Source: Streptomyces brasiliensis
Lineage (GTDB): Bacteria > Actinomycetota > Actinomycetes > Streptomycetales > Streptomycetaceae
NCBI RefSeq assembly: GCF_014647875.1
Contig: NZ_BMQA01000011.1
Span: forward strand, 62,001 to 126,000
Length of the DNA: 64,000 nt
Direction: 5' to 3'
A program made the position numbers and the translations under genes. The stretch's first letter is position 1; every line of letters begins with the position of its first letter. Shown here one piece after another: positions 1 through 64,000 of the stretch. The notes under the pieces were generated by a model, which saw only the letters and a list, made by a program, of their open reading frames with translations, was not told the origin of the DNA and ran no database searches.

Positions 1-932
1 GGACCGGCGGACTGCTCGCCGCGGGCCAGAGCGGCCGTCTCCGAGGTGAACAGCCTGCGTCCGCCGTCCACTTCGCCGATGAGGGAGGCGTAGAAGCGCG
101 CCAGGCCGTCGGCGGTGGCGATGCCGTTGGAGGCGGGCAGGACGGCCTCGCGGTAGGCGGGGGAGTTCTCGTCGGGGAGCGGCGTGATCGCGGCGAACGC
201 GCGTCTCGTCAGCGACTCGGGGTCGGCGTAGGCCTCGGCGACGGACCGCTTGGGGCGGGTCTTCAGCGCGCCCTCCGCCTCGAGGGTCCCGGCCGGGCCG
301 ACGCGGCCCACGCGCGCGTGCTCCGCCGGCGGCAGCCCGAGCCAGAGCCCGGCGCCGACCGGCTCCGCGATCTCGTCGGCGATCCACTCGCCGACGGTCC
401 GGCCGGTGACCCGCCGCACCAGCTCGCCGGTCAGCCAGCTGTACGTCTGCGCGTGGTAGCCGTGGTCCGTGCCCGGCTCCCACACCGGCGCCTGCGCGGC
501 GACGGCCGCGGCACCCAGGTCGGGGTCGGCGGCCTCCTCGGGCGTCAGCGGCCGGTCGAGCACGGGGACTCCGGCGCGGTGCGCCAGCAGGTGCCGCACG
601 AGCGTCCGCTCCTTGCCGGCCGCCTTGAACTCCGGCCAGTACGTACCCACCGGCGCGTCCAGGTCCAGCTCTCCGCGCTGGTGGAGGAGCAGCAGTACGG
701 CGGCGGCGACGCCCTTCGTCGCGGAGCGCACGATCTGGGCGGTGCCGTGCTCCCAGGGGGCCGCGCCGTCGATGTCCTTCGTGCCGGCCCACAGGTCGAC
801 GACCTTGTGGCCGTCCCGGTACACGGCGACCGCTGCGCCCCGGTCGCCGAGCTGCTCGAAGTTGCGCACGAACGCCTCCCGGACCGGCTCGAAGCCTCCG
901 GCCACCGTGCCGTTCACGACCGTGCCGCCCAC
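1..932 (-). CDS. Serine hydrolase, beta-lactamase/EstB family (3' end cut by window)
   Basis: The reading frame begins at a GTG at 932 preceded by a GAAGGGAAG ribosome site and runs off the left edge, so the C-terminus is missing. Near residue 70 it has S-A-T-K in the context RSATKGVAAAVLLLL, the S-x-x-K nucleophile motif of class C beta-lactamase-like esterases, and further on a YHAQTYSWLTGELV stretch where the family places its catalytic Tyr. No signal peptide is evident, which points to a cytoplasmic esterase or peptidase rather than a secreted resistance enzyme. It lies 112 bases downstream of cbiO on the same strand and may be its last operon member or separate. The substrate cannot be told. 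Confidence 0.85.
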   Translation of the reverse strand, partial: MGGTVVNGTVAGGFEPVREAFVRNFEQLGDRGAAVAVYRDGHKVVDLWAGTKDIDGAAPWEHGTAQIVRSATKGVAAAVLLLLHQRGELDLDAPVGTYWPEFKAAGKERTLVRHLLAHRAGVPVLDRPLTPEEAADPDLGAAAVAAQAPVWEPGTDHGYHAQTYSWLTGELVRRVTGRTVGEWIADEIAEPVGAGLWLGLPPAEHARVGRVGPAGTLEAEGALKTRPKRSVAEAYADPESLTRRAFAAITPLPDENSPAYREAVLPASNGIATADGLARFYASLIGEVDGGRRLFTSETAALARGEQSAG

Positions 933-1044
933 GTTCGTACTTCCCTTCGCCTTGCCTTCGACAGGCGGTGCAACATCCTGTGTCAGCCTGTGATTCCTTC
1001 GTTTCGCCGACCGAGGAGGATCGTTATGGCGATGTTGCCTCGGG

Positions 1045-1821
1045 TCACGCGCCCGCCGTCACCGACCGCGGGTCGAAGCCGAAGGGGAGTTCCAGGCGGT
1101 GGGCGCGCATCAGGGTGTCGTCGGACAGCAGCTCGCCCGTCGGGCCGTCCGCCGCGATCACGCCCTCGCTCAGGATCAGCGAGCGGGGGCAGAGTTCGAG
1201 GGCGTACGGCAGGTCGTGCGTGACCATCAGGACGGTGACGTCCAACGAGCGCAGGATGTCGGCCAGTTCGCGGCGCGAGGCGGGGTCGAGGTTCGAGGAC
1301 GGCTCGTCCAGGACGAGGATCTCCGGCTCCATCGCCAGGACCGTCGCCACGGCGACCCGGCGGCGCTGGCCGAAGGAGAGATGGTGCGGCGGGCGATCGG
1401 CGAAGTCCGCCATGCCGACCAGTTCCAGCGCCGTGCGCACCCGCTCCTCCAGCGCGGCTCCCTTCAGCCCGGCCGCCGCCGGACCGAACGCCACGTCCTC
1501 GCGCACGGTCGGCATGAACAGCTGGTCGTCCGGGTCCTGGAAGACGATGCCGACCTTCTGCCGGATCTCGGCCATGTGCTTCCTGCCCACTGGCAGCCCG
1601 GCCACGGTCACGGTGCCGGCGCCGCCGCTCAGGATGCCGTTGAGGTGCAGCACGAGGGTGGTCTTGCCGGCGCCGTTCGGACCCAGCAGCGCGACCCGTT
1701 CGCCGCGGGCGATGCGGAAGTCCACGCCGAACAGGGCCTGGTGGCCGTCGGGGTAGGCGAAGGCGAGGCCGGAAACCTCGAGGGAGGCGGGCACTTCGGT
1801 CACAGCAGTCACAGGGTCCAT
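1045..1821 (-). CDS. cbiO: ECF transporter ATP-binding protein CbiO
   Basis: This is the ATPase of an energy-coupling-factor importer for cobalt or nickel. About 258 residues, normal for CbiO. Visible motifs are the Walker A loop GPNGAGKTT near residue 46, the signature LSFGQRRRVAVA and the Walker B ILVLDEPSS. The start is ambiguous: ATG at 1821 overlaps the end of cbiQ by 13 bases, and an in-frame GTG at 1812 forms a GTGA overlap with the cbiQ stop. Neither has a strong ribosome site, so translational coupling to cbiQ is likely. It is the last transporter gene of the cbiMN-cbiQ-cbiO operon. Confidence 0.93.
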   Translation of the reverse strand: MDPVTAVTEVPASLEVSGLAFAYPDGHQALFGVDFRIARGERVALLGPNGAGKTTLVLHLNGILSGGAGTVTVAGLPVGRKHMAEIRQKVGIVFQDPDDQLFMPTVREDVAFGPAAAGLKGAALEERVRTALELVGMADFADRPPHHLSFGQRRRVAVATVLAMEPEILVLDEPSSNLDPASRRELADILRSLDVTVLMVTHDLPYALELCPRSLILSEGVIAADGPTGELLSDDTLMRAHRLELPFGFDPRSVTAGA

Positions 1822-2570
1822 CCCAGCAGACACACGACGAGGGCGGCGAAGGGGAGGGCGAGGGCGGACGACCACTCGGCCCGGGACGCGGTCACCTCGT
1901 CGATGACCGGCATAGAACCGGCGTACCCGCGGCTGACCATGGCCAGGTGCACGCGCTCGCCGCGTTCGTAGGAGCGGATGAACAAGGCACCGGCCGACTT
2001 CGCGAGCACGCCCCAGTGCCGCACGCCCTTCGCCTCGAAGCCGCGCGACTCCCGGGCGATCCGCATCCGGCGCATCTCGCCTGTGATGACGTCGCCGTAG
2101 CGGATCATGAAGGACGCGATCTGGACGAGCAGCGGCGGCAGCTTCAGCCGTTGCAGGCCCAGCAGCAGTTCGCGCAGTTCGGTGGTGGAGGCCAGCAGGA
2201 CCGACGCGGCGACGCCCAGCGTGCCCTTGGCGAGCACGTTCCAGGCGCCCCACAGGCCACTCACGCTCAGCGACAGCCCGAGGACGTCCACCCGCTCGCC
2301 CTCCGCCACGAACGGCATGAGCACGGCGAACGTGACGAACGGCACCTCGATCAGCAGCCGCTTCAGCAGGAAACCGGCGGGCACGCGCGCGTGGTACGCC
2401 ACGAACGCGAGCAGCACGGCGTACAGCGCGAACGCCCACATCGCCTCCCGCGGTGTCGACACCACGACCACCACGAAGGCGAAGACGGCGGCGAGCTTGG
2501 TGTGCGGCGGCAGCGCGTGCACGGGTGAGTGCCCGTGCCTGTACAGCCGGTGTGCGTGTCCCGCCCCCAT
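1809..2570 (-). CDS. cbiQ: ECF transporter transmembrane protein CbiQ
   Basis: This is the membrane coupling subunit (T component) that links the CbiO ATPase to CbiM. The start ATG at 2570 gives MGAGHAHRLYRHGHSPVHAL followed by PPHTKLAAVFAFVVVVV, the usual beginning of CbiQ just before the first membrane helix. The RESRGFEAKG segment is the conserved A-R-G type coupling helix that contacts the ATPase. One base separates this start from the cbiM stop, and its own stop overlaps cbiO, so the three genes form one transcript. Confidence 0.93.
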   Translation of the reverse strand: MGAGHAHRLYRHGHSPVHALPPHTKLAAVFAFVVVVVSTPREAMWAFALYAVLLAFVAYHARVPAGFLLKRLLIEVPFVTFAVLMPFVAEGERVDVLGLSLSVSGLWGAWNVLAKGTLGVAASVLLASTTELRELLLGLQRLKLPPLLVQIASFMIRYGDVITGEMRRMRIARESRGFEAKGVRHWGVLAKSAGALFIRSYERGERVHLAMVSRGYAGSMPVIDEVTASRAEWSSALALPFAALVVCLLGWTL

Positions 2571-2571
2571 G

Positions 2572-3615
2572 TCAGACCCCCGTGTTCGCGGGGGAGACGT
2601 CCTGGTCGCGGCGCCTGCGTACCGCCCAGAACACCGCGCTGCCCGCGACGACGGTGACGCCGACACCGATCACGCCCGCGAGACCGCCGGACAGCCGGGC
2701 GTCGGAGACGTCCTTGACGCCGTAGTCCGCGAGCGGGGAGTCGGCGGCCGCGTGCTCCTCGGCCTTCTTGTCGATGCCCTTGTCGTGGGCGACCTTCTCC
2801 AGGCCGTCGGGGTCGGCCGAGGCGTAGAAGCTGACGAACCCGGCGAGCACGAGCGAGGTGACCAGGCCCGTGATCCACAGCTTGCGGTGGGAGCGGGCGG
2901 TGACGGGTACGGGCTGGGCCGCGGGCGCGTCGACGAGTTCGCCGTTCACCCGCAGCTTCAGGCGCTGCTGGAGGTCCCGCGCGCCGTACACCAGGTCGGG
3001 GCGTACGGCGACGACGGCGCCGACTGTGAGCGCCGTGATGACCGCCTCGCCGATGCCGATGAGGACGTGGACGCCGACCATCGCCGTGGCGACCTTGCCG
3101 AGGGAGACGTCAGTGGTGCCGCCGATGGCGTAGATGAGCGTGAAGGCGACGGCGGCGGCCGGCACCGAGACCAGCGCGGCGACGAACGAGGCCACGGTCA
3201 CCGAGCGCCGCTTGCGCGGCAGCACCTTGACCAGGGCACGGAAGACGGCGTACGCCACGACCGTCGTGACGATCGCCATGTCGGTGATGTTCACGCCCAG
3301 CGCGGTCAGACCGCCGTCCGCGAAAAGGATGCCCTGCATCAGCAGGACGACGGACACGCACAGGACACCGGTACAGGGGCCGACGAGGATGGCGGCGAGC
3401 GCGCCGCCCAGCAGATGCCCGCTGGTCCCGGCCGCGACCGGGAAGTTCAGCATCTGCACCGCGAAGATGAACGCCGCCACCAGGCCGGCCAGCGGCGCGG
3501 TGCGCTCGTCGAGTTCCCGGCGCGCGCCGCGCAGGCTCACGGCGACGGCGCCTGCGGCGACCACGCCGGTGACCGCGGAGGTGGGGGCGTCTATGAATCC
3601 GTCAGGTACGTGCAC
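2572..3615 (-). CDS. cbiM: Fused CbiM-CbiN metal-binding component of Co/Ni ECF transporter
   Basis: A 347-residue substrate-capture membrane protein. The N-terminus MHVPDGF is the CbiM signature; its amino group and His2 coordinate the metal in this family. About six hydrophobic segments follow to residue ~235. The C-terminal third contains the PDGLE motif (SADPDGLEKVAHDKG) and a last membrane helix, which is normally the separate protein CbiN/NikN, so CbiM and CbiN are fused here. The start is a GTG at 3615. The metal is not fixed by sequence alone; the Nur-like operator upstream argues for nickel. It heads the operon with cbiQ and cbiO. Confidence 0.92.
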   Translation of the reverse strand: MHVPDGFIDAPTSAVTGVVAAGAVAVSLRGARRELDERTAPLAGLVAAFIFAVQMLNFPVAAGTSGHLLGGALAAILVGPCTGVLCVSVVLLMQGILFADGGLTALGVNITDMAIVTTVVAYAVFRALVKVLPRKRRSVTVASFVAALVSVPAAAVAFTLIYAIGGTTDVSLGKVATAMVGVHVLIGIGEAVITALTVGAVVAVRPDLVYGARDLQQRLKLRVNGELVDAPAAQPVPVTARSHRKLWITGLVTSLVLAGFVSFYASADPDGLEKVAHDKGIDKKAEEHAAADSPLADYGVKDVSDARLSGGLAGVIGVGVTVVAGSAVFWAVRRRRDQDVSPANTGV

Positions 3616-3621
3616 CGTTTG

Positions 3622-3652
3622 ATTTTAGAGGCTTGTTGCGAACCTTTTGCAA
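3622..3652 (-). promoter_or_regulatory. Nur-like operator over a predicted leaderless cbiM promoter
   Basis: Bases 3636-3652 read TTGCGA-ACCTT-TTGCAA, matching the published Nur box pattern tTGCaa-N5-ttGCAA with exact 5-base spacing. On the minus strand a TAAAAT (-10) occupies 3627-3622, six bases before the GTG start at 3615, so transcription would begin at or next to the start codon. The operator covers the -35 side. Nur is the nickel-responsive Fur-family repressor of Streptomyces. The motif match is seen directly; the promoter and repression are inferred. Confidence 0.6.
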
Positions 3653-3757
3653 GAGCGAGTCCGTCGTCTCACGAATCCGAGACGTCACGGTTCGGTGAGC
3701 GTAATACGGGAAATATGTGACATTGAAAGAGAAGCGGATGAACATACTTCGTTTACG

Positions 3758-3770
3758 TAACGCAGCGTTA
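3758..3770. promoter_or_regulatory. Perfect inverted repeat before ssgE
   Basis: TAACGC-A-GCGTTA, a perfect 6+1+6 dyad, lies 11 bases before the ssgE start and just upstream of the AGGGG ribosome site. It could be a repressor site or a small mRNA hairpin that limits translation initiation. The protein that binds it cannot be named. Confidence 0.35.
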
Positions 3771-3781
3771 GGGGCTGGCCG

Positions 3782-4144
3782 ATGTCCGTAGTCGAACAGT
3801 ACGCACGCGCTCACATAGTCACGGACGAGGACGCTGTGGCGGACCCCGGCGCCGTGCCCGTCATCCTGCGCTACGACCCCGAGGCCGACCCGCGATCGGT
3901 GCGCATCGGCCTGCCCGAGCCGCTGCCCGGGCCGCACGAGTGGACGTTCTCCCGCGCTCTGCTGGAGCAGGGCCTAAGGGCCCCGGCCGAGAGCGGCGAC
4001 GTACGGGTGTGGCCGCTGGGCCGCGTCCAGGCCGTCGTGGAGTTCCACTCCGCGCACGGCGTCTCCGTCGTGCAGTTCGAGTCGAAGGCCCTGCTGCGGT
4101 TCCTGCGCCGCACCTATATGGCCGCGGAGCCGGTGCGCCACTGA
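3782..4144 (+). CDS. ssgE: SsgA-like sporulation/cell-division protein (SALP), probably SsgE
   Basis: A 120-residue cytoplasmic protein of the SsgA/SsgB family, found only in morphologically complex actinomycetes, where members steer septum formation and peptidoglycan remodelling during sporulation. Family hallmarks seen are VPVILRYDPEADP, HEWTFSRALLEQGL, GDVRVWPLGR and the C-terminal SKALLRFLRRTY. ATG at 3782 follows an AGGGG ribosome site. The SsgE assignment rests on position, because S. coelicolor ssgE (SCO3158) sits beside two penicillin-binding protein genes exactly as here; the family call is firmer than the paralogue call. It is divergent from cbiM and convergent with the first PBP gene, with only 11 bases between stops. 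Confidence 0.9.
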   Translation: MSVVEQYARAHIVTDEDAVADPGAVPVILRYDPEADPRSVRIGLPEPLPGPHEWTFSRALLEQGLRAPAESGDVRVWPLGRVQAVVEFHSAHGVSVVQFESKALLRFLRRTYMAAEPVRH

Positions 4145-4155
4145 AGCGGAAGGGG

Positions 4156-5826
4156 TCAGCCGCCCGCCCTGAGCAGCGCCGCCACGATCGGCCCGGCCGT
4201 GTCACCGCCGTGGCCACCCGCCTGGACCACGCCGGCGGCCGCGAGGTCGCCGCGGTAGGCGGTGAACCAGCCGTTGGGCTTCTTCTGGCCGTCCACCTCC
4301 GCCGAACCCGTCTTGGCGCCGTAGTCCGGGCCGAGGCCCGCCATCGCCTGGGCCGCCGTGCCGTACGCCGCTGTGAACTGCATGACTTCCTTCAGCTCCG
4401 CCTGCGTCTTCGACGACATGGTGCGCGAGGCCTTGGCCAGCGCACGGTCGTCCACCGAGGGTGACACCAGGTACGGCTGGTGGAAGACGCCCGTCTCCAC
4501 GGTCGCCGCGACCGACGCCATGTTCAGCGGGTTCATGCGCACCCCGCCCTGCCCGATCAGCGAGGCGCCCATCTGCGCGCCGCTCTGCACCGGGATCGCG
4601 CCGTCGAAGGTGGGCACACCGATGGCCCAGTTGTTCATGCCGAGGCCGTAGACCTCCTGGGCCTCCTTCGTCAGGTCGCTGTTCGACAGCTTCGGCGCGA
4701 AGTTGATGAAGGCGTTGTTGCAGGAGGCCCCGAAGCTCTGCTTGAACGTGCCCTGCTTGATCTCGGAGTCGTCGTCGTTGTGGAACGTCCAGCCGGCCAG
4801 CTTGTACGTCTTGGGGCAGGGGTGCGAGGCGCCCGGCGTGACGAGCTCCTTCTCGAACAGCATCGTCGACGTCACGATCTTCATCGTGGAGCCGGGTGCG
4901 AGGGAGCCCTGGAAGGCGGTGTTGAAGCCGTGGGAGGTGTTCGCGACGGCCAGGATCTCACCGGTCGACGGGCGCACGACGACCGCCGAGGCGCGCGGCT
5001 TCTTGGCCACCTGCTGCTCGGCGGCCGCCTGGAGGGCCGGGCTCAGCGTCGTCCTCACCGTGCCCGGCGTGCCCTCGGTCAGTGCCAGCAGCGTCTTGTC
5101 GGACAGCTTCGCCTTCTCGGACGCCTTGCCCCGCACCACGCGCAGTTCGACGCCCGCCTTGCCGCCGGCGATCTTGCCGTACTTCTCGCGCAGCCCGTCC
5201 AGCACCGGGCCCAGCGACGGGTACTCGGCGGTGGTCAGCTCCTCGCCGTCGCGGTCCAGCGCCTTGACCGGCGGGGTGCCGGCCGCGCCGGTGACCAGGG
5301 TGTCGCCGTCCTTCAGATCGGGGTGGACGAGGGAGGCGTGCCAGTCGACCAGCGGCTTGCCGTCGGCCTTGTTCCGGACGACGGTGAGTGCGCTGTCGTA
5401 CGTCAGCGGCTTGCTGACGCCCTTGTACGACACCGTGGCCTTCACGGAGAAGGGCACCTTGTCGCCGGTGCGGGTGCCGGGGGTGAGCGTGACGCCGGTG
5501 AGGTGCGCGTCCTTGGTGTAGCTGGTGAGCAGCGCGGCGGCGGCGGTCGCGTCGTCGGTGCCGGCCGCCGCCTTGCTGACCTGGCCCTGCTGCCAGGCGG
5601 TCAGAAAGCGCGTGGAGGCGGTCTGCACCTCGATGGCGGACAGCGGGCCGGTCTTCACCTCGGCCGAGGGCGCGGACGTCGTCCGCGACTCGTCGTCGGC
5701 CGCCGCCCCGCCGCCGTACAGCGCGTAGACGCCGAACCCGGCGCCGCCGACAACCGCGGCGATCACCCCGCCGACCACGATGGGTCTGTTCTTCGGTCGC
5801 TCGGCGACGCGCCTTCTCTTGCCCAC
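4156..5826 (-). CDS. Penicillin-binding protein, class B transpeptidase with NTF2-like domain
   Basis: A 556-residue membrane-anchored D,D-transpeptidase that cross-links peptidoglycan. A basic N-terminus (GKRRRVAERPKNRP) and one membrane helix around residues 16-38 are followed by an NTF2/MecA-N type domain (~60-180), a linker domain, and the transpeptidase domain. All three active-site motifs are present: S-T-M-K at Ser313, S-C-N at Ser368 and K-T-G at Lys505. The GTG at 5826 was chosen because GAGGAA lies 6 bases upstream; a longer frame to 5961 has no comparable site. It is a tandem paralogue of the next gene upstream. The two are the pair flanking ssgE in S. coelicolor (SCO3156/SCO3157), which suggests a link to sporulation wall synthesis. 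Confidence 0.9.
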   Translation of the reverse strand: MGKRRRVAERPKNRPIVVGGVIAAVVGGAGFGVYALYGGGAAADDESRTTSAPSAEVKTGPLSAIEVQTASTRFLTAWQQGQVSKAAAGTDDATAAAALLTSYTKDAHLTGVTLTPGTRTGDKVPFSVKATVSYKGVSKPLTYDSALTVVRNKADGKPLVDWHASLVHPDLKDGDTLVTGAAGTPPVKALDRDGEELTTAEYPSLGPVLDGLREKYGKIAGGKAGVELRVVRGKASEKAKLSDKTLLALTEGTPGTVRTTLSPALQAAAEQQVAKKPRASAVVVRPSTGEILAVANTSHGFNTAFQGSLAPGSTMKIVTSTMLFEKELVTPGASHPCPKTYKLAGWTFHNDDDSEIKQGTFKQSFGASCNNAFINFAPKLSNSDLTKEAQEVYGLGMNNWAIGVPTFDGAIPVQSGAQMGASLIGQGGVRMNPLNMASVAATVETGVFHQPYLVSPSVDDRALAKASRTMSSKTQAELKEVMQFTAAYGTAAQAMAGLGPDYGAKTGSAEVDGQKKPNGWFTAYRGDLAAAGVVQAGGHGGDTAGPIVAALLRAGG

Positions 5827-5929
5827 TGCCAGTTCCTCCGCGAATTCCCCAGGGTCCCCGCTGCCCTCGTAGCCCCCACGCTCCTCAACGACGGCAACCA
5901 CCCTAGAGTCCCGTACTGCGAGGGTGACG

Positions 5930-7561
5930 TCAGCCGCCGGTCCGTAGCACAGCTGCGACAATCGGACCGGCCACGTCGATGCCGTGCCCGCCGTCCTGGG
6001 CCATGGCCGCGGCGGCGATGTCGTTGCGGTAACCGGTGAACCAGCTGTTGGACTTGGCCTGTCCGTCGACCTCCGCGGAGCCCGTCTTCGCGCCGATGTT
6101 GTAGCCCAGGCCGGACATCACGCCGGCCGCGGTGCCGCTGGTCGCGGTGCGGTTCATCATCGCGCGCAACTGCTGGACCGTGCTCGAGGACAGCCCGCGT
6201 GCCTGGGCCCGTTCACGGTTGTCGAGGCTCAGCGGCACGAGGATCGGCTGCCGGAAGGTGCCCGTCATCGCGGTCGCGGTCACCGACGCCATGTTCAGCG
6301 GGCTCATCTGGACCTGGCCCTGGCCGATCAGGGCGGCGGCCCTGTCCGGGCCGTCGACGGCCGGGACGGAGCCGTCGAAGGACGGAATGCCGGTCTGCCA
6401 GTTGTCCCTGCCCAGGCCGAAACGGTCCTCCGCCTCCCGGGTCAGCGAGTCGGCGTCCAGTTCGTCCACGTAGTGGAGGAAGGCCGTGTTGCAGGAGAGG
6501 GCGAAGCTCTCCGAGAGCGTCGCGTTCTCGTTCGGTGCCATGTCCTTGAGGTTGTGGAAGGTCTGGCCCTCCCACATCGCGTCCGGAGTGCACGGTGCCG
6601 GCCCGTTCGCCGTGGTGACACCGTTGTCGATGAGCGTGGCCGCGGTGAGGATCTTCATCGTGGAGCCCGGGGCCAGCTTGCCGAGGAAGGCCGCGTTGAA
6701 GCCGTCCGCACGGTGGTTGGCGACCGCCAGCACCTCACCGGTGCTCGGCTTCACGGCCACCACCGACGACTCGGCGTACTTCTTCACCGCAGTCTCGGCC
6801 GCGGCCTGCGCCGACGCGCTCAGCGTCGTGTGCAGCCTGCCCGCCTTGCCCTTGGCGAGGGTGAGCAGTGTGGTGTCGGGGGAGCCGTCGGCCTGGTTCT
6901 GGATCGCCAGCTCGACGCCGGGCGTCCCGCCCGCCTTGTCACCGTACTTCTGGCGCAGCTCGTCCAGGATCGGCCCCAGGGACGGGTACTTCTCCTTCGT
7001 CAGGACGACGCCGTTGCGGTCCACGGCCTCGATCGGCGGCGCCGACGACTCGCCCGTGACGAGCGTCTCGCCCTCGTGGAGCTGCGGGTGGACGACGGAC
7101 GCCTTCCAGCCGACCAGGGCGCGGTGCGTGGTCTCGCCGCGCACGACCGTCAACTCGCTCCGGTAGGTGAGCGGTTTGGACTTCCCGTCGTACGACACCG
7201 TCGCCTTCACCGTGAAGGGCACGTGGGTGCCGACCGGCCCCGCGGGCGTGATGTGCACCTTGGTGATGTGCGCGTCCTCGCCGTACGCCGTCAGCAGCTG
7301 CTCGGCGCTCGCCGCGTCGTTGGTGTACGACGCCGCCGTCACCGCCTCGCCCTTCTCCCAGGCGGCGAAGAACTTCTTCGTGGTGTCCCGCACTTCGGAG
7401 CTGCTCGGCGGCCCGGTCTTCACGGCCGGGGCACTGTTGCCCGTCAGGCCGCCCCCGTCACCGGTCAGCGAGGACAAGATGTTGTACGCCCCGTACCCGG
7501 CCCCTCCCACCAGAACCGTGAACACACCACCTATGACCGCGGCTTTGGCCCCCGTGCGCAT
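5930..7561 (-). CDS. Penicillin-binding protein, tandem paralogue of its neighbour
   Basis: A 543-residue class B penicillin-binding protein with the same architecture as the following gene: a short N-terminus, one membrane helix (residues ~5-27), an NTF2-like domain (~55-170), a dimerisation or linker region and a transpeptidase domain. Motifs are S-T-M-K at Ser300, S-C-N at Ser356 and K-T-G at Lys492, so it should be active. The ATG at 7561 has a GGGAGGGG ribosome site. Similarity along the full length indicates a local duplication. 103 bases separate it from the downstream PBP, so they may be co-transcribed. Confidence 0.9.
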   Translation of the reverse strand: MRTGAKAAVIGGVFTVLVGGAGYGAYNILSSLTGDGGGLTGNSAPAVKTGPPSSSEVRDTTKKFFAAWEKGEAVTAASYTNDAASAEQLLTAYGEDAHITKVHITPAGPVGTHVPFTVKATVSYDGKSKPLTYRSELTVVRGETTHRALVGWKASVVHPQLHEGETLVTGESSAPPIEAVDRNGVVLTKEKYPSLGPILDELRQKYGDKAGGTPGVELAIQNQADGSPDTTLLTLAKGKAGRLHTTLSASAQAAAETAVKKYAESSVVAVKPSTGEVLAVANHRADGFNAAFLGKLAPGSTMKILTAATLIDNGVTTANGPAPCTPDAMWEGQTFHNLKDMAPNENATLSESFALSCNTAFLHYVDELDADSLTREAEDRFGLGRDNWQTGIPSFDGSVPAVDGPDRAAALIGQGQVQMSPLNMASVTATAMTGTFRQPILVPLSLDNRERAQARGLSSSTVQQLRAMMNRTATSGTAAGVMSGLGYNIGAKTGSAEVDGQAKSNSWFTGYRNDIAAAAMAQDGGHGIDVAGPIVAAVLRTGG

Positions 7562-7682
7562 GACGCGACCCCTCCCCCTCGCCCCGTATCAGCTCTCGCA
7601 CTGTAAGTGGCGTGCGAGTGAGGCGTGAGGGTTGTTGTCGGATGTTGTCCGAACGGAGATCAGAAATGTAGAGGAACACCCC

Positions 7683-9458
7683 TCATACCCAGGTATCCAG
7701 CCACATACGTGAACGCCAGGAGTCGAGCGGGATCGCCGTGCCCGTGTACAGCGGCCAGAAGTAGATGAAGTTCCAGGTGATCAACAGCACCAGGATGCCC
7801 GCGCCCGCCGCCCCGACCACCCGGCGGGTGTCGCTGGAGCCCGGTGGGCCGATGAGTGCGCCGAGCAGCATCGCCACCGCCAGGCACAGGAACGGCAGGA
7901 AGACGACGGCGTAGAAGTAGAAGATCGTCCGTTCCTGGTACATGAACCAGGGCAGGTACCCGGCCGCGATTCCGCAAGCGATGGCGCCCGCGCGCCAGTC
8001 GCGGCGCAGCAGCCAGCGCCACAGCACGTACAGGAGCGCGAAGCAGCCCACCCACCACAGCAGTGGCGTGCCCAGGGCGAGGACCTCCCGGGCGCACTTC
8101 TGGCCCGCGTCCGCCGGGCAGCCGTCCGCGCCGGGCGAGGGGGACTCGTAGAAGTACGAGACCGGGCGGCCCAGGACGATCCAGCTCCACGGGTTGGACT
8201 GGTACGTGTGCGGCGACGACAACCCGATGTGGAACTCGTACACCTCGTGCTCGTAGTGCCACAGGCTGCGCAGCCAGTCCGGCAGGAAGGCCCAGCTGCC
8301 GCCCTTGCCGTCGGTCGCGGCCCAGTTGCGGAAGTAGCCGCCGGTGCCGTCGGCGGGGGAGAGGATCCAGCCCGTCCAGGAGACCAGGTAGGTGACGATC
8401 GCGACCGGGAGCGTGGCCAGGAAGGTGATGCCGAGGTCGTGCTTGAGCACCGCCGTCGCGGTCTGCCGGCCGCCGGCCACCTTGCGCGCGGAGTAGTCCC
8501 ACAGGACGGCCATCACGCCGAAGAACACCAGGAAGTACAGGCCGTTCCACTTGGTGCCTATGGCCAGGCCCAGCATCAGGCCCGCCGTCCATCGCCAGGG
8601 GCGCCAGCCGGAGCGGGTGGTCTCCGCGATGTGCGCGTCCGGGCGCGCCCGGCCGTCCTCGTCTCGGGGCAGAGCCGCCGCGAGCCGTGCGCGCATCCGG
8701 TCGCGGTCGACGATCAGACAGCCGAACGCCGCCACCACGAAGAACATCAGCACGCCGTCGAGCAGCGAGGTCCGGCTCATGACGAAGTGCAGGCCGTCCA
8801 CCGCCATCAGCGCGCCGGCCAGACAGCCGAGGAACGTCGAGCGGAACAAACGGCGCCCGATGCGGCACAGCAGCAGCACGCTCAGCGTGCCGAGCAGCGC
8901 CGTCATGAACCGCCAGCCGAACGGGTTGAACCCGAAGACCAGCTCACCGAGCCCGATCACGTACTTGCCGACCGGCGGGTGCACCACGTACGCCGCGTCC
9001 GACGGGATACCGACGTGCCCGGCTTTCTGCAGGATCAGGTCGTTGGCGTTCTTGTCCCAGTTGACCTCGAAGCCGCGGTGGACGAGCGCCCAGGCGTCCT
9101 TGGCGTAGTACGTCTCGTCGAATATCACCGCCTTCGGGCTGCCCAGGTGCCAGAACCGCATCAGGCCCGCCACCAGTGTCACCAGCAGCGGACCGACCCA
9201 GCCCGACCAGCGGTTGATCCGCTCGGCGAGCACCGGCGGCACGCCCAGGGCCAGCCACAGTCGCGGGCTCGGCTCCGCGTACGGCGGCACCAGGCGCTCC
9301 TCGACATCGCCCGCACGGCCTCTGCCCGCCGCCGGCTCGTTCCGCTCCGTCGTGCCCGCCGTGTAGCCGAAATGGCGCAGCCGCTGCTGCCACGACGGAC
9401 GCTGATCGTGCGGGGCCTGCCCCTGCCGGGTGTCCGTGGAGGACGCGGTACTGGTCAC
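7683..9458 (-). CDS. pmt: Protein O-mannosyltransferase (GT39, dolichyl/polyprenyl-phosphate-mannose dependent)
   Basis: A 591-residue polytopic membrane enzyme that transfers mannose from polyprenyl-phosphomannose to Ser/Thr of secreted proteins as they leave the cell. The first extracytoplasmic loop carries the catalytic acidic pair of the PMT family (AVIFDETYYAKDAWALV). About ten hydrophobic helices follow, and the large MIR-less loop is typical of actinobacterial Pmt. In S. coelicolor the gene at this location is needed for glycosylation of the phage phiC31 receptor and of PstS. ATG at 9458. It is divergent from rsmI, and its stop lies about 120 bases upstream of the PBP gene start on the same strand. 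Confidence 0.92.
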   Translation of the reverse strand: MTSTASSTDTRQGQAPHDQRPSWQQRLRHFGYTAGTTERNEPAAGRGRAGDVEERLVPPYAEPSPRLWLALGVPPVLAERINRWSGWVGPLLVTLVAGLMRFWHLGSPKAVIFDETYYAKDAWALVHRGFEVNWDKNANDLILQKAGHVGIPSDAAYVVHPPVGKYVIGLGELVFGFNPFGWRFMTALLGTLSVLLLCRIGRRLFRSTFLGCLAGALMAVDGLHFVMSRTSLLDGVLMFFVVAAFGCLIVDRDRMRARLAAALPRDEDGRARPDAHIAETTRSGWRPWRWTAGLMLGLAIGTKWNGLYFLVFFGVMAVLWDYSARKVAGGRQTATAVLKHDLGITFLATLPVAIVTYLVSWTGWILSPADGTGGYFRNWAATDGKGGSWAFLPDWLRSLWHYEHEVYEFHIGLSSPHTYQSNPWSWIVLGRPVSYFYESPSPGADGCPADAGQKCAREVLALGTPLLWWVGCFALLYVLWRWLLRRDWRAGAIACGIAAGYLPWFMYQERTIFYFYAVVFLPFLCLAVAMLLGALIGPPGSSDTRRVVGAAGAGILVLLITWNFIYFWPLYTGTAIPLDSWRSRMWLDTWV

Positions 9459-9553
9459 CGCGCCATCGTAGGGAACCCTTCTGTGTGAGTCCCGCGCATG
9501 GGCGTACCGGTTGTGGTGCGTCCGCCTCCGGAGGCTCCTGCGAGGATGGGGGA

Positions 9554-10408
9554 GTGACTGGAACCCTTGTCCTGGCAGGCACCCCCATCGGCGACGTCGC
9601 GGACGCGCCGCCGCGGCTGGCCGAGGAGCTGACCGGCGCCGACGTCGTCGCCGCCGAGGACACGCGACGGCTGCGCCGGCTCACCCAGGCGCTGGGTGTC
9701 ACCCCCAAGGGGCGGGTGGTGTCCTACTTCGAGGGCAACGAGTCCGCGCGTACGCCCGAGCTGGTCGAGGAACTGTTGTCCGGCGCGCGTGTGCTGCTCG
9801 TCACGGACGCCGGGATGCCGTCGGTGTCCGACCCCGGGTACCGGCTGGTCGCCGCGGCCGTCGAGAAGGACATCCGGGTCACTGCGGTGCCAGGTCCGTC
9901 CGCGGTGCTCACCGCGCTCGCGCTGTCCGGGCTGCCGGTCGACCGGTTCTGCTTCGAGGGCTTCCTGCCACGCAAGGGGGGCGAACGGCTGTCCCGGCTG
10001 CGGGAGGTCGCCGAGGAGCGCCGCACGCTCGTGTACTTCGAGGCCCCGCACCGCCTCGACGACACTCTCGCGGCGATGGCCGAGGTGTTCGGCGGGGAAC
10101 GGCGGGCCGCTGTCTGCCGGGAACTGACGAAGACGTACGAAGAGGTACGGCGCGGTCCGCTCGCCGAGCTCGCCGCGTGGGCGGCGGAGGGGGTGCGCGG
10201 CGAGATCACGGTGGTGGTCGAGGGCGCGCCCGAGCGCGGTCCCGAGGAACTCGACGCCGCGGAACTCGTGCGCCGGGTTCGGGTCCGGGAGGAGGCCGGT
10301 GAGCGGCGGAAGGAGGCGATCGCCGCGGTGGCCTCCGAGGCGGGGATCCCCAAGCGGGAGGTGTTCGACGCGGTGGTGGCGGCGAAGAAGGTGCAGGGCG
10401 GCGTGTAA
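9554..10408 (+). CDS. rsmI: 16S rRNA C1402 2'-O-methyltransferase RsmI
   Basis: 284 residues. RsmI methylates the ribose of C1402 in 16S rRNA, in the P-site of the small subunit, using S-adenosylmethionine. It has the N-terminal LVLAGTPIGDVADAPPR motif, AAEDTRR, the TDAGMPSVSDPGYRLV loop and VPGPSAVLTALALSGLP, all diagnostic of the tetrapyrrole-methylase fold in RsmI. I chose the GTG at 9554 because it places the TPIG motif near residue 10 as in the family, and GGGGGA lies just upstream. It is the first gene of a rightward run and is divergent from pmt. Confidence 0.95.
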   Translation: MTGTLVLAGTPIGDVADAPPRLAEELTGADVVAAEDTRRLRRLTQALGVTPKGRVVSYFEGNESARTPELVEELLSGARVLLVTDAGMPSVSDPGYRLVAAAVEKDIRVTAVPGPSAVLTALALSGLPVDRFCFEGFLPRKGGERLSRLREVAEERRTLVYFEAPHRLDDTLAAMAEVFGGERRAAVCRELTKTYEEVRRGPLAELAAWAAEGVRGEITVVVEGAPERGPEELDAAELVRRVRVREEAGERRKEAIAAVASEAGIPKREVFDAVVAAKKVQGGV

Positions 10409-10940
10409 GGGGTTGCCGGGTCCGGTGCAGGTGCTGGGGTGCTCGGTGTTGCTGTCCCCCCAGGCCCTCGAGGCACTGGGGGAGGCACGACTGCCCGCAG
10501 CCCTGGCGTACGGCGCTGGGGTGGATTGTGCGGTGGGGGTGTGTGGGTGGGTTCACTCGGGTGAATCGTGGGGGGCGCGGCGGTGCGCGCGAGGGGTTTC
10601 GTGAGCGGCGCGGGAGCGGTCGGCGGGGCGTGTGCTCAAGGGGTGTGTGCGCCCCCTGGCCTGCAGTGATGTGACCTCTGAGCAGGGCGCGTCTCCCATG
10701 AGCGTGCGCCCCACGCGGCGGCAAAGGGTACGTGCGGAAGGGCAAAGCCCGCCCTGGTGCCCCGGGCCGATTCGGCAAGGAAAGTCCAAATCGGCTCCAA
10801 CAGTCGACAGACCTGATGCATTCACCGCGCCTGAGGCGTCCACTGGTCGAAGGGGCGTACCCGTCCCTCGTCCCCAGGGATTCCGGGGGGAGTCCCGCAC
10901 AGCGGGGACGCTTGTCCAGCGGACAACAGGAGCAGCTGGC
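10409..10940. other. Non-coding stretch of about 530 bases after rsmI
   Basis: No convincing gene on either strand; open frames here lack a ribosome site and family features. It contains one short palindromic repeat (10457-10482), a G-rich run (10515-10600) and a small imperfect hairpin near 10768-10796. The last 20 bases hold the AGGAG ribosome site of the next gene. It is long for this genome and could hold the promoter of the downstream zinc-ribbon gene or a small RNA, but nothing specific is recognised. Confidence 0.4.
10457..10482. repeat. Short GC-rich palindromic repeat
   Basis: CCCCCAG and CTGGGGG arms (7 bases each) surround a CCCTCGAGG core. This form (c-rich arm, CTCGAG centre, g-rich arm followed by GAGG) is a familiar intergenic palindrome in Streptomyces chromosomes. 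It may act as a rho-independent terminator for rsmI. Confidence 0.5.
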
Positions 10941-11336
10941 ATGAGTGAGATCGCAGGGCAGACCGGCCTCCGCGGTACGGCGACCGCCGTCGTTCACGAG
11001 TCCTATTCCTTCGCCTGCATGCGCTGCGGGCACGGCTGGGAGCAGTCGTACGACATAGAGCACCACACGGACACGGACGGCAACGAGTACGTCATGTACG
11101 TCGCCGACGGCCGGTTCGTGCCCTCTCCGCTGAGCCGGCCGACGTGCCGCAACTGCGACGGCCATGTCGTGCGGATCATGCGGCCCGGGCAGGTCTCGTC
11201 GGTCCGCAGCGCGAGCCGGCGGCACGAGCGGCGGACGGACACGTCCGGGACGCCGGAGGCGGCCACGCAGGCCGGGGAGCAGCACCACTGGCATCTGTCC
11301 GATCTCCTCCACCCGTTCCAGCGCAAGGCGAGCTGA
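10941..11336 (+). CDS. Small zinc-ribbon protein of unknown function
   Basis: 131 residues, ATG at 10941 with AGGAG 8 bases upstream. Two cysteine pairs, C-M-R-C-G near residue 29 and C-R-N-C-D near residue 72, are spaced as in a zinc ribbon. Between them is a stretch rich in acidic and aromatic residues (YDIEHHTDTDGNEYVMYV). The C-terminal third is basic, His-rich and probably disordered. No enzyme motif is visible. Its place before tatD is as in S. coelicolor. The role is unknown; nucleic-acid or protein binding through the ribbon is the natural guess. Confidence 0.8.
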   Translation: MSEIAGQTGLRGTATAVVHESYSFACMRCGHGWEQSYDIEHHTDTDGNEYVMYVADGRFVPSPLSRPTCRNCDGHVVRIMRPGQVSSVRSASRRHERRTDTSGTPEAATQAGEQHHWHLSDLLHPFQRKAS

Positions 11337-11383
11337 ACCGGGCGCCGGCGTTCGGGGGCGGGCGCCTTTCGTAGGATCGGCAC

Positions 11384-12262
11384 ATGCCTTCGAACGCCGA
11401 CAAGAACGCGGCACCGCCGCTCCCGGAGCCCCTCCGGGTGCCGGTCGCCGACTCCCACACGCACCTCGACATGCAGTCAGGCACGGTCGAGGAGGGCCTC
11501 GCGAAGGCTGCGTCGGTGGGTGTGACGACCGTCGTCCAGGTCGGCTGCGACATCAAGGGCTCGCGATGGGCCGCCGAGACCGCGGCGGCGTACGAGAACG
11601 TCCACGCGGCCGTCGCCCTGCACCCCAACGAGGCCCCGCGCATCGTCCACGGGGACCCCGATGGGTGGTCGAGGCAGGGCGCGCGCGTGCCGGGCGGCGG
11701 CGCCGCGCTGGACGAGGCCCTCGCAGAGATCGACCTGCTGGCCGCACTGCCCCAGGTCAAGGGCGTCGGCGAGACCGGGCTCGATTACTTCCGCACCGGT
11801 CCCGAGGGCAAGGCCGCCCAGGAGAGGTCCTTCCGCGCCCACATCGAGATCGCCAAGCGGCACGGCAAGACCCTGGTCATCCATGACCGCGACGCCCACG
11901 CCGACGTCCTGCGCGTCCTCAAGGAGGAGGGCGCCCCCGAGCGCACCGTCTTCCACTGCTACTCGGGAGACGCCGAGATGGCCGAGGTCTGCGCCCGTGA
12001 GGGCTACTACATGTCCTTCGCCGGCAACGTCACCTTCAAGAACGCCCAGAACCTGCGGGACGCCCTCGCCGTCGCCCCGCTGGACCTGGTCCTCGTGGAG
12101 ACCGACGCGCCCTACCTGACCCCGGTGCCGTACCGCGGACGGCCCAACGCCCCCTACCTCGTCCCCGTCACGGTGCGGGCGATGGCCGCCGTGCGCGGTA
12201 TCGACGAGGACGCGCTGGCCACGGCCCTCGGCGCGAACACGGCCCGCGTCTTCGGCTACTGA
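11384..12262 (+). CDS. TatD-family metal-dependent hydrolase (DNase)
   Basis: 292 residues, TIM-barrel amidohydrolase fold. All metal ligands are visible: H25-T-H27 in the first strand, Glu130 (GVGETGLDYF), His167 (LVIHDRD), His191 (VFHCYSG) and Asp241 (LVETDAPYLTP). The PYRG.PN motif that marks the TatD/YcfH group follows. Such enzymes are 3'-5' exonucleases or deoxyribonucleases and also occur as RNA-processing factors. The run tatD-rpfB-rsmA-ispE is a common actinobacterial order. A short insertion after HPNEAPRI (residues ~88-105) is usual in Streptomyces. Confidence 0.93.
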   Translation: MPSNADKNAAPPLPEPLRVPVADSHTHLDMQSGTVEEGLAKAASVGVTTVVQVGCDIKGSRWAAETAAAYENVHAAVALHPNEAPRIVHGDPDGWSRQGARVPGGGAALDEALAEIDLLAALPQVKGVGETGLDYFRTGPEGKAAQERSFRAHIEIAKRHGKTLVIHDRDAHADVLRVLKEEGAPERTVFHCYSGDAEMAEVCAREGYYMSFAGNVTFKNAQNLRDALAVAPLDLVLVETDAPYLTPVPYRGRPNAPYLVPVTVRAMAAVRGIDEDALATALGANTARVFGY

Positions 12263-12288
12263 CCGAAACGCTGTGCAGTCGCGTCGCT

Positions 12289-12317
12289 TTGGAGAGTGAC
12301 GAACGCTCCGCTAGGTT
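12289..12317 (+). promoter_or_regulatory. Predicted housekeeping promoter of rpfB
   Basis: TTGGAG (12289-12294) and TAGGTT (12312-12317) are separated by exactly 17 bases, a good fit to a sigma-HrdB promoter. Transcription would begin near 12324, downstream of the alternative GTG at 12296, which supports the GTG at 12365 as the rpfB start. Confidence 0.5.
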
Positions 12318-12364
12318 CTGGGGGCCCGATCCGGACCCTTTCTGGCCCTCTGGAGCGTGTCGGC

Positions 12365-13846
12365 GTGAGCAAAGCGCAGCACGAGACGTACGAGCCCTAC
12401 GGCCCGAGAAGACGCCCGGCGCCCGGGCAGGCCGCACCGGCACGCGACGCACGCCGCGCGCCCGGCGGCTTGCCGAGCGGCGCACCGCAGGACCGGCACA
12501 GCGCGCCGACGGTCGGGCACGGCATGCGGGGGGCGTCCGGTGCACCGATGCGCGCCGGAGCGCACGCCGACACCTACCGGCCGGCGTACGAAGATGCGGC
12601 GCTTTCGCTCCAGATGGGGCGCGCGCCCGACGAAGGGGCGTGGCAGCGCCCCGCCGGGCGCACACCTGGCGAGGAGGCGCGGGAGCGCGTTGTGCGCGCG
12701 GGGAGCACACGAGGTGCCACGCGCCGGCGCCGAGCGCGATACGCCGAGCGCCCGGAGTCCGTCGTGCGCCGTCTGCTGCCGCAGGCGCTGGTCGTCGCCT
12801 TCCTCGCGGGCGGCACCACCGCGTTCGTCGCCAACGACAAGGCGATCGAGCTGAGCGTCGACGGCAAGCCGCGCACCCTGCACACCTTCGCCGACGACGT
12901 GACCGAGCTGCTCGCCGAGGAGGGCGTCGCGGTGGGAGCGCACGACATCGTGGCGCCCGCCGCCGGTACGGCGCTCGAGAGCGGCGACGAGGTCGCGGTG
13001 CGCCACGGCCGCCCCGTACGGCTCACGCTCGACGGCAGACAGTACGAGGCGTGGACCACGGCGCCCACCGTGGAAGGGGCGCTCGAACAGCTGGGGGTGC
13101 GCGCCCAGGGCGCGCACCTCTCCGCCTCGCGCTCCGAGCGCATCGGACGCGCAGGGCTCGCGCTCGACGTCCGCACCGAACGCGCCGTCACGATCATGGC
13201 GGACGGCCGCGCCCGTTCCGTCCGCACCAACGCGGCCACCGTCCGCGAGGCGGTCGAGGGCGCCGGCATCACCCTGCACGGCCCGGACGCCACCTCCGTC
13301 CCGCCCGAAAGCTTCCCGCGCGACGGGCAGACGGTGACCGTCCTGCGGGTGACCAGCGGCACGGAGGTCCGGGACGAACAGATCCCGTTCGAGGTGCGGC
13401 GCACCGCGGATCCCTCGCTGCTCAAGGGCGCCGAGGTCGTCGAGCAGCCCGGGCGGCCCGGGGTGCGGCGGATCACGTACCACGTACGGACCGTCGACGG
13501 GGTCCGGCAGAGGCCGCGCCTGGAGCGGGACGAGGTGGTGCGCGAGCCGAGTTTGCAGGTCGTGAAGGTGGGCACGAAGCCGCTACCGCACTCCGTCGAG
13601 GGCACCGACGGCCTGAACTGGCGGGCCCTCGCGGTCTGCGAGTCCGGTGGCCGACCGCACGCGGTGGACCCGTCGGGGACGTACGGCGGCCTCTACCAGG
13701 TCGACCCCCGCACGTGGCACGGCCTCGGCGGCAAGGGCCGTCCGCAGGACGCGTCGGCGGGGGAACAGACGTTACGGGCGAAGAAGCTCTACCTGCGGCA
13801 CGGGTCGAGTCCCTGGCCGCACTGCGGGTCCCGGCTGTACGGCTGA
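12365..13846 (+). CDS. rpfB: Resuscitation-promoting factor RpfB (muralytic transglycosylase), contains a TTA codon
   Basis: 493 residues. A long basic, Pro/Arg-rich cytoplasmic N-terminus is followed by one membrane helix (~134-156), three DUF348 repeats (~160-330), a G5 domain (~330-410) and a C-terminal Rpf lysozyme-like domain (~415-493). The catalytic Glu426 is in VCESGGRPH, and the disulphide Cys partner is in PWPHCGSRLYG. Rpf enzymes cleave peptidoglycan to restart growth of dormant cells or spores. The GTG at 12365 has GGAG 9 bases upstream. Codon 470 (13772-13774) is TTA, the only in-frame TTA I found in this window, so full synthesis should need the bldA tRNA. Terminator follows at 13850. 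Confidence 0.93.
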   Translation: MSKAQHETYEPYGPRRRPAPGQAAPARDARRAPGGLPSGAPQDRHSAPTVGHGMRGASGAPMRAGAHADTYRPAYEDAALSLQMGRAPDEGAWQRPAGRTPGEEARERVVRAGSTRGATRRRRARYAERPESVVRRLLPQALVVAFLAGGTTAFVANDKAIELSVDGKPRTLHTFADDVTELLAEEGVAVGAHDIVAPAAGTALESGDEVAVRHGRPVRLTLDGRQYEAWTTAPTVEGALEQLGVRAQGAHLSASRSERIGRAGLALDVRTERAVTIMADGRARSVRTNAATVREAVEGAGITLHGPDATSVPPESFPRDGQTVTVLRVTSGTEVRDEQIPFEVRRTADPSLLKGAEVVEQPGRPGVRRITYHVRTVDGVRQRPRLERDEVVREPSLQVVKVGTKPLPHSVEGTDGLNWRALAVCESGGRPHAVDPSGTYGGLYQVDPRTWHGLGGKGRPQDASAGEQTLRAKKLYLRHGSSPWPHCGSRLYG

Positions 13847-13849
13847 GCG

Positions 13850-13878
13850 CCGGTCGGCCGGGCGAAAGGGCCGACCGG
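13850..13878 (+). terminator. Hairpin after rpfB
   Basis: CCGGTCGGCC and GGCCGACCGG form a perfect 10-base stem with a 9-base loop, 4 bases after the rpfB stop. It should separate rpfB from rsmA. Confidence 0.7.
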
Positions 13879-13897
13879 GGCCCCGTACCCTTGTCCC

Positions 13898-14764
13898 GTG
13901 AGCAGCCCCACCCCCGACGCCCTCCTCGGCCCCGCCGACATCCGTGAGCTCGCGGCAGCGCTGGGCGTACGCCCCACCAAGCAGCGCGGCCAGAACTTCG
14001 TGATCGACGCCAACACCGTCCGCCGTATCGTCCGCACCGCCGAGGTCCGCCCCGACGACGTGGTCGTCGAGGTCGGCCCGGGGCTCGGCTCCCTCACCCT
14101 CGCGCTGCTGGAGGTCGCCGACCGGGTCACCGCCGTCGAGATCGACGACGTCCTGGCCGCCGCGCTGCCCACGACGATCGCGGCGCGCATGCCGGAGCGC
14201 GCGGACCGCTTCGCGCTGGTCCACTCCGACGCGATGCACGTCACCGACCTGCCCGGCCCCGCCCCCACGGCACTGGTGGCGAACCTGCCGTACAACGTGG
14301 CCGTCCCTGTGCTCCTGCACATGCTCGACACCTTCCCGAGCATCGAACGCACCCTGGTCATGGTGCAGTCCGAGGTCGCCGACCGGCTCGCCGCGGCGCC
14401 CGGCTCGAAGGTGTACGGCGTCCCGTCCGTCAAGGCCAACTGGTACGCCGACGTGAAGCGGGCCGGGGCCATCGGGCGCAACGTGTTCTGGCCCGCGCCG
14501 AACGTCGACAGCGGGCTCGTCTCGCTCGTCCGGCGGGCCGAGCCGATCAAGACCACCGCCTCCAAACGTGAGGTCTTCGGGTGCGTCGACGCGGCGTTCG
14601 CGCAGCGCCGCAAGACGCTGCGGGCGGCGCTCGCCGGGTGGGCCGGTTCCGCGGCGGCCGCCGAGGCGGCGCTGGTCGCGGCCGGGGTCTCGCCGCAGGC
14701 GCGCGGGGAGGCGCTGACGGTGGAGGAGTTCGCGCGGATCGCGGAGCACAAGGAGAGCAAGTGA
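13898..14764 (+). CDS. rsmA: 16S rRNA dimethyladenosine transferase RsmA (KsgA)
   Basis: 288 residues; makes N6,N6-dimethyladenines at A1518/A1519 of 16S rRNA. It shows the entry motif [18 protein letters not shown], the SAM-binding [16 protein letters not shown], acidic VTAVEIDD, and the catalytic [15 protein letters not shown] motif. GTG start at 13898. The stop overlaps the ispE start by four bases (GTGA), so the two are translationally coupled, the usual rsmA-ispE arrangement. Confidence 0.96.
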
Positions 14765-15654
14765 GCGTCTCGGTACGGGTTCCGGCCAAGGTCAACGTCC
14801 AGCTCGCCGTGGGCGCCGCCCGGCCGGACGGGTTCCACGACCTGGCCAACGTCTTCCTCGCGGTGGGGCTGTACGACCAGGTCACGGTGACCCCGGCCGA
14901 GGAACTGCGGATCACCTGCGAGGGCCCGGACGCCGGCCAGGTCCCGCTGGACCGTACGAATCTCGCGGCGCGCGCGGCCCTCGCGCTGGCCGAGCGGCGC
15001 GGCATCGACCCGGCCGTGCACATCCACATCGCCAAGGACATCCCGGTCGCCGGCGGCATGGCGGGCGGCAGCGCGGACGGCGCGGGCGCGCTGCTCGCGT
15101 GCAACACCCTGTGGGACGCCGGGGCCTCCCGGGCCGAACTCCTCGCGATCTGCGCGGAGTTGGGCAGCGACGTACCGTTCAGCCTGGTGGGCGGCGCGGC
15201 GCTCGGCACCGGGCGCGGCGAGAAGCTGACGGCTCTGGAGGTCGGCGCCACTTTCCACTGGGTGTTCGCGATGGCCGACCGGGGGCTGTCGACACCGGCG
15301 GTGTTCCGCGAGTTCGACCGGCTGGGGGAAGGACTCGACATCCCGGAGCCCGTCGCGTCCGGGGAACTCCTCGAGGCCCTCGCCAAGGGCGACCCCGACG
15401 CGCTCGCGGCCGCTGTGTCCAATGACCTTCAGTCGGCCGCGCTGTCCTTGTTCCCGGAACTGGCGGACACGCTGGCGGCGGGTCGCGGGGCGGGCGCGCT
15501 CACGGCCCTCGTCTCGGGCTCGGGCCCGACGACCGCGTTCCTCGTCCGCGACCCCGAGTCGGCGGAGAAGGTGGCGCAGGCGCTGCGGGTGTCGGGGACG
15601 TGCAGGACGGTCCGTACGGCTTCGGGGCCCGCGCCGGGGGCGACGGTGCTCTGA
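14761..15654 (+). CDS. ispE: 4-diphosphocytidyl-2-C-methyl-D-erythritol kinase IspE
   Basis: 297 residues, GHMP kinase family. It phosphorylates CDP-ME in the non-mevalonate route to isoprenoids. N-terminal [20 protein letters not shown] and the ATP loop [19 protein letters not shown] are diagnostic; the third motif [14 protein letters not shown] is near the C-terminus. The GTG at 14761 overlaps the rsmA stop. Confidence 0.95.
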
Positions 15655-15666
15655 GGGGCGGGTGGC

Positions 15667-16260
15667 TCAGAAGCTGTCGATGGCGGTCAGGTCGATGTCG
15701 ATGGGGTACGGCTTGTCGATCTTGATCCGATCGCGGTGCATGCCCATGTGCACATAGGACTTTGTGAGCGGGTCGAGCTCATAGACATGGATGACCAGGC
15801 TGCCGGTGGTTCCGGTCTGCTCGACGCGCCAGAAGCTGGGGATCCCGGCAGCGGCGTACTTCTGCGGTTTGGTCGTACGGTCGCGGGACTCCGAGTCGGG
15901 GGAGACGACCTCGACGGCGAGAAGGACGTCCTTGGCCTGAAACCTGGTCTGATCCAGCCCGGTGATCGCGTCGGCTCGGACCACGCTGACATCGGGCTCT
16001 GGGCCGTTGCGATCGTCCAGGATGACGGTCATCTCCCGTTCGACACTGAACTCCGGGGCGAGGGAGGAGCGCAGTCCTTTGACCAACAGGTCGATCACAA
16101 GGAAGTGGAAGCGGCGCTGCGGACTCACGAACACCAGGCTCCCGTCGATCAACTCCGTGTGCGGCGGGAGATCCGGCAGCGTGAACAGGTCGTCCACGGT
16201 GTAGCCGTCCTGCGGCGGCACCGGCCACTGGACGCGGTGCTCTACGGACTCGGCGGTCAT
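15667..16260 (-). CDS. Uma2-family (DUF820) putative endonuclease-fold protein
   Basis: 197 residues from the ATG at 16260, preceded by GGGAGGAACC; an ATG four codons upstream lacks a site. The PD-(D/E)xK-like core is visible as TELIDGSLVFV, EPDVSVVRAD and VLLAVEVVSPDSESRDR. These are the Glu, Asp and Glu-containing strands of the Uma2 group, which is expanded in cyanobacteria and Streptomyces. The reaction and target are not known; a nuclease activity is predicted from fold only. It is a single gene, convergent with ispE and divergent from the ABC-F gene, and looks like a movable accessory gene in an otherwise core run. Confidence 0.85.
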   Translation of the reverse strand: MTAESVEHRVQWPVPPQDGYTVDDLFTLPDLPPHTELIDGSLVFVSPQRRFHFLVIDLLVKGLRSSLAPEFSVEREMTVILDDRNGPEPDVSVVRADAITGLDQTRFQAKDVLLAVEVVSPDSESRDRTTKPQKYAAAGIPSFWRVEQTGTTGSLVIHVYELDPLTKSYVHMGMHRDRIKIDKPYPIDIDLTAIDSF

Positions 16261-16418
16261 GGTTCCTCCCATGGACGGGATCCTGCTGCCCCGCCCTCCA
16301 CGGTAGCCGCCGCATCCCGATCACGTCATCACAGAGAGTGACCATCCCCTCGCGCCCCGCCCCCGCCCCCGCAGGCTCTACGCTTGAAGGCTGATCGATC
16401 CCCGCGCACAGGAGTGAA

Positions 16419-18227
<1,809 letters not shown>

Positions 18228-18234
18228 CACGGGC

Positions 18235-18261
18235 GCGCACGCCGTGCCGTACGGCGTGCGC
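18235..18261 (+). terminator. Hairpin after the ABC-F gene
   Basis: GCGCACGCCGT and ACGGCGTGCGC form an 11-base perfect stem with a 5-base loop, 8 bases past the stop. Confidence 0.75.
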
Positions 18262-18478
18262 GATGCCCTCGGGGGTGCCTCGTGAAGGGGGCGTGAAGGC
18301 GCGTAACGGCGGCATCACGGGGCGGTCCTCCCTTGGGAACAGGGGCAGATACGGCCCTTGGAGCTGTCGGCCCGGGTGATAGAAAAGGGCGGTCCGAGAA
18401 CCGTCTGAATACGACCTTGGGGCCGTCACGAACCTCGGGGCGTGGCTAAAAATCAGTGAAACAGGGGGAAGAGCGCTG

Positions 18479-20368
18479 ATGACTCAGCCGCCGAATCAGC
18501 CGCCGCCGCAGGGCGGTTTCGGAGCACCGCAGGACCAGCCGCCGCAGGGCGGAGGTTTCGGCGCCCCGCAGCCGCCGCCCGCGCAGGGAGGTTTCGGCGC
18601 GCCCCAGGGCACGCCCGGAACACCGGCCACGCCTCCGCCGCCCGCCCAGCCGCCCCAGGCCCCTCAGACACCACCGCCCCCGCCGCAGCCCGGTTACGGC
18701 CACCCGCAGCAGCCCGGCCCCTACGCCCAGCCCGGACCGTACGGCACCCCGCCCACGCCCGGACCGTACGGCACCCCGCCCACGCCCGGACCGTACGGCA
18801 CCCCGCCCACGCCCGGACCGTACGGACAGCCGCAGCAGCCGGGGCCGTACGGACAGCAGCCCGGTTACGGCTATCCGCAGCAGCCGCAGTACCCCGGCGC
18901 CCCCGGCACCCCGCCGCCCGGCGGTTCCGGCAACCCCTTCAAGGGGAAGCCAGCGCTGGTGATCGGCGCCGCGGTGGCCGCGCTGCTCGTCATCGGCGGC
19001 ACCGTGTACGCCGTCACCAGTGGCGCCGACGACGAGAAGCCGGTCGCGCGGCAGTCCGACGACCCCAAGCCCTCCGGTTCCGGCTCCGCCTCGGCCGACC
19101 CGGCCAACCCCGGTGACGGCAGCGGCAACGGCGGCGAGGATCCCGAGGACCTCAACGCGGGCCGGCAGCCCGGCGAGGCGAAGGTGCTCTGGTACAAGTC
19201 GGCACCGGACGCGCCCGGTTCCGGCGCGGACGCCCCCGGCATGTGGATCACGGGGAAGACGGCGGTGAAGGCGGCGTACAAGCAGGTCTTCGCCTACAAC
19301 GTGACCGACGGCAATCCGACCTGGTCCCCGATCGCCTTCCCGCAGAAGATCTGCGCGGTCACGCCGCAGAAGTCGGCGGACGACAAGGTCGTCGTGGCGT
19401 ACATGAGCGGCAGCAGCGACCGCGCCAAGTGCAACCAGCTCCAGCAGATCGACCTGAACACCGGCAAGAAGGGCTGGAGCGGCGAGATCGCCGACGGCGC
19501 ACTGTTCGACAGCACGGTCACCATCGAGCTGAGCGTGGCCGGCAAGACGCTGATGGTGGGGCGTTCGCAGTCGGGCACGGCGTACGACCTCGACACCGGG
19601 AAGAAGCTGTTCGACAAGAGGAAGTACGGCGCCGCCTGCTTCCCGACCGCGTTCGCGGGCGGCACGAACCGGCTGATCTCCGTGGCCTCCTGCGACGTGG
19701 GCGGCAGCAACGAGCACGACGAGATCCAGGAACTCGACCCGGCCACCGGCAAGGTGAAGTGGACCCAGCCGGTCAAGAAGGGCTGGCAGGTCGCGCGGAC
19801 GTACTCCGTCGACCCGCTCGTGGTCTATCTGACCAACCAGGACAAGAAGGCCTGGAACATCTCCACCTTCACCGCCACCGGCGGCTTCCGCTCGGAGGTC
19901 AAGGTCAACGAGAAGTTCGCCCCCCAGTGCGGCTGGGCGATCCTCGAACGCGACCTGCAGGGCTGCAAGGGCGTGGCCGTCGACGCGGGCACGCTCTATC
20001 TGCCGACCGATACGACCACCGGCGCCAACGAGATCGTCGCGATCAGTCTCGCCGACGGCAAGGAGAAGTGGCGCGTGAAGTCCCCGGCGGACGAGTCGAT
20101 GGCGCCGGTGAGGATCGAGGGCGGCAACCTCGTCGCGTACGTCAAGCCGTCGTACGACGCGGGCGGTCAGGTCGTGTCGATCCCGACGGCCGGCGCGAGC
20201 CACAAGCCGGTGAAACTGCTGCAGAACCCGCAGGGCACGGCGGAGATCGAGGACAGCTTCTTCGACGGTGCCGTCGACTGGGTCGACGGGCGCTTCTACA
20301 TCTCCTCCACCCGGCTGACCGGCAACGACGACACGAAGGAGAAGCTGATGCTTGCCTTCGGCAAGTGA
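18479..20368 (+). CDS. Pro-rich, membrane-anchored PQQ-type beta-propeller protein
   Basis: 629 residues. Residues 1-155 are low-complexity Pro/Gln/Gly/Tyr (cytoplasmic), then one membrane helix (KPALVIGAAVAALLVIGGTV, ~160-180), an acidic linker, and ~430 residues with repeated blades such as DLDTGKKLFDKRKYG, ELDPATGKVKW and SLADGKEKWRV typical of PQQ/WD40-like propellers. It is therefore a type II membrane protein with an external propeller, perhaps a protein-binding scaffold. No catalytic motif is visible. ATG with GGGGGAAGAG upstream. The next gene is a paralogue with the same layout; the pair probably arose by duplication and shares a transcript (59-base gap). Confidence 0.82.
   Translation: MTQPPNQPPPQGGFGAPQDQPPQGGGFGAPQPPPAQGGFGAPQGTPGTPATPPPPAQPPQAPQTPPPPPQPGYGHPQQPGPYAQPGPYGTPPTPGPYGTPPTPGPYGTPPTPGPYGQPQQPGPYGQQPGYGYPQQPQYPGAPGTPPPGGSGNPFKGKPALVIGAAVAALLVIGGTVYAVTSGADDEKPVARQSDDPKPSGSGSASADPANPGDGSGNGGEDPEDLNAGRQPGEAKVLWYKSAPDAPGSGADAPGMWITGKTAVKAAYKQVFAYNVTDGNPTWSPIAFPQKICAVTPQKSADDKVVVAYMSGSSDRAKCNQLQQIDLNTGKKGWSGEIADGALFDSTVTIELSVAGKTLMVGRSQSGTAYDLDTGKKLFDKRKYGAACFPTAFAGGTNRLISVASCDVGGSNEHDEIQELDPATGKVKWTQPVKKGWQVARTYSVDPLVVYLTNQDKKAWNISTFTATGGFRSEVKVNEKFAPQCGWAILERDLQGCKGVAVDAGTLYLPTDTTTGANEIVAISLADGKEKWRVKSPADESMAPVRIEGGNLVAYVKPSYDAGGQVVSIPTAGASHKPVKLLQNPQGTAEIEDSFFDGAVDWVDGRFYISSTRLTGNDDTKEKLMLAFGK
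18731..18825 (+). repeat. 27-base tandem repeat in coding sequence
   Basis: Three identical 27-base units and a partial fourth starting CCCGGACCGTACGG encode repeated G-P-Y-G-T-P-P-T-P in the cytoplasmic Pro-rich tail. Identity at the base level suggests recent expansion by slippage or unequal recombination. Confidence 0.85.
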
Positions 20369-20427
20369 GACCGCGCTCCCCTTCCCCGCCGTCACCGCCG
20401 TCCCGCGCCCTTCCGAGGTAGCCCGCC

Positions 20428-22278
20428 ATGACACAGCCGCCCCCGCCCCCCAACCAGCCACCGCAGCAGGGCGGTTTCGGCCCGCCCCAGGACCAGCCGC
20501 CCCAGCAGCCCGCGCAGGGTGGTTTCGGCGTGCCCACGCCGCCCGCCGCGCCCGCGACCCCGCCGGCCCAACCCCCTGCGGCCCCGCCGAACTTCGCCAA
20601 GTCCCCGGAGCAGGGGTACGGCTACCCGCAGCAGCCGCAGGGCGCTCCGCAGACGCCCCCGCCCCCGCCGGGGTACGGCTATCCGGCCGGCGCCCCCCAG
20701 ACGCCGCCTGGGTACGGCTACCCCGGTCAGCAGCCGAACCCGTACGCCCAGCCCGCCGCGTACGGCCAGCAGCCCGGGTACGGCTACCCGGGGCAGCCCA
20801 CCATGCCGATGCAGCCGCAGCCGGGTGCGCCCGGGGGACCGGCGAAGTCCAAGGCGCCGCTGTACATCATCGTCGCGGCGGTCGTCGCGATCGCCCTGAT
20901 CGTCGGCGGCGGGATCTGGTACGCGGGCCGGTCCGACGACGGCAAGAAGGACGACACCGCGAACTCCAGCGGCGGCACGAGCGGCAAGGACACCGAGGGC
21001 GGTGGTGGCACGTCCGGCGGCGACGAGAAGGCGCCGGCCGACACCGCCTCCAAGGTCCTCTTCCAGGTCCCGATGCCCAAGGCGGACGACCTGTTCGTCA
21101 CCTCGGGCTCGTGGCTGACCGACAAGGTGTACGCGAAGAGCGGCATCGCACAGATCGTCGGCTACGACCCCGACAAGGGCACCAAGCTGTGGACGATCCC
21201 GCTGTCCGGTCCGGTGTGCGCGGTCACCGACCACGTCACCGCGGACCACAGGACGGCGGTCGTCTTCCAGCCGAAGATGCCCAGGAAGAACTCGTCCGAG
21301 GGCTGCAGCCAGGTCGCCGCGATCGACCTCGACGCCGGCAAGGCACTGTGGACCAAGACGGTCAACTCCGGTGACTCTCCCGTCAATCTGGAGAACGTGA
21401 CGGTCGCGCAGCACACGGTCGCGGCCGGCAGCACCAGCGGCGGCGCGGCCTGGGACATCGATACCGGCAAGGTGCTGTGGCAGCCGAAGCCGGCCGACAC
21501 CTGCTACGACGCCGGGTACGGCGGCGGCGAGAAGCTGGTGGCGGTGCGCAAGTGCGGCTCGTACGGCAACCGCCAGCTGCACATCCAGACCATCGACCCG
21601 AAGTCCGGGAAGGTGATCTCCGAGTACAAGATGACTTCGGGCATCGAGTACGCCGCCATCGTGTCGACCGATCCGCTGGTCGTGGCCGCCGACGTCGGCG
21701 ACAGCGCCGGTGACGGCAGCGGCATCTCGGACTACTTCTCCATCGACAACAAGACCGGCAAGCTGCGCACCAGGATCTCCGCGCCCGGTGACGAGTTCGG
21801 CGGCCGCTGCGACGGCATCTCGAAGATCGAGTACTGCAAGGGCGTCGTCGTCGGCCCCGACAAGCTGTACGTGCCGACCGAGGAGCACGATGGCTCCGGC
21901 GACAAGGGCAAGACCAACGAGATCATCGCGTTCGACCTGGCCGGCGGCAAGCAGACCGGGCAGCGTGCTGACGCGGGCGACGGTTACATGATCTCGCCGC
22001 TGCGCATGGACGGCACCAACCTGATCGCGTACAAGCGCCCGCCGTACGACAAGGGCGGCCAGATCGTCAGCATCGACGGCGGCTCCTTCAAGGAGACCAC
22101 GTTGCTGGAGAACCCGGCCACCGAGTCGGTGCGCGACGCTGAGACCAGCATGTCGCCGGACTACGCGGAGATCCGCTACGCGCGGGGCCACCTGTACATG
22201 TCGGCGGTCTTCGCCCAGAAGTCGGTGTCCTCGTACGCCAAGCAGTATCTGGCGATCGCGTTCGGTACGAGCGGCTGA
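20428..22278 (+). CDS. Second Pro-rich, membrane-anchored PQQ-type beta-propeller protein
   Basis: 616 residues, same design as the gene before it: a Pro/Gln/Gly/Tyr tail (1-130), one membrane helix (LYIIVAAVVAIALIVGGGIW, ~145-165), a Gly/Asp/Lys-rich linker and an external propeller with blades such as DLDAGKALWTKTV, DIDTGKVLWQPKP and IDPKSGKVISEYK. Full-length similarity to its neighbour indicates duplication. The start ATG follows a GAGG at rather long spacing. A strong hairpin at 22301 ends the unit. Function not known. Confidence 0.82.
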   Translation: MTQPPPPPNQPPQQGGFGPPQDQPPQQPAQGGFGVPTPPAAPATPPAQPPAAPPNFAKSPEQGYGYPQQPQGAPQTPPPPPGYGYPAGAPQTPPGYGYPGQQPNPYAQPAAYGQQPGYGYPGQPTMPMQPQPGAPGGPAKSKAPLYIIVAAVVAIALIVGGGIWYAGRSDDGKKDDTANSSGGTSGKDTEGGGGTSGGDEKAPADTASKVLFQVPMPKADDLFVTSGSWLTDKVYAKSGIAQIVGYDPDKGTKLWTIPLSGPVCAVTDHVTADHRTAVVFQPKMPRKNSSEGCSQVAAIDLDAGKALWTKTVNSGDSPVNLENVTVAQHTVAAGSTSGGAAWDIDTGKVLWQPKPADTCYDAGYGGGEKLVAVRKCGSYGNRQLHIQTIDPKSGKVISEYKMTSGIEYAAIVSTDPLVVAADVGDSAGDGSGISDYFSIDNKTGKLRTRISAPGDEFGGRCDGISKIEYCKGVVVGPDKLYVPTEEHDGSGDKGKTNEIIAFDLAGGKQTGQRADAGDGYMISPLRMDGTNLIAYKRPPYDKGGQIVSIDGGSFKETTLLENPATESVRDAETSMSPDYAEIRYARGHLYMSAVFAQKSVSSYAKQYLAIAFGTSG

Positions 22279-22300
22279 CCGGGAACGCGCCCCGGCCCCG

Positions 22301-22330
22301 CGGCCCCGTCCCTGCTCAGGGGCGGGGCCG
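22301..22330 (+). terminator. Hairpin after the propeller gene pair
   Basis: A 13-base stem (CGGCCCCG outer, one T-G pair, CCCT/AGGG inner) with a GCTC loop lies 22 bases after the stop. Confidence 0.75.
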
Positions 22331-22539
22331 TGCGCGTACCGCTCATCACCCTCGAATGGCCGACAAGCCAGAGATTCCTCCGATCCGGGGCACTTCTCAT
22401 CAGTAGGGGCAGCGCAACGTCGAACAAGCGTGTAGCTTCCGGGGGCATGAAGGTCAGGGGTGCCGGGGGGCCCTCTGTCCATGCGTCCCCGTGGGCATCC
22501 ATAGTGGGGCATCCATCGGGGGGACTGGGGGGTTGCTCT

Positions 22540-23253
22540 GTGGGAGTGCGGCTCATGGTGGTCGACGACCACCGCTTGCTCGCCGAGGCGCTGGCCTCGG
22601 CACTCAAGTTGCGCGGGCACCGGGTACTCGCCGCGGCGGCTCCCGCCGCGGGCGCGGCGGACCTGGTCATAGCCCGCGCACCCGAGGTGTGCCTGCTGGG
22701 TACGGCGGCACCGGCCGAACCGGGTGTCTTCGACCCGGTGGTGAAGGTCAAGCGCGAGCGGCCGCAGGTCGCGGTCCTGGTACTGGGCCCGGTGCCGTCG
22801 CCGCGGGGGATCGCGGCGGCGTTCGCGGCCGGGGCGTCGGGATACGTACGGCACGACGAGCGCATCGAGGGGGTCGAGCGGGCGATCATGAAGGCCAGGG
22901 CGGGGGAGGCGGCCGTGGCGCCCCAGCTGCTGCAGGGCGCTTTCAGTGAACTGCTCAATCCTGTCGCGCAGCCCGATGACGAGGGGCAGCGGCTGCTGCA
23001 GATGCTCACGCCGCGGGAGGTGGAGGTGCTGGTGCGGGTGGCCGACGGGGAGGACACCCGGCTGATCGCGGCGGGGATGGGGATAGCGCCGTCCACTGCT
23101 CGGACGCATGTGCAGCGGGTGCTGATGAAGCTGGGGGTGGGGTCGCGACTCGAGGCTGCCGCCTTGGCCGCGCGGACGGGGCTGTTGGACCGGGCGGGGC
23201 CGTTGTCCGGCTCGGGTTCTTATCGGGAAACGGAAACGGGGCCGGAGCAGTAG
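22540..23253 (+). CDS. Orphan LuxR/NarL-type regulator with degenerate receiver
   Basis: 237 residues. The N-terminal receiver fold starts MGVRLMVVDDHRLLAEAL and keeps the acidic pair D9/D10, but the expected phosphorylated Asp is absent: the strand reads PEVCLLGTAAP with Gly54/Thr55 at that place, and the conserved Lys is Arg104 (GYVRHDE). The C-terminal LuxR HTH is intact (LTPREVEVLVRVADGEDTRL through VQRVLMKLGVGSR). It is therefore likely an atypical, phosphorylation-independent regulator. GTG at 22540 was chosen because it lies just before the receiver and after a GGGGGG run. No kinase is adjacent. Confidence 0.88.
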   Translation: MGVRLMVVDDHRLLAEALASALKLRGHRVLAAAAPAAGAADLVIARAPEVCLLGTAAPAEPGVFDPVVKVKRERPQVAVLVLGPVPSPRGIAAAFAAGASGYVRHDERIEGVERAIMKARAGEAAVAPQLLQGAFSELLNPVAQPDDEGQRLLQMLTPREVEVLVRVADGEDTRLIAAGMGIAPSTARTHVQRVLMKLGVGSRLEAAALAARTGLLDRAGPLSGSGSYRETETGPEQ

Positions 23254-23267
23254 TGCTCCGGCCCCGT
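23236..23267. terminator. Bidirectional hairpin between convergent genes
   Basis: ACGGGGCCGGAGCA and TGCTCCGGCCCCGT form a perfect 14-base stem with a 4-base loop that contains the TAG stop of the orphan regulator. It serves the regulator on the plus strand and the 108-residue membrane protein on the minus strand. Confidence 0.85.
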
Positions 23268-23314
23268 GTGGGCGCCTGGTGTCGGTGCCCGGTGCGGCCA
23301 GAGCCGGAAGCTCG

Positions 23315-23641
23315 TCACCGACCGGGCTCGTCCTCGTCCGTGGGAACCGGCGGCGGAGTCGGCCGTAGCTTCAGCCAGGCCAGGAAGAACAGGCCCAGGA
23401 GCAGCATTCCCAGGCCCGTCCACAGGTTGATGTTGACTCCCTGGGCCTTGTCGATGGCGGACTGGGAGTCGGTCAGGCCGACGATCGTGACGATGACGCC
23501 GTAGAGGACGAACAGGCCACCGATGATGCGGCGCAGGTCGAAGATGCGGGCGGCGGTCGCGGACTTCTGCTCCAGCTCGGTGACTTCCCTCTGGACGTCG
23601 TGCTCGGAGAAGGGGCTGGAGTGCCGGGGGTTCTCGGTCAT
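23315..23641 (-). CDS. Small two-helix membrane protein
   Basis: 108 residues. A charged N-terminus (SEHDVQREVTELEQKSATAA) precedes two hydrophobic helices (IIGGLFVLYGVIVTIVGL, ~39-56, and LWTGLGMLLLGLFFLAWL, ~73-90) and an acidic Pro-rich tail. It starts 29 bases after the stop of the upstream symporter gene on the same strand, so the two are probably co-transcribed; it may be an accessory protein for that transporter. No family name is recognised. Confidence 0.8.
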   Translation of the reverse strand: MTENPRHSSPFSEHDVQREVTELEQKSATAARIFDLRRIIGGLFVLYGVIVTIVGLTDSQSAIDKAQGVNINLWTGLGMLLLGLFFLAWLKLRPTPPPVPTDEDEPGR

Positions 23642-23670
23642 GGTCTCTCAAACTCCAGTCTAGATGGCCG

Positions 23671-25398
23671 TCAGAACGAGAACGGGATGTAGCAGGCGGC
23701 CGCGATGATCACAGCGCCCCAGCCCAGCAGGGCCGGCTTGCGGTACCAGGCGTCGTCGCCCTTGGCGGGCGCCTCGGCCATGCCGGGGATGGGGGTCCCC
23801 CCGGTCGAGCGAAGCCGAGACTGGGGGAGGGTGCCGTAGACGAGCCCCTGGAGTTCCTCGGTGCGCTTCGGCTTGGTGAACAGCGACACCAGGACCATGA
23901 CGACCGTGCCGGCGACGAAGCCCGCGATCGCGGAGACGAAGTTGGCGCCCTGGTCGGAGGGGATGCCGATGATGTCCTTCTTGTAGAGGACGAAGTAGTT
24001 GATCATCGCGGCCGTGGTGCCGGCCAGCAGACCCCAGAAGCCCGACTTGGCGGACGCACGCTTCCAGAACATGCCGACGATGAACACGACGAACATCGGC
24101 ACGTTGAAGAAGGAGAACAGCGTCTGCAGGTAGCTCATGATGTTCGAGAACGAGGACGCCAGGAACGCCGTGCCGATCGAGGCGAGCACGCCGACCGCCG
24201 TGATGAGGCGGCCGAACTTGACGTAGTACGCGTCCTCGCGGTCCTTGACCACGTACTTGGCCCAGATGTCCGTCGTGAACACCGTGTTGAACGACGACAC
24301 GTTGGCCGCCATGCCGGCCATGAACGCGGCGAGCAGACCCGTCACCGCGATGCCGAGCACGCCGTTGGGCAGCAGCTCCTGCATCAGGTAGGGGATCGCG
24401 TCGTTGTACTGCAGGCCCGAGGCGGCGGTGCCGAAGTTCGGCACGAGTGCGGCGGCGACCAGGCCCGGGATCATCACCAGGAAGACGATGAAGATCTTCG
24501 GGTACGCGGCGATCAGCGGGGTGCGCTGGGCGGCGGAGAGGTTCTTCGCGGACAGGGCACGCTGCACCTCGGCGAAGTTGGTCGTCCAGTAGCCGAAGGA
24601 CAGTACGAAGCCGAGGCCGAGCACGATGGTCAGCCAGTTCGCGCCCAGCGGGTTGGTGCTGCCGATGCCGGTGCCGCCCCATGCGGTGGTGAAGTCGTGG
24701 CCGTGGGTCGCGGTGAGCTTGTCGGTCAGACCGCCCCAGCCGCCGACCTTCTTCAGGCCGAGCACGGTGATCGGGATGAGGGCCGCCAGGATCACGAAGA
24801 ACTGGAGCACCTCGTTGTAGATCGCGGAGGACAGACCGCCGAGGGTGATGTACGCCAGCACGAAGAAGCCGGCGACCACGATGGCCACCCACTGCGGCCA
24901 GCCCAGCAGCGCCTCGACGACGATCGCGAGGGCGTACAGGTTCACACCGGCGATCAGGATCGCGGCAAAGGCGAACAGGATCGAACTCAGCAGGTGAGCG
25001 GCCTTGTCGAAACGCAGCAGCAGGAACTCGGGAACCGAGCGCACCTTGCTGCCGTAGTAGAAGGGCATCATCACCAGGCCGAGGAAGACCATGGCCGGGA
25101 TGGCGCCGATCCAGTACCAGTGGACGGTGTAGGCGCCGTACTGCGCGCTGTTCGCCGCCATGCCGAGGATCTCGGTGGCGGCCAGGTTCGCGGAGATGAA
25201 TGCGAGGCCGGTGATCCACGCGGGCAGGGAACGCCCGGAGAGGAAGAAGTCGAGGCTGGTCTTCACCGAGCGGCGGGCCGCGAGGCCGATGCCGAGGACC
25301 ACGACGAAGTAGATCGCCAGGATCGTGTAGTCGAGCCCGTTGGTGGGGAGCCGTAGGCCCTCCGCCAGGTAGGTGGCCGCATATGGATGGGTTTGCAT
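23671..25398 (-). CDS. Sodium:solute symporter (SLC5 family), probable galactose transporter
   Basis: 575 residues, about 14 membrane helices, LeuT fold. The conserved SLC5 segment LAFISANLAATEILGMAANS and the long DFFLSGRSLPAW are present. The sequence resembles SGLT-type sugar symporters more than acetate or proline carriers. Its gene is divergent from galT across a 177-base region, which suggests that it imports galactose for the Leloir pathway; this is inference. Near the C-terminus the residues PQSRLRSTGGTPIP are encoded by a dispersed palindromic repeat (23788-23829) inserted in frame. ATG at 25398. The downstream 108-residue gene is likely in the same operon. Confidence 0.88.
   Translation of the reverse strand: MQTHPYAATYLAEGLRLPTNGLDYTILAIYFVVVLGIGLAARRSVKTSLDFFLSGRSLPAWITGLAFISANLAATEILGMAANSAQYGAYTVHWYWIGAIPAMVFLGLVMMPFYYGSKVRSVPEFLLLRFDKAAHLLSSILFAFAAILIAGVNLYALAIVVEALLGWPQWVAIVVAGFFVLAYITLGGLSSAIYNEVLQFFVILAALIPITVLGLKKVGGWGGLTDKLTATHGHDFTTAWGGTGIGSTNPLGANWLTIVLGLGFVLSFGYWTTNFAEVQRALSAKNLSAAQRTPLIAAYPKIFIVFLVMIPGLVAAALVPNFGTAASGLQYNDAIPYLMQELLPNGVLGIAVTGLLAAFMAGMAANVSSFNTVFTTDIWAKYVVKDREDAYYVKFGRLITAVGVLASIGTAFLASSFSNIMSYLQTLFSFFNVPMFVVFIVGMFWKRASAKSGFWGLLAGTTAAMINYFVLYKKDIIGIPSDQGANFVSAIAGFVAGTVVMVLVSLFTKPKRTEELQGLVYGTLPQSRLRSTGGTPIPGMAEAPAKGDDAWYRKPALLGWGAVIIAAACYIPFSF
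23788..23829. repeat. Dispersed palindromic repeat inside the symporter gene
   Basis: A ~42-base unit with GATGGGGG, then CCGGTCGAGC, GAAGCCGAGA and CTGGGGGAG. A near copy is at 38341-38379 in an intergenic region. Outer G-rich and C-rich arms and the inner CGAGCGAAGCCGAG can form a hairpin. It is a whole number of codons in length effect, since the symporter frame continues through it. Confidence 0.7.
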
Positions 25399-25450
25399 GA
25401 GTACTCGCTTCGTTGCGCGAACTGATCCGTAGCGGAACGCACGCCTCCGC

Positions 25451-25540
25451 GTTCAGTAATTGAACATGTCCGATGGTGTTCTTTGTTTGATTGTGACTCC
25501 AGGAGGGGGTGTCGATTGTGGTCTGTTATGTTTGATTGTG
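25451..25540. promoter_or_regulatory. Operator-like repeats between symporter and galT
   Basis: The 177-base divergent region holds a dyad GTTCA-GTAAT-TGAAC (25451-25465) and a direct repeat TGTTTGATTGTG at 25484-25495 and 25529-25540, with a variant TGTCGATTGTG at 25510-25520. Repeated half-sites of this kind are typical for DeoR or LacI regulators. The galactose-induced, glucose-repressed galP1 promoter of S. lividans lies upstream of galT, so these are candidate control sites for both directions. Confidence 0.55.
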
Positions 25541-25575
25541 TTGCATCATTGGGTGCGGGCGTAGAGGAGTCCGGT

Positions 25576-26637
25576 GTGAAGAAGACCTCGACCCGACTGG
25601 CCGACGGTCGTGAGCTGATCTACTTCGATCTGCGGGACGACACCGTCCGCGACGCGGTCGACCGGCGCCCGCTGGAGGCCACGGTCACCAGCTCCGAGAT
25701 CCGCCGTGACGTGCTGCTCGGCGACTCGGTCGCGGTCGCCTCGCACCGCCAGGGCCGCACCTACCACCCGCCGGCCGACCAGTGTCCGCTGTGCCCCTCG
25801 CGGGGCGAGCGGCTGAGCGAGATCCCGGACTCGTCGTACGACGTCGTCGTCTTCGAGAACCGCTTCCCCTCGCTGTCCGGGGACTCGGGCCGCTGCGAGG
25901 TCGTCTGCTTCACCTCCGACCACGACGCGTCCTTCGCCGACCTGAGCCAGGAGCAGGCGCGTCTCGTGCTGGACGCGTGGACCGACCGGACCTCCGAGCT
26001 GTCGCATCTCCCCTCCGTCGAGCAGGTGTTCTGCTTCGAGAACCGCGGCGAGGAGATCGGCGTGACGCTTGGTCACCCGCACGGCCAGATCTACGCCTAC
26101 CCCTTCACCACCCCGCGCACCGCGCTGATGCTCCGTTCACTCGCCGCGCACAAGGAGGCGACCGGCGGGGAGAACCTGTTCGACGCCGTCCTGGAGCGTG
26201 AACTCGCCGACGAGCGGGTCGTCCTCGAGGGTGAACACTGGGCGGCCTTCGTGCCGTACGCCGCGCACTGGCCGTACGAGGTCCACCTGTACCCGAAGCG
26301 CCGCGTCCCCGATCTGCTCGCGCTCGACGAGGCGGCGCGCACAGAGTTCCCCAAGGTCTATCTGGAACTCTTGAAGCGCTTCGACCGTATTTTCGGCGAG
26401 GGTGAGCCTCCGACCCCGTACATCTCCGCCTGGCACCAGGCACCGTTCGGCGCGCTGGAGGAGTTCGACGGTGTGACGCGGGACGACTTCGCGCTTCACC
26501 TCGAGCTTTTCACCATCCGCCGCACTTCCGGCAAGCTGAAGTTCCTCGCGGGTTCCGAGTCCGGCATGAGCGTGTTCATCAACGACGTGCCGCCGGAGCG
26601 CGCGGCCGAGCGACTGCGAGAGGTAGCGAGTTCATGA
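25576..26637 (+). CDS. galT: Galactose-1-phosphate uridylyltransferase GalT
   Basis: 353 residues. Exchanges UMP between UDP-glucose and galactose-1-phosphate in the Leloir pathway. The active-site G-H-P-H-G-Q ([14 protein letters not shown]) is present, with the UMP-carrying second His. The N-terminal CPLCPS pair and ENRFPSL match metal-binding and nucleotide-contact segments. The GTG at 25576 has GAGGAG 6 bases upstream; an in-frame extension to 25483 has no ribosome site and would cross the operator repeats. First gene of galTEK; its TGA overlaps the galE ATG. Confidence 0.96.
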
Positions 26638-27596
26638 AGTACCTGGTGACGGGCGGGGCGGGTTACGTCGGCAGCGTGGTCGCCCAGCATCTGCTGGAGG
26701 CCGGGCACGAGGTCACGGTCCTCGACAACCTGTCCACGGGCTTCCGCGAGGGCGTGCCCTCGGGTGCCGCCTTCGTCGAGGGCGACATCCGCGACGCCGC
26801 CAAGTGGCTCGACTCCTCCTACGACGGCGTTCTGCATTTCGCGGCCTTCTCGCAGGTCGGCGAGTCGGTCGTGAAGCCCGAGAAGTACTGGGACAACAAC
26901 GTCGGCGGCACCATGGCCCTGCTCGGCGCGATGCGCGAGGCCGGCGTGCGCAAGCTCGTCTTCTCCTCCACGGCCGCCACCTACGGCGAGCCGGAGCAGG
27001 TCCCGATCCTGGAGACCGCGCCGACCAGGCCCACCAGCCCGTACGGCGCCTCAAAGCTCGCCGTCGACCACATGATCACCGGCGAGGCGGTGGCCCACGG
27101 GCTGGGCGCGGTGTCGCTGCGCTACTTCAACGTGGCGGGCGCGTACGGCGCGTACGGCGAGCGCCACGACCCCGAGTCGCACCTCATCCCCCTGGTCCTC
27201 CAGGTCGCCCAGGGCCGCCGCGACGCGATCTCGGTCTACGGCGACGACTACCCGACCCCGGACGGCACCTGCGTCCGCGACTACATCCACGTCGCGGACC
27301 TGGCCGACGCCCACCTGCTCGCGCTGACGGCCGCGCGGTCCGGCGAGCATCTGATCTGCAACCTCGGCAACGGCAACGGCTTCTCCGTGCGCCAGGTCGT
27401 CGAGACCGTGCGCCGGGTGACCGGCCACCCGATCCCCGAGGTCGTGGCCCCGCGCCGGGGCGGCGACCCGGCGGTGCTGGTGGCGTCCGCCGACGCCGCC
27501 CGCGAGAAGCTCGGCTGGAACCCGTCCCGCGCGGACCTCGCGGGGATCGTCGCGGACGCGTGGGAGTTCGCACAGAAGATCGCGAAGGAGCGGTAA
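26634..27596 (+). CDS. galE: UDP-glucose 4-epimerase GalE
   Basis: 320 residues, extended SDR fold. NAD loop [12 protein letters not shown] at the N-terminus, and the catalytic Y-x-x-x-K in [13 protein letters not shown] preceded by Ser in [11 protein letters not shown]. It interconverts UDP-galactose and UDP-glucose, feeding both galactose use and wall/exopolysaccharide precursors. ATG overlaps the galT stop (ATGA). In S. lividans a second, constitutive promoter (galP2) lies just before galE inside galT; I did not locate it by sequence. Confidence 0.96.
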
Positions 27597-28757
27597 GTGG
27601 CGAAGCAGCAGGTGCGCGAGCGGTTCGTCGAGCTGTACGGCGCCGAGCCGGAGGGCGTCTGGTCGGCGCCCGGCCGGGTCAACCTGATCGGCGAGCACAC
27701 GGACTACAACGACGGCTTCGTCATGCCGTTCGCGCTGCCGCACGTCACGACGGCGGCGGTCGCCCGCCGCACGGACGGCGTGCTGCGCCTGCACTCGGCG
27801 GACATCCAGGGCACCGCGGCCGGCGTCGTCGAACTCGCCCTGGACGCCCTCGCGCCGGGCAGCGACCCGAGCTGGACGGCCTACCCGGCGGGCGTGGTCT
27901 GGGCCCTGCGCGAGGCGGGCCACCCGGTGACGGGCGCCGACATCCATCTGTCCTCGACGGTCCCGACGGGCGCCGGTCTGTCGTCCTCGGCGGCCCTCGA
28001 GGTCGTGGTCGCCCTCGCCCTCAACGACCTGTTCGGGCTCGGTCTGATGGGCTGGAAGCTGGCCCGCCTGTGCCAGCGCGCCGAGAACGTCTACGTCGGC
28101 GCCCCCACCGGGATCATGGACCAGACCGCGTCGGCCTGCTGCGAGGAGGGCCACGCCCTGTTCCTCGACACCCGCGACCTGTCCCAGAAGCAGATCCCCT
28201 TCGACCTGGCCGCCGAGGGCCTGCGCCTCCTGGTCGTCGACACCCAGGTCAAGCACGCCCACAGCGGCGGCGAGTACGGCAAGCGCCGCGCGGGCTGCGA
28301 GCAGGGCGCGGCGCTGCTCGGCGTGGACGCCCTGCGGGACGTGCCGTACGACGGCCTCGACGAGGCACTGGCGCGGCTCGGCGACGAGGAGGTACGGCGC
28401 ATGGTCCGCCACGTCGTGACGGAGGACCACCGGGTGGAGCGCGTGGTGTCCCTGCTGGAGGCCGGCGACACCAGGGCGATCGGCCCGGTCCTGACCGAGG
28501 GCCACGCCTCGCTGCGCGACGACTTCCGGGTCTCCGCACCCGAGCTGGACCTGGTCGTCGAGGTTGCCCTGTCCGCGGGAGCGCTCGGCGCCCGTATGAC
28601 CGGCGGCGGCTTCGGCGGCTCGGCCATCGTGCTGGTGGAGGCGACGGACGTGGAGACCGTCACGAAGTCGGTGACGGAGGCCTTCGCCGCGGCGGACTTC
28701 GCGGCACCCCGGGTCTTCGAGGCGGTGCCGGCGGCGGGGGCACGGCGCGTCAGTTGA
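27597..28757 (+). CDS. galK: Galactokinase GalK
   Basis: 386 residues, GHMP kinase. Galactokinase signature APGRVNLIGEHTDYNDG near residue 25, ATP loop VPTGAGLSSSAALEVV and motif 3 MTGGGFGGSAIVL. Phosphorylates galactose with ATP as the first step of the Leloir pathway. The GTG start at 27597 follows directly on the galE TAA. Its 3' end overlaps the convergent GNAT gene by 8 bases, and no terminator is seen between them. Confidence 0.96.
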   Translation: MAKQQVRERFVELYGAEPEGVWSAPGRVNLIGEHTDYNDGFVMPFALPHVTTAAVARRTDGVLRLHSADIQGTAAGVVELALDALAPGSDPSWTAYPAGVVWALREAGHPVTGADIHLSSTVPTGAGLSSSAALEVVVALALNDLFGLGLMGWKLARLCQRAENVYVGAPTGIMDQTASACCEEGHALFLDTRDLSQKQIPFDLAAEGLRLLVVDTQVKHAHSGGEYGKRRAGCEQGAALLGVDALRDVPYDGLDEALARLGDEEVRRMVRHVVTEDHRVERVVSLLEAGDTRAIGPVLTEGHASLRDDFRVSAPELDLVVEVALSAGALGARMTGGGFGGSAIVLVEATDVETVTKSVTEAFAAADFAAPRVFEAVPAAGARRVS

Positions 28758-29205
28758 GCGTCTTCGTCAGCGTGTACTCCGTGATCCCCGGCGGATAGTC
28801 GGGGATCACGCACACCACCTCGTAGCCCTTCTTCCGGTAGAACCCCGGCGCCTGGAAGTCCCAGGTCTCCACGCGCGCGGACCGGCAGTCGCGTTCGTCG
28901 CGGGCCAGGCGTTCGGCCGTGGTGAGCAGCCGGGAGCCCAGGCCCGAGCCGCGGTGGCGGTCGTCGACCCACAGGTACGTCACGTGCAGCCATGTCGTCC
29001 AGGTGTGGCCGACGAGACCGCCCGCGAGTCGCCCGGCCTCGTCGGACGCCCAGACATGGAGCGGGAGTTCCCGTTCGCCCGGGGTTCCGCGCAGGGCACG
29101 CAGTACGGGCGAGGCCGCCGTATTGGTGTCCCGCAGCCGGGAACGGAGAAGATCGCGCCTCGCCTTGTCGACTTCTGCCTCAATACGAAACATGCGCCAC
29201 ACCAT
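28750..29205 (-). CDS. GNAT-family N-acetyltransferase
   Basis: About 151 residues from the ATG at 29205. The acetyl-CoA loop is DDRHRGSGLGSRLLTTAE (Q/RxxGxG/A type), preceded by the beta-bulge strand VTYLWVD and followed by ARVETWDFQAPGFYRKKGYEVV, all standard GNAT motifs. The start is uncertain: ATG at 29193 is also possible and no clear ribosome site precedes either. The substrate is unknown. It converges with galK and overlaps its stop. Confidence 0.85.
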   Translation of the reverse strand: MVWRMFRIEAEVDKARRDLLRSRLRDTNTAASPVLRALRGTPGERELPLHVWASDEAGRLAGGLVGHTWTTWLHVTYLWVDDRHRGSGLGSRLLTTAERLARDERDCRSARVETWDFQAPGFYRKKGYEVVCVIPDYPPGITEYTLTKTLN

Positions 29206-29465
29206 AAACGCGTCGGCCGGGCAGTTCTGCAAATCGGCTTCCGCTCGGGGCCCCCGCCCGTACTCTGATGAGCAGCGCCGGTGGGGGCCGGCGCGGATCA
29301 GGGGGCGAGACAGGCGGGTTCGACGCCCGCGGTGGGGGTAGCAGTCACTGCACGGCGGCGGCCGTGCGGCTGCGTCATCCGCGGGTGTCGTCTCCGCGCC
29401 GGGTCGCTGTTCCTCCGGACCTTGGAGTGTCCCCGGCTCATCTAGGGCTTGGGGAAGGGGGTTTC

Positions 29466-30239
29466 ATGGTTCGCATCCGAGTCCTGGTCGTCGACGACCA
29501 CCGTATCTTCGCCGAGTCGCTGGCAGCGGCCCTGGCGGCCGAGCCTGACGTGGAGGTGTCCGCGGCCGGCAGCGGTCCGGCCGCGCTGCGCTGCCTGGAG
29601 CGGGCGGTCTCCGAGGGCCGCCGCTTCGACGTGCTGCTCGTCGACGCCGACCTGGGCGGTCACGTGCCCGGCAGCCGGCCGGCCGTGCCCGTACAGGCGG
29701 GCAACGAGGAGGGCCTCGTCGACGGCATCTCGCTGGTCGCGGGCGTCCGTTCGGCGCAGTCCGGCGTACGGACGGTGGTCCTCGCCGAGAAGGACGACCC
29801 CCGGCGCGCCGCGCTCGCGCTGCAGGCCGGTGCCTCGGGCTGGGTCGCCAAGGACTGCTCGCTGTCCCGGCTGCTCACGGTGATCAGGGGCGTCCTGCGC
29901 GACGAGACGCATCTGCCGCCCGCCCTGCTCACCGGCGTCCTGCGGGAGTTGACGGCGGCCCGCAAGCACCGCACCGAGAGCGAGCGGCTCGTGGAGTCGC
30001 TGACCCCGCGCGAGCGGGAGGTGCTGCGCTGCATGGTCGCGGGACTCGGCCGCAAGGCGGTAGCCGAGCGCCTGTTCCTCTCCCCGCACACGGTGCGCAC
30101 CCATATGCAGAACGTCCTGGGCAAACTGGGCGTCCACTCCACCCTCGCGGCGGTCGCGCTCGCGCGCCGGGCCGGAGTGGGACCGGCCGACCTGGGGCCC
30201 GCGGGGAGGATCAGGGCGGAGGAGACCAACAGCGCCTGA
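29466..30239 (+). CDS. LuxR/NarL-type response regulator with loop insertion
   Basis: 257 residues. Complete receiver: D10/D11 in VLVVDDHRIF, phosphoacceptor Asp60 (FDVLLVDADL) and Lys129 (GWVAKDC). An unusual ~22-residue insertion (GGHVPGSRPAVPVQAGNEEG) follows the phospho-Asp. The C-terminal HTH is LTPREREVLRCMVAGLGRKA to HMQNVLGKLGVHST. ATG at 29466 with AAGGGGG upstream. No histidine kinase is adjacent, so it is an orphan within this window. Its receiver is intact, unlike the regulator at 22540. Confidence 0.9.
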   Translation: MVRIRVLVVDDHRIFAESLAAALAAEPDVEVSAAGSGPAALRCLERAVSEGRRFDVLLVDADLGGHVPGSRPAVPVQAGNEEGLVDGISLVAGVRSAQSGVRTVVLAEKDDPRRAALALQAGASGWVAKDCSLSRLLTVIRGVLRDETHLPPALLTGVLRELTAARKHRTESERLVESLTPREREVLRCMVAGLGRKAVAERLFLSPHTVRTHMQNVLGKLGVHSTLAAVALARRAGVGPADLGPAGRIRAEETNSA

Positions 30240-30394
30240 CCGACGCCGGCAAGCGGGGGCGGCGGGGTGCTCCGCGCGAGCGGGTCCGGGCGTGGGGAGT
30301 CGGCGGCCGACGACAACGCCGCCGGGTGGGTACGCCCTCCGGGGTGGGTGCCGGCCCCGCGTCGCCGGCCGGATCCGCCCGGCAGGGCCTCGGC

Positions 30395-30892
30395 TCAGCC
30401 CGGGATGTTGTCGAACGGGGCCGTCAACTGGCGCAGCAGGCCCGCCAGTTCGCTCCGCTGAGCGCGGGAGAGTTCGGCGAGGATCGCGCGCTCCTGCTCC
30501 AGCAGGCCGGACAGGGCCTGGTCCGCGCGGTCCCGGCCCTCCTCGGTCAGCCGGACCAGCACGCCCCGCCGGTCGCTCGGGTCGGGCAGCCGCTCCACCA
30601 GGCCCTTCTTGGCCAGGCGGTCGATCCGGTTCGTCATCGTGCCCGAGGTGACGAGGGTCTGCGTCAGCAGTTGCCCGGGCGAGAGCTGGTACGGCGACCC
30701 CGCGCGCCTGAGCGCGGTCAGCACATCGAACTCCCAGGGCTCCAGCTGATGCTCGGCGAAGGCCAGCCGACGCGCCCGGTCCAGATGCCGGGCCAGTCTG
30801 CTCACCCGGCTGAGCACCTCGAGCGGTTCCACGTCGAGGTCAGGGCGCTCCCGGCGCCACGCAGCGACCAGCCGATCGACCTCGTCCTCCAT
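30395..30892 (-). CDS. tamR: MarR-family regulator, probable TamR
   Basis: 165 residues. Winged-helix MarR core: LEPWEFDVLTALRRAGSPYQ, LTQTLVTSGTMTNRIDRLAK recognition helix, and the wing LPDPSDRRGVLVRLTEEG. The long N-terminal helix (MEDEVDRLVAAWRRERPDLD) is the mark of the PecS/TamR branch, which binds trans-aconitate, citrate and similar acids. It is divergent from tam across a region with four tandem operator-like dyads, as in S. coelicolor tamR/tam. ATG at 30892; an upstream extension in frame would cross the operators and was rejected. Confidence 0.88.
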   Translation of the reverse strand: MEDEVDRLVAAWRRERPDLDVEPLEVLSRVSRLARHLDRARRLAFAEHQLEPWEFDVLTALRRAGSPYQLSPGQLLTQTLVTSGTMTNRIDRLAKKGLVERLPDPSDRRGVLVRLTEEGRDRADQALSGLLEQERAILAELSRAQRSELAGLLRQLTAPFDNIPG

Positions 30893-30913
30893 GGCGATCA
30901 GTGTAGTGGTTGT

Positions 30914-30970
30914 GTCGACATGAAGTCTCTTGAGATGAAGTTTCTTGACTTCAAGTCTCTTGACGTCGAG
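30914..30970. promoter_or_regulatory. Four tandem TamR-type operators, 15-base period
   Basis: Units of form CTTGA-N2-TCAAG, perfect in the third and degenerate in the others, begin at 30914, 30929, 30944 and 30959, exactly 15 bases apart. The best is CTTGACTTCAAG (30944-30955). They fill the tamR-tam divergent region and fit the known TamR/PecS half-site CTTGA. Confidence 0.7.
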
Positions 30971-30996
30971 ATTAATTCCCTGGAAAGGTGGGCGAC

Positions 30997-31812
30997 ATGA
31001 CCTCACCGACCTGGGACCCCGCCCAGTACCTCCGTCACGCCGGCCACCGTGCACGTCCCTTCGCCGACCTCCTAGCCCGCGTCCCGGGCCTCCCCGGTGA
31101 CCCGCCTCGCATCGCCGACCTGGGCTGCGGTCCCGGCAACGTCACCGCCGTCCTCGCCGACCGCTGGCCCACCGCGCACATCACCGGGTACGACAACTCG
31201 CCCGCGATGCTCGACCAGGCTCTCGCGGAGCACGCGGGCCCCACCCCGGGCGGAGGCAGCCTCGACTTCGCCCACGCCGACCTGCGTGACTGGGCACCGA
31301 CAGGGACGTACGACCTGATCGTGTCGAACGCGGCGCTGCAGTGGGTGCCGGACCACCTCGACTCCTTCGCCGGCTGGCTGGACGGCCTCGCCCCCGGCGG
31401 CGCCCTCGCTTTCCAGGTCCCGCACAACATCGACGCGCCCCTGCACGCCCTCATGCGCGAACTCGCCGCCACCCCGCGCTGGAAGGCCCGCCTCGGCGAC
31501 GTGCTGCGCCGCGAGGACTCCGTGCACGACGCCGGCGTCTATCTCGACCGGCTGACCCGGCTCGGCTGCGCAGCCGACGTGTGGGAGACGACGTACTTCC
31601 ATGTCCTGGAGGGCGAGGACCCCGTGCTGGACTGGGTCAAGGGCACGGGACTGCGGCCCGCGCTCACCGCGCTGGCCGACGACCCCCAGCAGCGGGACAC
31701 GTTCGTCGCCGAGTACCGGGACCTGCTGCGCCGGGCGTACCCGGGCGCGGAGTACGGCACCGTCCTGCCGTTCCGCCGTCTGTTCGCCGTCGCCGTCAAG
31801 CAGGTGGCGTGA
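30997..31812 (+). CDS. tam: trans-aconitate 2-methyltransferase
   Basis: 271 residues, class I SAM methyltransferase. It methylates trans-aconitate, a toxic by-product of aconitase, at a carboxyl group. It opens with TSPTWDPAQYLRHAGHRARPF as in Tam, then the SAM loop IADLGCGPGNVTAVLADRWP, the acidic ITGYDNSPAML, and SNAALQWVPDHLDSF, all characteristic. ATG at 30997 follows AAAGGTGGG. Controlled by the divergent tamR, by family knowledge. The next gene starts almost at its stop. Confidence 0.92.
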   Translation: MTSPTWDPAQYLRHAGHRARPFADLLARVPGLPGDPPRIADLGCGPGNVTAVLADRWPTAHITGYDNSPAMLDQALAEHAGPTPGGGSLDFAHADLRDWAPTGTYDLIVSNAALQWVPDHLDSFAGWLDGLAPGGALAFQVPHNIDAPLHALMRELAATPRWKARLGDVLRREDSVHDAGVYLDRLTRLGCAADVWETTYFHVLEGEDPVLDWVKGTGLRPALTALADDPQQRDTFVAEYRDLLRRAYPGAEYGTVLPFRRLFAVAVKQVA

Positions 31813-31814
31813 GC

Positions 31815-32204
31815 ATGCTCGCCGCCCTCGACCATGTCCAGCTCGCCGCCCCGCCCGGCTCCGAGGACCTGCTGCGCACGTTCTACGTCGACGCCCTCGG
31901 CATGACCGAGATCCCCAAGCCGCCGGTGCTCGCCTCCCGTGGCGGCTGCTGGTTCCAGGCCGGCCTCGTGCAGCTGCACCTGGGGATCGAGGATGCCCCC
32001 GCCGGAGGCGGAGAATGCAGCTGGAGGCCCTCGAAGAAGGCGCATCCGGGGCTCAGGGTCACCGGCATCGAGGCGTACGCCGCCCGGCTCGAGGCCCATG
32101 GCGCACCCGTCACATGGGACCACGACCTGCCGGGACACCGGCGCTTCTACTCCACCGACCCCGTCGGCAACCGCCTGGAGTTCCTGGAACCCGGTCAGGC
32201 CTGA
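31815..32204 (+). CDS. Glyoxalase/VOC-fold protein
   Basis: 129 residues, single VOC domain pair: LDHVQLAAPPGSEDLLRTFY and, near the end, FYSTDPVGNRLEFLEP, the usual last metal-ligand Glu motif. The middle GGCWFQAGLVQLHLGIED supplies the other strand. ATG at 31815 has AGGTGG 7 bases upstream; an in-frame GTG at 31809 overlaps the tam stop and is the alternative. It is probably co-transcribed with tam. Substrate not known (lyase, dioxygenase or binding protein are all possible). Confidence 0.85.
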   Translation: MLAALDHVQLAAPPGSEDLLRTFYVDALGMTEIPKPPVLASRGGCWFQAGLVQLHLGIEDAPAGGGECSWRPSKKAHPGLRVTGIEAYAARLEAHGAPVTWDHDLPGHRRFYSTDPVGNRLEFLEPGQA

Positions 32205-32210
32205 CCGGGT
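32189..32210. terminator. 22-base perfect palindrome at convergent gene ends
   Basis: ACCCGGTCAGG and CCTGACCGGGT are exact complements and include the stop codon of the glyoxalase-fold gene. The TetR gene on the other strand ends at 32226, so it can serve both directions. Confidence 0.65.
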
Positions 32211-32225
32211 CTGATCGGACCGGGC

Positions 32226-32903
32226 CTAGGACTTTCGGTGCCCGATCAGCCGCGGCCTCTGCTCCAGCCCGTCGAGCCCGTGCCACGCCAGATTCACCAG
32301 GTGCGCGGCCACCTCGGCCTTCTTGGGGCGGCGCACGTCCAGCCACCACTGGCCCGTCAGCGCGACCATGCCGACCAGCGCCTGCGCGTACAGCGGGGCC
32401 AGCTTCGGGTCGAAGCCGCGGCTCTTGAACTCGCGGCCGAGGATGTCCTCCACCTGGGTGGCGATGTCCGAGATGAGAGACGCGAAGGAACCCGTCGACT
32501 GCGGGATGGGGGAGTCGCGGACCAGGATGCGGAAGCCGTCCGTGTACTCCTCGATGTAGTCGAGCAGCGCGAAGGCCGCCTGCTCGCACAGCTCGCGCGG
32601 ATGGCCGGCCGTCAGGGAGCCGGTCACCATCTCCAGCAGGCGCCGCATCTCACGGTCCACCACCACCGCGTACAGCCCCTCCTTGCCGCCGAAGTGCTCG
32701 TACACCACCGGCTTGGACACCCCGGCCTTCGCCGCGATCTCCTCCACCGACGTGCCCTCGAACCCCTTCGCCGCGAAGAGGGTGCGGCCGATCTCCAGCA
32801 GCTGCTGGCGGCGCTCGGCACCGGTCATACGGGTGCGGCGCGCGCGCCTCGGCTTCTCGTTGCTGGGGGTGCTGCTGGGATCGGTCGCCACGGCGTCAAT
32901 CAT
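32226..32903 (-). CDS. TetR-family regulator next to the desaturase
   Basis: 225 residues. N-terminal HTH: RRQQLLEIGRTLFAAKGFEG, TSVEEIAAKAGVSKPVVYEH, FGGKEGLYAVVVDREM. The all-helical C-terminal ligand domain has the WHGLDGLEQRP end. ATG overlaps the TGA of the upstream desaturase gene (ATGA), so the regulator is translated from the same message. It is the natural candidate to bind the two TACG-N4-CGTA dyads upstream of the desaturase, sensing a fatty acid or acyl-CoA as DesT or FasR do; this is inference. Confidence 0.9.
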   Translation of the reverse strand: MIDAVATDPSSTPSNEKPRRARRTRMTGAERRQQLLEIGRTLFAAKGFEGTSVEEIAAKAGVSKPVVYEHFGGKEGLYAVVVDREMRRLLEMVTGSLTAGHPRELCEQAAFALLDYIEEYTDGFRILVRDSPIPQSTGSFASLISDIATQVEDILGREFKSRGFDPKLAPLYAQALVGMVALTGQWWLDVRRPKKAEVAAHLVNLAWHGLDGLEQRPRLIGHRKS

Positions 32904-33907
32904 GCCGCCTTCGCGCTTTCCGTCCCGCGCCGGGAGCCGCCTTCCCCGGTGTTACGGCGCGAATCGATACGGGAGCGTGACGGCCAGCGCACGTCGTACG
33001 CCCAGCCGAACATCTCGAACCAGCGGATGAGCCGCGCCGACGAGTCCACCTGGCCGCGCATCACACCGTGCCGCGCCGAGGTCGGGTCGGCGTGGTGCAG
33101 GTTGTGCCAGGACTCGCCGCACGACAGGACCGCCAGCCACCACACGTTGCCCGAACGGTCGCGCGACTTGAACGGCCGCTTGCCGACCGCGTGGCAGATC
33201 GAGTTGATCGACCACGTCACGTGGTGCAGCAGCGCCACCCGTACGAGTGATCCCCAGAAGAACCCGGTGAACGCGCCCCACCAGGACATGGTGACCAGCC
33301 CGCCGACCAGCGGCGGCAGCGCCAGCGACAGCATCGTCCAGTAGACGAACTGCCGGGAGATCGTCCGGATCGCCGGGTCCTTGATCAGATCCGGTGCGTA
33401 CTTCTCCTGCGGGGTCTGCTCCTCGTCGAACATCCAGCCGATGTGCGCCCACCACAGGCCCTTCATCAGCGCCGGAAGCGTCTCGCCGAACCGCCAGGGG
33501 GAGTGCGGGTCACCCTCCGCGTCGGAGAACCTGTGATGCTTGCGGTGATCGGCCACCCAGCGCACAAGGGGGCCTTCGACCGCCATCGACCCCATGATCG
33601 CCAGCGCGATCCTCAGGGGCCGCTTGGCCTTGAACGAACCGTGGGTGAAATAGCGGTGGAAGCCGATCGTGACGCCGTGGCAGCCGAGATAGTAGAAGAA
33701 GACCAGCAGTCCGAGGTCGAGCCAGCTCACCCCCCAGCCCCACGCCAGCGGCACAGCGGCCAGCAGCGCGAGGAACGGCACGGTGATGAACAGCACCAGC
33801 GCGATCTGCTCGATCGAGCGCTTCTGCTCGCCGCCCAGCGTGGCGGACGGAAACGGGGAGTCGGTCGACTTCGGGGCGTCGTCAATCACATCGGAACCGG
33901 TGGTCAT
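32900..33907 (-). CDS. Acyl-CoA/acyl-lipid desaturase (membrane fatty acid desaturase)
   Basis: 335 residues. Three histidine boxes of the di-iron membrane desaturases are present: HRYFTH (~90), HRKHH (~125) and HNLHH (~265). Hydrophobic helices surround them (ALVLFITVPFLALLAAVPLA, LLVFFYYLGCHGVTIGF). It introduces a double bond, most likely delta-9, into membrane acyl chains. ATG at 33907 with AGGGGA upstream; a longer frame to 34456 would run through the operator region and is rejected. Overlaps the TetR gene that follows. Confidence 0.93.
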   Translation of the reverse strand: MTTGSDVIDDAPKSTDSPFPSATLGGEQKRSIEQIALVLFITVPFLALLAAVPLAWGWGVSWLDLGLLVFFYYLGCHGVTIGFHRYFTHGSFKAKRPLRIALAIMGSMAVEGPLVRWVADHRKHHRFSDAEGDPHSPWRFGETLPALMKGLWWAHIGWMFDEEQTPQEKYAPDLIKDPAIRTISRQFVYWTMLSLALPPLVGGLVTMSWWGAFTGFFWGSLVRVALLHHVTWSINSICHAVGKRPFKSRDRSGNVWWLAVLSCGESWHNLHHADPTSARHGVMRGQVDSSARLIRWFEMFGWAYDVRWPSRSRIDSRRNTGEGGSRRGTESAKAA

Positions 33908-33993
33908 GGGCGTCCCCTGTGGGGTCGAGGGTTTCGGGGGTGTCGAGTCGGTGCCGGGGCGCGGAACCGAACGGGACTCGAGCCAAGCTTCCC

Positions 33994-34023
33994 TACGCTT
34001 CCGTAACCTACGGCGACGTAAGT
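33994..34023. promoter_or_regulatory. Tandem TACG-N4-CGTA operators upstream of the desaturase
   Basis: Two dyads, TACG-CTTC-CGTA at 33994-34005 and TACG-GCGA-CGTA at 34009-34020, start 15 bases apart and are extended by matching flanks (ACCTACG/CGTAAGT for the second). They lie about 87 bases before the desaturase start in the ~310-base divergent region shared with ppc. The remainder of that region (33908-34217) shows no gene, only the ppc ribosome site AAGGAG. Confidence 0.6.
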
Positions 34024-34217
34024 ATGGCAGCGCGCCGAACGGCGGCAAGAGCCCTTGGGCCAGCGCGTCCGCATGGACACCTATCCTTGGAATCGGTCGG
34101 ACAGCGCGGTCCGCTCTGTTTTCTTCCCGGATGACCCGCCCGTATGCGGCCCCCGCCGCGCGGTCGACAGCCGGGTTCCCGCCCAGCTGAGCTTCAACAC
34201 TGCAAGGAGCCACACCT

Positions 34218-36959
<2,742 letters not shown>

Positions 36960-36978
36960 CCCCGCCCGCCCGGACACA

Positions 36979-37017
36979 CCGGTGCCCCCGTGCCTCGTAC
37001 GAGCACGGGGGCACCGG
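36979..37017. terminator. Strong hairpin between ppc and the convergent gene
   Basis: CCGGTGCCCCCGTGC and GCACGGGGGCACCGG form a perfect 15-base stem with a 9-base loop, 20 bases after the ppc stop. Confidence 0.88.
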
Positions 37018-37096
37018 CATTCACACGCTCACAGCTCCTCGCCGGTCGAGGCGCCCCGGATCTTCACGGTGCCGTTGCGACCGGGAGCACGGTGGC

Positions 37097-37600
37097 TCAG
37101 AGCGCCAGAAAAGCCGCCGTCAGCAACGCCACGCCCGACCCCGCCAGCACCCACGCCACCCGCGTCAGCCGGAGCCCGCCCGCCACGACGACCGAGGCCA
37201 GCAACAACGCCCCGCCCAGCGGAACCCATGAGTACAGCACACCCGCAGGACCGGACCGTACGACCTCGTCCGTCCCCGGCTTCACCACCACCGTGTACGT
37301 CTGCCCCTTGCGCACCGCGACCGTGTGCGCGATCTCCGCACTCGCCCGCGCCCGCGCGCCCGTCGAGCCCGGAGTGAACGGACCGGAGCACGTGTCCTCC
37401 GCGCACCGCGTCACCTTGATCGTCCCGGTCTCCCGGCCCTTCGTCAGCATCACGTTGTGCGCGGTCGCCCAGGAACCCCACACCCCCGCGAACAGAATCA
37501 GCGCGGCGACCGTGCCCATCGCGGCGAGCCGCCCGAACCGCAACGCGGCGACCGGGGCCTGACGGGACGTGGTGGCTGAGGCAGGCATGGCCGGGATCAT
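37097..37600 (-). CDS. Conserved membrane protein with three or more helices
   Basis: About 167 residues. Hydrophobic helices are LAAMGTVAALILFAGVWGSW (~25-45), VPLGGALLLASVVVAGGL (~125-143) and VAWVLAGSGVALLTAAFLAL at the end. Between the first two is an external domain with C-A-E-D-T-C and a YTVVVKPGTDE strand, possibly holding a disulphide. No catalytic motif. The start is uncertain among ATGs at 37615, 37600 and 37588; none has a good ribosome site. It follows pth on the same strand by about 50 bases. Confidence 0.75.
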   Translation of the reverse strand: MIPAMPASATTSRQAPVAALRFGRLAAMGTVAALILFAGVWGSWATAHNVMLTKGRETGTIKVTRCAEDTCSGPFTPGSTGARARASAEIAHTVAVRKGQTYTVVVKPGTDEVVRSGPAGVLYSWVPLGGALLLASVVVAGGLRLTRVAWVLAGSGVALLTAAFLAL

Positions 37601-37652
37601 TGGCCATGCCGCCACGAGCGGTCAACTCCACGGGCCCCGGCAGACGGACAAG

Positions 37653-38249
37653 TCAGGAGTTGTACGAGCTTTGCGCCCGCTCAAGACCCTCGATCACCAG
37701 ACACTCCACCGCGTCCGCCGCCCGGTCCACGAAGTAGTCCAGCTCCTTGCGCTCCGTCGACGAGAAGTCCTTCAGCACGAAATCCGCGACCTGCATACGA
37801 CCCGGCGGCCGCCCGATCCCGAACCGCACCCGGTGGTAGTCCGCGCCCATCGCCTTCGTCATCGACTTCAGCCCGTTGTGCCCGTTGTCCCCGCCGCCCA
37901 GCTTCAGCCGCAGGGTCCCGTAGTCGATGTCCAGCTCGTCGTGCACCGCGACGATGTTCGCCACCGGCACCTTGTAGAAGTCCCGCAGCGCGTTCACCGG
38001 ACCGCCCGACAGATTCATGTACGACATCGGCTTCGCCAGGATCACCCGCCGGTTCGCCGGGCCGGGCGGCCCGATCCGCCCCTCGACGACCTGCGCCTGA
38101 GCCTTGCCCGCCCGCTTGAACTTCCCCCCGATCCGCGAGGCCAGCAGATCAGCCACCATGAACCCGACGTTGTGCCGGTTCATGGCGTACTCGGGACCGG
38201 GATTCCCGAGGCCCACGACGAGCCAGGGGGCGTTTGCCGGGGTGGTCAC
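37653..38249 (-). CDS. pth: Peptidyl-tRNA hydrolase
   Basis: 198 residues. Releases peptides from stalled peptidyl-tRNA. Motifs: [20 protein letters not shown] with the catalytic His, [13 protein letters not shown], and [12 protein letters not shown] with the catalytic Asp, then [13 protein letters not shown]. The GTG at 38249 has AAGGAG about 6 bases upstream and was preferred to a TTG at 38264. It lies downstream of rplY after a terminator, so it probably has its own promoter in the 200-base gap. Confidence 0.96.
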
Positions 38250-38269
38250 GTCCTTCTCCTTCAATGCAA

Positions 38270-38303
38270 CAGCCGCTGCCCCCTCCGAAGGGAGCAGCGG
38301 CTG
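38270..38303 (-). terminator. Hairpin between rplY and pth
   Basis: CAGCCGCTGC and GCAGCGGCTG (10-base stem), one mismatch, then CCCT/AGGG with a CCGA loop. It stands about 150 bases downstream of the rplY stop, just before the pth ribosome site, so an attenuator role for pth is also possible. Confidence 0.7.
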
Positions 38304-38340
38304 GAGCCTATACCGCTGTGGGCAGTCGTTCCGCCGGGGC

Positions 38341-38379
38341 GATGGGGCCCCCGCCCGAGCGAAGCCGAGAGTGGGGGAG
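38341..38379. repeat. Second copy of the dispersed palindromic repeat
   Basis: GATGGGGCCCCC, then GCCCGAGC, GAAGCCGAGA and GTGGGGGAG, matching the copy at 23788-23829 in about 33 of 39 positions by eye. It lies between rplY and pth. Confidence 0.7.
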
Positions 38380-38449
38380 AGTGGGCACGGCCTGCAACTC
38401 CGGGCACCCGGAAAACGGACGCCCAGGGCAGCAACGGCCGAACCCGAGG

Positions 38450-39046
38450 TCAGGCCTGCGCAGGCTCCTCGCCCTCGGTCTCCTCGCCCTCGACCGCTTC
38501 CTCGGCCTGCGCGGCCAGCACCTGCAGCACCACCGCGTCCTCCTCGACGGCCAGCGTCACACCGGCCGGCAGGACGATGTCCTTGGCGTGGACGGAGGCA
38601 CCGGCCGCCAGACCCTCGACGGACACCGTCACGGACTCGGGGATCTGCGTGGCCTCGGCCTCGACCGGCAGCGCGTTCAGGACGTGCTCCAGCAGGTTGC
38701 CGCCCGGCGCCAGCTCGCCCTCGGTGTGCACCGGGATCTCGACGTTGACCTTCTCGCCACGCTTGACCAGCAGCAGGTCGACGTGCTCCAGGAAGCCCTT
38801 GATCGGGTCGCGCTGCACGGACTTCGGGATCGCCAGCTCGTTCGTCTTGCCGTCGATGTCCAGCGAGATCAGGACGTTCGGCGTACGCAGCGCCAGCAGC
38901 AGCTCGTGGCCCGGGAGGGTCAGGTGCAGCGGGTCGGAACCGTGGCCGTACAGCACACCGGGAACCTTGTTCTCACGACGGACGCGGCGGGCGGCACCCT
39001 TGCCGAACTCGGTGCGCGTCTCGGCGGCGATCTTCACCTCGGACAT
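38450..39046 (-). CDS. rplY: 50S ribosomal protein L25 (Ctc-type, with TL5 C-terminal domain)
   Basis: 198 residues. N-terminal L25 domain binding 5S rRNA ([40 protein letters not shown]) and C-terminal beta-domain ([18 protein letters not shown]...). The tail is a run of Glu/Ala ([18 protein letters not shown]). ATG at 39046 has AGGAG 9 bases upstream. The order prs-rplY-pth on one strand is conserved in actinobacteria. Confidence 0.95.
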
Positions 39047-39149
39047 ATTGATCACTCCTCGCAGAGGTAGATATGGACGTGGTCACCCGGCCACGAACGG
39101 CCTGCTACGAAGAGCGCGTCGATAACGGACCGCCACACCCGCGTGAAAC

Positions 39150-39209
39150 GGGTACGGCCTCCCTCGCCGAGCAACTCGAGAAGTCTACTCGGAGGGGGAG
39201 GCCGTACCC
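39150..39209 (-). terminator. Large hairpin between prs and rplY
   Basis: GGGTACGGCCTCCC (39150-39163) and GGGAGGCCGTACCC (39196-39209) form a perfect 14-base stem. The enclosed 32 bases can form their own small CCGAG/CTCGG helix. Confidence 0.8.
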
Positions 39210-39252
39210 AAAACGATCTCCAGGGGCGACCGGTGACCGCCCCGCCCGACGC

Positions 39253-40233
39253 CTACTGCTCGTCGAACAGACTCGTCACCGAACCGTCCTCGAACACCTC
39301 GCGCACCGCGCTCGCGATGGTCGGCGCGATCGACAGCACCGTCAGCTTGTCCAGGTCCCGGCCCAGCTCACCCGGCGTCGGCAGGGTGTTGGTGAACACG
39401 AACTCGCCCACCCGGGAGTTCTTCAGCCGGTCCGCCGCCGGACCCGACAGCACACCGTGCGTCGCCGTCACGATCACGTCCTCGGCCCCGTGCGCGAACA
39501 GTGCGTCCGCCGCCGCGCAGATCGTGCCACCCGTGTCGATCATGTCGTCGACCAGCACGCACACCCGGCCCTTGACCTCACCCACGACCTCGTGGACGGT
39601 CACCTGATTCGCCACGTCCTTGTCGCGCCGCTTGTGCACGATCGCCAGCGGAGCACCGAGCCGGTCGCACCAGCGGTCCGCCACCCGCACCCGCCCGGCG
39701 TCCGGGGACACCACGGTGAGCTTGTCACGGTCCACCTTGCCGCCCACGTAGTCCGCCAGCAGCGGCAGCGCGAACAGATGGTCCACCGGACCGTCGAAGA
39801 AGCCCTGGATCTGGTCCGTGTGCAGATCCACCGTCAGGATCCGGTCCGCACCCGCCGTCTTCATCAGGTCCGCGATCAGACGCGCCGAGATCGGTTCACG
39901 CCCCCGGTGCTTCTTGTCCTGCCGCGCGTAACCGTAGAACGGCACGATCACGGTGATGGACCGCGCCGAAGCACGCTTCAGCGCGTCGATCATGATCAAC
40001 TGCTCCATGATCCACTTGTTGATCGGAGCCGTGTGGCTCTGGATCAGGAAGCAGTCCGCACCACGCGCCGACTCCTGGTAACGGACGTAGATCTCACCGT
40101 TCGCGAAGTCGAAGGCCTTCGTCGGAACGACCCCGACACCCAACTGCTGGGCGACCTCCTCGGCAAGCTCGGGGTGGGCGCGGCCGGAGAAGAACATCAT
40201 CTTCTTCTCGCCGGTCGTCTTGATCCCGGTCAC
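39253..40233 (-). CDS. prs: Ribose-phosphate pyrophosphokinase (PRPP synthetase)
   Basis: 326 residues. Makes PRPP from ribose-5-phosphate and ATP for nucleotide, His and Trp synthesis. It shows MMFFSGRAHPELAEEVAQQL, GEIYVRYQESARG, the ATP/metal segment YARQDKKHRGREPISARL, VDLHTDQIQGFF and the PRPP loop VLVDDMIDTGGTI. The GTG at 40233 has GAGGAGA about 7 bases upstream. It lies 132 bases downstream of glmU on the same strand, the common glmU-prs pair. Confidence 0.96.
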   Translation of the reverse strand: MTGIKTTGEKKMMFFSGRAHPELAEEVAQQLGVGVVPTKAFDFANGEIYVRYQESARGADCFLIQSHTAPINKWIMEQLIMIDALKRASARSITVIVPFYGYARQDKKHRGREPISARLIADLMKTAGADRILTVDLHTDQIQGFFDGPVDHLFALPLLADYVGGKVDRDKLTVVSPDAGRVRVADRWCDRLGAPLAIVHKRRDKDVANQVTVHEVVGEVKGRVCVLVDDMIDTGGTICAAADALFAHGAEDVIVTATHGVLSGPAADRLKNSRVGEFVFTNTLPTPGELGRDLDKLTVLSIAPTIASAVREVFEDGSVTSLFDEQ

Positions 40234-40365
40234 AGCACTGTCTCCTCAGAGGTTCTCAGCCAACTGTCGAACGACGTCTCGGCTGGCCGCGAGAAGCCGT
40301 CTCAGCTGGTGGGGTGCGGATCTGCACCTATCACGGTACGCCGTGTTCGACGCGCCCGTTTCCGG

Positions 40366-41814
40366 TCAGTCCTCGCCCTCACCCTGCCGGGACGCCGCCT
40401 CCGCCGCCTTCGCGGCCGCGCTCCCCGGGCGCTTGCGAGCCACCCAACCCTCGATATTCCGCTGCTGACCACGGGCCACGGCCAGCGAACCGGGCGGTAC
40501 GTCCTTCGTGATCACAGACCCGGCAGCCGTGTACGCACCGTCCCCGACCGTGACAGGAGCCACAAACATGTTGTCCGAACCGGTACGGCAGTGAGACCCC
40601 ACCGTCGTGTGGTGCTTGTCCCGACCGTCGTAGTTCACGAACACGCTCGCCGCGCCGATGTTGGTGTACTCACCGATCGTCGCGTCACCCACGTACGACA
40701 GATGCGGAACCTTCGTCCCCTCACCGAGGGAGGCGTTCTTCGTCTCCACGTACGTACCCACCTTCGACTTCAGCCCCAGCCGCGTACCGGGCCGCAGATA
40801 CGCGTACGGCCCGACGGACGCCTGCGGACCCACGTGCGCGTGATCCGCGACCGTGTTGTCCACACGCGCGTCCGCGCCCACGTACGTGTCCGTCAGCCGG
40901 GTGTTCGGGCCGACCTCCGCGCCCCGGCCGATGTGCGTCGAGCCCTGCAACTGCGTGCCCGGGTGGACGACGGCGTCCGGCTCGAAAGAGACCGTGACGT
41001 CGACCCACGTGGTGGCCGGATCGACGATCGTGACGCCGGCGAGCATCGCGTCGGTCAGCAGCCGGTCGTTGAGGATCCGGCGGGCCTCCGCCAACTGCAC
41101 GCGGTTGTTGATCCCCGCGATCTCCCGGTGGTCACCCGCGACCGAAGCCCCCACCCGGTGCCCGGCCTCGCGCAGGAGCCCCAGCACGTCCGTCAGATAC
41201 TCCTCACCCTGGCTGTTGTCCGTCCGCACCTTCCCCAGCGCGTCGGCCAGCAACTGCCCGTCGAACGCGAACACCCCGGAATTGATCTCCCGGACAGCCC
41301 GCTGCGCGTCGGTGGCGTCCTTGTGCTCGACGATCGCGGTGACGGCACCGGTCGCGTCGTCCCGCACGATCCGCCCATAACCGGTCGCGTCCGGGACCTC
41401 GGCGGTCAGCACGGTCACCGCGTTGCCGTCGCCGACGTGCGTCGCGGCCAAGGCGTTCAGCGTCTCGCCGGTGAGCAGCGGAGTGTCCCCGCACACGACG
41501 ACCACGGTCCCCTCGACCGTGCCGCCCAGCTCCTCCAGCGCCATCCGTACAGCGTGCCCGGTGCCGTTCTGCTGCTCCTGCACGGCGGTCCGCGTGCCCG
41601 GGTCGATCTCACCGAGGTGCGCGGTGACGGCCTCACGGGCGTGCCCCACGACGACGACCAGGTTCTCGGGGGCCAACTCGCGTGCGGCGGCGAGCACATG
41701 GCCCACCAGGGAACGGCCACAGATCTCGTGCAGGACCTTCGGTGTGGCCGACTTCATACGGGTGCCCTCACCCGCTGCGAGAACGACGACGGCTGCCGGG
41801 CGAATGGCGCTCAC
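40366..41814 (-). CDS. glmU: Bifunctional GlmU: N-acetylglucosamine-1-P uridylyltransferase / glucosamine-1-P acetyltransferase
   Basis: 482 residues. The N-terminal nucleotidyltransferase begins [20 protein letters not shown] and includes [14 protein letters not shown]. The C-terminal left-handed beta-helix has hexapeptide repeats ([20 protein letters not shown]) and the acetyltransferase segment [15 protein letters not shown]-like [17 protein letters not shown]. Makes UDP-GlcNAc for peptidoglycan. GTG at 41814. Its upstream neighbour on the same strand is the tRNA-Gln, separated by a terminator. Confidence 0.96.
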
Positions 41815-41890
41815 GGGGTTGCCCTTCGGCTTTGGATGGGTGGGGGTGACATCCGCAGGATACCGGGGCGTTTCGTGGGGGACATGAGAG

Positions 41891-41920
41891 CGGGTCCTGA
41901 CCTTCGTAGGTCAGGACCCG
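41891..41920 (-). terminator. Terminator after tRNA-Gln
   Basis: CGGGTCCTGACC and GGTCAGGACCCG form a perfect 12-base stem with a 6-base loop (TTCGTA on the plus strand). It lies 9 bases from the tRNA 3' end and upstream of glmU. Confidence 0.88.
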
Positions 41921-41929
41921 AACTCAGCG

Positions 41930-42000
41930 CTCCCGGGGAAGGAATCGAACCCTCATTCAACGGACCAAAACCGTTTGTCCTGCCTTTAGACGACCCGGGA
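41930..42000 (-). tRNA. tRNA-Gln (anticodon TTG)
   Basis: Read on the minus strand: acceptor TCCCGGG pairs with CCCGGGA, anticodon stem AACGG/CCGTT with loop TTTTGGT placing TTG at positions 34-36, and T arm GAGGG-TTCGATT-CCTTC. Discriminator G; CCA is not encoded. The 5' end is 11 bases from the stop of the upstream HTH/LAGLIDADG-like gene, so its promoter must lie inside or before that gene. Confidence 0.95.
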
Positions 42001-42011
42001 TAGTTTGCGCA

Positions 42012-42896
42012 CTATGCCCGATTCCCTAGATCGGCTGTGCGCGCAGCCCCTACTATGCCGTACCAGGAGCCCTCGATGCGACGGTACAACTCGGCACCCT
42101 TCAGGACTTTGATGACCAAGCAACCCCGATAGGAATCGCCGACGTTCTTGCGGACGGTCTTGGGGTTGTGCTTCTTGAGGGTCGTCTTGTTGAACGTGGA
42201 GCGGTCGGCGCCGACGAGGTCGGCCCAGTACTGCTCGGCGCCCGCCACGTCCGCGGTCTCATGGATCATGACGCTGTAACGCAGGCGCTCCCGCTCGACT
42301 CCGAGGAGATCGAGCCAGGCCAGGAAGACCTGAATCATGCCGGGGTCGCTGTTCACGAATGTCACGTTCTCGCGGCGCTCGTACGGCTTGTCCTTGCTCC
42401 CCTCGGCCCAGTAGAGGCCCACGCCCACCAAGAACAGTTCCCGCGCCGAAAGCCGGCCGATCGCTTGCTTCGCGGCGTCCTTGGTCTGCTGACGTTCCTC
42501 CTCGCGGATGCGTAGCTTCGCCTCCCACCCCCGCTTTGCGATCGCCGCCGCTTCCTCATGGCTGCGCTTGCGCTCGGGCCTCGGTAGATCCCGAACCCAC
42601 AGCGAGATCGAGCTCTTCGAGCAGCCCAGTTCCACCTGGATCTGATCGTACGTGCAGCCCTGGAGCCGCAGCTCGCGCGCCCGGTACCTCAGGTAGTCCT
42701 TCGCGTTCGGGCGCTTCGTCCATTCTGGAGGCGGCTCGCCCTCCAGAAGCCGGTTGAGGATGTCGTTGTTGTCGACGTGCAGCCGGTCGCGGATCTGCCG
42801 TCGGCTGAGCCCGGCGCGCCGCAGCGCGACCGCCCGCTCCCGCAGTCCCCCGAAGTCGGCGTACTTGTACTTGCCACCTGAATGTTCCATGGGCAT
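42012..42896 (-). CDS. HTH plus LAGLIDADG-like domain protein beside tRNA-Gln
   Basis: 294 residues. Two HTH-like segments: LRERAVALRRAGLSRRQIRD (~15-45) and YRARELRLQGCTYDQIQVEL then GCSKSSISLWVRDLP (~70-105). A basic helix (~110-150) leads to a C-terminal domain with ELFLVGVGLYWAEGSK, VTFVNSDPGMIQVFLAWLDL and YRGCLVIKVLKGAELYRRIE followed by GSWYGIVGAA. The GLYWAEGSK and later IKV...LYRRIEGSWYGI parts look like the two halves of a LAGLIDADG-type fold, as in homing endonuclease derived proteins. Function unknown; the family call is from pattern recognition only. ATG at 42896 or 42890. Confidence 0.75.
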   Translation of the reverse strand: MPMEHSGGKYKYADFGGLRERAVALRRAGLSRRQIRDRLHVDNNDILNRLLEGEPPPEWTKRPNAKDYLRYRARELRLQGCTYDQIQVELGCSKSSISLWVRDLPRPERKRSHEEAAAIAKRGWEAKLRIREEERQQTKDAAKQAIGRLSARELFLVGVGLYWAEGSKDKPYERRENVTFVNSDPGMIQVFLAWLDLLGVERERLRYSVMIHETADVAGAEQYWADLVGADRSTFNKTTLKKHNPKTVRKNVGDSYRGCLVIKVLKGAELYRRIEGSWYGIVGAARTADLGNRA

Positions 42897-43057
42897 ACCG
42901 TCCGGCCGGAATGATCGGTTCCGTGGTCGAACGGTGTGCGATTCAGTAGTTCGAGGGGTATCGGTCGGTTTTGCTTCCGCATCGTCACGGAGTGTGGTGT
43001 GGGCAAGTAGGCGAAACTCACCGGAAAAGCGAGCCCTCGCGCCCGTAGGCTGGACGC

Positions 43058-44359
43058 ATGACCACTACGGGGGTAGACCACGCGACGGCCGTGAACGGGC
43101 CGTGGTGGTGGTCCAGGTGGCGCAGTGCCGTGCTCGACGCGAGTCTCGCGCTGGTGTCCGCGGTGGAGTGCGGCGCGGAGGGGATCCCGTTCGCGCGGGA
43201 CGCGGGGATTCCGGTGTCGGCGGGGATCGTGTTCGGTCTGCTGGCCGGTTCCGTGCTGTTGCTGCGCCGTAAGTGGCCGATCGCGGTCGTCCTGGTCGCG
43301 ATCGCGATCACTCCGGCCCAGATGGGCTTCCTGATGGGCATCGTCGGCCTGTACACGCTCGCCGCCGCCGAGCTGCCGCGCCGGGTCATCGGAGCGCTGG
43401 CCGGGATGTCGCTCGTCGGCACGATGATCGTGACCTTCGTGCGGGTCCGGCAGGACATGGCCCGGGGTGATCTGACCCTCGGCGACTGGTTCGTGCCCTT
43501 CGCCTCCATCACCACGTCGCTCGGCCTGACCGCTCCCCCTGTTCTTCTCGGGTTGTACGTGGGTGCCCGGCGCCGGCTGATGGAGAGTCTGCGCGAGCGG
43601 GCCGACAGTCTCGAGCGGGAGTTGCAGCTGCTCGCCGAGCGGGCGGAGGAGCGGGCGGAGTGGGCGCGCAACGAGGAGCGGACGCGGATCGCGCGGGAGA
43701 TGCACGACGTGGTTGCGCACCGGGTGAGCCTGATGGTGGTGCACGCCGCCGCGTTGCAGGCGGTGGCGCGCAAGGACCCCGAGAAGGCCGTGAAGAACGC
43801 GGTGCTGGTCGGTGACATGGGGCGGCAGGCGCTGACCGAGTTGCGGGAGATGCTCGGCGTGCTGCGGTCGGGGGAGGGTGCGGACCGGCGTGAGGCGTCG
43901 GTGCCGCTGGCCGCCGTGGGAGCGGCCGCCGCGGCCGCGGCCTCGCGGGCGGCCGAGGAGGAGGGGCCGTGTCTGTCCGAGCTGGATGAGCTGATCGGGC
44001 AGTCGGCCGCCACTGGGATGGTGGTGGATCTGTCGGTGGAGGGGGAGACGCGGTCGTACGCGGCCGAGATCGAGCAGACCACGTACCGCGTCGTCCAGGA
44101 GGCGCTGACGAACGTGCACAAGCATGCGGGGGGTGCCAAGACGCACGTGCGGCTCGCGCACCGGGTGTCGGAGATCGCGATGCAGGTGGAGAACGAGCCG
44201 CCGCCGGAGCCCGCGTCGGCGTACGCCGCACGGTTGCCGTCCGGTGGCAACGGTCTGCTCGGGATGCGGGAGCGGGTCGTGGCGCTGGGCGGCGTCTTCG
44301 TGTCGGGGCCGACGGATGCGGGGGGTTTTCGGGTGTCGGCGGTGATTCCGGCGGTGTGA
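43058..44359 (+). CDS. Sensor histidine kinase (HisKA_3/NarX-like), orphan
   Basis: 433 residues. Membrane part with about five helices (AGIVFGLLAGSVLLLRR, WPIAVVLVAIAITPAQMGFL, VIGALAGMSLVGTMIVTFV, LTAPPVLLGLYVGARR). Coiled coil, then the phosphoacceptor His216 in IAREMHDVVAHRVSLMVVHA. ATPase N-box VVQEALTNVHKHAGGAK and G-box LPSGGNGLLGMRERVVALGG. This kinase type pairs with LuxR/NarL regulators, yet none is adjacent; the nearest ones are at 22540 and 29466. ATG at 43058. Divergent from the LAGLIDADG-like gene and convergent with the SUKH-3 gene. Confidence 0.92.
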   Translation: MTTTGVDHATAVNGPWWWSRWRSAVLDASLALVSAVECGAEGIPFARDAGIPVSAGIVFGLLAGSVLLLRRKWPIAVVLVAIAITPAQMGFLMGIVGLYTLAAAELPRRVIGALAGMSLVGTMIVTFVRVRQDMARGDLTLGDWFVPFASITTSLGLTAPPVLLGLYVGARRRLMESLRERADSLERELQLLAERAEERAEWARNEERTRIAREMHDVVAHRVSLMVVHAAALQAVARKDPEKAVKNAVLVGDMGRQALTELREMLGVLRSGEGADRREASVPLAAVGAAAAAAASRAAEEEGPCLSELDELIGQSAATGMVVDLSVEGETRSYAAEIEQTTYRVVQEALTNVHKHAGGAKTHVRLAHRVSEIAMQVENEPPPEPASAYAARLPSGGNGLLGMRERVVALGGVFVSGPTDAGGFRVSAVIPAV

Positions 44360-44415
44360 CGGCCACCGCGTGCCGGGCCGCGCTTCGGCGTGCCGCCTGC
44401 GCCGGTGCGCGCGTG

Positions 44416-44910
44416 TCAGCCTGCCGTCAGTCGTACCGGCTCTATGCCCGCGACCAGTGCCGAGAGGGCGTGGTCGATGTCGGGGCCCAGGTACCAGTCG
44501 CCGGTGTGGTCGAGGGTGTAGACGCGGCCCTCGGTGTCGATGGCGAGCAGCGAGCGGGTGTCGGTCTCCTCGCCGAGGGGGCAGACCGCGGTGTCGAGGG
44601 CGCGGCCGAGGTCGCCGAGGGTGCGGGCGAGGTGGAGGCCGTGGAGGGGGTCGAGGTGGAGGGCGGCCGGGGCGATCTGGCGGCCGGGTCCGGCGGGCGC
44701 GATGTGCAGGCCGCCGAACTCGGCCCAGGCCTCGACGGCGGCGGGGAAGACGGCGTGCCGGTGTCCGGCGGGCGAGGTGTGGTCGCGCAGGGTGTCGGCC
44801 CAGAACTCTGCCTGTTTTATGTCCCAGCGCCCGGGTTGCCAGCCGGCGGCGCGCAGGGCGGCGTCGACGGGCACGGGAAAGCGTGTGGTCGAAGTGCGGT
44901 CGGCGTGCAT
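44416..44910 (-). CDS. SUKH-3 family immunity-type protein
   Basis: 164 residues. The SUKH-3 pattern is clear: VDAALRAAGWQPGRWDI, AEFWADTL, HAVFPAAVEAWAEFGGLHI, a C-terminal LAIDTEGRVYTLDHTGDWYL and GPDIDHALSALVAGIEPV. SUKH proteins are the usual antidotes of nuclease and deaminase toxins in polymorphic toxin systems. It lies 79 bases downstream of a YwqJ-like deaminase gene on the same strand, the toxin-then-immunity order. Whether it neutralises that deaminase is inferred. No signal peptide or membrane segment. Confidence 0.82.
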   Translation of the reverse strand: MHADRTSTTRFPVPVDAALRAAGWQPGRWDIKQAEFWADTLRDHTSPAGHRHAVFPAAVEAWAEFGGLHIAPAGPGRQIAPAALHLDPLHGLHLARTLGDLGRALDTAVCPLGEETDTRSLLAIDTEGRVYTLDHTGDWYLGPDIDHALSALVAGIEPVRLTAG

Positions 44911-44989
44911 CTGCCTTCGTTCGTCGAGTTCGTGGGGTCGGGCGCCCGGCGTCGCGGGCGTGGTGCCGCGCGCCGTACGCCTCGTCGGG

Positions 44990-45523
44990 TCAGTCGTCGG
45001 GCGTGGTGGGGTCGACGACGCGGACGCCGAAGTGGGCGCTGAGCGCGGCGCAGGCGCGGCAGGGCGCGGCGAAGCTGCCGTGCAGCGGGTCGCCGTCCTC
45101 GCGTATGCGGCGGGTGGTGAGCTTGGCCTGCTTGAGGACCTTGCGGGCCTCGCCGTTGGTCATGGGTTTGCGCGAGGCACGTTTGCTGCGGGTTGCGTCG
45201 GCGGCGGTGAGGTGGCGCGAGATGAGGATGGTCTCGGCGCAGCGGCCGGTGAAGCGGTCGCGCTGGGCGCTCGTGAGGGTGTCGAGGAAGTCCTGCACGA
45301 GGGGGTGGAGCGGCGGCGGGTGGTCGCCGCGGGCGGCGGTGCCGGTGAGGGTGGCACCGCGGACGGAGAGCGCGGCGGCCACGGTGGGCAGGATGCCGTC
45401 GCGGCGGTGGAGGAGGGCCGGCGGGTGGGGTGTCTCGGCGTGGCTCCAGCCGACGCGGGGGTCGCCGGAGGAGCCGTCTCTAGGGTCCGTATGCGGTCCC
45501 GTCTGCGTCGCTTTCATGGTCAT
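44990..45523 (-). CDS. YwqJ-like nucleic-acid deaminase (toxin-type)
   Basis: 177 residues. The zinc deaminase signature is complete: Cys95-Ala-Glu97 (RFTGRCAETILISRHL) and Pro154-Cys155-x-x-Cys158 (SFAAPCRACAAL). ALSVRGATLTGTAARGD at ~50-67 is the usual N-terminal strand of the YwqJ group. Such domains are best known as C-terminal warheads of secreted toxins; here the protein is short, has no secretion leader or PAAR/Rhs/LXG part, and is followed by a SUKH-3 gene. Three in-frame ATGs lie at 45526, 45523 and 45517 after GGGAGGGG; the middle one has the best spacing. The target nucleic acid is unknown. Confidence 0.78.
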   Translation of the reverse strand: MTMKATQTGPHTDPRDGSSGDPRVGWSHAETPHPPALLHRRDGILPTVAAALSVRGATLTGTAARGDHPPPLHPLVQDFLDTLTSAQRDRFTGRCAETILISRHLTAADATRSKRASRKPMTNGEARKVLKQAKLTTRRIREDGDPLHGSFAAPCRACAALSAHFGVRVVDPTTPDD

Positions 45524-45676
45524 CATCCCCTCCCGGGTGTCGCCCCGAAGAACTCAGAGTGCCAAATGCCGTGGCTGGTGCGGAAGCTGGGGCGGCGCGA
45601 CACGCCAGGGTTTGGGCAGGCAGTCACGGTGGGGTGACGGCAGGTCACGGTAGCGGAGGCCCCGCGACCGGTGCCC

Positions 45677-45706
45677 GGTGACCGGGGTACGTGTACCGCA
45701 TAGGCT
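45677..45706 (+). promoter_or_regulatory. Possible promoter for the WHH/SUKH gene pair
   Basis: GGTGAC (45677-45682) and TAGGCT (45701-45706) are 18 bases apart; TAGGCT is a common sigma-HrdB -10 form in Streptomyces, while the -35 is only fair. The whole 307-base divergent region 45524-45830 has no gene. Confidence 0.35.
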
Positions 45707-45830
45707 GTCGGCACCGTGATGCGCGCGGTCAACGCGTCGGTGACGTTGGAGAGACAGTCGAATACGGGGCGTACCGCACCATTGGCGGCGTGGTTTCGTC
45801 TCGTACAGAGTGCCGCAGGGGGCAACCGCC

Positions 45831-46829
45831 ATGACGACAGGTCGGCTCGGGCAACAAGCCGCGCCGCCGAACGCGGCCTACGCCGGGCAGGTCGTGCACT
45901 TCCCGGATCCGGTCCGGGCGGCACGTCACCCGAGAGGGGTACGTGTCGACGAGCGCGGGTATCCCGACTTCTCGCCCTATGCGCGTGCGGCGGCGGAGAT
46001 CGCCGATCCGCCGGAGGGCTTCGGTGTCGACGAGCTGCGGCTGACGGACTACGTGTCGGCGAACGCGGCGATGTCGGGGGCGGGGCACGAGTTGTGGGAC
46101 ACGGTGCCGTCGGTGGCGACGCCGCACGGCTGGACGTGGCATCACGTCGTGGGGTCGCGGCGTCTCGAGCTGGTTCCGGTCGAGGTGAAGGCGCTGCTGC
46201 GGCATCACGGCGGCGTGGCGACGGCGCGTGTCGACCAGGGCAAGCGGGGCACGCGGCCGTTGCAGGAGACGCGTCCGGCGCACTTCGGTCTGCCGAAGTC
46301 GGGTGTGGCGGTGACGGAACAGCAGGCTCTGGGCGTCGAGGAGGATCTGGGCTACCGGCTGCCGGGCGCGTACCGCTCCTTCCTGAAGGCGGCGGGCGGC
46401 TGCGCGCCGGTCGGTACGGCGCTGGACGCTCAGTTGGGGCTGCTGATCGACCAGCCGTTCTTCACGGTGCGTGACGAGGCGGCCGTCAACGATCTCGTGT
46501 ACGTGAACAAGTGCCTGCGCGACCATCTGACCAAGGACTACCTGGGTGTTGCCTTCGTGCAGGGCGGTCTGCTCGCGGTGAAGGTGAAGGGCGAGCGGCT
46601 GGGTTCGGTGTGGTTCTGTGCGTACGACGACGTGCGGGACGTGGATCCGTCGTGGTCGCCGGCCGAGCGTGTGGAGCGGTTGCTGCTGCCGTGCGGTGAG
46701 GACTTCGACACGTTCCTGTCGCGGCTCGCGGGCAGCCCGCCGGAGCTGGAGACGGTGGCGAACCTGATGGTGGACGGCGGCTTCGCGCGTGCGGTGCCGG
46801 TGTCGTCGGCCGCGGCTGCGGGGGAGTGA
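45831..46829 (+). CDS. WHH-type HNH/Endo VII nuclease domain fused to SUKH (SMI1/KNR4) domain
   Basis: 332 residues, no signal peptide. N-terminal half: GYPDFSPYARAAAEI, then LTDYVSANAAM and the nuclease core GWTWHHVVGSRRLELVPVEV with W103-H104-H105 and the distal H125-H126-G-G, matching the WHH group (conserved WHH, LVP and HxGG). Residues ~152-300 are a SUKH-1 domain (VEEDLGYRLPGAYRSFLKAA, GG..., LLLPCGEDFDTFLSRLAG). Toxin-type nuclease and immunity-type domain in one chain is unusual. ATG at 45831 with AGGGGG upstream. Six bases separate its stop from the next start, so the two genes are one operon. Confidence 0.82.
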   Translation: MTTGRLGQQAAPPNAAYAGQVVHFPDPVRAARHPRGVRVDERGYPDFSPYARAAAEIADPPEGFGVDELRLTDYVSANAAMSGAGHELWDTVPSVATPHGWTWHHVVGSRRLELVPVEVKALLRHHGGVATARVDQGKRGTRPLQETRPAHFGLPKSGVAVTEQQALGVEEDLGYRLPGAYRSFLKAAGGCAPVGTALDAQLGLLIDQPFFTVRDEAAVNDLVYVNKCLRDHLTKDYLGVAFVQGGLLAVKVKGERLGSVWFCAYDDVRDVDPSWSPAERVERLLLPCGEDFDTFLSRLAGSPPELETVANLMVDGGFARAVPVSSAAAAGE

Positions 46830-46835
46830 TTTTCG

Positions 46836-49800
46836 ATGGTGACGTTCGCACAGGCGCAGGAGCGCGCCGAGGAGTGGATCAACGGGGACGTGCCGGCGTA
46901 CCAGCATCGCGAGGTGCGGGTGCGGGAGTTCGGGCTCGGGTTCGTGGTGTGGGGCGAGGACCGTGCGGAGGGGCCGCGGTCGGACGCGGGCGCGCAACGG
47001 TTGGTGATCGCCCGGGACAGCGGCGAGGCGACGCTGTGGCCTGCGCTGCCGGTGGGCGAGGTGATCCGCCGGTACGAGGAGGAGTACGGCCGTGAGGAGG
47101 CCGCCGCGGACGCGCCGCCGGCTCCGGCCGCGCGGGTGGATCTGAACCAGACGTCGTTCCTGCTGAGTCCGCCGGAGTGGTTGCAGGAGGCAGCGGACAA
47201 ACTGGGGATTCCGGACCGGCGGTCGTCGGATGGTGGCGAACTGCCTCAGACGCAGGCCGGGGTGCCGGTGCAGGGGGGTGCGCCTGGTGGGACGGCGGCT
47301 GCGGCTGCCGGTCCTGGTGCGGGTCCGGGTGCTGCGCCGGGGGTGCCGGGCGGTGGCAGCGGTGGGTCGTGGCCCGCTGCCGGTGAGAGTGGTGCCGGCG
47401 CGGGTGCGGGTGCGGGGTCCTTCGGCGGGGGGCACGGTTCGGTCGGTGCGCCAGGTGCGCCTGCCGGGGCGACGCCCTGGGCCGGGACGGACACGAACGC
47501 CGATTCCGGTGACGACCGTTCGGTGCCGCTGCCCGCGACGGTGTTCGCGCCGCCGTTGAGCGACGTCGACGACAACACGCCGCCGCCGGCCGCGCCGGAC
47601 GCGAAGACGGCGCTGATGTCGGGGGGCAGCCAACTGCCGCCGACGGCTGTTTCCCCGGCGCTCGACGACCGGAACGTGCCCGGGGCGCAGGGCTTTGCGC
47701 CGGGAGCGCCGGGTTCTTCGCATGCTCCTGGTGGTGCGCCGGGGGCGCTTGGAACCGTGGGTGTGCCAGAGGCACCGGGTGGGCCGGGGGCGCCTGGTGC
47801 GCCGTCGTACGGCCACCAGCAGGGACCGGCGGTTCCCGGCACGCCTCCCTACCCGCAGCAGGCCGGCACCCCGGGCACGCCGCCCCCGCCGTCGCCGGGG
47901 AGCATGCCTCCGCCTCCGCCGGGTGCGCCGTCGTACGGCTATCCGCCGGGTCCCGGTGCTCCGGGCACGCCCCCTCCGGGTGCCCCGGGGTACGGCTATC
48001 CGCAGGGGCCGGGCGGTGCGCCCGACGGGCCCCAGCCTCCGGCCGGTCCGGGTGCGCCCGGGCGGCCGCTCCCGCCCGACGCCAGTGACATCGCGGACGC
48101 CGCGACGAGCAAGGCGGCTCCGCCGCGCCGGGCTCGCGGGGGTGCGGGTGCGCCGCCTCCGCCGCCGGGTGCTCCGGGGGCGCCCGGTGCGCGGCCGGGG
48201 GGCACGCCTCCGCCTGCCCCGCCCGGGGTGCCGGGTGCGCCGGCGGGTGGTTATGTGCCGACGCGGCTCGTGTCGTCGCTCGGTCCGGACGGGCCGGAGG
48301 GTGTCGGCGGTCCGGGCGCGGGCGCGGGCGCGCAGATCCCGCCGGGCGCTCCCAACCCGCCCTCCGCGCCGGGCACTCCGGGCGGCACGCCCCCCGGCGG
48401 TGTGCATCACGCGGCCACGGTGCTGGCCGACCCCAGTCAGTTGGGCCCGGGAACGGGAGGCGGCGCGCAGATCCCGCCGGGCGCCCCGGGCATTCCTGGC
48501 GCGCCCGGCGCGCAGGGTGCTCCGAGCGCCCCGGGTGTACCGACTCCGCCCGGCGCCCCGGGAGTTCCGGGCGCCCCCGGCGTACCGCAGACTCCGGGCG
48601 CCCCGGGCGTGCCCAACGCGCCTGGCGCGCAAGGCTCTTCAGGGGGCGCGCACGGTGCCGTGCACCACGCGGAGACCGTGCTGGCCGCGCCTCCGGTGGG
48701 CGGCCCCGGCGTACCCCCGCCGCCGCAAGGCCCGGGCGTACCCGGAGCGCCGGGCGCCCCCGGAATGCCGCCGGGCGCCCCGCAGCCGATGCCGTCCGGT
48801 GCGATGCCGCCCCCCGGTCGGCCGCCCGTGCCCGGCCTGCCCGTGCCCGGCCTGCCCGTGCCCGGCCTGCCCGTGCCCGGCCTGCCCGTGCCCGGCCTGC
48901 CGGTGCCGGGGCAGCCGTTGCCCGGTCAGCAGCCCGCGTACGGCTACCCGCAGCAGGGGCAGCCGACGGTCGGTCCGGGGTATCAGGCCGTGCTGCGCTA
49001 CCGCGCGCAGGACGGGTCCGAGCAGCAGCTGATCCGGCGTTCGGCGCCGGGCACGCCGCACCCGGAGTGGCAGATCTTCCACGAACTGCGCGCGATGAAC
49101 GTGCCGCCGGACCAGGTGCTGGAGCTGCACACCGAGCTGGAGTCGTGTGAACTGCCCGGTGCCTACTGCGCGCGGATGATCCGGGAGCAGTGGCCGCAGG
49201 CGCGGATCACGAGCATCGCGCCGTACGGCACGGACCACGCGAGCCGGCAGCAGGGGATGCAGCAACTGCTGGTGCACCAGGGTGAGTTGCATCAGGTGGC
49301 GGACGGTCCCGCACGTCCCGCGCCGGTGCGCGCGCCGTTGCCGCAGGTGCAGCCCGCGCCGCCGATCCCGCCGGAGGGGATCGCGCACGAACTGGCGGCG
49401 GCGTTCGGGCCGGGCGTGTTCCGGTTCGAGCAGGCGGCGGTGTCGCGGCAGGGCGTGCCGCCGGTCGTGGCGCACACGCTGGTCGCGGCCGGACTGCCAC
49501 TGGACATGAGCCCGTTCTTCTGGGCGCAGGCCCAGCCGGGCCGTCCGGTGCCGACCCTGGCGGAACTGGCGCAGGAGCGCGGGGTGCAGCCCGCCGCCGA
49601 CGCGGGTTCGTACCTGGTGATGGGCACCGACTTCGGCAAGGCGATCTGCGTGCAGTACGGCACGGCGAACATCGTCGCCGTGCCGGTGGAGGCGGGGCCG
49701 GGCGGTGCGCCCGTGCCGCCGCAGTTCGTGAACACCGGGCTGCCGGAGTTCGCGCGCTCCCTGGCGCTGCTCGGCCGCATGTGGCGGCTGCGCTTCGGTC

Positions 49801-49934
49801 TGAACCAGGAGCAGGCGGGCCGCTGGACCGTCGACTTCCAGGCCCAGTTGGCCTCCCTGGACCCGGCGGCGCTGGGTTCGGCGGAAAGCTGGTGGTCGGT
49901 GCTGCTGGAGCAGATGTGGGACGGGCTGCTGTAG
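46836..49934 (+). CDS. Composite protein: Imm35-like, Pro/Gly-rich linker, deaminase-like and SUKH-4 domains
   Basis: 1032 residues. Residues 1-88 resemble Imm35/YrhB immunity domains (FAQAQERAEEWING..., RLVIARDSGEATLWPALPVG). About 140-715 is collagen-like Pro/Gly/Ala sequence, including five exact P-V-P-G-L repeats. Residues ~716-790 (YQAVLRYRAQDGSEQQLIRR, then H765-T-E767, Cys771 and Y-Cys778) look like a compact HxE...C deaminase. Residues ~849-1020 (IAHELAAAFGPGVFRFEQ, TLVAAGLPLDMSPFFWAQ, ALLGRMWRLRFG) are a SUKH-4 domain. No leader or membrane helix. Translated just after the WHH-SUKH gene. The domain calls are by eye; the deaminase one is the least sure. Confidence 0.75.
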   Translation: MVTFAQAQERAEEWINGDVPAYQHREVRVREFGLGFVVWGEDRAEGPRSDAGAQRLVIARDSGEATLWPALPVGEVIRRYEEEYGREEAAADAPPAPAARVDLNQTSFLLSPPEWLQEAADKLGIPDRRSSDGGELPQTQAGVPVQGGAPGGTAAAAAGPGAGPGAAPGVPGGGSGGSWPAAGESGAGAGAGAGSFGGGHGSVGAPGAPAGATPWAGTDTNADSGDDRSVPLPATVFAPPLSDVDDNTPPPAAPDAKTALMSGGSQLPPTAVSPALDDRNVPGAQGFAPGAPGSSHAPGGAPGALGTVGVPEAPGGPGAPGAPSYGHQQGPAVPGTPPYPQQAGTPGTPPPPSPGSMPPPPPGAPSYGYPPGPGAPGTPPPGAPGYGYPQGPGGAPDGPQPPAGPGAPGRPLPPDASDIADAATSKAAPPRRARGGAGAPPPPPGAPGAPGARPGGTPPPAPPGVPGAPAGGYVPTRLVSSLGPDGPEGVGGPGAGAGAQIPPGAPNPPSAPGTPGGTPPGGVHHAATVLADPSQLGPGTGGGAQIPPGAPGIPGAPGAQGAPSAPGVPTPPGAPGVPGAPGVPQTPGAPGVPNAPGAQGSSGGAHGAVHHAETVLAAPPVGGPGVPPPPQGPGVPGAPGAPGMPPGAPQPMPSGAMPPPGRPPVPGLPVPGLPVPGLPVPGLPVPGLPVPGQPLPGQQPAYGYPQQGQPTVGPGYQAVLRYRAQDGSEQQLIRRSAPGTPHPEWQIFHELRAMNVPPDQVLELHTELESCELPGAYCARMIREQWPQARITSIAPYGTDHASRQQGMQQLLVHQGELHQVADGPARPAPVRAPLPQVQPAPPIPPEGIAHELAAAFGPGVFRFEQAAVSRQGVPPVVAHTLVAAGLPLDMSPFFWAQAQPGRPVPTLAELAQERGVQPAADAGSYLVMGTDFGKAICVQYGTANIVAVPVEAGPGGAPVPPQFVNTGLPEFARSLALLGRMWRLRFGLNQEQAGRWTVDFQAQLASLDPAALGSAESWWSVLLEQMWDGLL
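48825..48899 (+). repeat. Five exact 15-base tandem repeats
   Basis: CCCGTGCCCGGCCTG five times without change, followed by a degenerate copy, encoding P-V-P-G-L. Base-level identity in a high-GC coding region marks recent slippage expansion; copy number may vary between strains. Confidence 0.88.
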
Positions 49935-49954
49935 CCCGATTGCCGTGAGCCATG

Positions 49955-49986
49955 GGGCCGGCCCGGTCGTGCGACCGGGCCGGCCC
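49955..49986 (+). terminator. Strong terminator after the composite gene
   Basis: GGGCCGGCCCGGTCG and CGACCGGGCCGGCCC, 15 bases each with a 2-base gap, followed by TTTC. It ends the WHH/SUKH operon. Confidence 0.88.
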
Positions 49987-50112
49987 TTTCGCGTGCGTCC
50001 GGCCGGCCGTGTCATGCCTGCGGAGTATCACGTTATGAGCCCTTACGCCCGATCCATCAAGATGTGCGCGAAATCATCATTTCGTGTGTGTCCGGCGGAG
50101 AGGGGTTCCAGG

Positions 50113-51000
50113 GTGAGCAGCGCGTCGAAGTCGCCGCACGGCTTCGTGACCGTCCGGGGGCGCGGCTACCGCCCCGAGCACGTCGACGCCCGTGCGACGG
50201 CCCTCTGTCAGGCACGTGACGCCGCGTGGGAGAGAGCCGCGCGGCTGACCGTGCTCGCCAAGGACATGGAGGCGGAGGTGGAACGGCTGCGCGGGACGGT
50301 CGCGCGGCTCGCGCCGCAGACGTACGAGACGCTCGGGGAGCGCGCACGGTGCATCTTCCAGCTCGGGGTGGAAGAAGCGGCGGCCGTACGGGAGTACGCG
50401 CGGCGTGAGGCACAGGAGCAGGCCGCAGAGGCGGAGGCGCGCGCCCTGGGCGTGCGCCGGACGGCGCAGGAAGAGGCGGACGCGCTCCGAGCGGACGCGG
50501 AGGAACGCGCCCGCCAGCGGTTGCTCGCGGCGCGCGCCGAGGCGGACGACGTACGGATCGGCGCCCGCCGCGAGGTGAAGGAGTCGCGCAGCGAGGCCCT
50601 CGCCGCGCTGCGCGAGATGCGGCAGCGGACCTCCGGGATGCTCGCCGAGCACGCCAGGGAGCACGCCGAACGGTGGGGCGTGGTCGAGCGCGAGGAGGAC
50701 GAGCGGCTGGCCGCGTTCGAGGCACGGCACGCGGAGGCCGTCGTCCGCGCCGAGGCCGCGGTGGCCGAGGCGAAGCGTGTGCTCGCCGAGTCGGAGGAGT
50801 CGGCCTGGCGCCGCCAGGAGGAGGCACGCGCGCGTGCGGCCGAGATCCTCGCCGAGGCACGGTTGCGTGAGGACCGGATCGCCCGCGAGACGGAACAGGT
50901 GCTGCGCGACCACGGGGAGACCTGGGACGACGTGCAGGCACAGATGGACCACGTACGCAGCAGTCTGACGACCCTGGCGGGCCAGGCGGCACTGGAGTGA
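50113..51000 (+). CDS. DivIVA-like coiled-coil protein (annotated elsewhere as cellulose-binding protein)
   Basis: 295 residues. The N-terminus FVTVRGRGYRPEHVDARATA resembles the DivIVA/GpsB membrane-recognition motif (GYxxxxVD). The rest, from about residue 30 to 285, is Ala/Glu/Arg-rich and predicted as continuous coiled coil (EEADALRADAEERARQRLLA and similar). Such proteins in Streptomyces act as cytoskeletal scaffolds at the hyphal tip or bind large polymers; the older cellulose-binding label is by similarity to SCO proteins of this shape. GTG at 50113 with GAGAGGGG upstream. Precise role not known. Confidence 0.8.
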   Translation: MSSASKSPHGFVTVRGRGYRPEHVDARATALCQARDAAWERAARLTVLAKDMEAEVERLRGTVARLAPQTYETLGERARCIFQLGVEEAAAVREYARREAQEQAAEAEARALGVRRTAQEEADALRADAEERARQRLLAARAEADDVRIGARREVKESRSEALAALREMRQRTSGMLAEHAREHAERWGVVEREEDERLAAFEARHAEAVVRAEAAVAEAKRVLAESEESAWRRQEEARARAAEILAEARLREDRIARETEQVLRDHGETWDDVQAQMDHVRSSLTTLAGQAALE

Positions 51001-51078
51001 ACGGAACCGTGTGCGAGAAGCGGACCGCGCACAGTCCGCGCCACGCGCCCCGAGCCCACCTCAGGCGCCCTCCATGCG

Positions 51079-51250
51079 ACCGCGCGCCCCAACGTCGCCT
51101 CGCGCAACCGTCGGTTCACCGCGCGCTCCAACGCCCGCCCTGCGCAACCCCCGTCGCCACTCCGCGCCCCAACACACGCCCCTCGCACGCCCCGTGTCAC
51201 CGCGCGCCTGCACGCCTGCCTCTCACAACCCGCGTCACCGCGCGGCCGCC
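51079..51250. repeat. Degenerate ~40-base tandem repeat array
   Basis: Four and a half units starting at 51079, 51118, 51159, 51199 and 51237 (39, 41, 40 and 38 bases, then a partial). Each begins ACCGCGCG or a variant, has CCAACG or CACG after about 10 bases, and ends CGTC or GTTC. It occupies the space between the coiled-coil gene and the convergent symporter. No gene is seen in 51001-51254. Confidence 0.6.
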
Positions 51251-51254
51251 CCCC

Positions 51255-52874
51255 TCAACTGCCCCTTCGCAACACCCCCGCCAAAATCCACCCCTCCACC
51301 GCCTCGTACTGCCGGCGCTGTTCCTCCGCCTTGCCGCGGCCGGAGGCCACCGTGCCCAGCCAGCCGAAGGCGAAGCCTGCCGGGATGGAGACGATGCCGG
51401 TCGTGGTGAAGGGGAACCAGTTGAAGTCGGCTTCGGGGAAGGCGGAGACGGGAGAGCCGGAGACGAGGTTGGTGCCGGGCATCAGCAGCAGGACGGTGAG
51501 CGAGCCGCCGATCAGGGTGCACAGCAGGCCGGTCCGGGTGTAGCGGCGCCAGAAGAGGCCGTAGACCAGGGCGGGCGCGAGGGCGGAGGCGCCGAGGCAG
51601 AAGGAGAGGGTGATCAGGGGCTGCAGGCTGCGGTGCTGCACCTGGGTCGCCAGCAGGATCGTCGGGACGCCTATGGCCAGCGCCGAGACCCGCGCCAGGG
51701 TCATCTCGCGGCGGGCCGACAGGTCGCGCGCGTGAGCCGCGAAGACGTCGTGGGCGAGGGAGTTGGCACAGGCGAGGATCATCCCGGCGACGGAGGCCAG
51801 CAGGGTCAGGAAGATCGCGGTCGTGACCGTGGTGAACAGCAGGGTCTCCGCCGTCGACACGTCCGCTCCGAACGCGGCCCTCGACCCCAGCAGATACGCC
51901 GTGTTGCCCTGCGGATCGGCCCCCGCGATCGTCGTACGGCCGATGAGGGCCGTGGCTCCCATCCCGACGACCGTGATGACGAGGACGAAGAGGGCCACGC
52001 TCGACACCGCCCAGGACATCGAGCGGCGCACCTGGCGGGCGCTGGACGCGGTGTACATGCGCATGGTGATGTGCGGCAGGCAGGCGCCGCCCACGACGAT
52101 CGTCAGCTCGGACGTGATCATGTCCAGGCGGGGAGCGGGTCCGCCCGCGAACTCCAGGCCCGAGTGCAGGAACGCCGGCCCGGCCCCGCTCTGCCGCGCC
52201 GCCGCGTCGAAGAGGGCGCCGGGGTCCCAGTCGAAGCGGTTCAGGATCAGGACGGCGACCAGGGCCCCCGAGCCGAGCAGCATGACGATCTTCAGGATCT
52301 GGATGAGGGCGGTGCCCTTCATGCCGCCGATCGCCGCGTAGCTGATCATCAGCGTGCCCAGGCCGATCACGAAGCCCGTCTTCAGCGACTCGTTGGAGAA
52401 GCCGAGGATGAACGCCATCAGCTGTCCGGCGCCGGCGAGTTGCACGAGCATCATCGGCAGCAGGGCGGCGATGGTGGCCGCGCATGCGGCGACGCGCACG
52501 GCACGGCCCGGCATACGGCGGGCCAGCGCGTCGCCCATGGTGAACCGGCCCGCGTTGCGCAGGGGTTCGGCCAGCAGGAACATCAGGAGCATCAGGGACA
52601 GCGCCGTACTGAGCGCGAGGACGATCCCGTCGTAGCCGCACAGCGCGATCACGCCGGTGGTGCTCAGCACAGTGGCCGCCGAGATGTAGTCGCCGGCGAT
52701 GGCGAGGCCGTTGCGCAGCGGGGACAGGGTGCCGTAACCGGTGTAGAACTCGTCGAGGTCGTCCCGGTCGGGGCCGGTCATCACGCACAGCAGGAGCGTG
52801 ATCGTGGCGACGGCGCAGAAGGCCACGAGGGACATCGTCTGCGCCGACTCGCTGAAGCCGGTGAGACTGGTCAT
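51255..52874 (-). CDS. Cation/acetate-type symporter (ActP group, SLC5)
   Basis: 539 residues, about 13 membrane helices. DEFYTGYGTLSPLRNGLAIA, GDYISAATVLSTTGVIALCG and QLAGAGQLMAFILGFS match ActP/SSF members that carry acetate or other short monocarboxylates with sodium. Its ATG at 52874 overlaps the stop of the DUF485 gene upstream, the standard partner order. It is distinct from the SGLT-like carrier at 23671. Substrate by family only. Confidence 0.9.
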   Translation of the reverse strand: MTSLTGFSESAQTMSLVAFCAVATITLLLCVMTGPDRDDLDEFYTGYGTLSPLRNGLAIAGDYISAATVLSTTGVIALCGYDGIVLALSTALSLMLLMFLLAEPLRNAGRFTMGDALARRMPGRAVRVAACAATIAALLPMMLVQLAGAGQLMAFILGFSNESLKTGFVIGLGTLMISYAAIGGMKGTALIQILKIVMLLGSGALVAVLILNRFDWDPGALFDAAARQSGAGPAFLHSGLEFAGGPAPRLDMITSELTIVVGGACLPHITMRMYTASSARQVRRSMSWAVSSVALFVLVITVVGMGATALIGRTTIAGADPQGNTAYLLGSRAAFGADVSTAETLLFTTVTTAIFLTLLASVAGMILACANSLAHDVFAAHARDLSARREMTLARVSALAIGVPTILLATQVQHRSLQPLITLSFCLGASALAPALVYGLFWRRYTRTGLLCTLIGGSLTVLLLMPGTNLVSGSPVSAFPEADFNWFPFTTTGIVSIPAGFAFGWLGTVASGRGKAEEQRRQYEAVEGWILAGVLRRGS

Positions 52875-53281
52875 CGTGGCGCCCCCCGCCTGGCGTCCAG
52901 CGCGGCCTGCTTGCGGATGCGGGCGGCGAGCGGGTCGACGCGCCGGCGTGCGGTGTGCTCGTACAGGGCTATCGCCAGCCAGGTGACCGGCAGTTGGAAG
53001 AGCGCGAGCAGCAGGCCCGTGGGGATGCCGTCGGCGAGCCGCTGTGTCATCAGGCCCGGCGCGAACGCGGACAGGACGAGGAACAGGGTGAAGTAGCCGA
53101 GCGCGGTGAAGGTGGCGGTGCGCCGCTGACGGCGGTAGGCGCCGCGCAGGATCCGCAGGTCGCTGTGGTGCCCGAGGGGCGCGTGGCGCGGTCGGTGGCG
53201 GGGGCGGGTCGGTTCCGGGGGAGGCGGCTGCCAGGGGTAGACGAGGTGCGGCGGGACGTGCGGGTACGGGTCATGGGACAT
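52871..53281 (-). CDS. DUF485 membrane protein, symporter partner
   Basis: 136 residues. A Pro/His-rich N-terminus (HDPYPHVPPHLVYPWQPPPP) precedes the DUF485 core with two helices: FTALGYFTLFLVLSAFAPGL and TGLLLALFQLPVTWLAIALY, between which is a basic loop. Small DUF485 proteins are nearly always encoded directly before ActP-type symporters and overlap them, as here. ATG at 53281 with AAGGAG 8 bases upstream. Confidence 0.88.
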   Translation of the reverse strand: MSHDPYPHVPPHLVYPWQPPPPEPTRPRHRPRHAPLGHHSDLRILRGAYRRQRRTATFTALGYFTLFLVLSAFAPGLMTQRLADGIPTGLLLALFQLPVTWLAIALYEHTARRRVDPLAARIRKQAALDARRGAPR

Positions 53282-53552
53282 CCCGGTGCTCCTTGCGCGG
53301 CTCGGGTCCGTGGCGGCGGACCGCAGGGAGGTGGGGAGTGGGGAAACGCACGTTACTCGCAAGTATCCAGAACGCGCCCCGGTTTTCACCGAACTGGCCG
53401 GTCGGTATGCGCTTACTGCGTCGAATTGCCTCTGACCTCGGGTGTTACCCGCGTTAAGTCAGTCTTTTCCAGGACCTGTCGCCGGTCCGGCGTCACACTT
53501 CCCGCCCCTCGCGCCCTCTTGTCGGCAGTACCGATCGGACAGGGAGAGACCC

Positions 53553-54272
53553 ATGAACATCGTCGTCTTCGGAGCCAATGGCCCCACCGGACGGCTCGTC
53601 GTCGAGCAGGCGGACGCCTCCGGCCACACGGTCACCGCCGTCACGCGCCACCCGGAGAACTTTCCCGCGCGCGGGCCGCGGGTGCGGATCGTCGCGGCGG
53701 ACGTGCACGACCACGGCGCGGTCGAGGACGCCGTCGCCGGGCAGGACGCGGTCGTCTCGGCGCTCGGCGTGCCGTACACGCGCGAGCCGGTCACCGTCTA
53801 CTCCGGCGGCATCGCACACATCACCCGGGCCATGACCCGGCACGGTGTACGGCGACTGGTCGGCGTGACCTCGACCGTCCTGTTCGGGACGCCCGCGCCC
53901 GGCGAGAGCCTCCTGTTCCGCAAGGTGCTGGAGCCGGGCATCGCCCGCTTCGTGGGGCGCACCGTGTACGACGACATGCGGCGCATGGAGGAGATCGTCC
54001 GCACGAGCGGCCTCGACTGGACGGTCCTGCGGCCCGGCGGACTGTTCGACGCGGACGAGGTCAGTGGCTACCGGACCGGTACCGCGCGCCTGCCCGGCCG
54101 GTACACCGCGCGGCCCGACCTCGCCCACGAACTCGTGCGGCAGGCCGTCGGGGAGGGCGGCCAGGTGCGCGCCTTCGTCGACGTACGGACCACTCATGGC
54201 ACGCCGACGATCCTCGATCTCATCCGCAAGGAGGCCTTCGGCGGCAAGGAGCGCGCCGGCGCCGGGCGGTGA
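53553..54272 (+). CDS. NAD(P)-binding SDR-fold protein (NmrA/atypical SDR)
   Basis: 239 residues. MNIVVFGANGPTGRLVVEQA is the G-x-x-G-x-x-G nucleotide loop of atypical SDRs, followed by HTVTAVTRHPENFPARGPRV and VSALGVPYTREPVTVYSGGI. LDWTVLRPGGLFDADEVSGY is the usual C-terminal marker. No YxxxK active site is clear, so it may be a reductase or a redox-sensing binding protein. ATG at 53553 after AGGGAGA. Convergent with the MFS gene (9-base gap). Confidence 0.87.
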   Translation: MNIVVFGANGPTGRLVVEQADASGHTVTAVTRHPENFPARGPRVRIVAADVHDHGAVEDAVAGQDAVVSALGVPYTREPVTVYSGGIAHITRAMTRHGVRRLVGVTSTVLFGTPAPGESLLFRKVLEPGIARFVGRTVYDDMRRMEEIVRTSGLDWTVLRPGGLFDADEVSGYRTGTARLPGRYTARPDLAHELVRQAVGEGGQVRAFVDVRTTHGTPTILDLIRKEAFGGKERAGAGR

Positions 54273-54281
54273 CGCCCCGCG

Positions 54282-55778
54282 TCAGTCCCGGATCACCGGG
54301 AAGCGGCGGGGCGCCAGGAGCAGCAGCACCAGGAACGCGAGCACCGCCGCGCACCCCGCTCCGAAGTACACCGTGTGCACGGCGTCGGCGATCGCCCGTC
54401 GCGTCGCCTCCGGCGCCGTACCCGCGTCCAGTCCCTGGGTCACCGAGTCCAGGTCGCCCGCACCGCCCAGCCGCGCGGCCAGCACGCCGTTGGCGACCGC
54501 ACCGAAGAGCGCGGCGCCCACGGTCTGCCCGGTCTGCCGGCAGAACAGCACCGACGCGGTCGTCGTGCCGCGTTCCGCCCAGCCCACCGTCGACTGCACG
54601 CCGACGATCAGCGGCAGCTGGAACAGGCCCAGCGCGCCGCCGAGCAGCAGCATCAGCAGCGTCGGCTGCCAGGCCGCCCCGGGGTAGGGCAGGAACGGGA
54701 ACGCGAACAGGATCAGCGACGCCGTGCCGATGCCGAGCAGTGCGGTGTTGCGAAAGCCGATGCGCCGGTACACGTGCTGGCTCAGCGCGGCCGACACCGG
54801 CCAGCTCAGCGTCCACACGGACAGCACGAATCCGGCGGCCACGGGGGCGAGGCCGAGCACCGACTGCGCGTACGTCGGCAGGAACACCGACGGCGCCACC
54901 ATCAGCAGGCCCATGACGCCGAGCGCGAGATTGACCGCCGCGATCGTGCGGCGGCGCCACACCCAGCCGGGGATGATCGGCTCCGGCGCGCGCCGTTCCA
55001 CCAACACCACCAGCGCGACCAGCGCGAGCCCGGTGGTGAACAGCGCGAGCGACGGCGCGGACAGCCAGGCCCACGCCACCCCGCCCTGCACCAGTGCGGT
55101 CAGCAGCACACCGCCGCACGCGAACACCGCGAGCGCCCCCGCCCAGTCGATGCGCGGGCGCGTGCGCGGCTCGCGCGCCGGCTCGTGCAGATGACGGACG
55201 ATCAGCCAGAGTGCGGCCGCGCCGATCGGCAGATTGACGAGGAAGATCCAGCGCCAGTCCGCGTACGTAGCCAGAATGCCGCCGAGCCCGGGACCCGCGA
55301 CCGCCGACACCGCCCACACGGTCGACAGCTTGGACTGGATCTTCGGGCGTTCCTCGAGCGGATACAGGTCGGCCGCGAGCGTCTGCACCGTGCCCTGCAA
55401 CGCCCCGCCACCCAGGCCCTGCACGATGCGGAACGCGATCAGCGCCCCCATGTTCCAGGCGAGCGCGCACAGCAGGGAGCCCAGCAGGAAGACTGCGGCG
55501 CCCGCGACCAGGACCGGTTTGCGGCCGAAGGTATCGGAGAGCTTGCCGTACACGGGGAGGGTGACGGTGACGGCGAGCAGATAGCCGGAGAACAGCCAGG
55601 AGAAGACGGAGAAGCCGCCGAGGTCACCGACGATCTGCGGTACGGCCGTCGAGACGACGGTGGAGTCGAGGGCCGCCAGCGCCATCGCCAGCATCAGGGC
55701 CGCGACGACCGCGCCACGCGCGCGCGTGCCGGTGCCCTGTGCCGTGCCGCCGTGTATCGCGGGTTTCGTGTCGTCCAC
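54282..55778 (-). CDS. MFS multidrug exporter (DHA2, 14-helix type)
   Basis: 498 residues with about 14 helices. Motif A is GKLSDTFGRKPVLVAGA between helices 2 and 3, antiporter motif C is VAGPGLGGILATYADWRWIF, and ALDSTVVSTAVPQI is the DHA2 helix-1 motif. Exports drugs or metabolites with protons. The GTG at 55778 has AAGGGGA upstream; a longer frame to 55889 lacks one. No TetR-type repressor is adjacent. Confidence 0.9.
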   Translation of the reverse strand: MDDTKPAIHGGTAQGTGTRARGAVVAALMLAMALAALDSTVVSTAVPQIVGDLGGFSVFSWLFSGYLLAVTVTLPVYGKLSDTFGRKPVLVAGAAVFLLGSLLCALAWNMGALIAFRIVQGLGGGALQGTVQTLAADLYPLEERPKIQSKLSTVWAVSAVAGPGLGGILATYADWRWIFLVNLPIGAAALWLIVRHLHEPAREPRTRPRIDWAGALAVFACGGVLLTALVQGGVAWAWLSAPSLALFTTGLALVALVVLVERRAPEPIIPGWVWRRRTIAAVNLALGVMGLLMVAPSVFLPTYAQSVLGLAPVAAGFVLSVWTLSWPVSAALSQHVYRRIGFRNTALLGIGTASLILFAFPFLPYPGAAWQPTLLMLLLGGALGLFQLPLIVGVQSTVGWAERGTTTASVLFCRQTGQTVGAALFGAVANGVLAARLGGAGDLDSVTQGLDAGTAPEATRRAIADAVHTVYFGAGCAAVLAFLVLLLLAPRRFPVIRD

Positions 55779-56269
55779 GGGATCCCCTTCCCAGGCTTCT
55801 GCTTGGCTCCTGCACCTATCGCCGCAGCACAGCTTCCCACTTGTCCCGCCCGCCGCCCGACCACCGCCGCTCAACGACGCGCTTCGCACGGCACCTGTCG
55901 ATGGCGGCGGGAGGGTGGAGGCTCACAGCGCCGATGAGTGGACCCGACCCCGAGAAGGACTCCACCCGGCGGTGGACAGCCCCTAGGGGTCCCTCCGTAC
56001 TACGGCTCGGGGAGGGTTCGTACCGGCGGAGGACGAGACGGCCCCCGCGCAGTCCTTAACCTGGCTTTACGCCGCCGGGGGGCGGCTGTCCGAACCGGCG
56101 GGGGTGGGGTTTTCCCCAGCACAAGACGGGGCTTCGCACCAGCGCGCGGCACCCCCGTCGCCCGCGAGACTCATCGACGTACCGCTTCGCATCTCATCGA
56201 CCCACCACTTCGCACCATCGGCGGGACACTGCCCGCCACCCATCTGCTGACCGACATAGGAGACTTACC
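55779..56269. other. Non-coding divergent region of about 490 bases
   Basis: Lies between the MFS gene and the ABC ATPase gene, which point away from each other. No gene with family features is seen. Contains a partly palindromic CCCTCCGTACTACGG and GGGAGGG near 55989-56018, and the AT-richer TCCTTAACCTGGCTTTACG near 56055, which are candidates for regulatory or promoter sites. The ABC ribosome site AGGAGA is at its right end. Confidence 0.4.
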
Positions 56270-57058
56270 GTGACATCGGCTGTGACCATTCCCAGGCACG
56301 GGGGCACTGGAGCGCGTACGGCCGTTGCCGCGCGGGCGCGGCAGGTCGTCAAGGCGTACGGGTCCGGGGAGACCCGTGTCGTCGCCCTCGACCACGTCGA
56401 CGTGGACATCGCCCGCGGCCAGTTCACCGCGATCATGGGCCCCTCGGGGTCCGGCAAGTCCACCCTCATGCACTGCCTCGCCGGGCTCGACACCGTGACG
56501 AGCGGTCAGATCCACCTCGACGAGACCGAGATCACCGGCCTCAAGGACAAGAAGCTCACGCAGTTGCGCCGGGACCGGATCGGGTTCATCTTCCAGGCGT
56601 TCAACCTGCTGCCGACGCTCAACGCGCTCGAGAACATCACGCTGCCCATGGACATCGCCGGCCGCAAGCCGGACCGGGCCTGGCTGGACCGGGTCGTGGA
56701 GACCGTCGGCCTCGCCGGGCGGCTCAAGCACCGGCCCACCCAGCTCTCCGGCGGCCAGCAGCAGCGTGTCGCCGTCGCCCGCGCCCTGGCCGCCCGCCCG
56801 GAGATCATCTTCGGTGACGAGCCGACCGGAAACCTCGACTCGCGCGCGGGTGCCGAGGTGCTGGGCTTCCTGCGCCGCTCGGTGGACGAACTGGGCCAGA
56901 CCATCGTGATGGTCACCCACGACCCGGTCGCCGCCTCCTACGCGGACCGGGTGCTCTACCTCGCCGACGGCCGGATCGTCGACGAGATGTACAAGCCGAC
57001 CGCGGACGCCGTCCTCGACCGCATGAAGGACTTCGACGCCAGGGGGCGCACGTCATGA
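56270..57058 (+). CDS. MacB-type ABC transporter ATP-binding protein
   Basis: 262 residues. Walker A GPSGSGKSTLMHCLAGLD, signature LSGGQQQRVAVARALAARPE and Walker B IIFGDEPTGNLDSRAG; the order and the D-loop are those of the LolD/MacB group. A 30-residue basic N-terminus precedes VVKAYGSGETRVVALDHVDV. GTG at 56270 with AGGAGA upstream. Its stop overlaps the permease ATG (ATGA). Such pairs move lipids, peptides or drugs by mechanotransmission, not by classical import. Confidence 0.93.
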   Translation: MTSAVTIPRHGGTGARTAVAARARQVVKAYGSGETRVVALDHVDVDIARGQFTAIMGPSGSGKSTLMHCLAGLDTVTSGQIHLDETEITGLKDKKLTQLRRDRIGFIFQAFNLLPTLNALENITLPMDIAGRKPDRAWLDRVVETVGLAGRLKHRPTQLSGGQQQRVAVARALAARPEIIFGDEPTGNLDSRAGAEVLGFLRRSVDELGQTIVMVTHDPVAASYADRVLYLADGRIVDEMYKPTADAVLDRMKDFDARGRTS

Positions 57059-59622
57059 CCGTCCTGAAGACCTCGATGCGCAACTTCTTCGCGCACAAGG
57101 GACGCATGGCGCTGTCGGCGATCGCCGTGCTGCTGTCGGTGGCGTTCGTGTGCGGCACGCTCGTGTTCACCGACACGATGGACACCACGTTCGACCGGCT
57201 GTTCTCGGTGACCGCGTCCGACGTCACGGTCGCACCGAAGGACGCCAAGAGCGACGAGACGCCGCAGAACGGCGTCCCGCTGTCGCTGCCCGCCTCCGCC
57301 CTCAAGCGCGTCACGGCCGCGGACGGCGTCAAGTCGGCCGAGGGCTCCGTCAGTTCGATGAACGTCACTGTCGTCGACAGCCACAACGACAACATGGGCT
57401 CCACCACCGGCGCGCCGACCATCGCCGGCAACTGGACGAACAACGACCTGCGGTCCATGGAGATCAGCTCCGGGCACGCCCCGCGCGGGCCGGACGAGGC
57501 GATGGTCGACGCCGACACCGCCGACAAGCACCACCTGAAGATGGGCGACGAACTGCGCACCATCGCCCAGACCGGTGACTTCACGGCCCGCATCGTCGGC
57601 ATCGCCACGTTCAAGGTCACCAACCCCGGTGCGGCGGTCGTCTACTTCGACACCCCCACCGCCCAGCGCGAACTGCTCGGCACCACGGGCCGGTTCACCC
57701 AGATCAACGTCAACGCGGCGGTCGGAGTCTCCGACGAGCAGCTCAAGCGGAACGTCGTGCAGACGCTCGGCGCGGGGACGTACAAGTTCCAGACCGCCAA
57801 GGAGAACGCCGACGAGAACCGCGCGGGTGTCGGCGAGTTCATGAACGTCATCAAGTACGCCATGCTCGGCTTCGCCGGGATCGCGTTCCTGGTGGGCATC
57901 TTCCTGATCATCAACACCTTCTCGATGCTGGTCGCCCAGCGCACCCGCGAGATCGGCCTGATGCGGGCGATCGGCTCCTCCCGCGGCCAGGTCAACCGGT
58001 CGGTGCTGGTCGAGGCGCTGCTGCTCGGTTTCGTCGGCTCGATCCTCGGCGTCGGCGCCGGCGTCGGCATCGCGATCGGCCTGATGAAGCTCATGGGAGC
58101 GGCGGGCATGGACCTGTCGACCCGGGACCTGACCGTCAAGGCGACCACCCCGGTCGTGGGCCTGCTCCTCGGCGTGATCGTCACCGTCCTCGCCGCCTAC
58201 CTCCCGGCCCGCCGCGCCGGCAAGGTCTCTCCGATGGCCGCACTGCGCGACGCCGGTACCCCGGCCGACCGCAGGGCGGGCCTGGTCCGGGCCCTGATCG
58301 GCCTGGTCCTCACCGGTGCCGGCGCCGCCGCCCTGTACGCGGCGGCCACGGCCAAGAAGGCGAGCGACGGCTCGCTCGTCCTCGGCGCGGGCATCGTGCT
58401 CACCCTGATCGGCTTCGTCGTCATCGGCCCGCTGCTGGCCGGCGGAGTGGTCCGCCTCATCAGCGCGGTCCTGCTGCGGGCCTTCGGCCCCGTCGGCCGT
58501 CTGGCCGAACGCAACGCCCTGCGCAACCCGCGCCGTACGGGTGCCACGGGCGCGGCCCTGATGATCGGCCTCGCGCTGGTCGCCTGCCTGTCCGTGGTCG
58601 GCTCCTCCATGGTCGCCTCCGCCACCAGCGAGCTGGACAAATCGGTCGGCGCGGACTTCATCGTCGAGGGCAACCAGCGCATCGTCCCGAAGGCCGAACA
58701 AGCCATGGAGCACTCGCCCGGCCTGGCCCATGTCACCCGCTACAAGATGCTCGACGCCACGCTGACCTCGCCGGACGGCAGGACCAAGGAGTGGCCGGTC
58801 ACGGCGGCCGACCCGTCGTACGCCCAGGACCTGCGCCGCGCGACCACGCAGGGCACGCTCTCGGCCGCCTACGGCAAGGACGCCATGTCCGTCGGTACCG
58901 ACTACGCCAAGAAGTACGGCGTCCACCTCGGCGACACCCTCACCGTGGCCTTCAAGGGTGGCGACACGGCGAAGCTCAAGGTGGCGGCCATCACGGACGA
59001 CGCCACCGCCATCGACCAGGGCGCGCACTACATGAGCATCGCGACCATGGAGAAGTACGTTCCCGCGGACAGGATCCCGCCGAACGTGATCATGTTCGCC
59101 AAGGCCAAGGAGGGCCAGGAGAAGCAGGCGTACGCGGCGCTGAAGAAGTCCCTGAAGCCCTACCCCCAGTACCAGGTCCGTGACCAGACCGACTACAAGC
59201 AGGAACTGAAGGACCAGATCGGCCAGCTCCTGAACATGGTCTACGGCCTGCTCGCCCTGGCGATCATCGTCGCGGTCCTGGGCGTCGTGAACACCCTGGC
59301 CCTCTCGGTGGTCGAGCGGACGAGGGAGATCGGCCTCATGCGGGCCATCGGGCTCTCCCGCCGCCAGCTGCGCCGCATGATCCGCTTGGAGTCCGTGGTC
59401 ATCGCCCTCTTCGGCGCCCTCCTCGGCCTCGGCCTGGGCATGGGCTGGGGCGCCACGGCCCAGAAACTCCTGGCCCTGGAGGGCCTGGGAGTCCTGGACA
59501 TCCCCTGGCCGACGATCATCGGCGTGTTCCTCGGCTCGGCCCTGGTGGGCCTGTTTGCGGCGCTGATCCCGGCGTTCAGGGCGGGGCGGATGAACGTACT
59601 GAACGCGATCGCGACGGACTAG
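57055..59622 (+). CDS. FtsX-like ABC permease (MacB/duplicated FtsX type)
   Basis: 855 residues. A helix near the N-terminus (MALSAIAVLLSVAFVCGTLV), an extracellular MacB-PCD domain (~45-260), three helices with the FtsX core (FLIINTFSMLVAQRTREIGL, RAIGSSRGQVNRSVLVEALL), a middle pair, a second extracellular domain (~520-730) and a second FtsX core (LALSVVERTREIGLMRAIGL). This is the long actinobacterial form with duplicated FtsX units. Operon with the ATPase before it. Terminator at 59677. Substrate not known. Confidence 0.92.
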   Translation: MTVLKTSMRNFFAHKGRMALSAIAVLLSVAFVCGTLVFTDTMDTTFDRLFSVTASDVTVAPKDAKSDETPQNGVPLSLPASALKRVTAADGVKSAEGSVSSMNVTVVDSHNDNMGSTTGAPTIAGNWTNNDLRSMEISSGHAPRGPDEAMVDADTADKHHLKMGDELRTIAQTGDFTARIVGIATFKVTNPGAAVVYFDTPTAQRELLGTTGRFTQINVNAAVGVSDEQLKRNVVQTLGAGTYKFQTAKENADENRAGVGEFMNVIKYAMLGFAGIAFLVGIFLIINTFSMLVAQRTREIGLMRAIGSSRGQVNRSVLVEALLLGFVGSILGVGAGVGIAIGLMKLMGAAGMDLSTRDLTVKATTPVVGLLLGVIVTVLAAYLPARRAGKVSPMAALRDAGTPADRRAGLVRALIGLVLTGAGAAALYAAATAKKASDGSLVLGAGIVLTLIGFVVIGPLLAGGVVRLISAVLLRAFGPVGRLAERNALRNPRRTGATGAALMIGLALVACLSVVGSSMVASATSELDKSVGADFIVEGNQRIVPKAEQAMEHSPGLAHVTRYKMLDATLTSPDGRTKEWPVTAADPSYAQDLRRATTQGTLSAAYGKDAMSVGTDYAKKYGVHLGDTLTVAFKGGDTAKLKVAAITDDATAIDQGAHYMSIATMEKYVPADRIPPNVIMFAKAKEGQEKQAYAALKKSLKPYPQYQVRDQTDYKQELKDQIGQLLNMVYGLLALAIIVAVLGVVNTLALSVVERTREIGLMRAIGLSRRQLRRMIRLESVVIALFGALLGLGLGMGWGATAQKLLALEGLGVLDIPWPTIIGVFLGSALVGLFAALIPAFRAGRMNVLNAIATD

Positions 59623-59676
59623 CCGCCGCAGGCTCGGCTGTCGGTACGACCACCGCATACGGGGGCAACGGGGAAA

Positions 59677-59718
59677 GCCCGGCGTCGAGGAGTCTCGGGG
59701 GACTTTTCGACGCCGGGC
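59677..59718 (+). terminator. Terminator after the ABC permease
   Basis: An 18-base stem: GCCCGGCGTCGAGGAGTC with GACTTTTCGACGCCGGGC, where two G-T pairs replace G-C, and a 6-base loop. Located 55 bases after the stop. Confidence 0.87.
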
Positions 59719-59891
59719 CTGTTTCTCGATCGTTCGGTGCCTCTCGACCTACCGGGGTTCTGGGGCGGAGCCGCAAGGGTTGTCCACAGCCAACGGCGCA
59801 AGGCGACGCCAAGTCGTAGGCTTGGGACCCCCGGCCCCTCACATGTGTCGGGTTCTTCGCGTTACCCACCTCCCGGACGGAAAACCCCTCC

Positions 59892-63449
<3,558 letters not shown>

Positions 63450-63489
63450 ACCCAGCCGGTCGAGTCCGGTGCGATGGGGGGAGTCGGTC

Positions 63490-64000
63490 ATGTCCGAGCA
63501 GGTCAGCAAGGCGGCCGAGGATCAGACGGAGGGGGACGACGGGGTGGAGCCGGCGCGGGTGCGGCAGCTCTGGCATCTGCTGGAACCGCTGCACGCGGTC
63601 CTCTACTACGCGCCGGAGGTCTTCGAGGAGGCGGCCGCGCTCGGGTACGCGGTCGAGGACCGCTGGCCGAGCTATTTCCCGCTGCGCGCGGCGCCGTTGG
63701 GAGCCGTCGGCAGCGAACGGGTGGCCTCCGCCTTCTACAGCTTCAACCCCCACACGGTCGCCGGGCACATCGACCAGGCCTGGACGATCGCGAGCCCACG
63801 GCAGGTCCTGGAGGCGCGCCTGCGGGGGATCGACCGGGCCTACCGCGCCCTTCTCGGCGACCGTGTCGACACCCCCGAACTGGCCGAGGCCGCGGCCCTG
63901 GCCCGGGGCGCGGCCGAGGCGGCGAACACCGCGGGCCGCCCGCTCGCCGCGGCGAGCGCCGAACTGCCCTGGCCCGACGCTCCCCACCTGCAGTTGTGGC
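63490..64000 (+). CDS. SCO6745-family protein (3' end cut by window)
   Basis: ATG at 63490 is followed by MSEQVSKAAEDQTEGDDGVE and then VRQLWHLLEPLHAVLYYAPE, VFEEAAALGYAVEDRWPSYF and AAPLGAVGSERVASAFYSFN. The segment LHAVLYYAPE...GYF.SRAAPLG is typical of the SCO6745/SalK-like family, whose function is not established. About 170 codons are present; the frame is open to the right edge. It lies 40 bases downstream of mfd on the same strand. No ribosome site stands out beyond GGGGGGAG before the start. Confidence 0.75.
   Translation, partial: MSEQVSKAAEDQTEGDDGVEPARVRQLWHLLEPLHAVLYYAPEVFEEAAALGYAVEDRWPSYFPLRAAPLGAVGSERVASAFYSFNPHTVAGHIDQAWTIASPRQVLEARLRGIDRAYRALLGDRVDTPELAEAAALARGAAEAANTAGRPLAAASAELPWPDAPHLQLW

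What the first reader, a model, noticed from the sequence alone, without database searches (positions are those of the whole stretch)
46836..49934. Immunity-like, deaminase-like and SUKH-4 domains joined by a ~575-residue collagen-like linker in one protein
An N-terminal Imm35-like domain and a C-terminal SUKH-4 domain bracket a compact HxE...C...C deaminase-like region (His765, Glu767, Cys771, Cys778). Having both an enzyme of toxin type and two immunity-type folds on one chain, with a flexible Pro/Gly spacer, suggests a self-inhibited enzyme whose SUKH part folds back on the active site and is released by a signal. Cys spacing is shorter than in classical deaminases, so it may be inactive.
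Basis: partly seen in the sequence, partly recalled or inferred. Interest (0 to 1): 0.7.

Follow-up and report, generated by a model that had tools for sequence, protein, structure and literature searches.

The report
Caged base-editing enzyme in Streptomyces core
Nearly every Streptomyces examined carries, at the same chromosomal place, a long protein joining a toxin-type base-changing enzyme to the kind of domain that normally neutralises it, through a stretchy linker dotted with repeated threonine motifs; it looks like a weapon turned into a standing cell component, though what it does is untested.

Summary
The ORF is real. Pfam finds an XOO_2897-type deaminase (residues 713-812) and SUKH-4 (850-1026). 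The correct residues are intact in 130 of 130 core loci, so an active enzyme is likelier than a dead one. Imm35 membership of the N-terminus failed each test. The linker is collagen-like in composition only; it carries Thr-centred motifs (T[MV][LF]A: 283 in 106 linkers, 0.7 expected by shuffling, none Ser-centred), also in a second genus.

The larger finding is the locus: a YwqJ deaminase/SUKH-3 pair, a WHH nuclease fused to SUKH-1, and this protein lie together in 65 of 65 full-length named loci and in a second Streptomycetaceae genus, with intact active sites and vertical-looking divergence. That is unusual for "polymorphic toxin" domains. Contrast: 14 of 15 non-core deaminase-SUKH-4 relatives examined (a set biased to weak scores) lost both cysteines.

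Best reading: a domesticated, cis-inhibited nucleic-acid deaminase. Activity, trigger, substrate and role are inferred; SUKH contact with the active site could not be modelled.

The parts
46836..49934 (+). Main protein (P0001), 1032 aa, with stop codon
   Evidence: protein-level conservation
46836..47198 (+). N-terminal domain, residues 1-121, family not identified; predicted a-b-b-b-b-a plus a conserved TSFLLxPPEWLQ segment
   Evidence: 42 invariant positions among 37 of 41 proteins; model mean pLDDT 67; no Pfam or convincing fold match
47211..48971 (+). Pro/Gly/Ala-rich linker, residues 126-712; length differs between orthologues (308-716 between anchors in the 34 of 41 proteins where both anchors were found)
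47538..47549 (+). Thr motif TVFA (T235) in SVPLPATVFAPPL
47607..47618 (+). Thr motif TALM (T258)
48105..48116 (+). Thr motif TSKA (T424) in DIADAATSKA
48417..48428 (+). Thr motif TVLA (T528) in VHHAATVLA
48675..48686 (+). Thr motif TVLA (T614) in VHHAETVLA
48972..49271 (+). XOO_2897-type deaminase domain, residues 713-812 (PF14440)
   Evidence: E 2.1e-36; fold
49059..49067 (+). Catalytic H742-P-E744
49146..49169 (+). Zinc-ligand pair C771-x6-C778
49383..49913 (+). SUKH-4 domain, residues 850-1026 (PF14435)
   Evidence: E 1.5e-44
49954..49987 (+). 15-bp hairpin just after the stop codon, possible transcript end (no T-run, so not called by the terminator scan)
   Evidence: 66-nt stretch, -43 kcal/mol, z -4.3; one search found none by consensus
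45810..46829 (+). WHH (HNH/EndoVII) nuclease fused to SUKH-1; ends 6 bases before P0001 starts, likely same transcript
   Evidence: W-H-H (46137-46145) in 111 of 111 copies found in 120 loci
44990..45526 (-). YwqJ-type deaminase (PF14431), CxE and PCxxC intact
   Evidence: C96, E98, C156, C159 in 107 of 107 copies found in 120 loci
44416..44910 (-). SUKH-3 protein (PF14433), downstream of the YwqJ gene
49945..51000 (+). Conserved neighbour, coiled-coil-like protein without a family above cut-off; longest ORF given, conservation begins near residue 58
43058..44359 (+). Conserved neighbour, sensor histidine kinase (HisKA_3)

Best explanation
P0001 is a cytoplasmic, domesticated relative of interbacterial deaminase toxins: a zinc-dependent nucleic-acid deaminase (H742/E744/C771/C778) that is made together with its own inhibitor, the SUKH-4 domain on the same chain. 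[Shown: domains, intact motif, near-universal place in the genus, purifying selection. Inferred: everything that follows.] SUKH-4 covers or sequesters the active site in the resting cell. The N-terminal domain and the long linker, which offers several Thr-centred docking or phosphorylation sites, read a signal and relieve the block. The deaminase then alters DNA or RNA bases inside the same cell, alongside the WHH nuclease (caged by SUKH-1) encoded just upstream and the YwqJ deaminase (held by SUKH-3) encoded divergently. Likely uses are abortive response to phage or other nucleic-acid stress, or regulated hyphal death during development.
For: Domains above Pfam cut-offs. Cytidine-deaminase fold: the first 31 rows of the VIA list are deaminase-superfamily entries, Z 5.4-7.0; DddB 9k3e at Z 6.5 over 82 residues, rmsd 3.5. 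Catalytic set intact in 130 of 130 core loci, whereas 14 of 15 distinct non-core deaminase-SUKH-4 ORFs fetched lost both Cys (biased set). dN/dS against the window 0.04 in the deaminase and 0.13 in SUKH-4, medians over 77 of 80 loci. PF14440 in 115 of 121 genus genomes and 14 of 14 of a second genus. Locus genes together in 65 of 65 and 39 of 40 loci, and in the second genus. Distances track a nearby ABC ATPase gene, r 0.45-0.71. SUKH-4 genes beside WXG100-deaminase genes on two plasmids. No strongly hydrophobic segment in P0001 (best 19-residue mean 1.32; histidine kinase control 2.24). Thr motifs: 283 against 0.7 shuffled, 0 Ser-centred.
Against: No activity, substrate, inhibition or phenotype was tested. 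The SUKH part was not modelled reliably. Foldseek alone gave no match at E<=0.001, and Z below 8 is middling. PADLOC has no match to P0001 or five neighbours. Five of 111 genus loci with both ends found have the N-terminus and deaminase in different frames, and 2 of 10 second-genus loci are broken, so the one-chain form may not be universal, or these are assembly errors in GC-rich repeats. With a wider motif, Ser-centred copies are also in excess (104 against 45 shuffled; Thr 534 against 33), so strict Thr choice holds for the core motif only.
Confidence: 0.4

Rival explanations
1. Housekeeping enzyme: a constitutive RNA- or nucleotide-modifying deaminase of Streptomycetaceae in which SUKH-4 and the N-terminal domain are scaffolds or substrate-delivery parts, not an inhibitor; no toxicity.
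For: Near-universal in the genus, divergence tracking a neighbouring gene, very low dN/dS; no export segment.
Against: Company of two further toxin-type enzymes with SUKH domains; relatives with the same two domains lie in plasmid islands with WXG100-deaminase genes.
Confidence: 0.25
2. Immunity or decoy protein: SUKH-4 protects against incoming WXG100-XOO_2897 deaminase toxins of competitors, and the tethered deaminase only keeps SUKH-4 folded or occupied until displaced.
For: WXG100-deaminase genes exist in the genus next to separate SUKH-4 genes (two plasmids); a paralogous deaminase-SUKH-4 group has lost the catalytic residues (14 of 15 distinct ORFs fetched).
Against: In the core protein the active site is intact in 130 of 130 loci and the deaminase evolves more slowly than SUKH-4 (dN/dS 0.04 against 0.13), the reverse of what a decoy predicts.
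Confidence: 0.2
3. Exported polymorphic toxin carrying its immunity domain in cis, the linker acting as a stalk.
For: Toxin-type enzyme and long P/G-rich region.
Against: No WXG or other trafficking domain by Pfam, no hydrophobic segment; the enzyme is not C-terminal; not polymorphic but near-universal.
Confidence: 0.08
4. Inactive, degenerate enzyme with an unrelated structural role.
For: Cys spacing C-x6-C differs from the C-x2-C of four long relatives.
Against: C-x6-C is also seen in the SUKH4-deaminase relatives and C-x5-C in most relatives without SUKH-4 in the frame; all four residues invariant in the core.
Confidence: 0.07

Closest known systems
XOO_2897-like deaminase, Pfam PF14440 (listed among SUKH-associated deaminases in PMC3482391, passages read)
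   Same: Domain, HxE + CxnC motif, association with SUKH
   Different: Here not at the C-terminus, no trafficking domain found, near-universal and syntenic rather than polymorphic
SUKH-4 immunity protein, Pfam PF14435
   Same: Nearly full-length domain match (profile 3-179 of 179)
   Different: In cis with the enzyme; fusions of SUKH to toxins 'on occasions' (example Tox-GHH) are noted in PMC3482391 (passages read)
Plasmid-borne SUKH4-deaminase fusions beside WXG100-deaminase genes (Streptomyces sp. NA03103 and NBC_01174)
   Same: Same two domains on one chain, catalytic residues intact
   Different: Opposite order, 275-285 aa, no linker or N-terminal domain, 33-35% identical in the deaminase, accessory
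DddA / DddB double-stranded DNA deaminases (PDB 6u08, 9k3e)
   Same: Deaminase fold (Z 5.1 over 79 and Z 6.5 over 82 residues)
   Different: 6u08's title names a complex with a separate immunity protein; not found by sequence
Encapsulin family-2 cargo enzymes with disordered regions carrying a conserved motif (PMC8346489, passages read)
   Same: Enzyme with a disordered G/P/A-rich region holding a short conserved motif, common in actinobacteria
   Different: Motif there is GPTGLGT; here T[MV][LF]A; the genome was not searched for encapsulins

Membership tests
XOO_2897-like deaminase (PF14440) | Profile match above the curated cut-off | tested here: met
   124.5 bits against 27
XOO_2897-like deaminase (PF14440) | HxE and paired-Cys zinc motif in alignable positions | tested here: met
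   H742, E744, C771, C778; 130 of 130 core loci; relatives
XOO_2897-like deaminase (PF14440) | Cytidine-deaminase fold | tested here: met
   b-b-a-b-a-b-a model, ten-residue pLDDT means 59-86 over its first 80 residues; first 31 VIA rows deaminase superfamily, Z 5.4-7.0 over 70-86 residues; Z below 8 alone would be weak, Foldseek best E 9e-3
XOO_2897-like deaminase (PF14440) | Deaminase activity on nucleic acid or nucleotide | not testable with these tools
   none
SUKH-4 immunity protein (PF14435) | Profile match above the curated cut-off | tested here: met
   152.6 bits against 25.5
SUKH-4 immunity protein (PF14435) | Binds and neutralises a toxin | not testable with these tools
   SUKH part of the model under pLDDT 50
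Imm35 (PF15567) | Profile match to the N-terminal domain | tested here: not met
   no hit at E<=10; none here in whole-genome search at E<=1; hhalign probability 0.2% against 7 Imm35 members
Collagen-like repeat | Long uninterrupted Gly-X-Y triplets | tested here: not met
   longest run 5, shuffles mean 4.1 (p 0.25), although G..G spacing is in excess (46 against 31, p 0.001) and phmmer links the linker to collagen-type chains by composition
Polymorphic toxin system | Trafficking domain at the N-terminus and toxin domain at the C-terminus | tested here: not met
   no such domain by Pfam, SUKH-4 is C-terminal; no hydrophobic segment
Polymorphic toxin system | Variable, accessory distribution | tested here: not met
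   PF14440 in 115 of 121 and 14 of 14 genomes, locus together in 65 of 65
Known anti-phage defence system (PADLOC-DB 2.0.0) | Match to a defence protein model | tested here: not met
   0 families for 6 proteins at E<=0.01

The most novel reading that the evidence does not exclude
A family-wide, vertically inherited self-directed device: three enzymes that attack nucleic acids (YwqJ deaminase, WHH nuclease, XOO_2897 deaminase), each paired with a SUKH domain, of which P0001 is gated through threonine-centred motifs in a disordered linker, for example by Ser/Thr kinases and FHA-type readers, so that phosphorylation uncages a DNA/RNA deaminase in the cell's own hyphae.
Probability: 0.13. Interest if true: 0.85.

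Novelty: new variant of a known kind. Interest (0 to 1): 0.6.

Why it matters
Toxin-type deaminases and nucleases are normally accessory weapons. Here three of them sit with their SUKH partners at one place in nearly all Streptomyces examined, with active sites under purifying selection. If the deaminase is active and caged in cis, Streptomyces has a standing enzyme that can rewrite its own DNA or RNA, and the Thr motifs give a direct handle on how it is released. It would also be a new source of deaminases for base editing.

Tried and rejected
Rejected: catalytic His765 (Y or F in 31 of 36 motif-bearing non-core rows); 'Cys spacing too short'; Imm35 membership; regular collagen; known defence system; phage origin (no tblastn match at E<=1e-5 among 50,697 phage records).

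Led nowhere: AlphaFold2 of 713-1032 (mean pLDDT 45.5) gave no usable SUKH-4 part, so contact with the active site is untested; the N-terminal model found no fold (Foldseek none at E<=0.001; best VIA Z 4.6 over 57 residues); PDB sequence searches gave only the linker's match to collagen-type chains (8zxl E 1.1e-57) and weak rows (best E 0.19); NCBIfam had no model for P0001; the consensus promoter/terminator scan found nothing; a 70-aa linker piece with motifs matched only itself below E 0.1 in the genome, and the HHA[AED]T[MV]LA coding pattern, one mismatch allowed, occurs twice, both in P0001. Encapsulin-cargo idea: the motif differs.

Literature: ten searches. In the listings and passages seen I found no description of this locus; only PMC3482391 and PMC8346489 were opened, in passages. 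Two papers that I recall as most relevant (NAR 2011, on SUKH and on deaminases) are not held, so absence from print is not claimed.

Full report
What is there. The window holds a 1032-aa ORF at 46836-49934 +. Pfam places an XOO_2897-like deaminase at 713-812 (124.5 bits, cut-off 27) and SUKH-4 at 850-1026 (152.6 bits, cut-off 25.5). The N-terminal 121 residues are a conserved but unassigned domain; the Imm35 label failed a Pfam scan to E 10, a whole-genome PF15567 search to E 1 and a profile comparison with seven Imm35 members (probability 0.2%). Between lie 587 residues, 65% Pro, Gly or Ala.

The active site. Three things place it elsewhere. First, in the AlphaFold2 model (shallow alignment, mean pLDDT 45.5, but ten-residue means of 59-86 over the first 80 residues) H742 and E744 lie at the start of the helix of residues 743-754, H765-E767 at the end of the strand 761-766, and C771/C778 around the start of the helix 774-785. 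Second, 26 residues lie between E744 and C771, against three between E767 and C771. Third, outside the core set the rows that bear the motif (36 rows, same-place duplicates included) hold Y or F in the H765 column in 31, while H742 is kept in 35 (one D, alignment uncertain) and E744, C771 and C778 in all 36 (rows printed). In four long relatives (L265-L268; not scanned for other domains) the Cys pair is C-x2-C; in most relatives without SUKH-4 in the frame, including the two tested to carry WXG100 (L181, L182), it is C-x5-C; here and in the SUKH-4 fusions it is C-x6-C. The model's first 85-90 residues match the cytidine-deaminase fold: the first 31 rows of the VIA list are deaminase-superfamily entries (Z 5.4-7.0), with DddB 9k3e at Z 6.5 and DddA 6u08 at Z 5.1. 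Foldseek alone gave no match at E<=0.001; its best rows, APOBEC3H, have E 9e-3.

Is it kept? H742, E744, H765, E767, C771 and C778 are identical in 40 of 40, 80 of 80 and 10 of 10 core loci. dN/dS against the window is 0.041 for the deaminase and 0.127 for SUKH-4 (medians over 77 of 80 loci). By contrast, of 15 distinct non-core ORFs with deaminase then SUKH-4, 14 have lost both Cys and 12 of these also the His; one (L269, 807-aa frame) is intact. That set was picked's list mostly for weak scores, so the rate of loss is biased upward; it shows only that loss is tolerated in a paralogous group and was not seen in the core protein.

The locus. Upstream by 6 bases is a WHH nuclease fused to SUKH-1 (45810-46829 +); divergent from it are a YwqJ deaminase (44990-45526 -) and SUKH-3 (44416-44910 -). 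Active-site residues are invariant: YwqJ C96, E98, C156, C159 in 107 of 107 copies and W-H-H in 111 of 111 copies found in 120 loci; the loci without a copy are L069 (YwqJ) and members of the 15 named loci that are cut short. In a second genus, nine of ten loci show the four SUKH-linked genes, L241 has damaged frames, and the coiled-coil gene was not detected in L235. A hairpin of 15 pairs follows P0001's stop, without a T-run.

Distribution. PF14440 is in 115 of 121 genus genomes, 114 at 120 bits or more; the other (G001) had only a 48-bit match. Of the six without, one (G008) also lacks WHH-SUKH-1; in the other five WHH-SUKH-1 is present and the contig ends 0.5-1.5 kb beyond it or, in G010, a 2.2-kb run of N spans the place. 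A second genus of the family has a match in 14 of 14. In a phylum-wide draw 10 of 296 matched: nine of this genus and one below the cut-off. In the order draw 188 of 197 matched; the third family had only weaker matches (best E 1.4e-27), in 8 of 14 genomes. Protein distances of the locus genes track those of a nearby ABC ATPase (Mantel r 0.45-0.71) and of WHH-SUKH-1 (r 0.64-0.78), p 0.001 each, 32 of 40 loci, as vertical descent would give; the yardstick is a neighbour, so joint transfer is not excluded.

The linker. Its length varies (308-716 residues between anchors in 34 of 41 proteins) and its longest unbroken G-x-x run is 5, as in shuffles, though G..G spacing is in excess (46 against 31, p 0.001), and phmmer ties it by composition to collagen-type chains. 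It carries recurring Thr motifs: HAx[TS][MVI]LA (82 of 106 genus linkers, 147 copies), DAx[TS]S[KR]A (81), P[AG][TS]V[FL]AP (68), [AE]x[TS]AL[MI] (66), [YF]VP[TS][QR]L[VI] (61); in the five families the central residue was Thr in every copy counted. The short form T[MV][LF]A occurs 283 times in 106 genus linkers (0.7 in shuffles; 96 of 106 have one) and 18 times in 7 second-genus linkers (0 in shuffles; 7 of 7); the Ser-centred form never occurs (1.1 expected in the genus), although Ser is commoner than Thr. With a wider motif Thr still leads (534 against 33) but Ser-centred copies are in excess too (104 against 45). Shuffles ignore kinship, so these are not independent events, but the second genus and the copy-number differences argue against mere inheritance. 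In this genome the HHA[AED]T[MV]LA coding pattern occurs only in P0001, and no other ORF of 100 aa or more in the window has two T[MV][LF]A. A preference for Thr recalls phosphothreonine readers (FHA) and bacterial Ser/Thr kinases; this is from general knowledge, not tested.

Relatives that explain it. Two Streptomyces plasmids carry islands with, in order, a SUKH4-deaminase fusion (reverse order), a WD40-like or unassigned gene, a WXG100-deaminase gene (a T7SS-type toxin, by general knowledge of WXG100) and a separate SUKH-4 gene. So SUKH-4 is paired with this deaminase in trans and in cis, which supports SUKH-4 as its inhibitor. Product names there include 'nucleic acid/nucleotide deaminase domain-containing protein' and 'SUKH-4 family immunity protein'. 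One genome (L246) has a deaminase pair of this kind beside the core locus.

Mechanism. I think P0001 is a deaminase caged in cis and released by a signal read through its N-terminus and linker, acting in the cell that makes it (overall 0.4). Shown: anatomy, intact motif, constraint, shared locus. Inferred: activity, substrate, caging, trigger, role. Rivals are a housekeeping modifying enzyme (0.25) and a decoy or immunity protein (0.2); the latter fits the motif-less paralogues better than the core protein.

Against this reading. No biochemical evidence exists here; PADLOC finds nothing; the SUKH-active-site contact could not be modelled; and 5 of 111 genus loci with both ends found (L035, L061, L062, L064, L178; L061 holds N) have the two ends in different frames, as do or are broken 2 of 10 second-genus loci (L237, L241).

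Known or new. The domains, and SUKH-toxin fusion as such, are known (PMC3482391, passages read). The three-enzyme locus and the Thr-motif linker were not described in what my ten literature searches showed, but two papers that I recall as most relevant were not available. I rate it a new variant of a known kind.

Noticed in passing
L251-L264 (loci), e.g. L260 ORF at 2177 -: A separate group of deaminase-SUKH-4 proteins in this genus (open frames of about 380-620 aa) in which both zinc Cys and usually the HxE His are lost (14 of 14 distinct ORFs): likely pseudo-enzymes.
   Followed up: partly
L181 5497-10549; L182 5467-10192: Plasmid islands pairing a SUKH4-deaminase fusion with a WD40-like or unassigned gene, a WXG100-deaminase gene and a SUKH-4 gene; PF14440 pairs a few kb apart recur in several genomes.
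   Followed up: partly
   Followed up: no
window 43058-44359 +: Sensor histidine kinase (HisKA_3) kept beside the locus in both genera (65 of 65, 38 of 40 and 10 of 10 loci); no response regulator among the neighbours scanned.
   Followed up: partly
G000:C8:242919-244031 - (loci L002, L004): A second SUKH-4 protein in this genome, with two SUKH-4 matches in one 391-aa frame.
   Followed up: no
   Followed up: no
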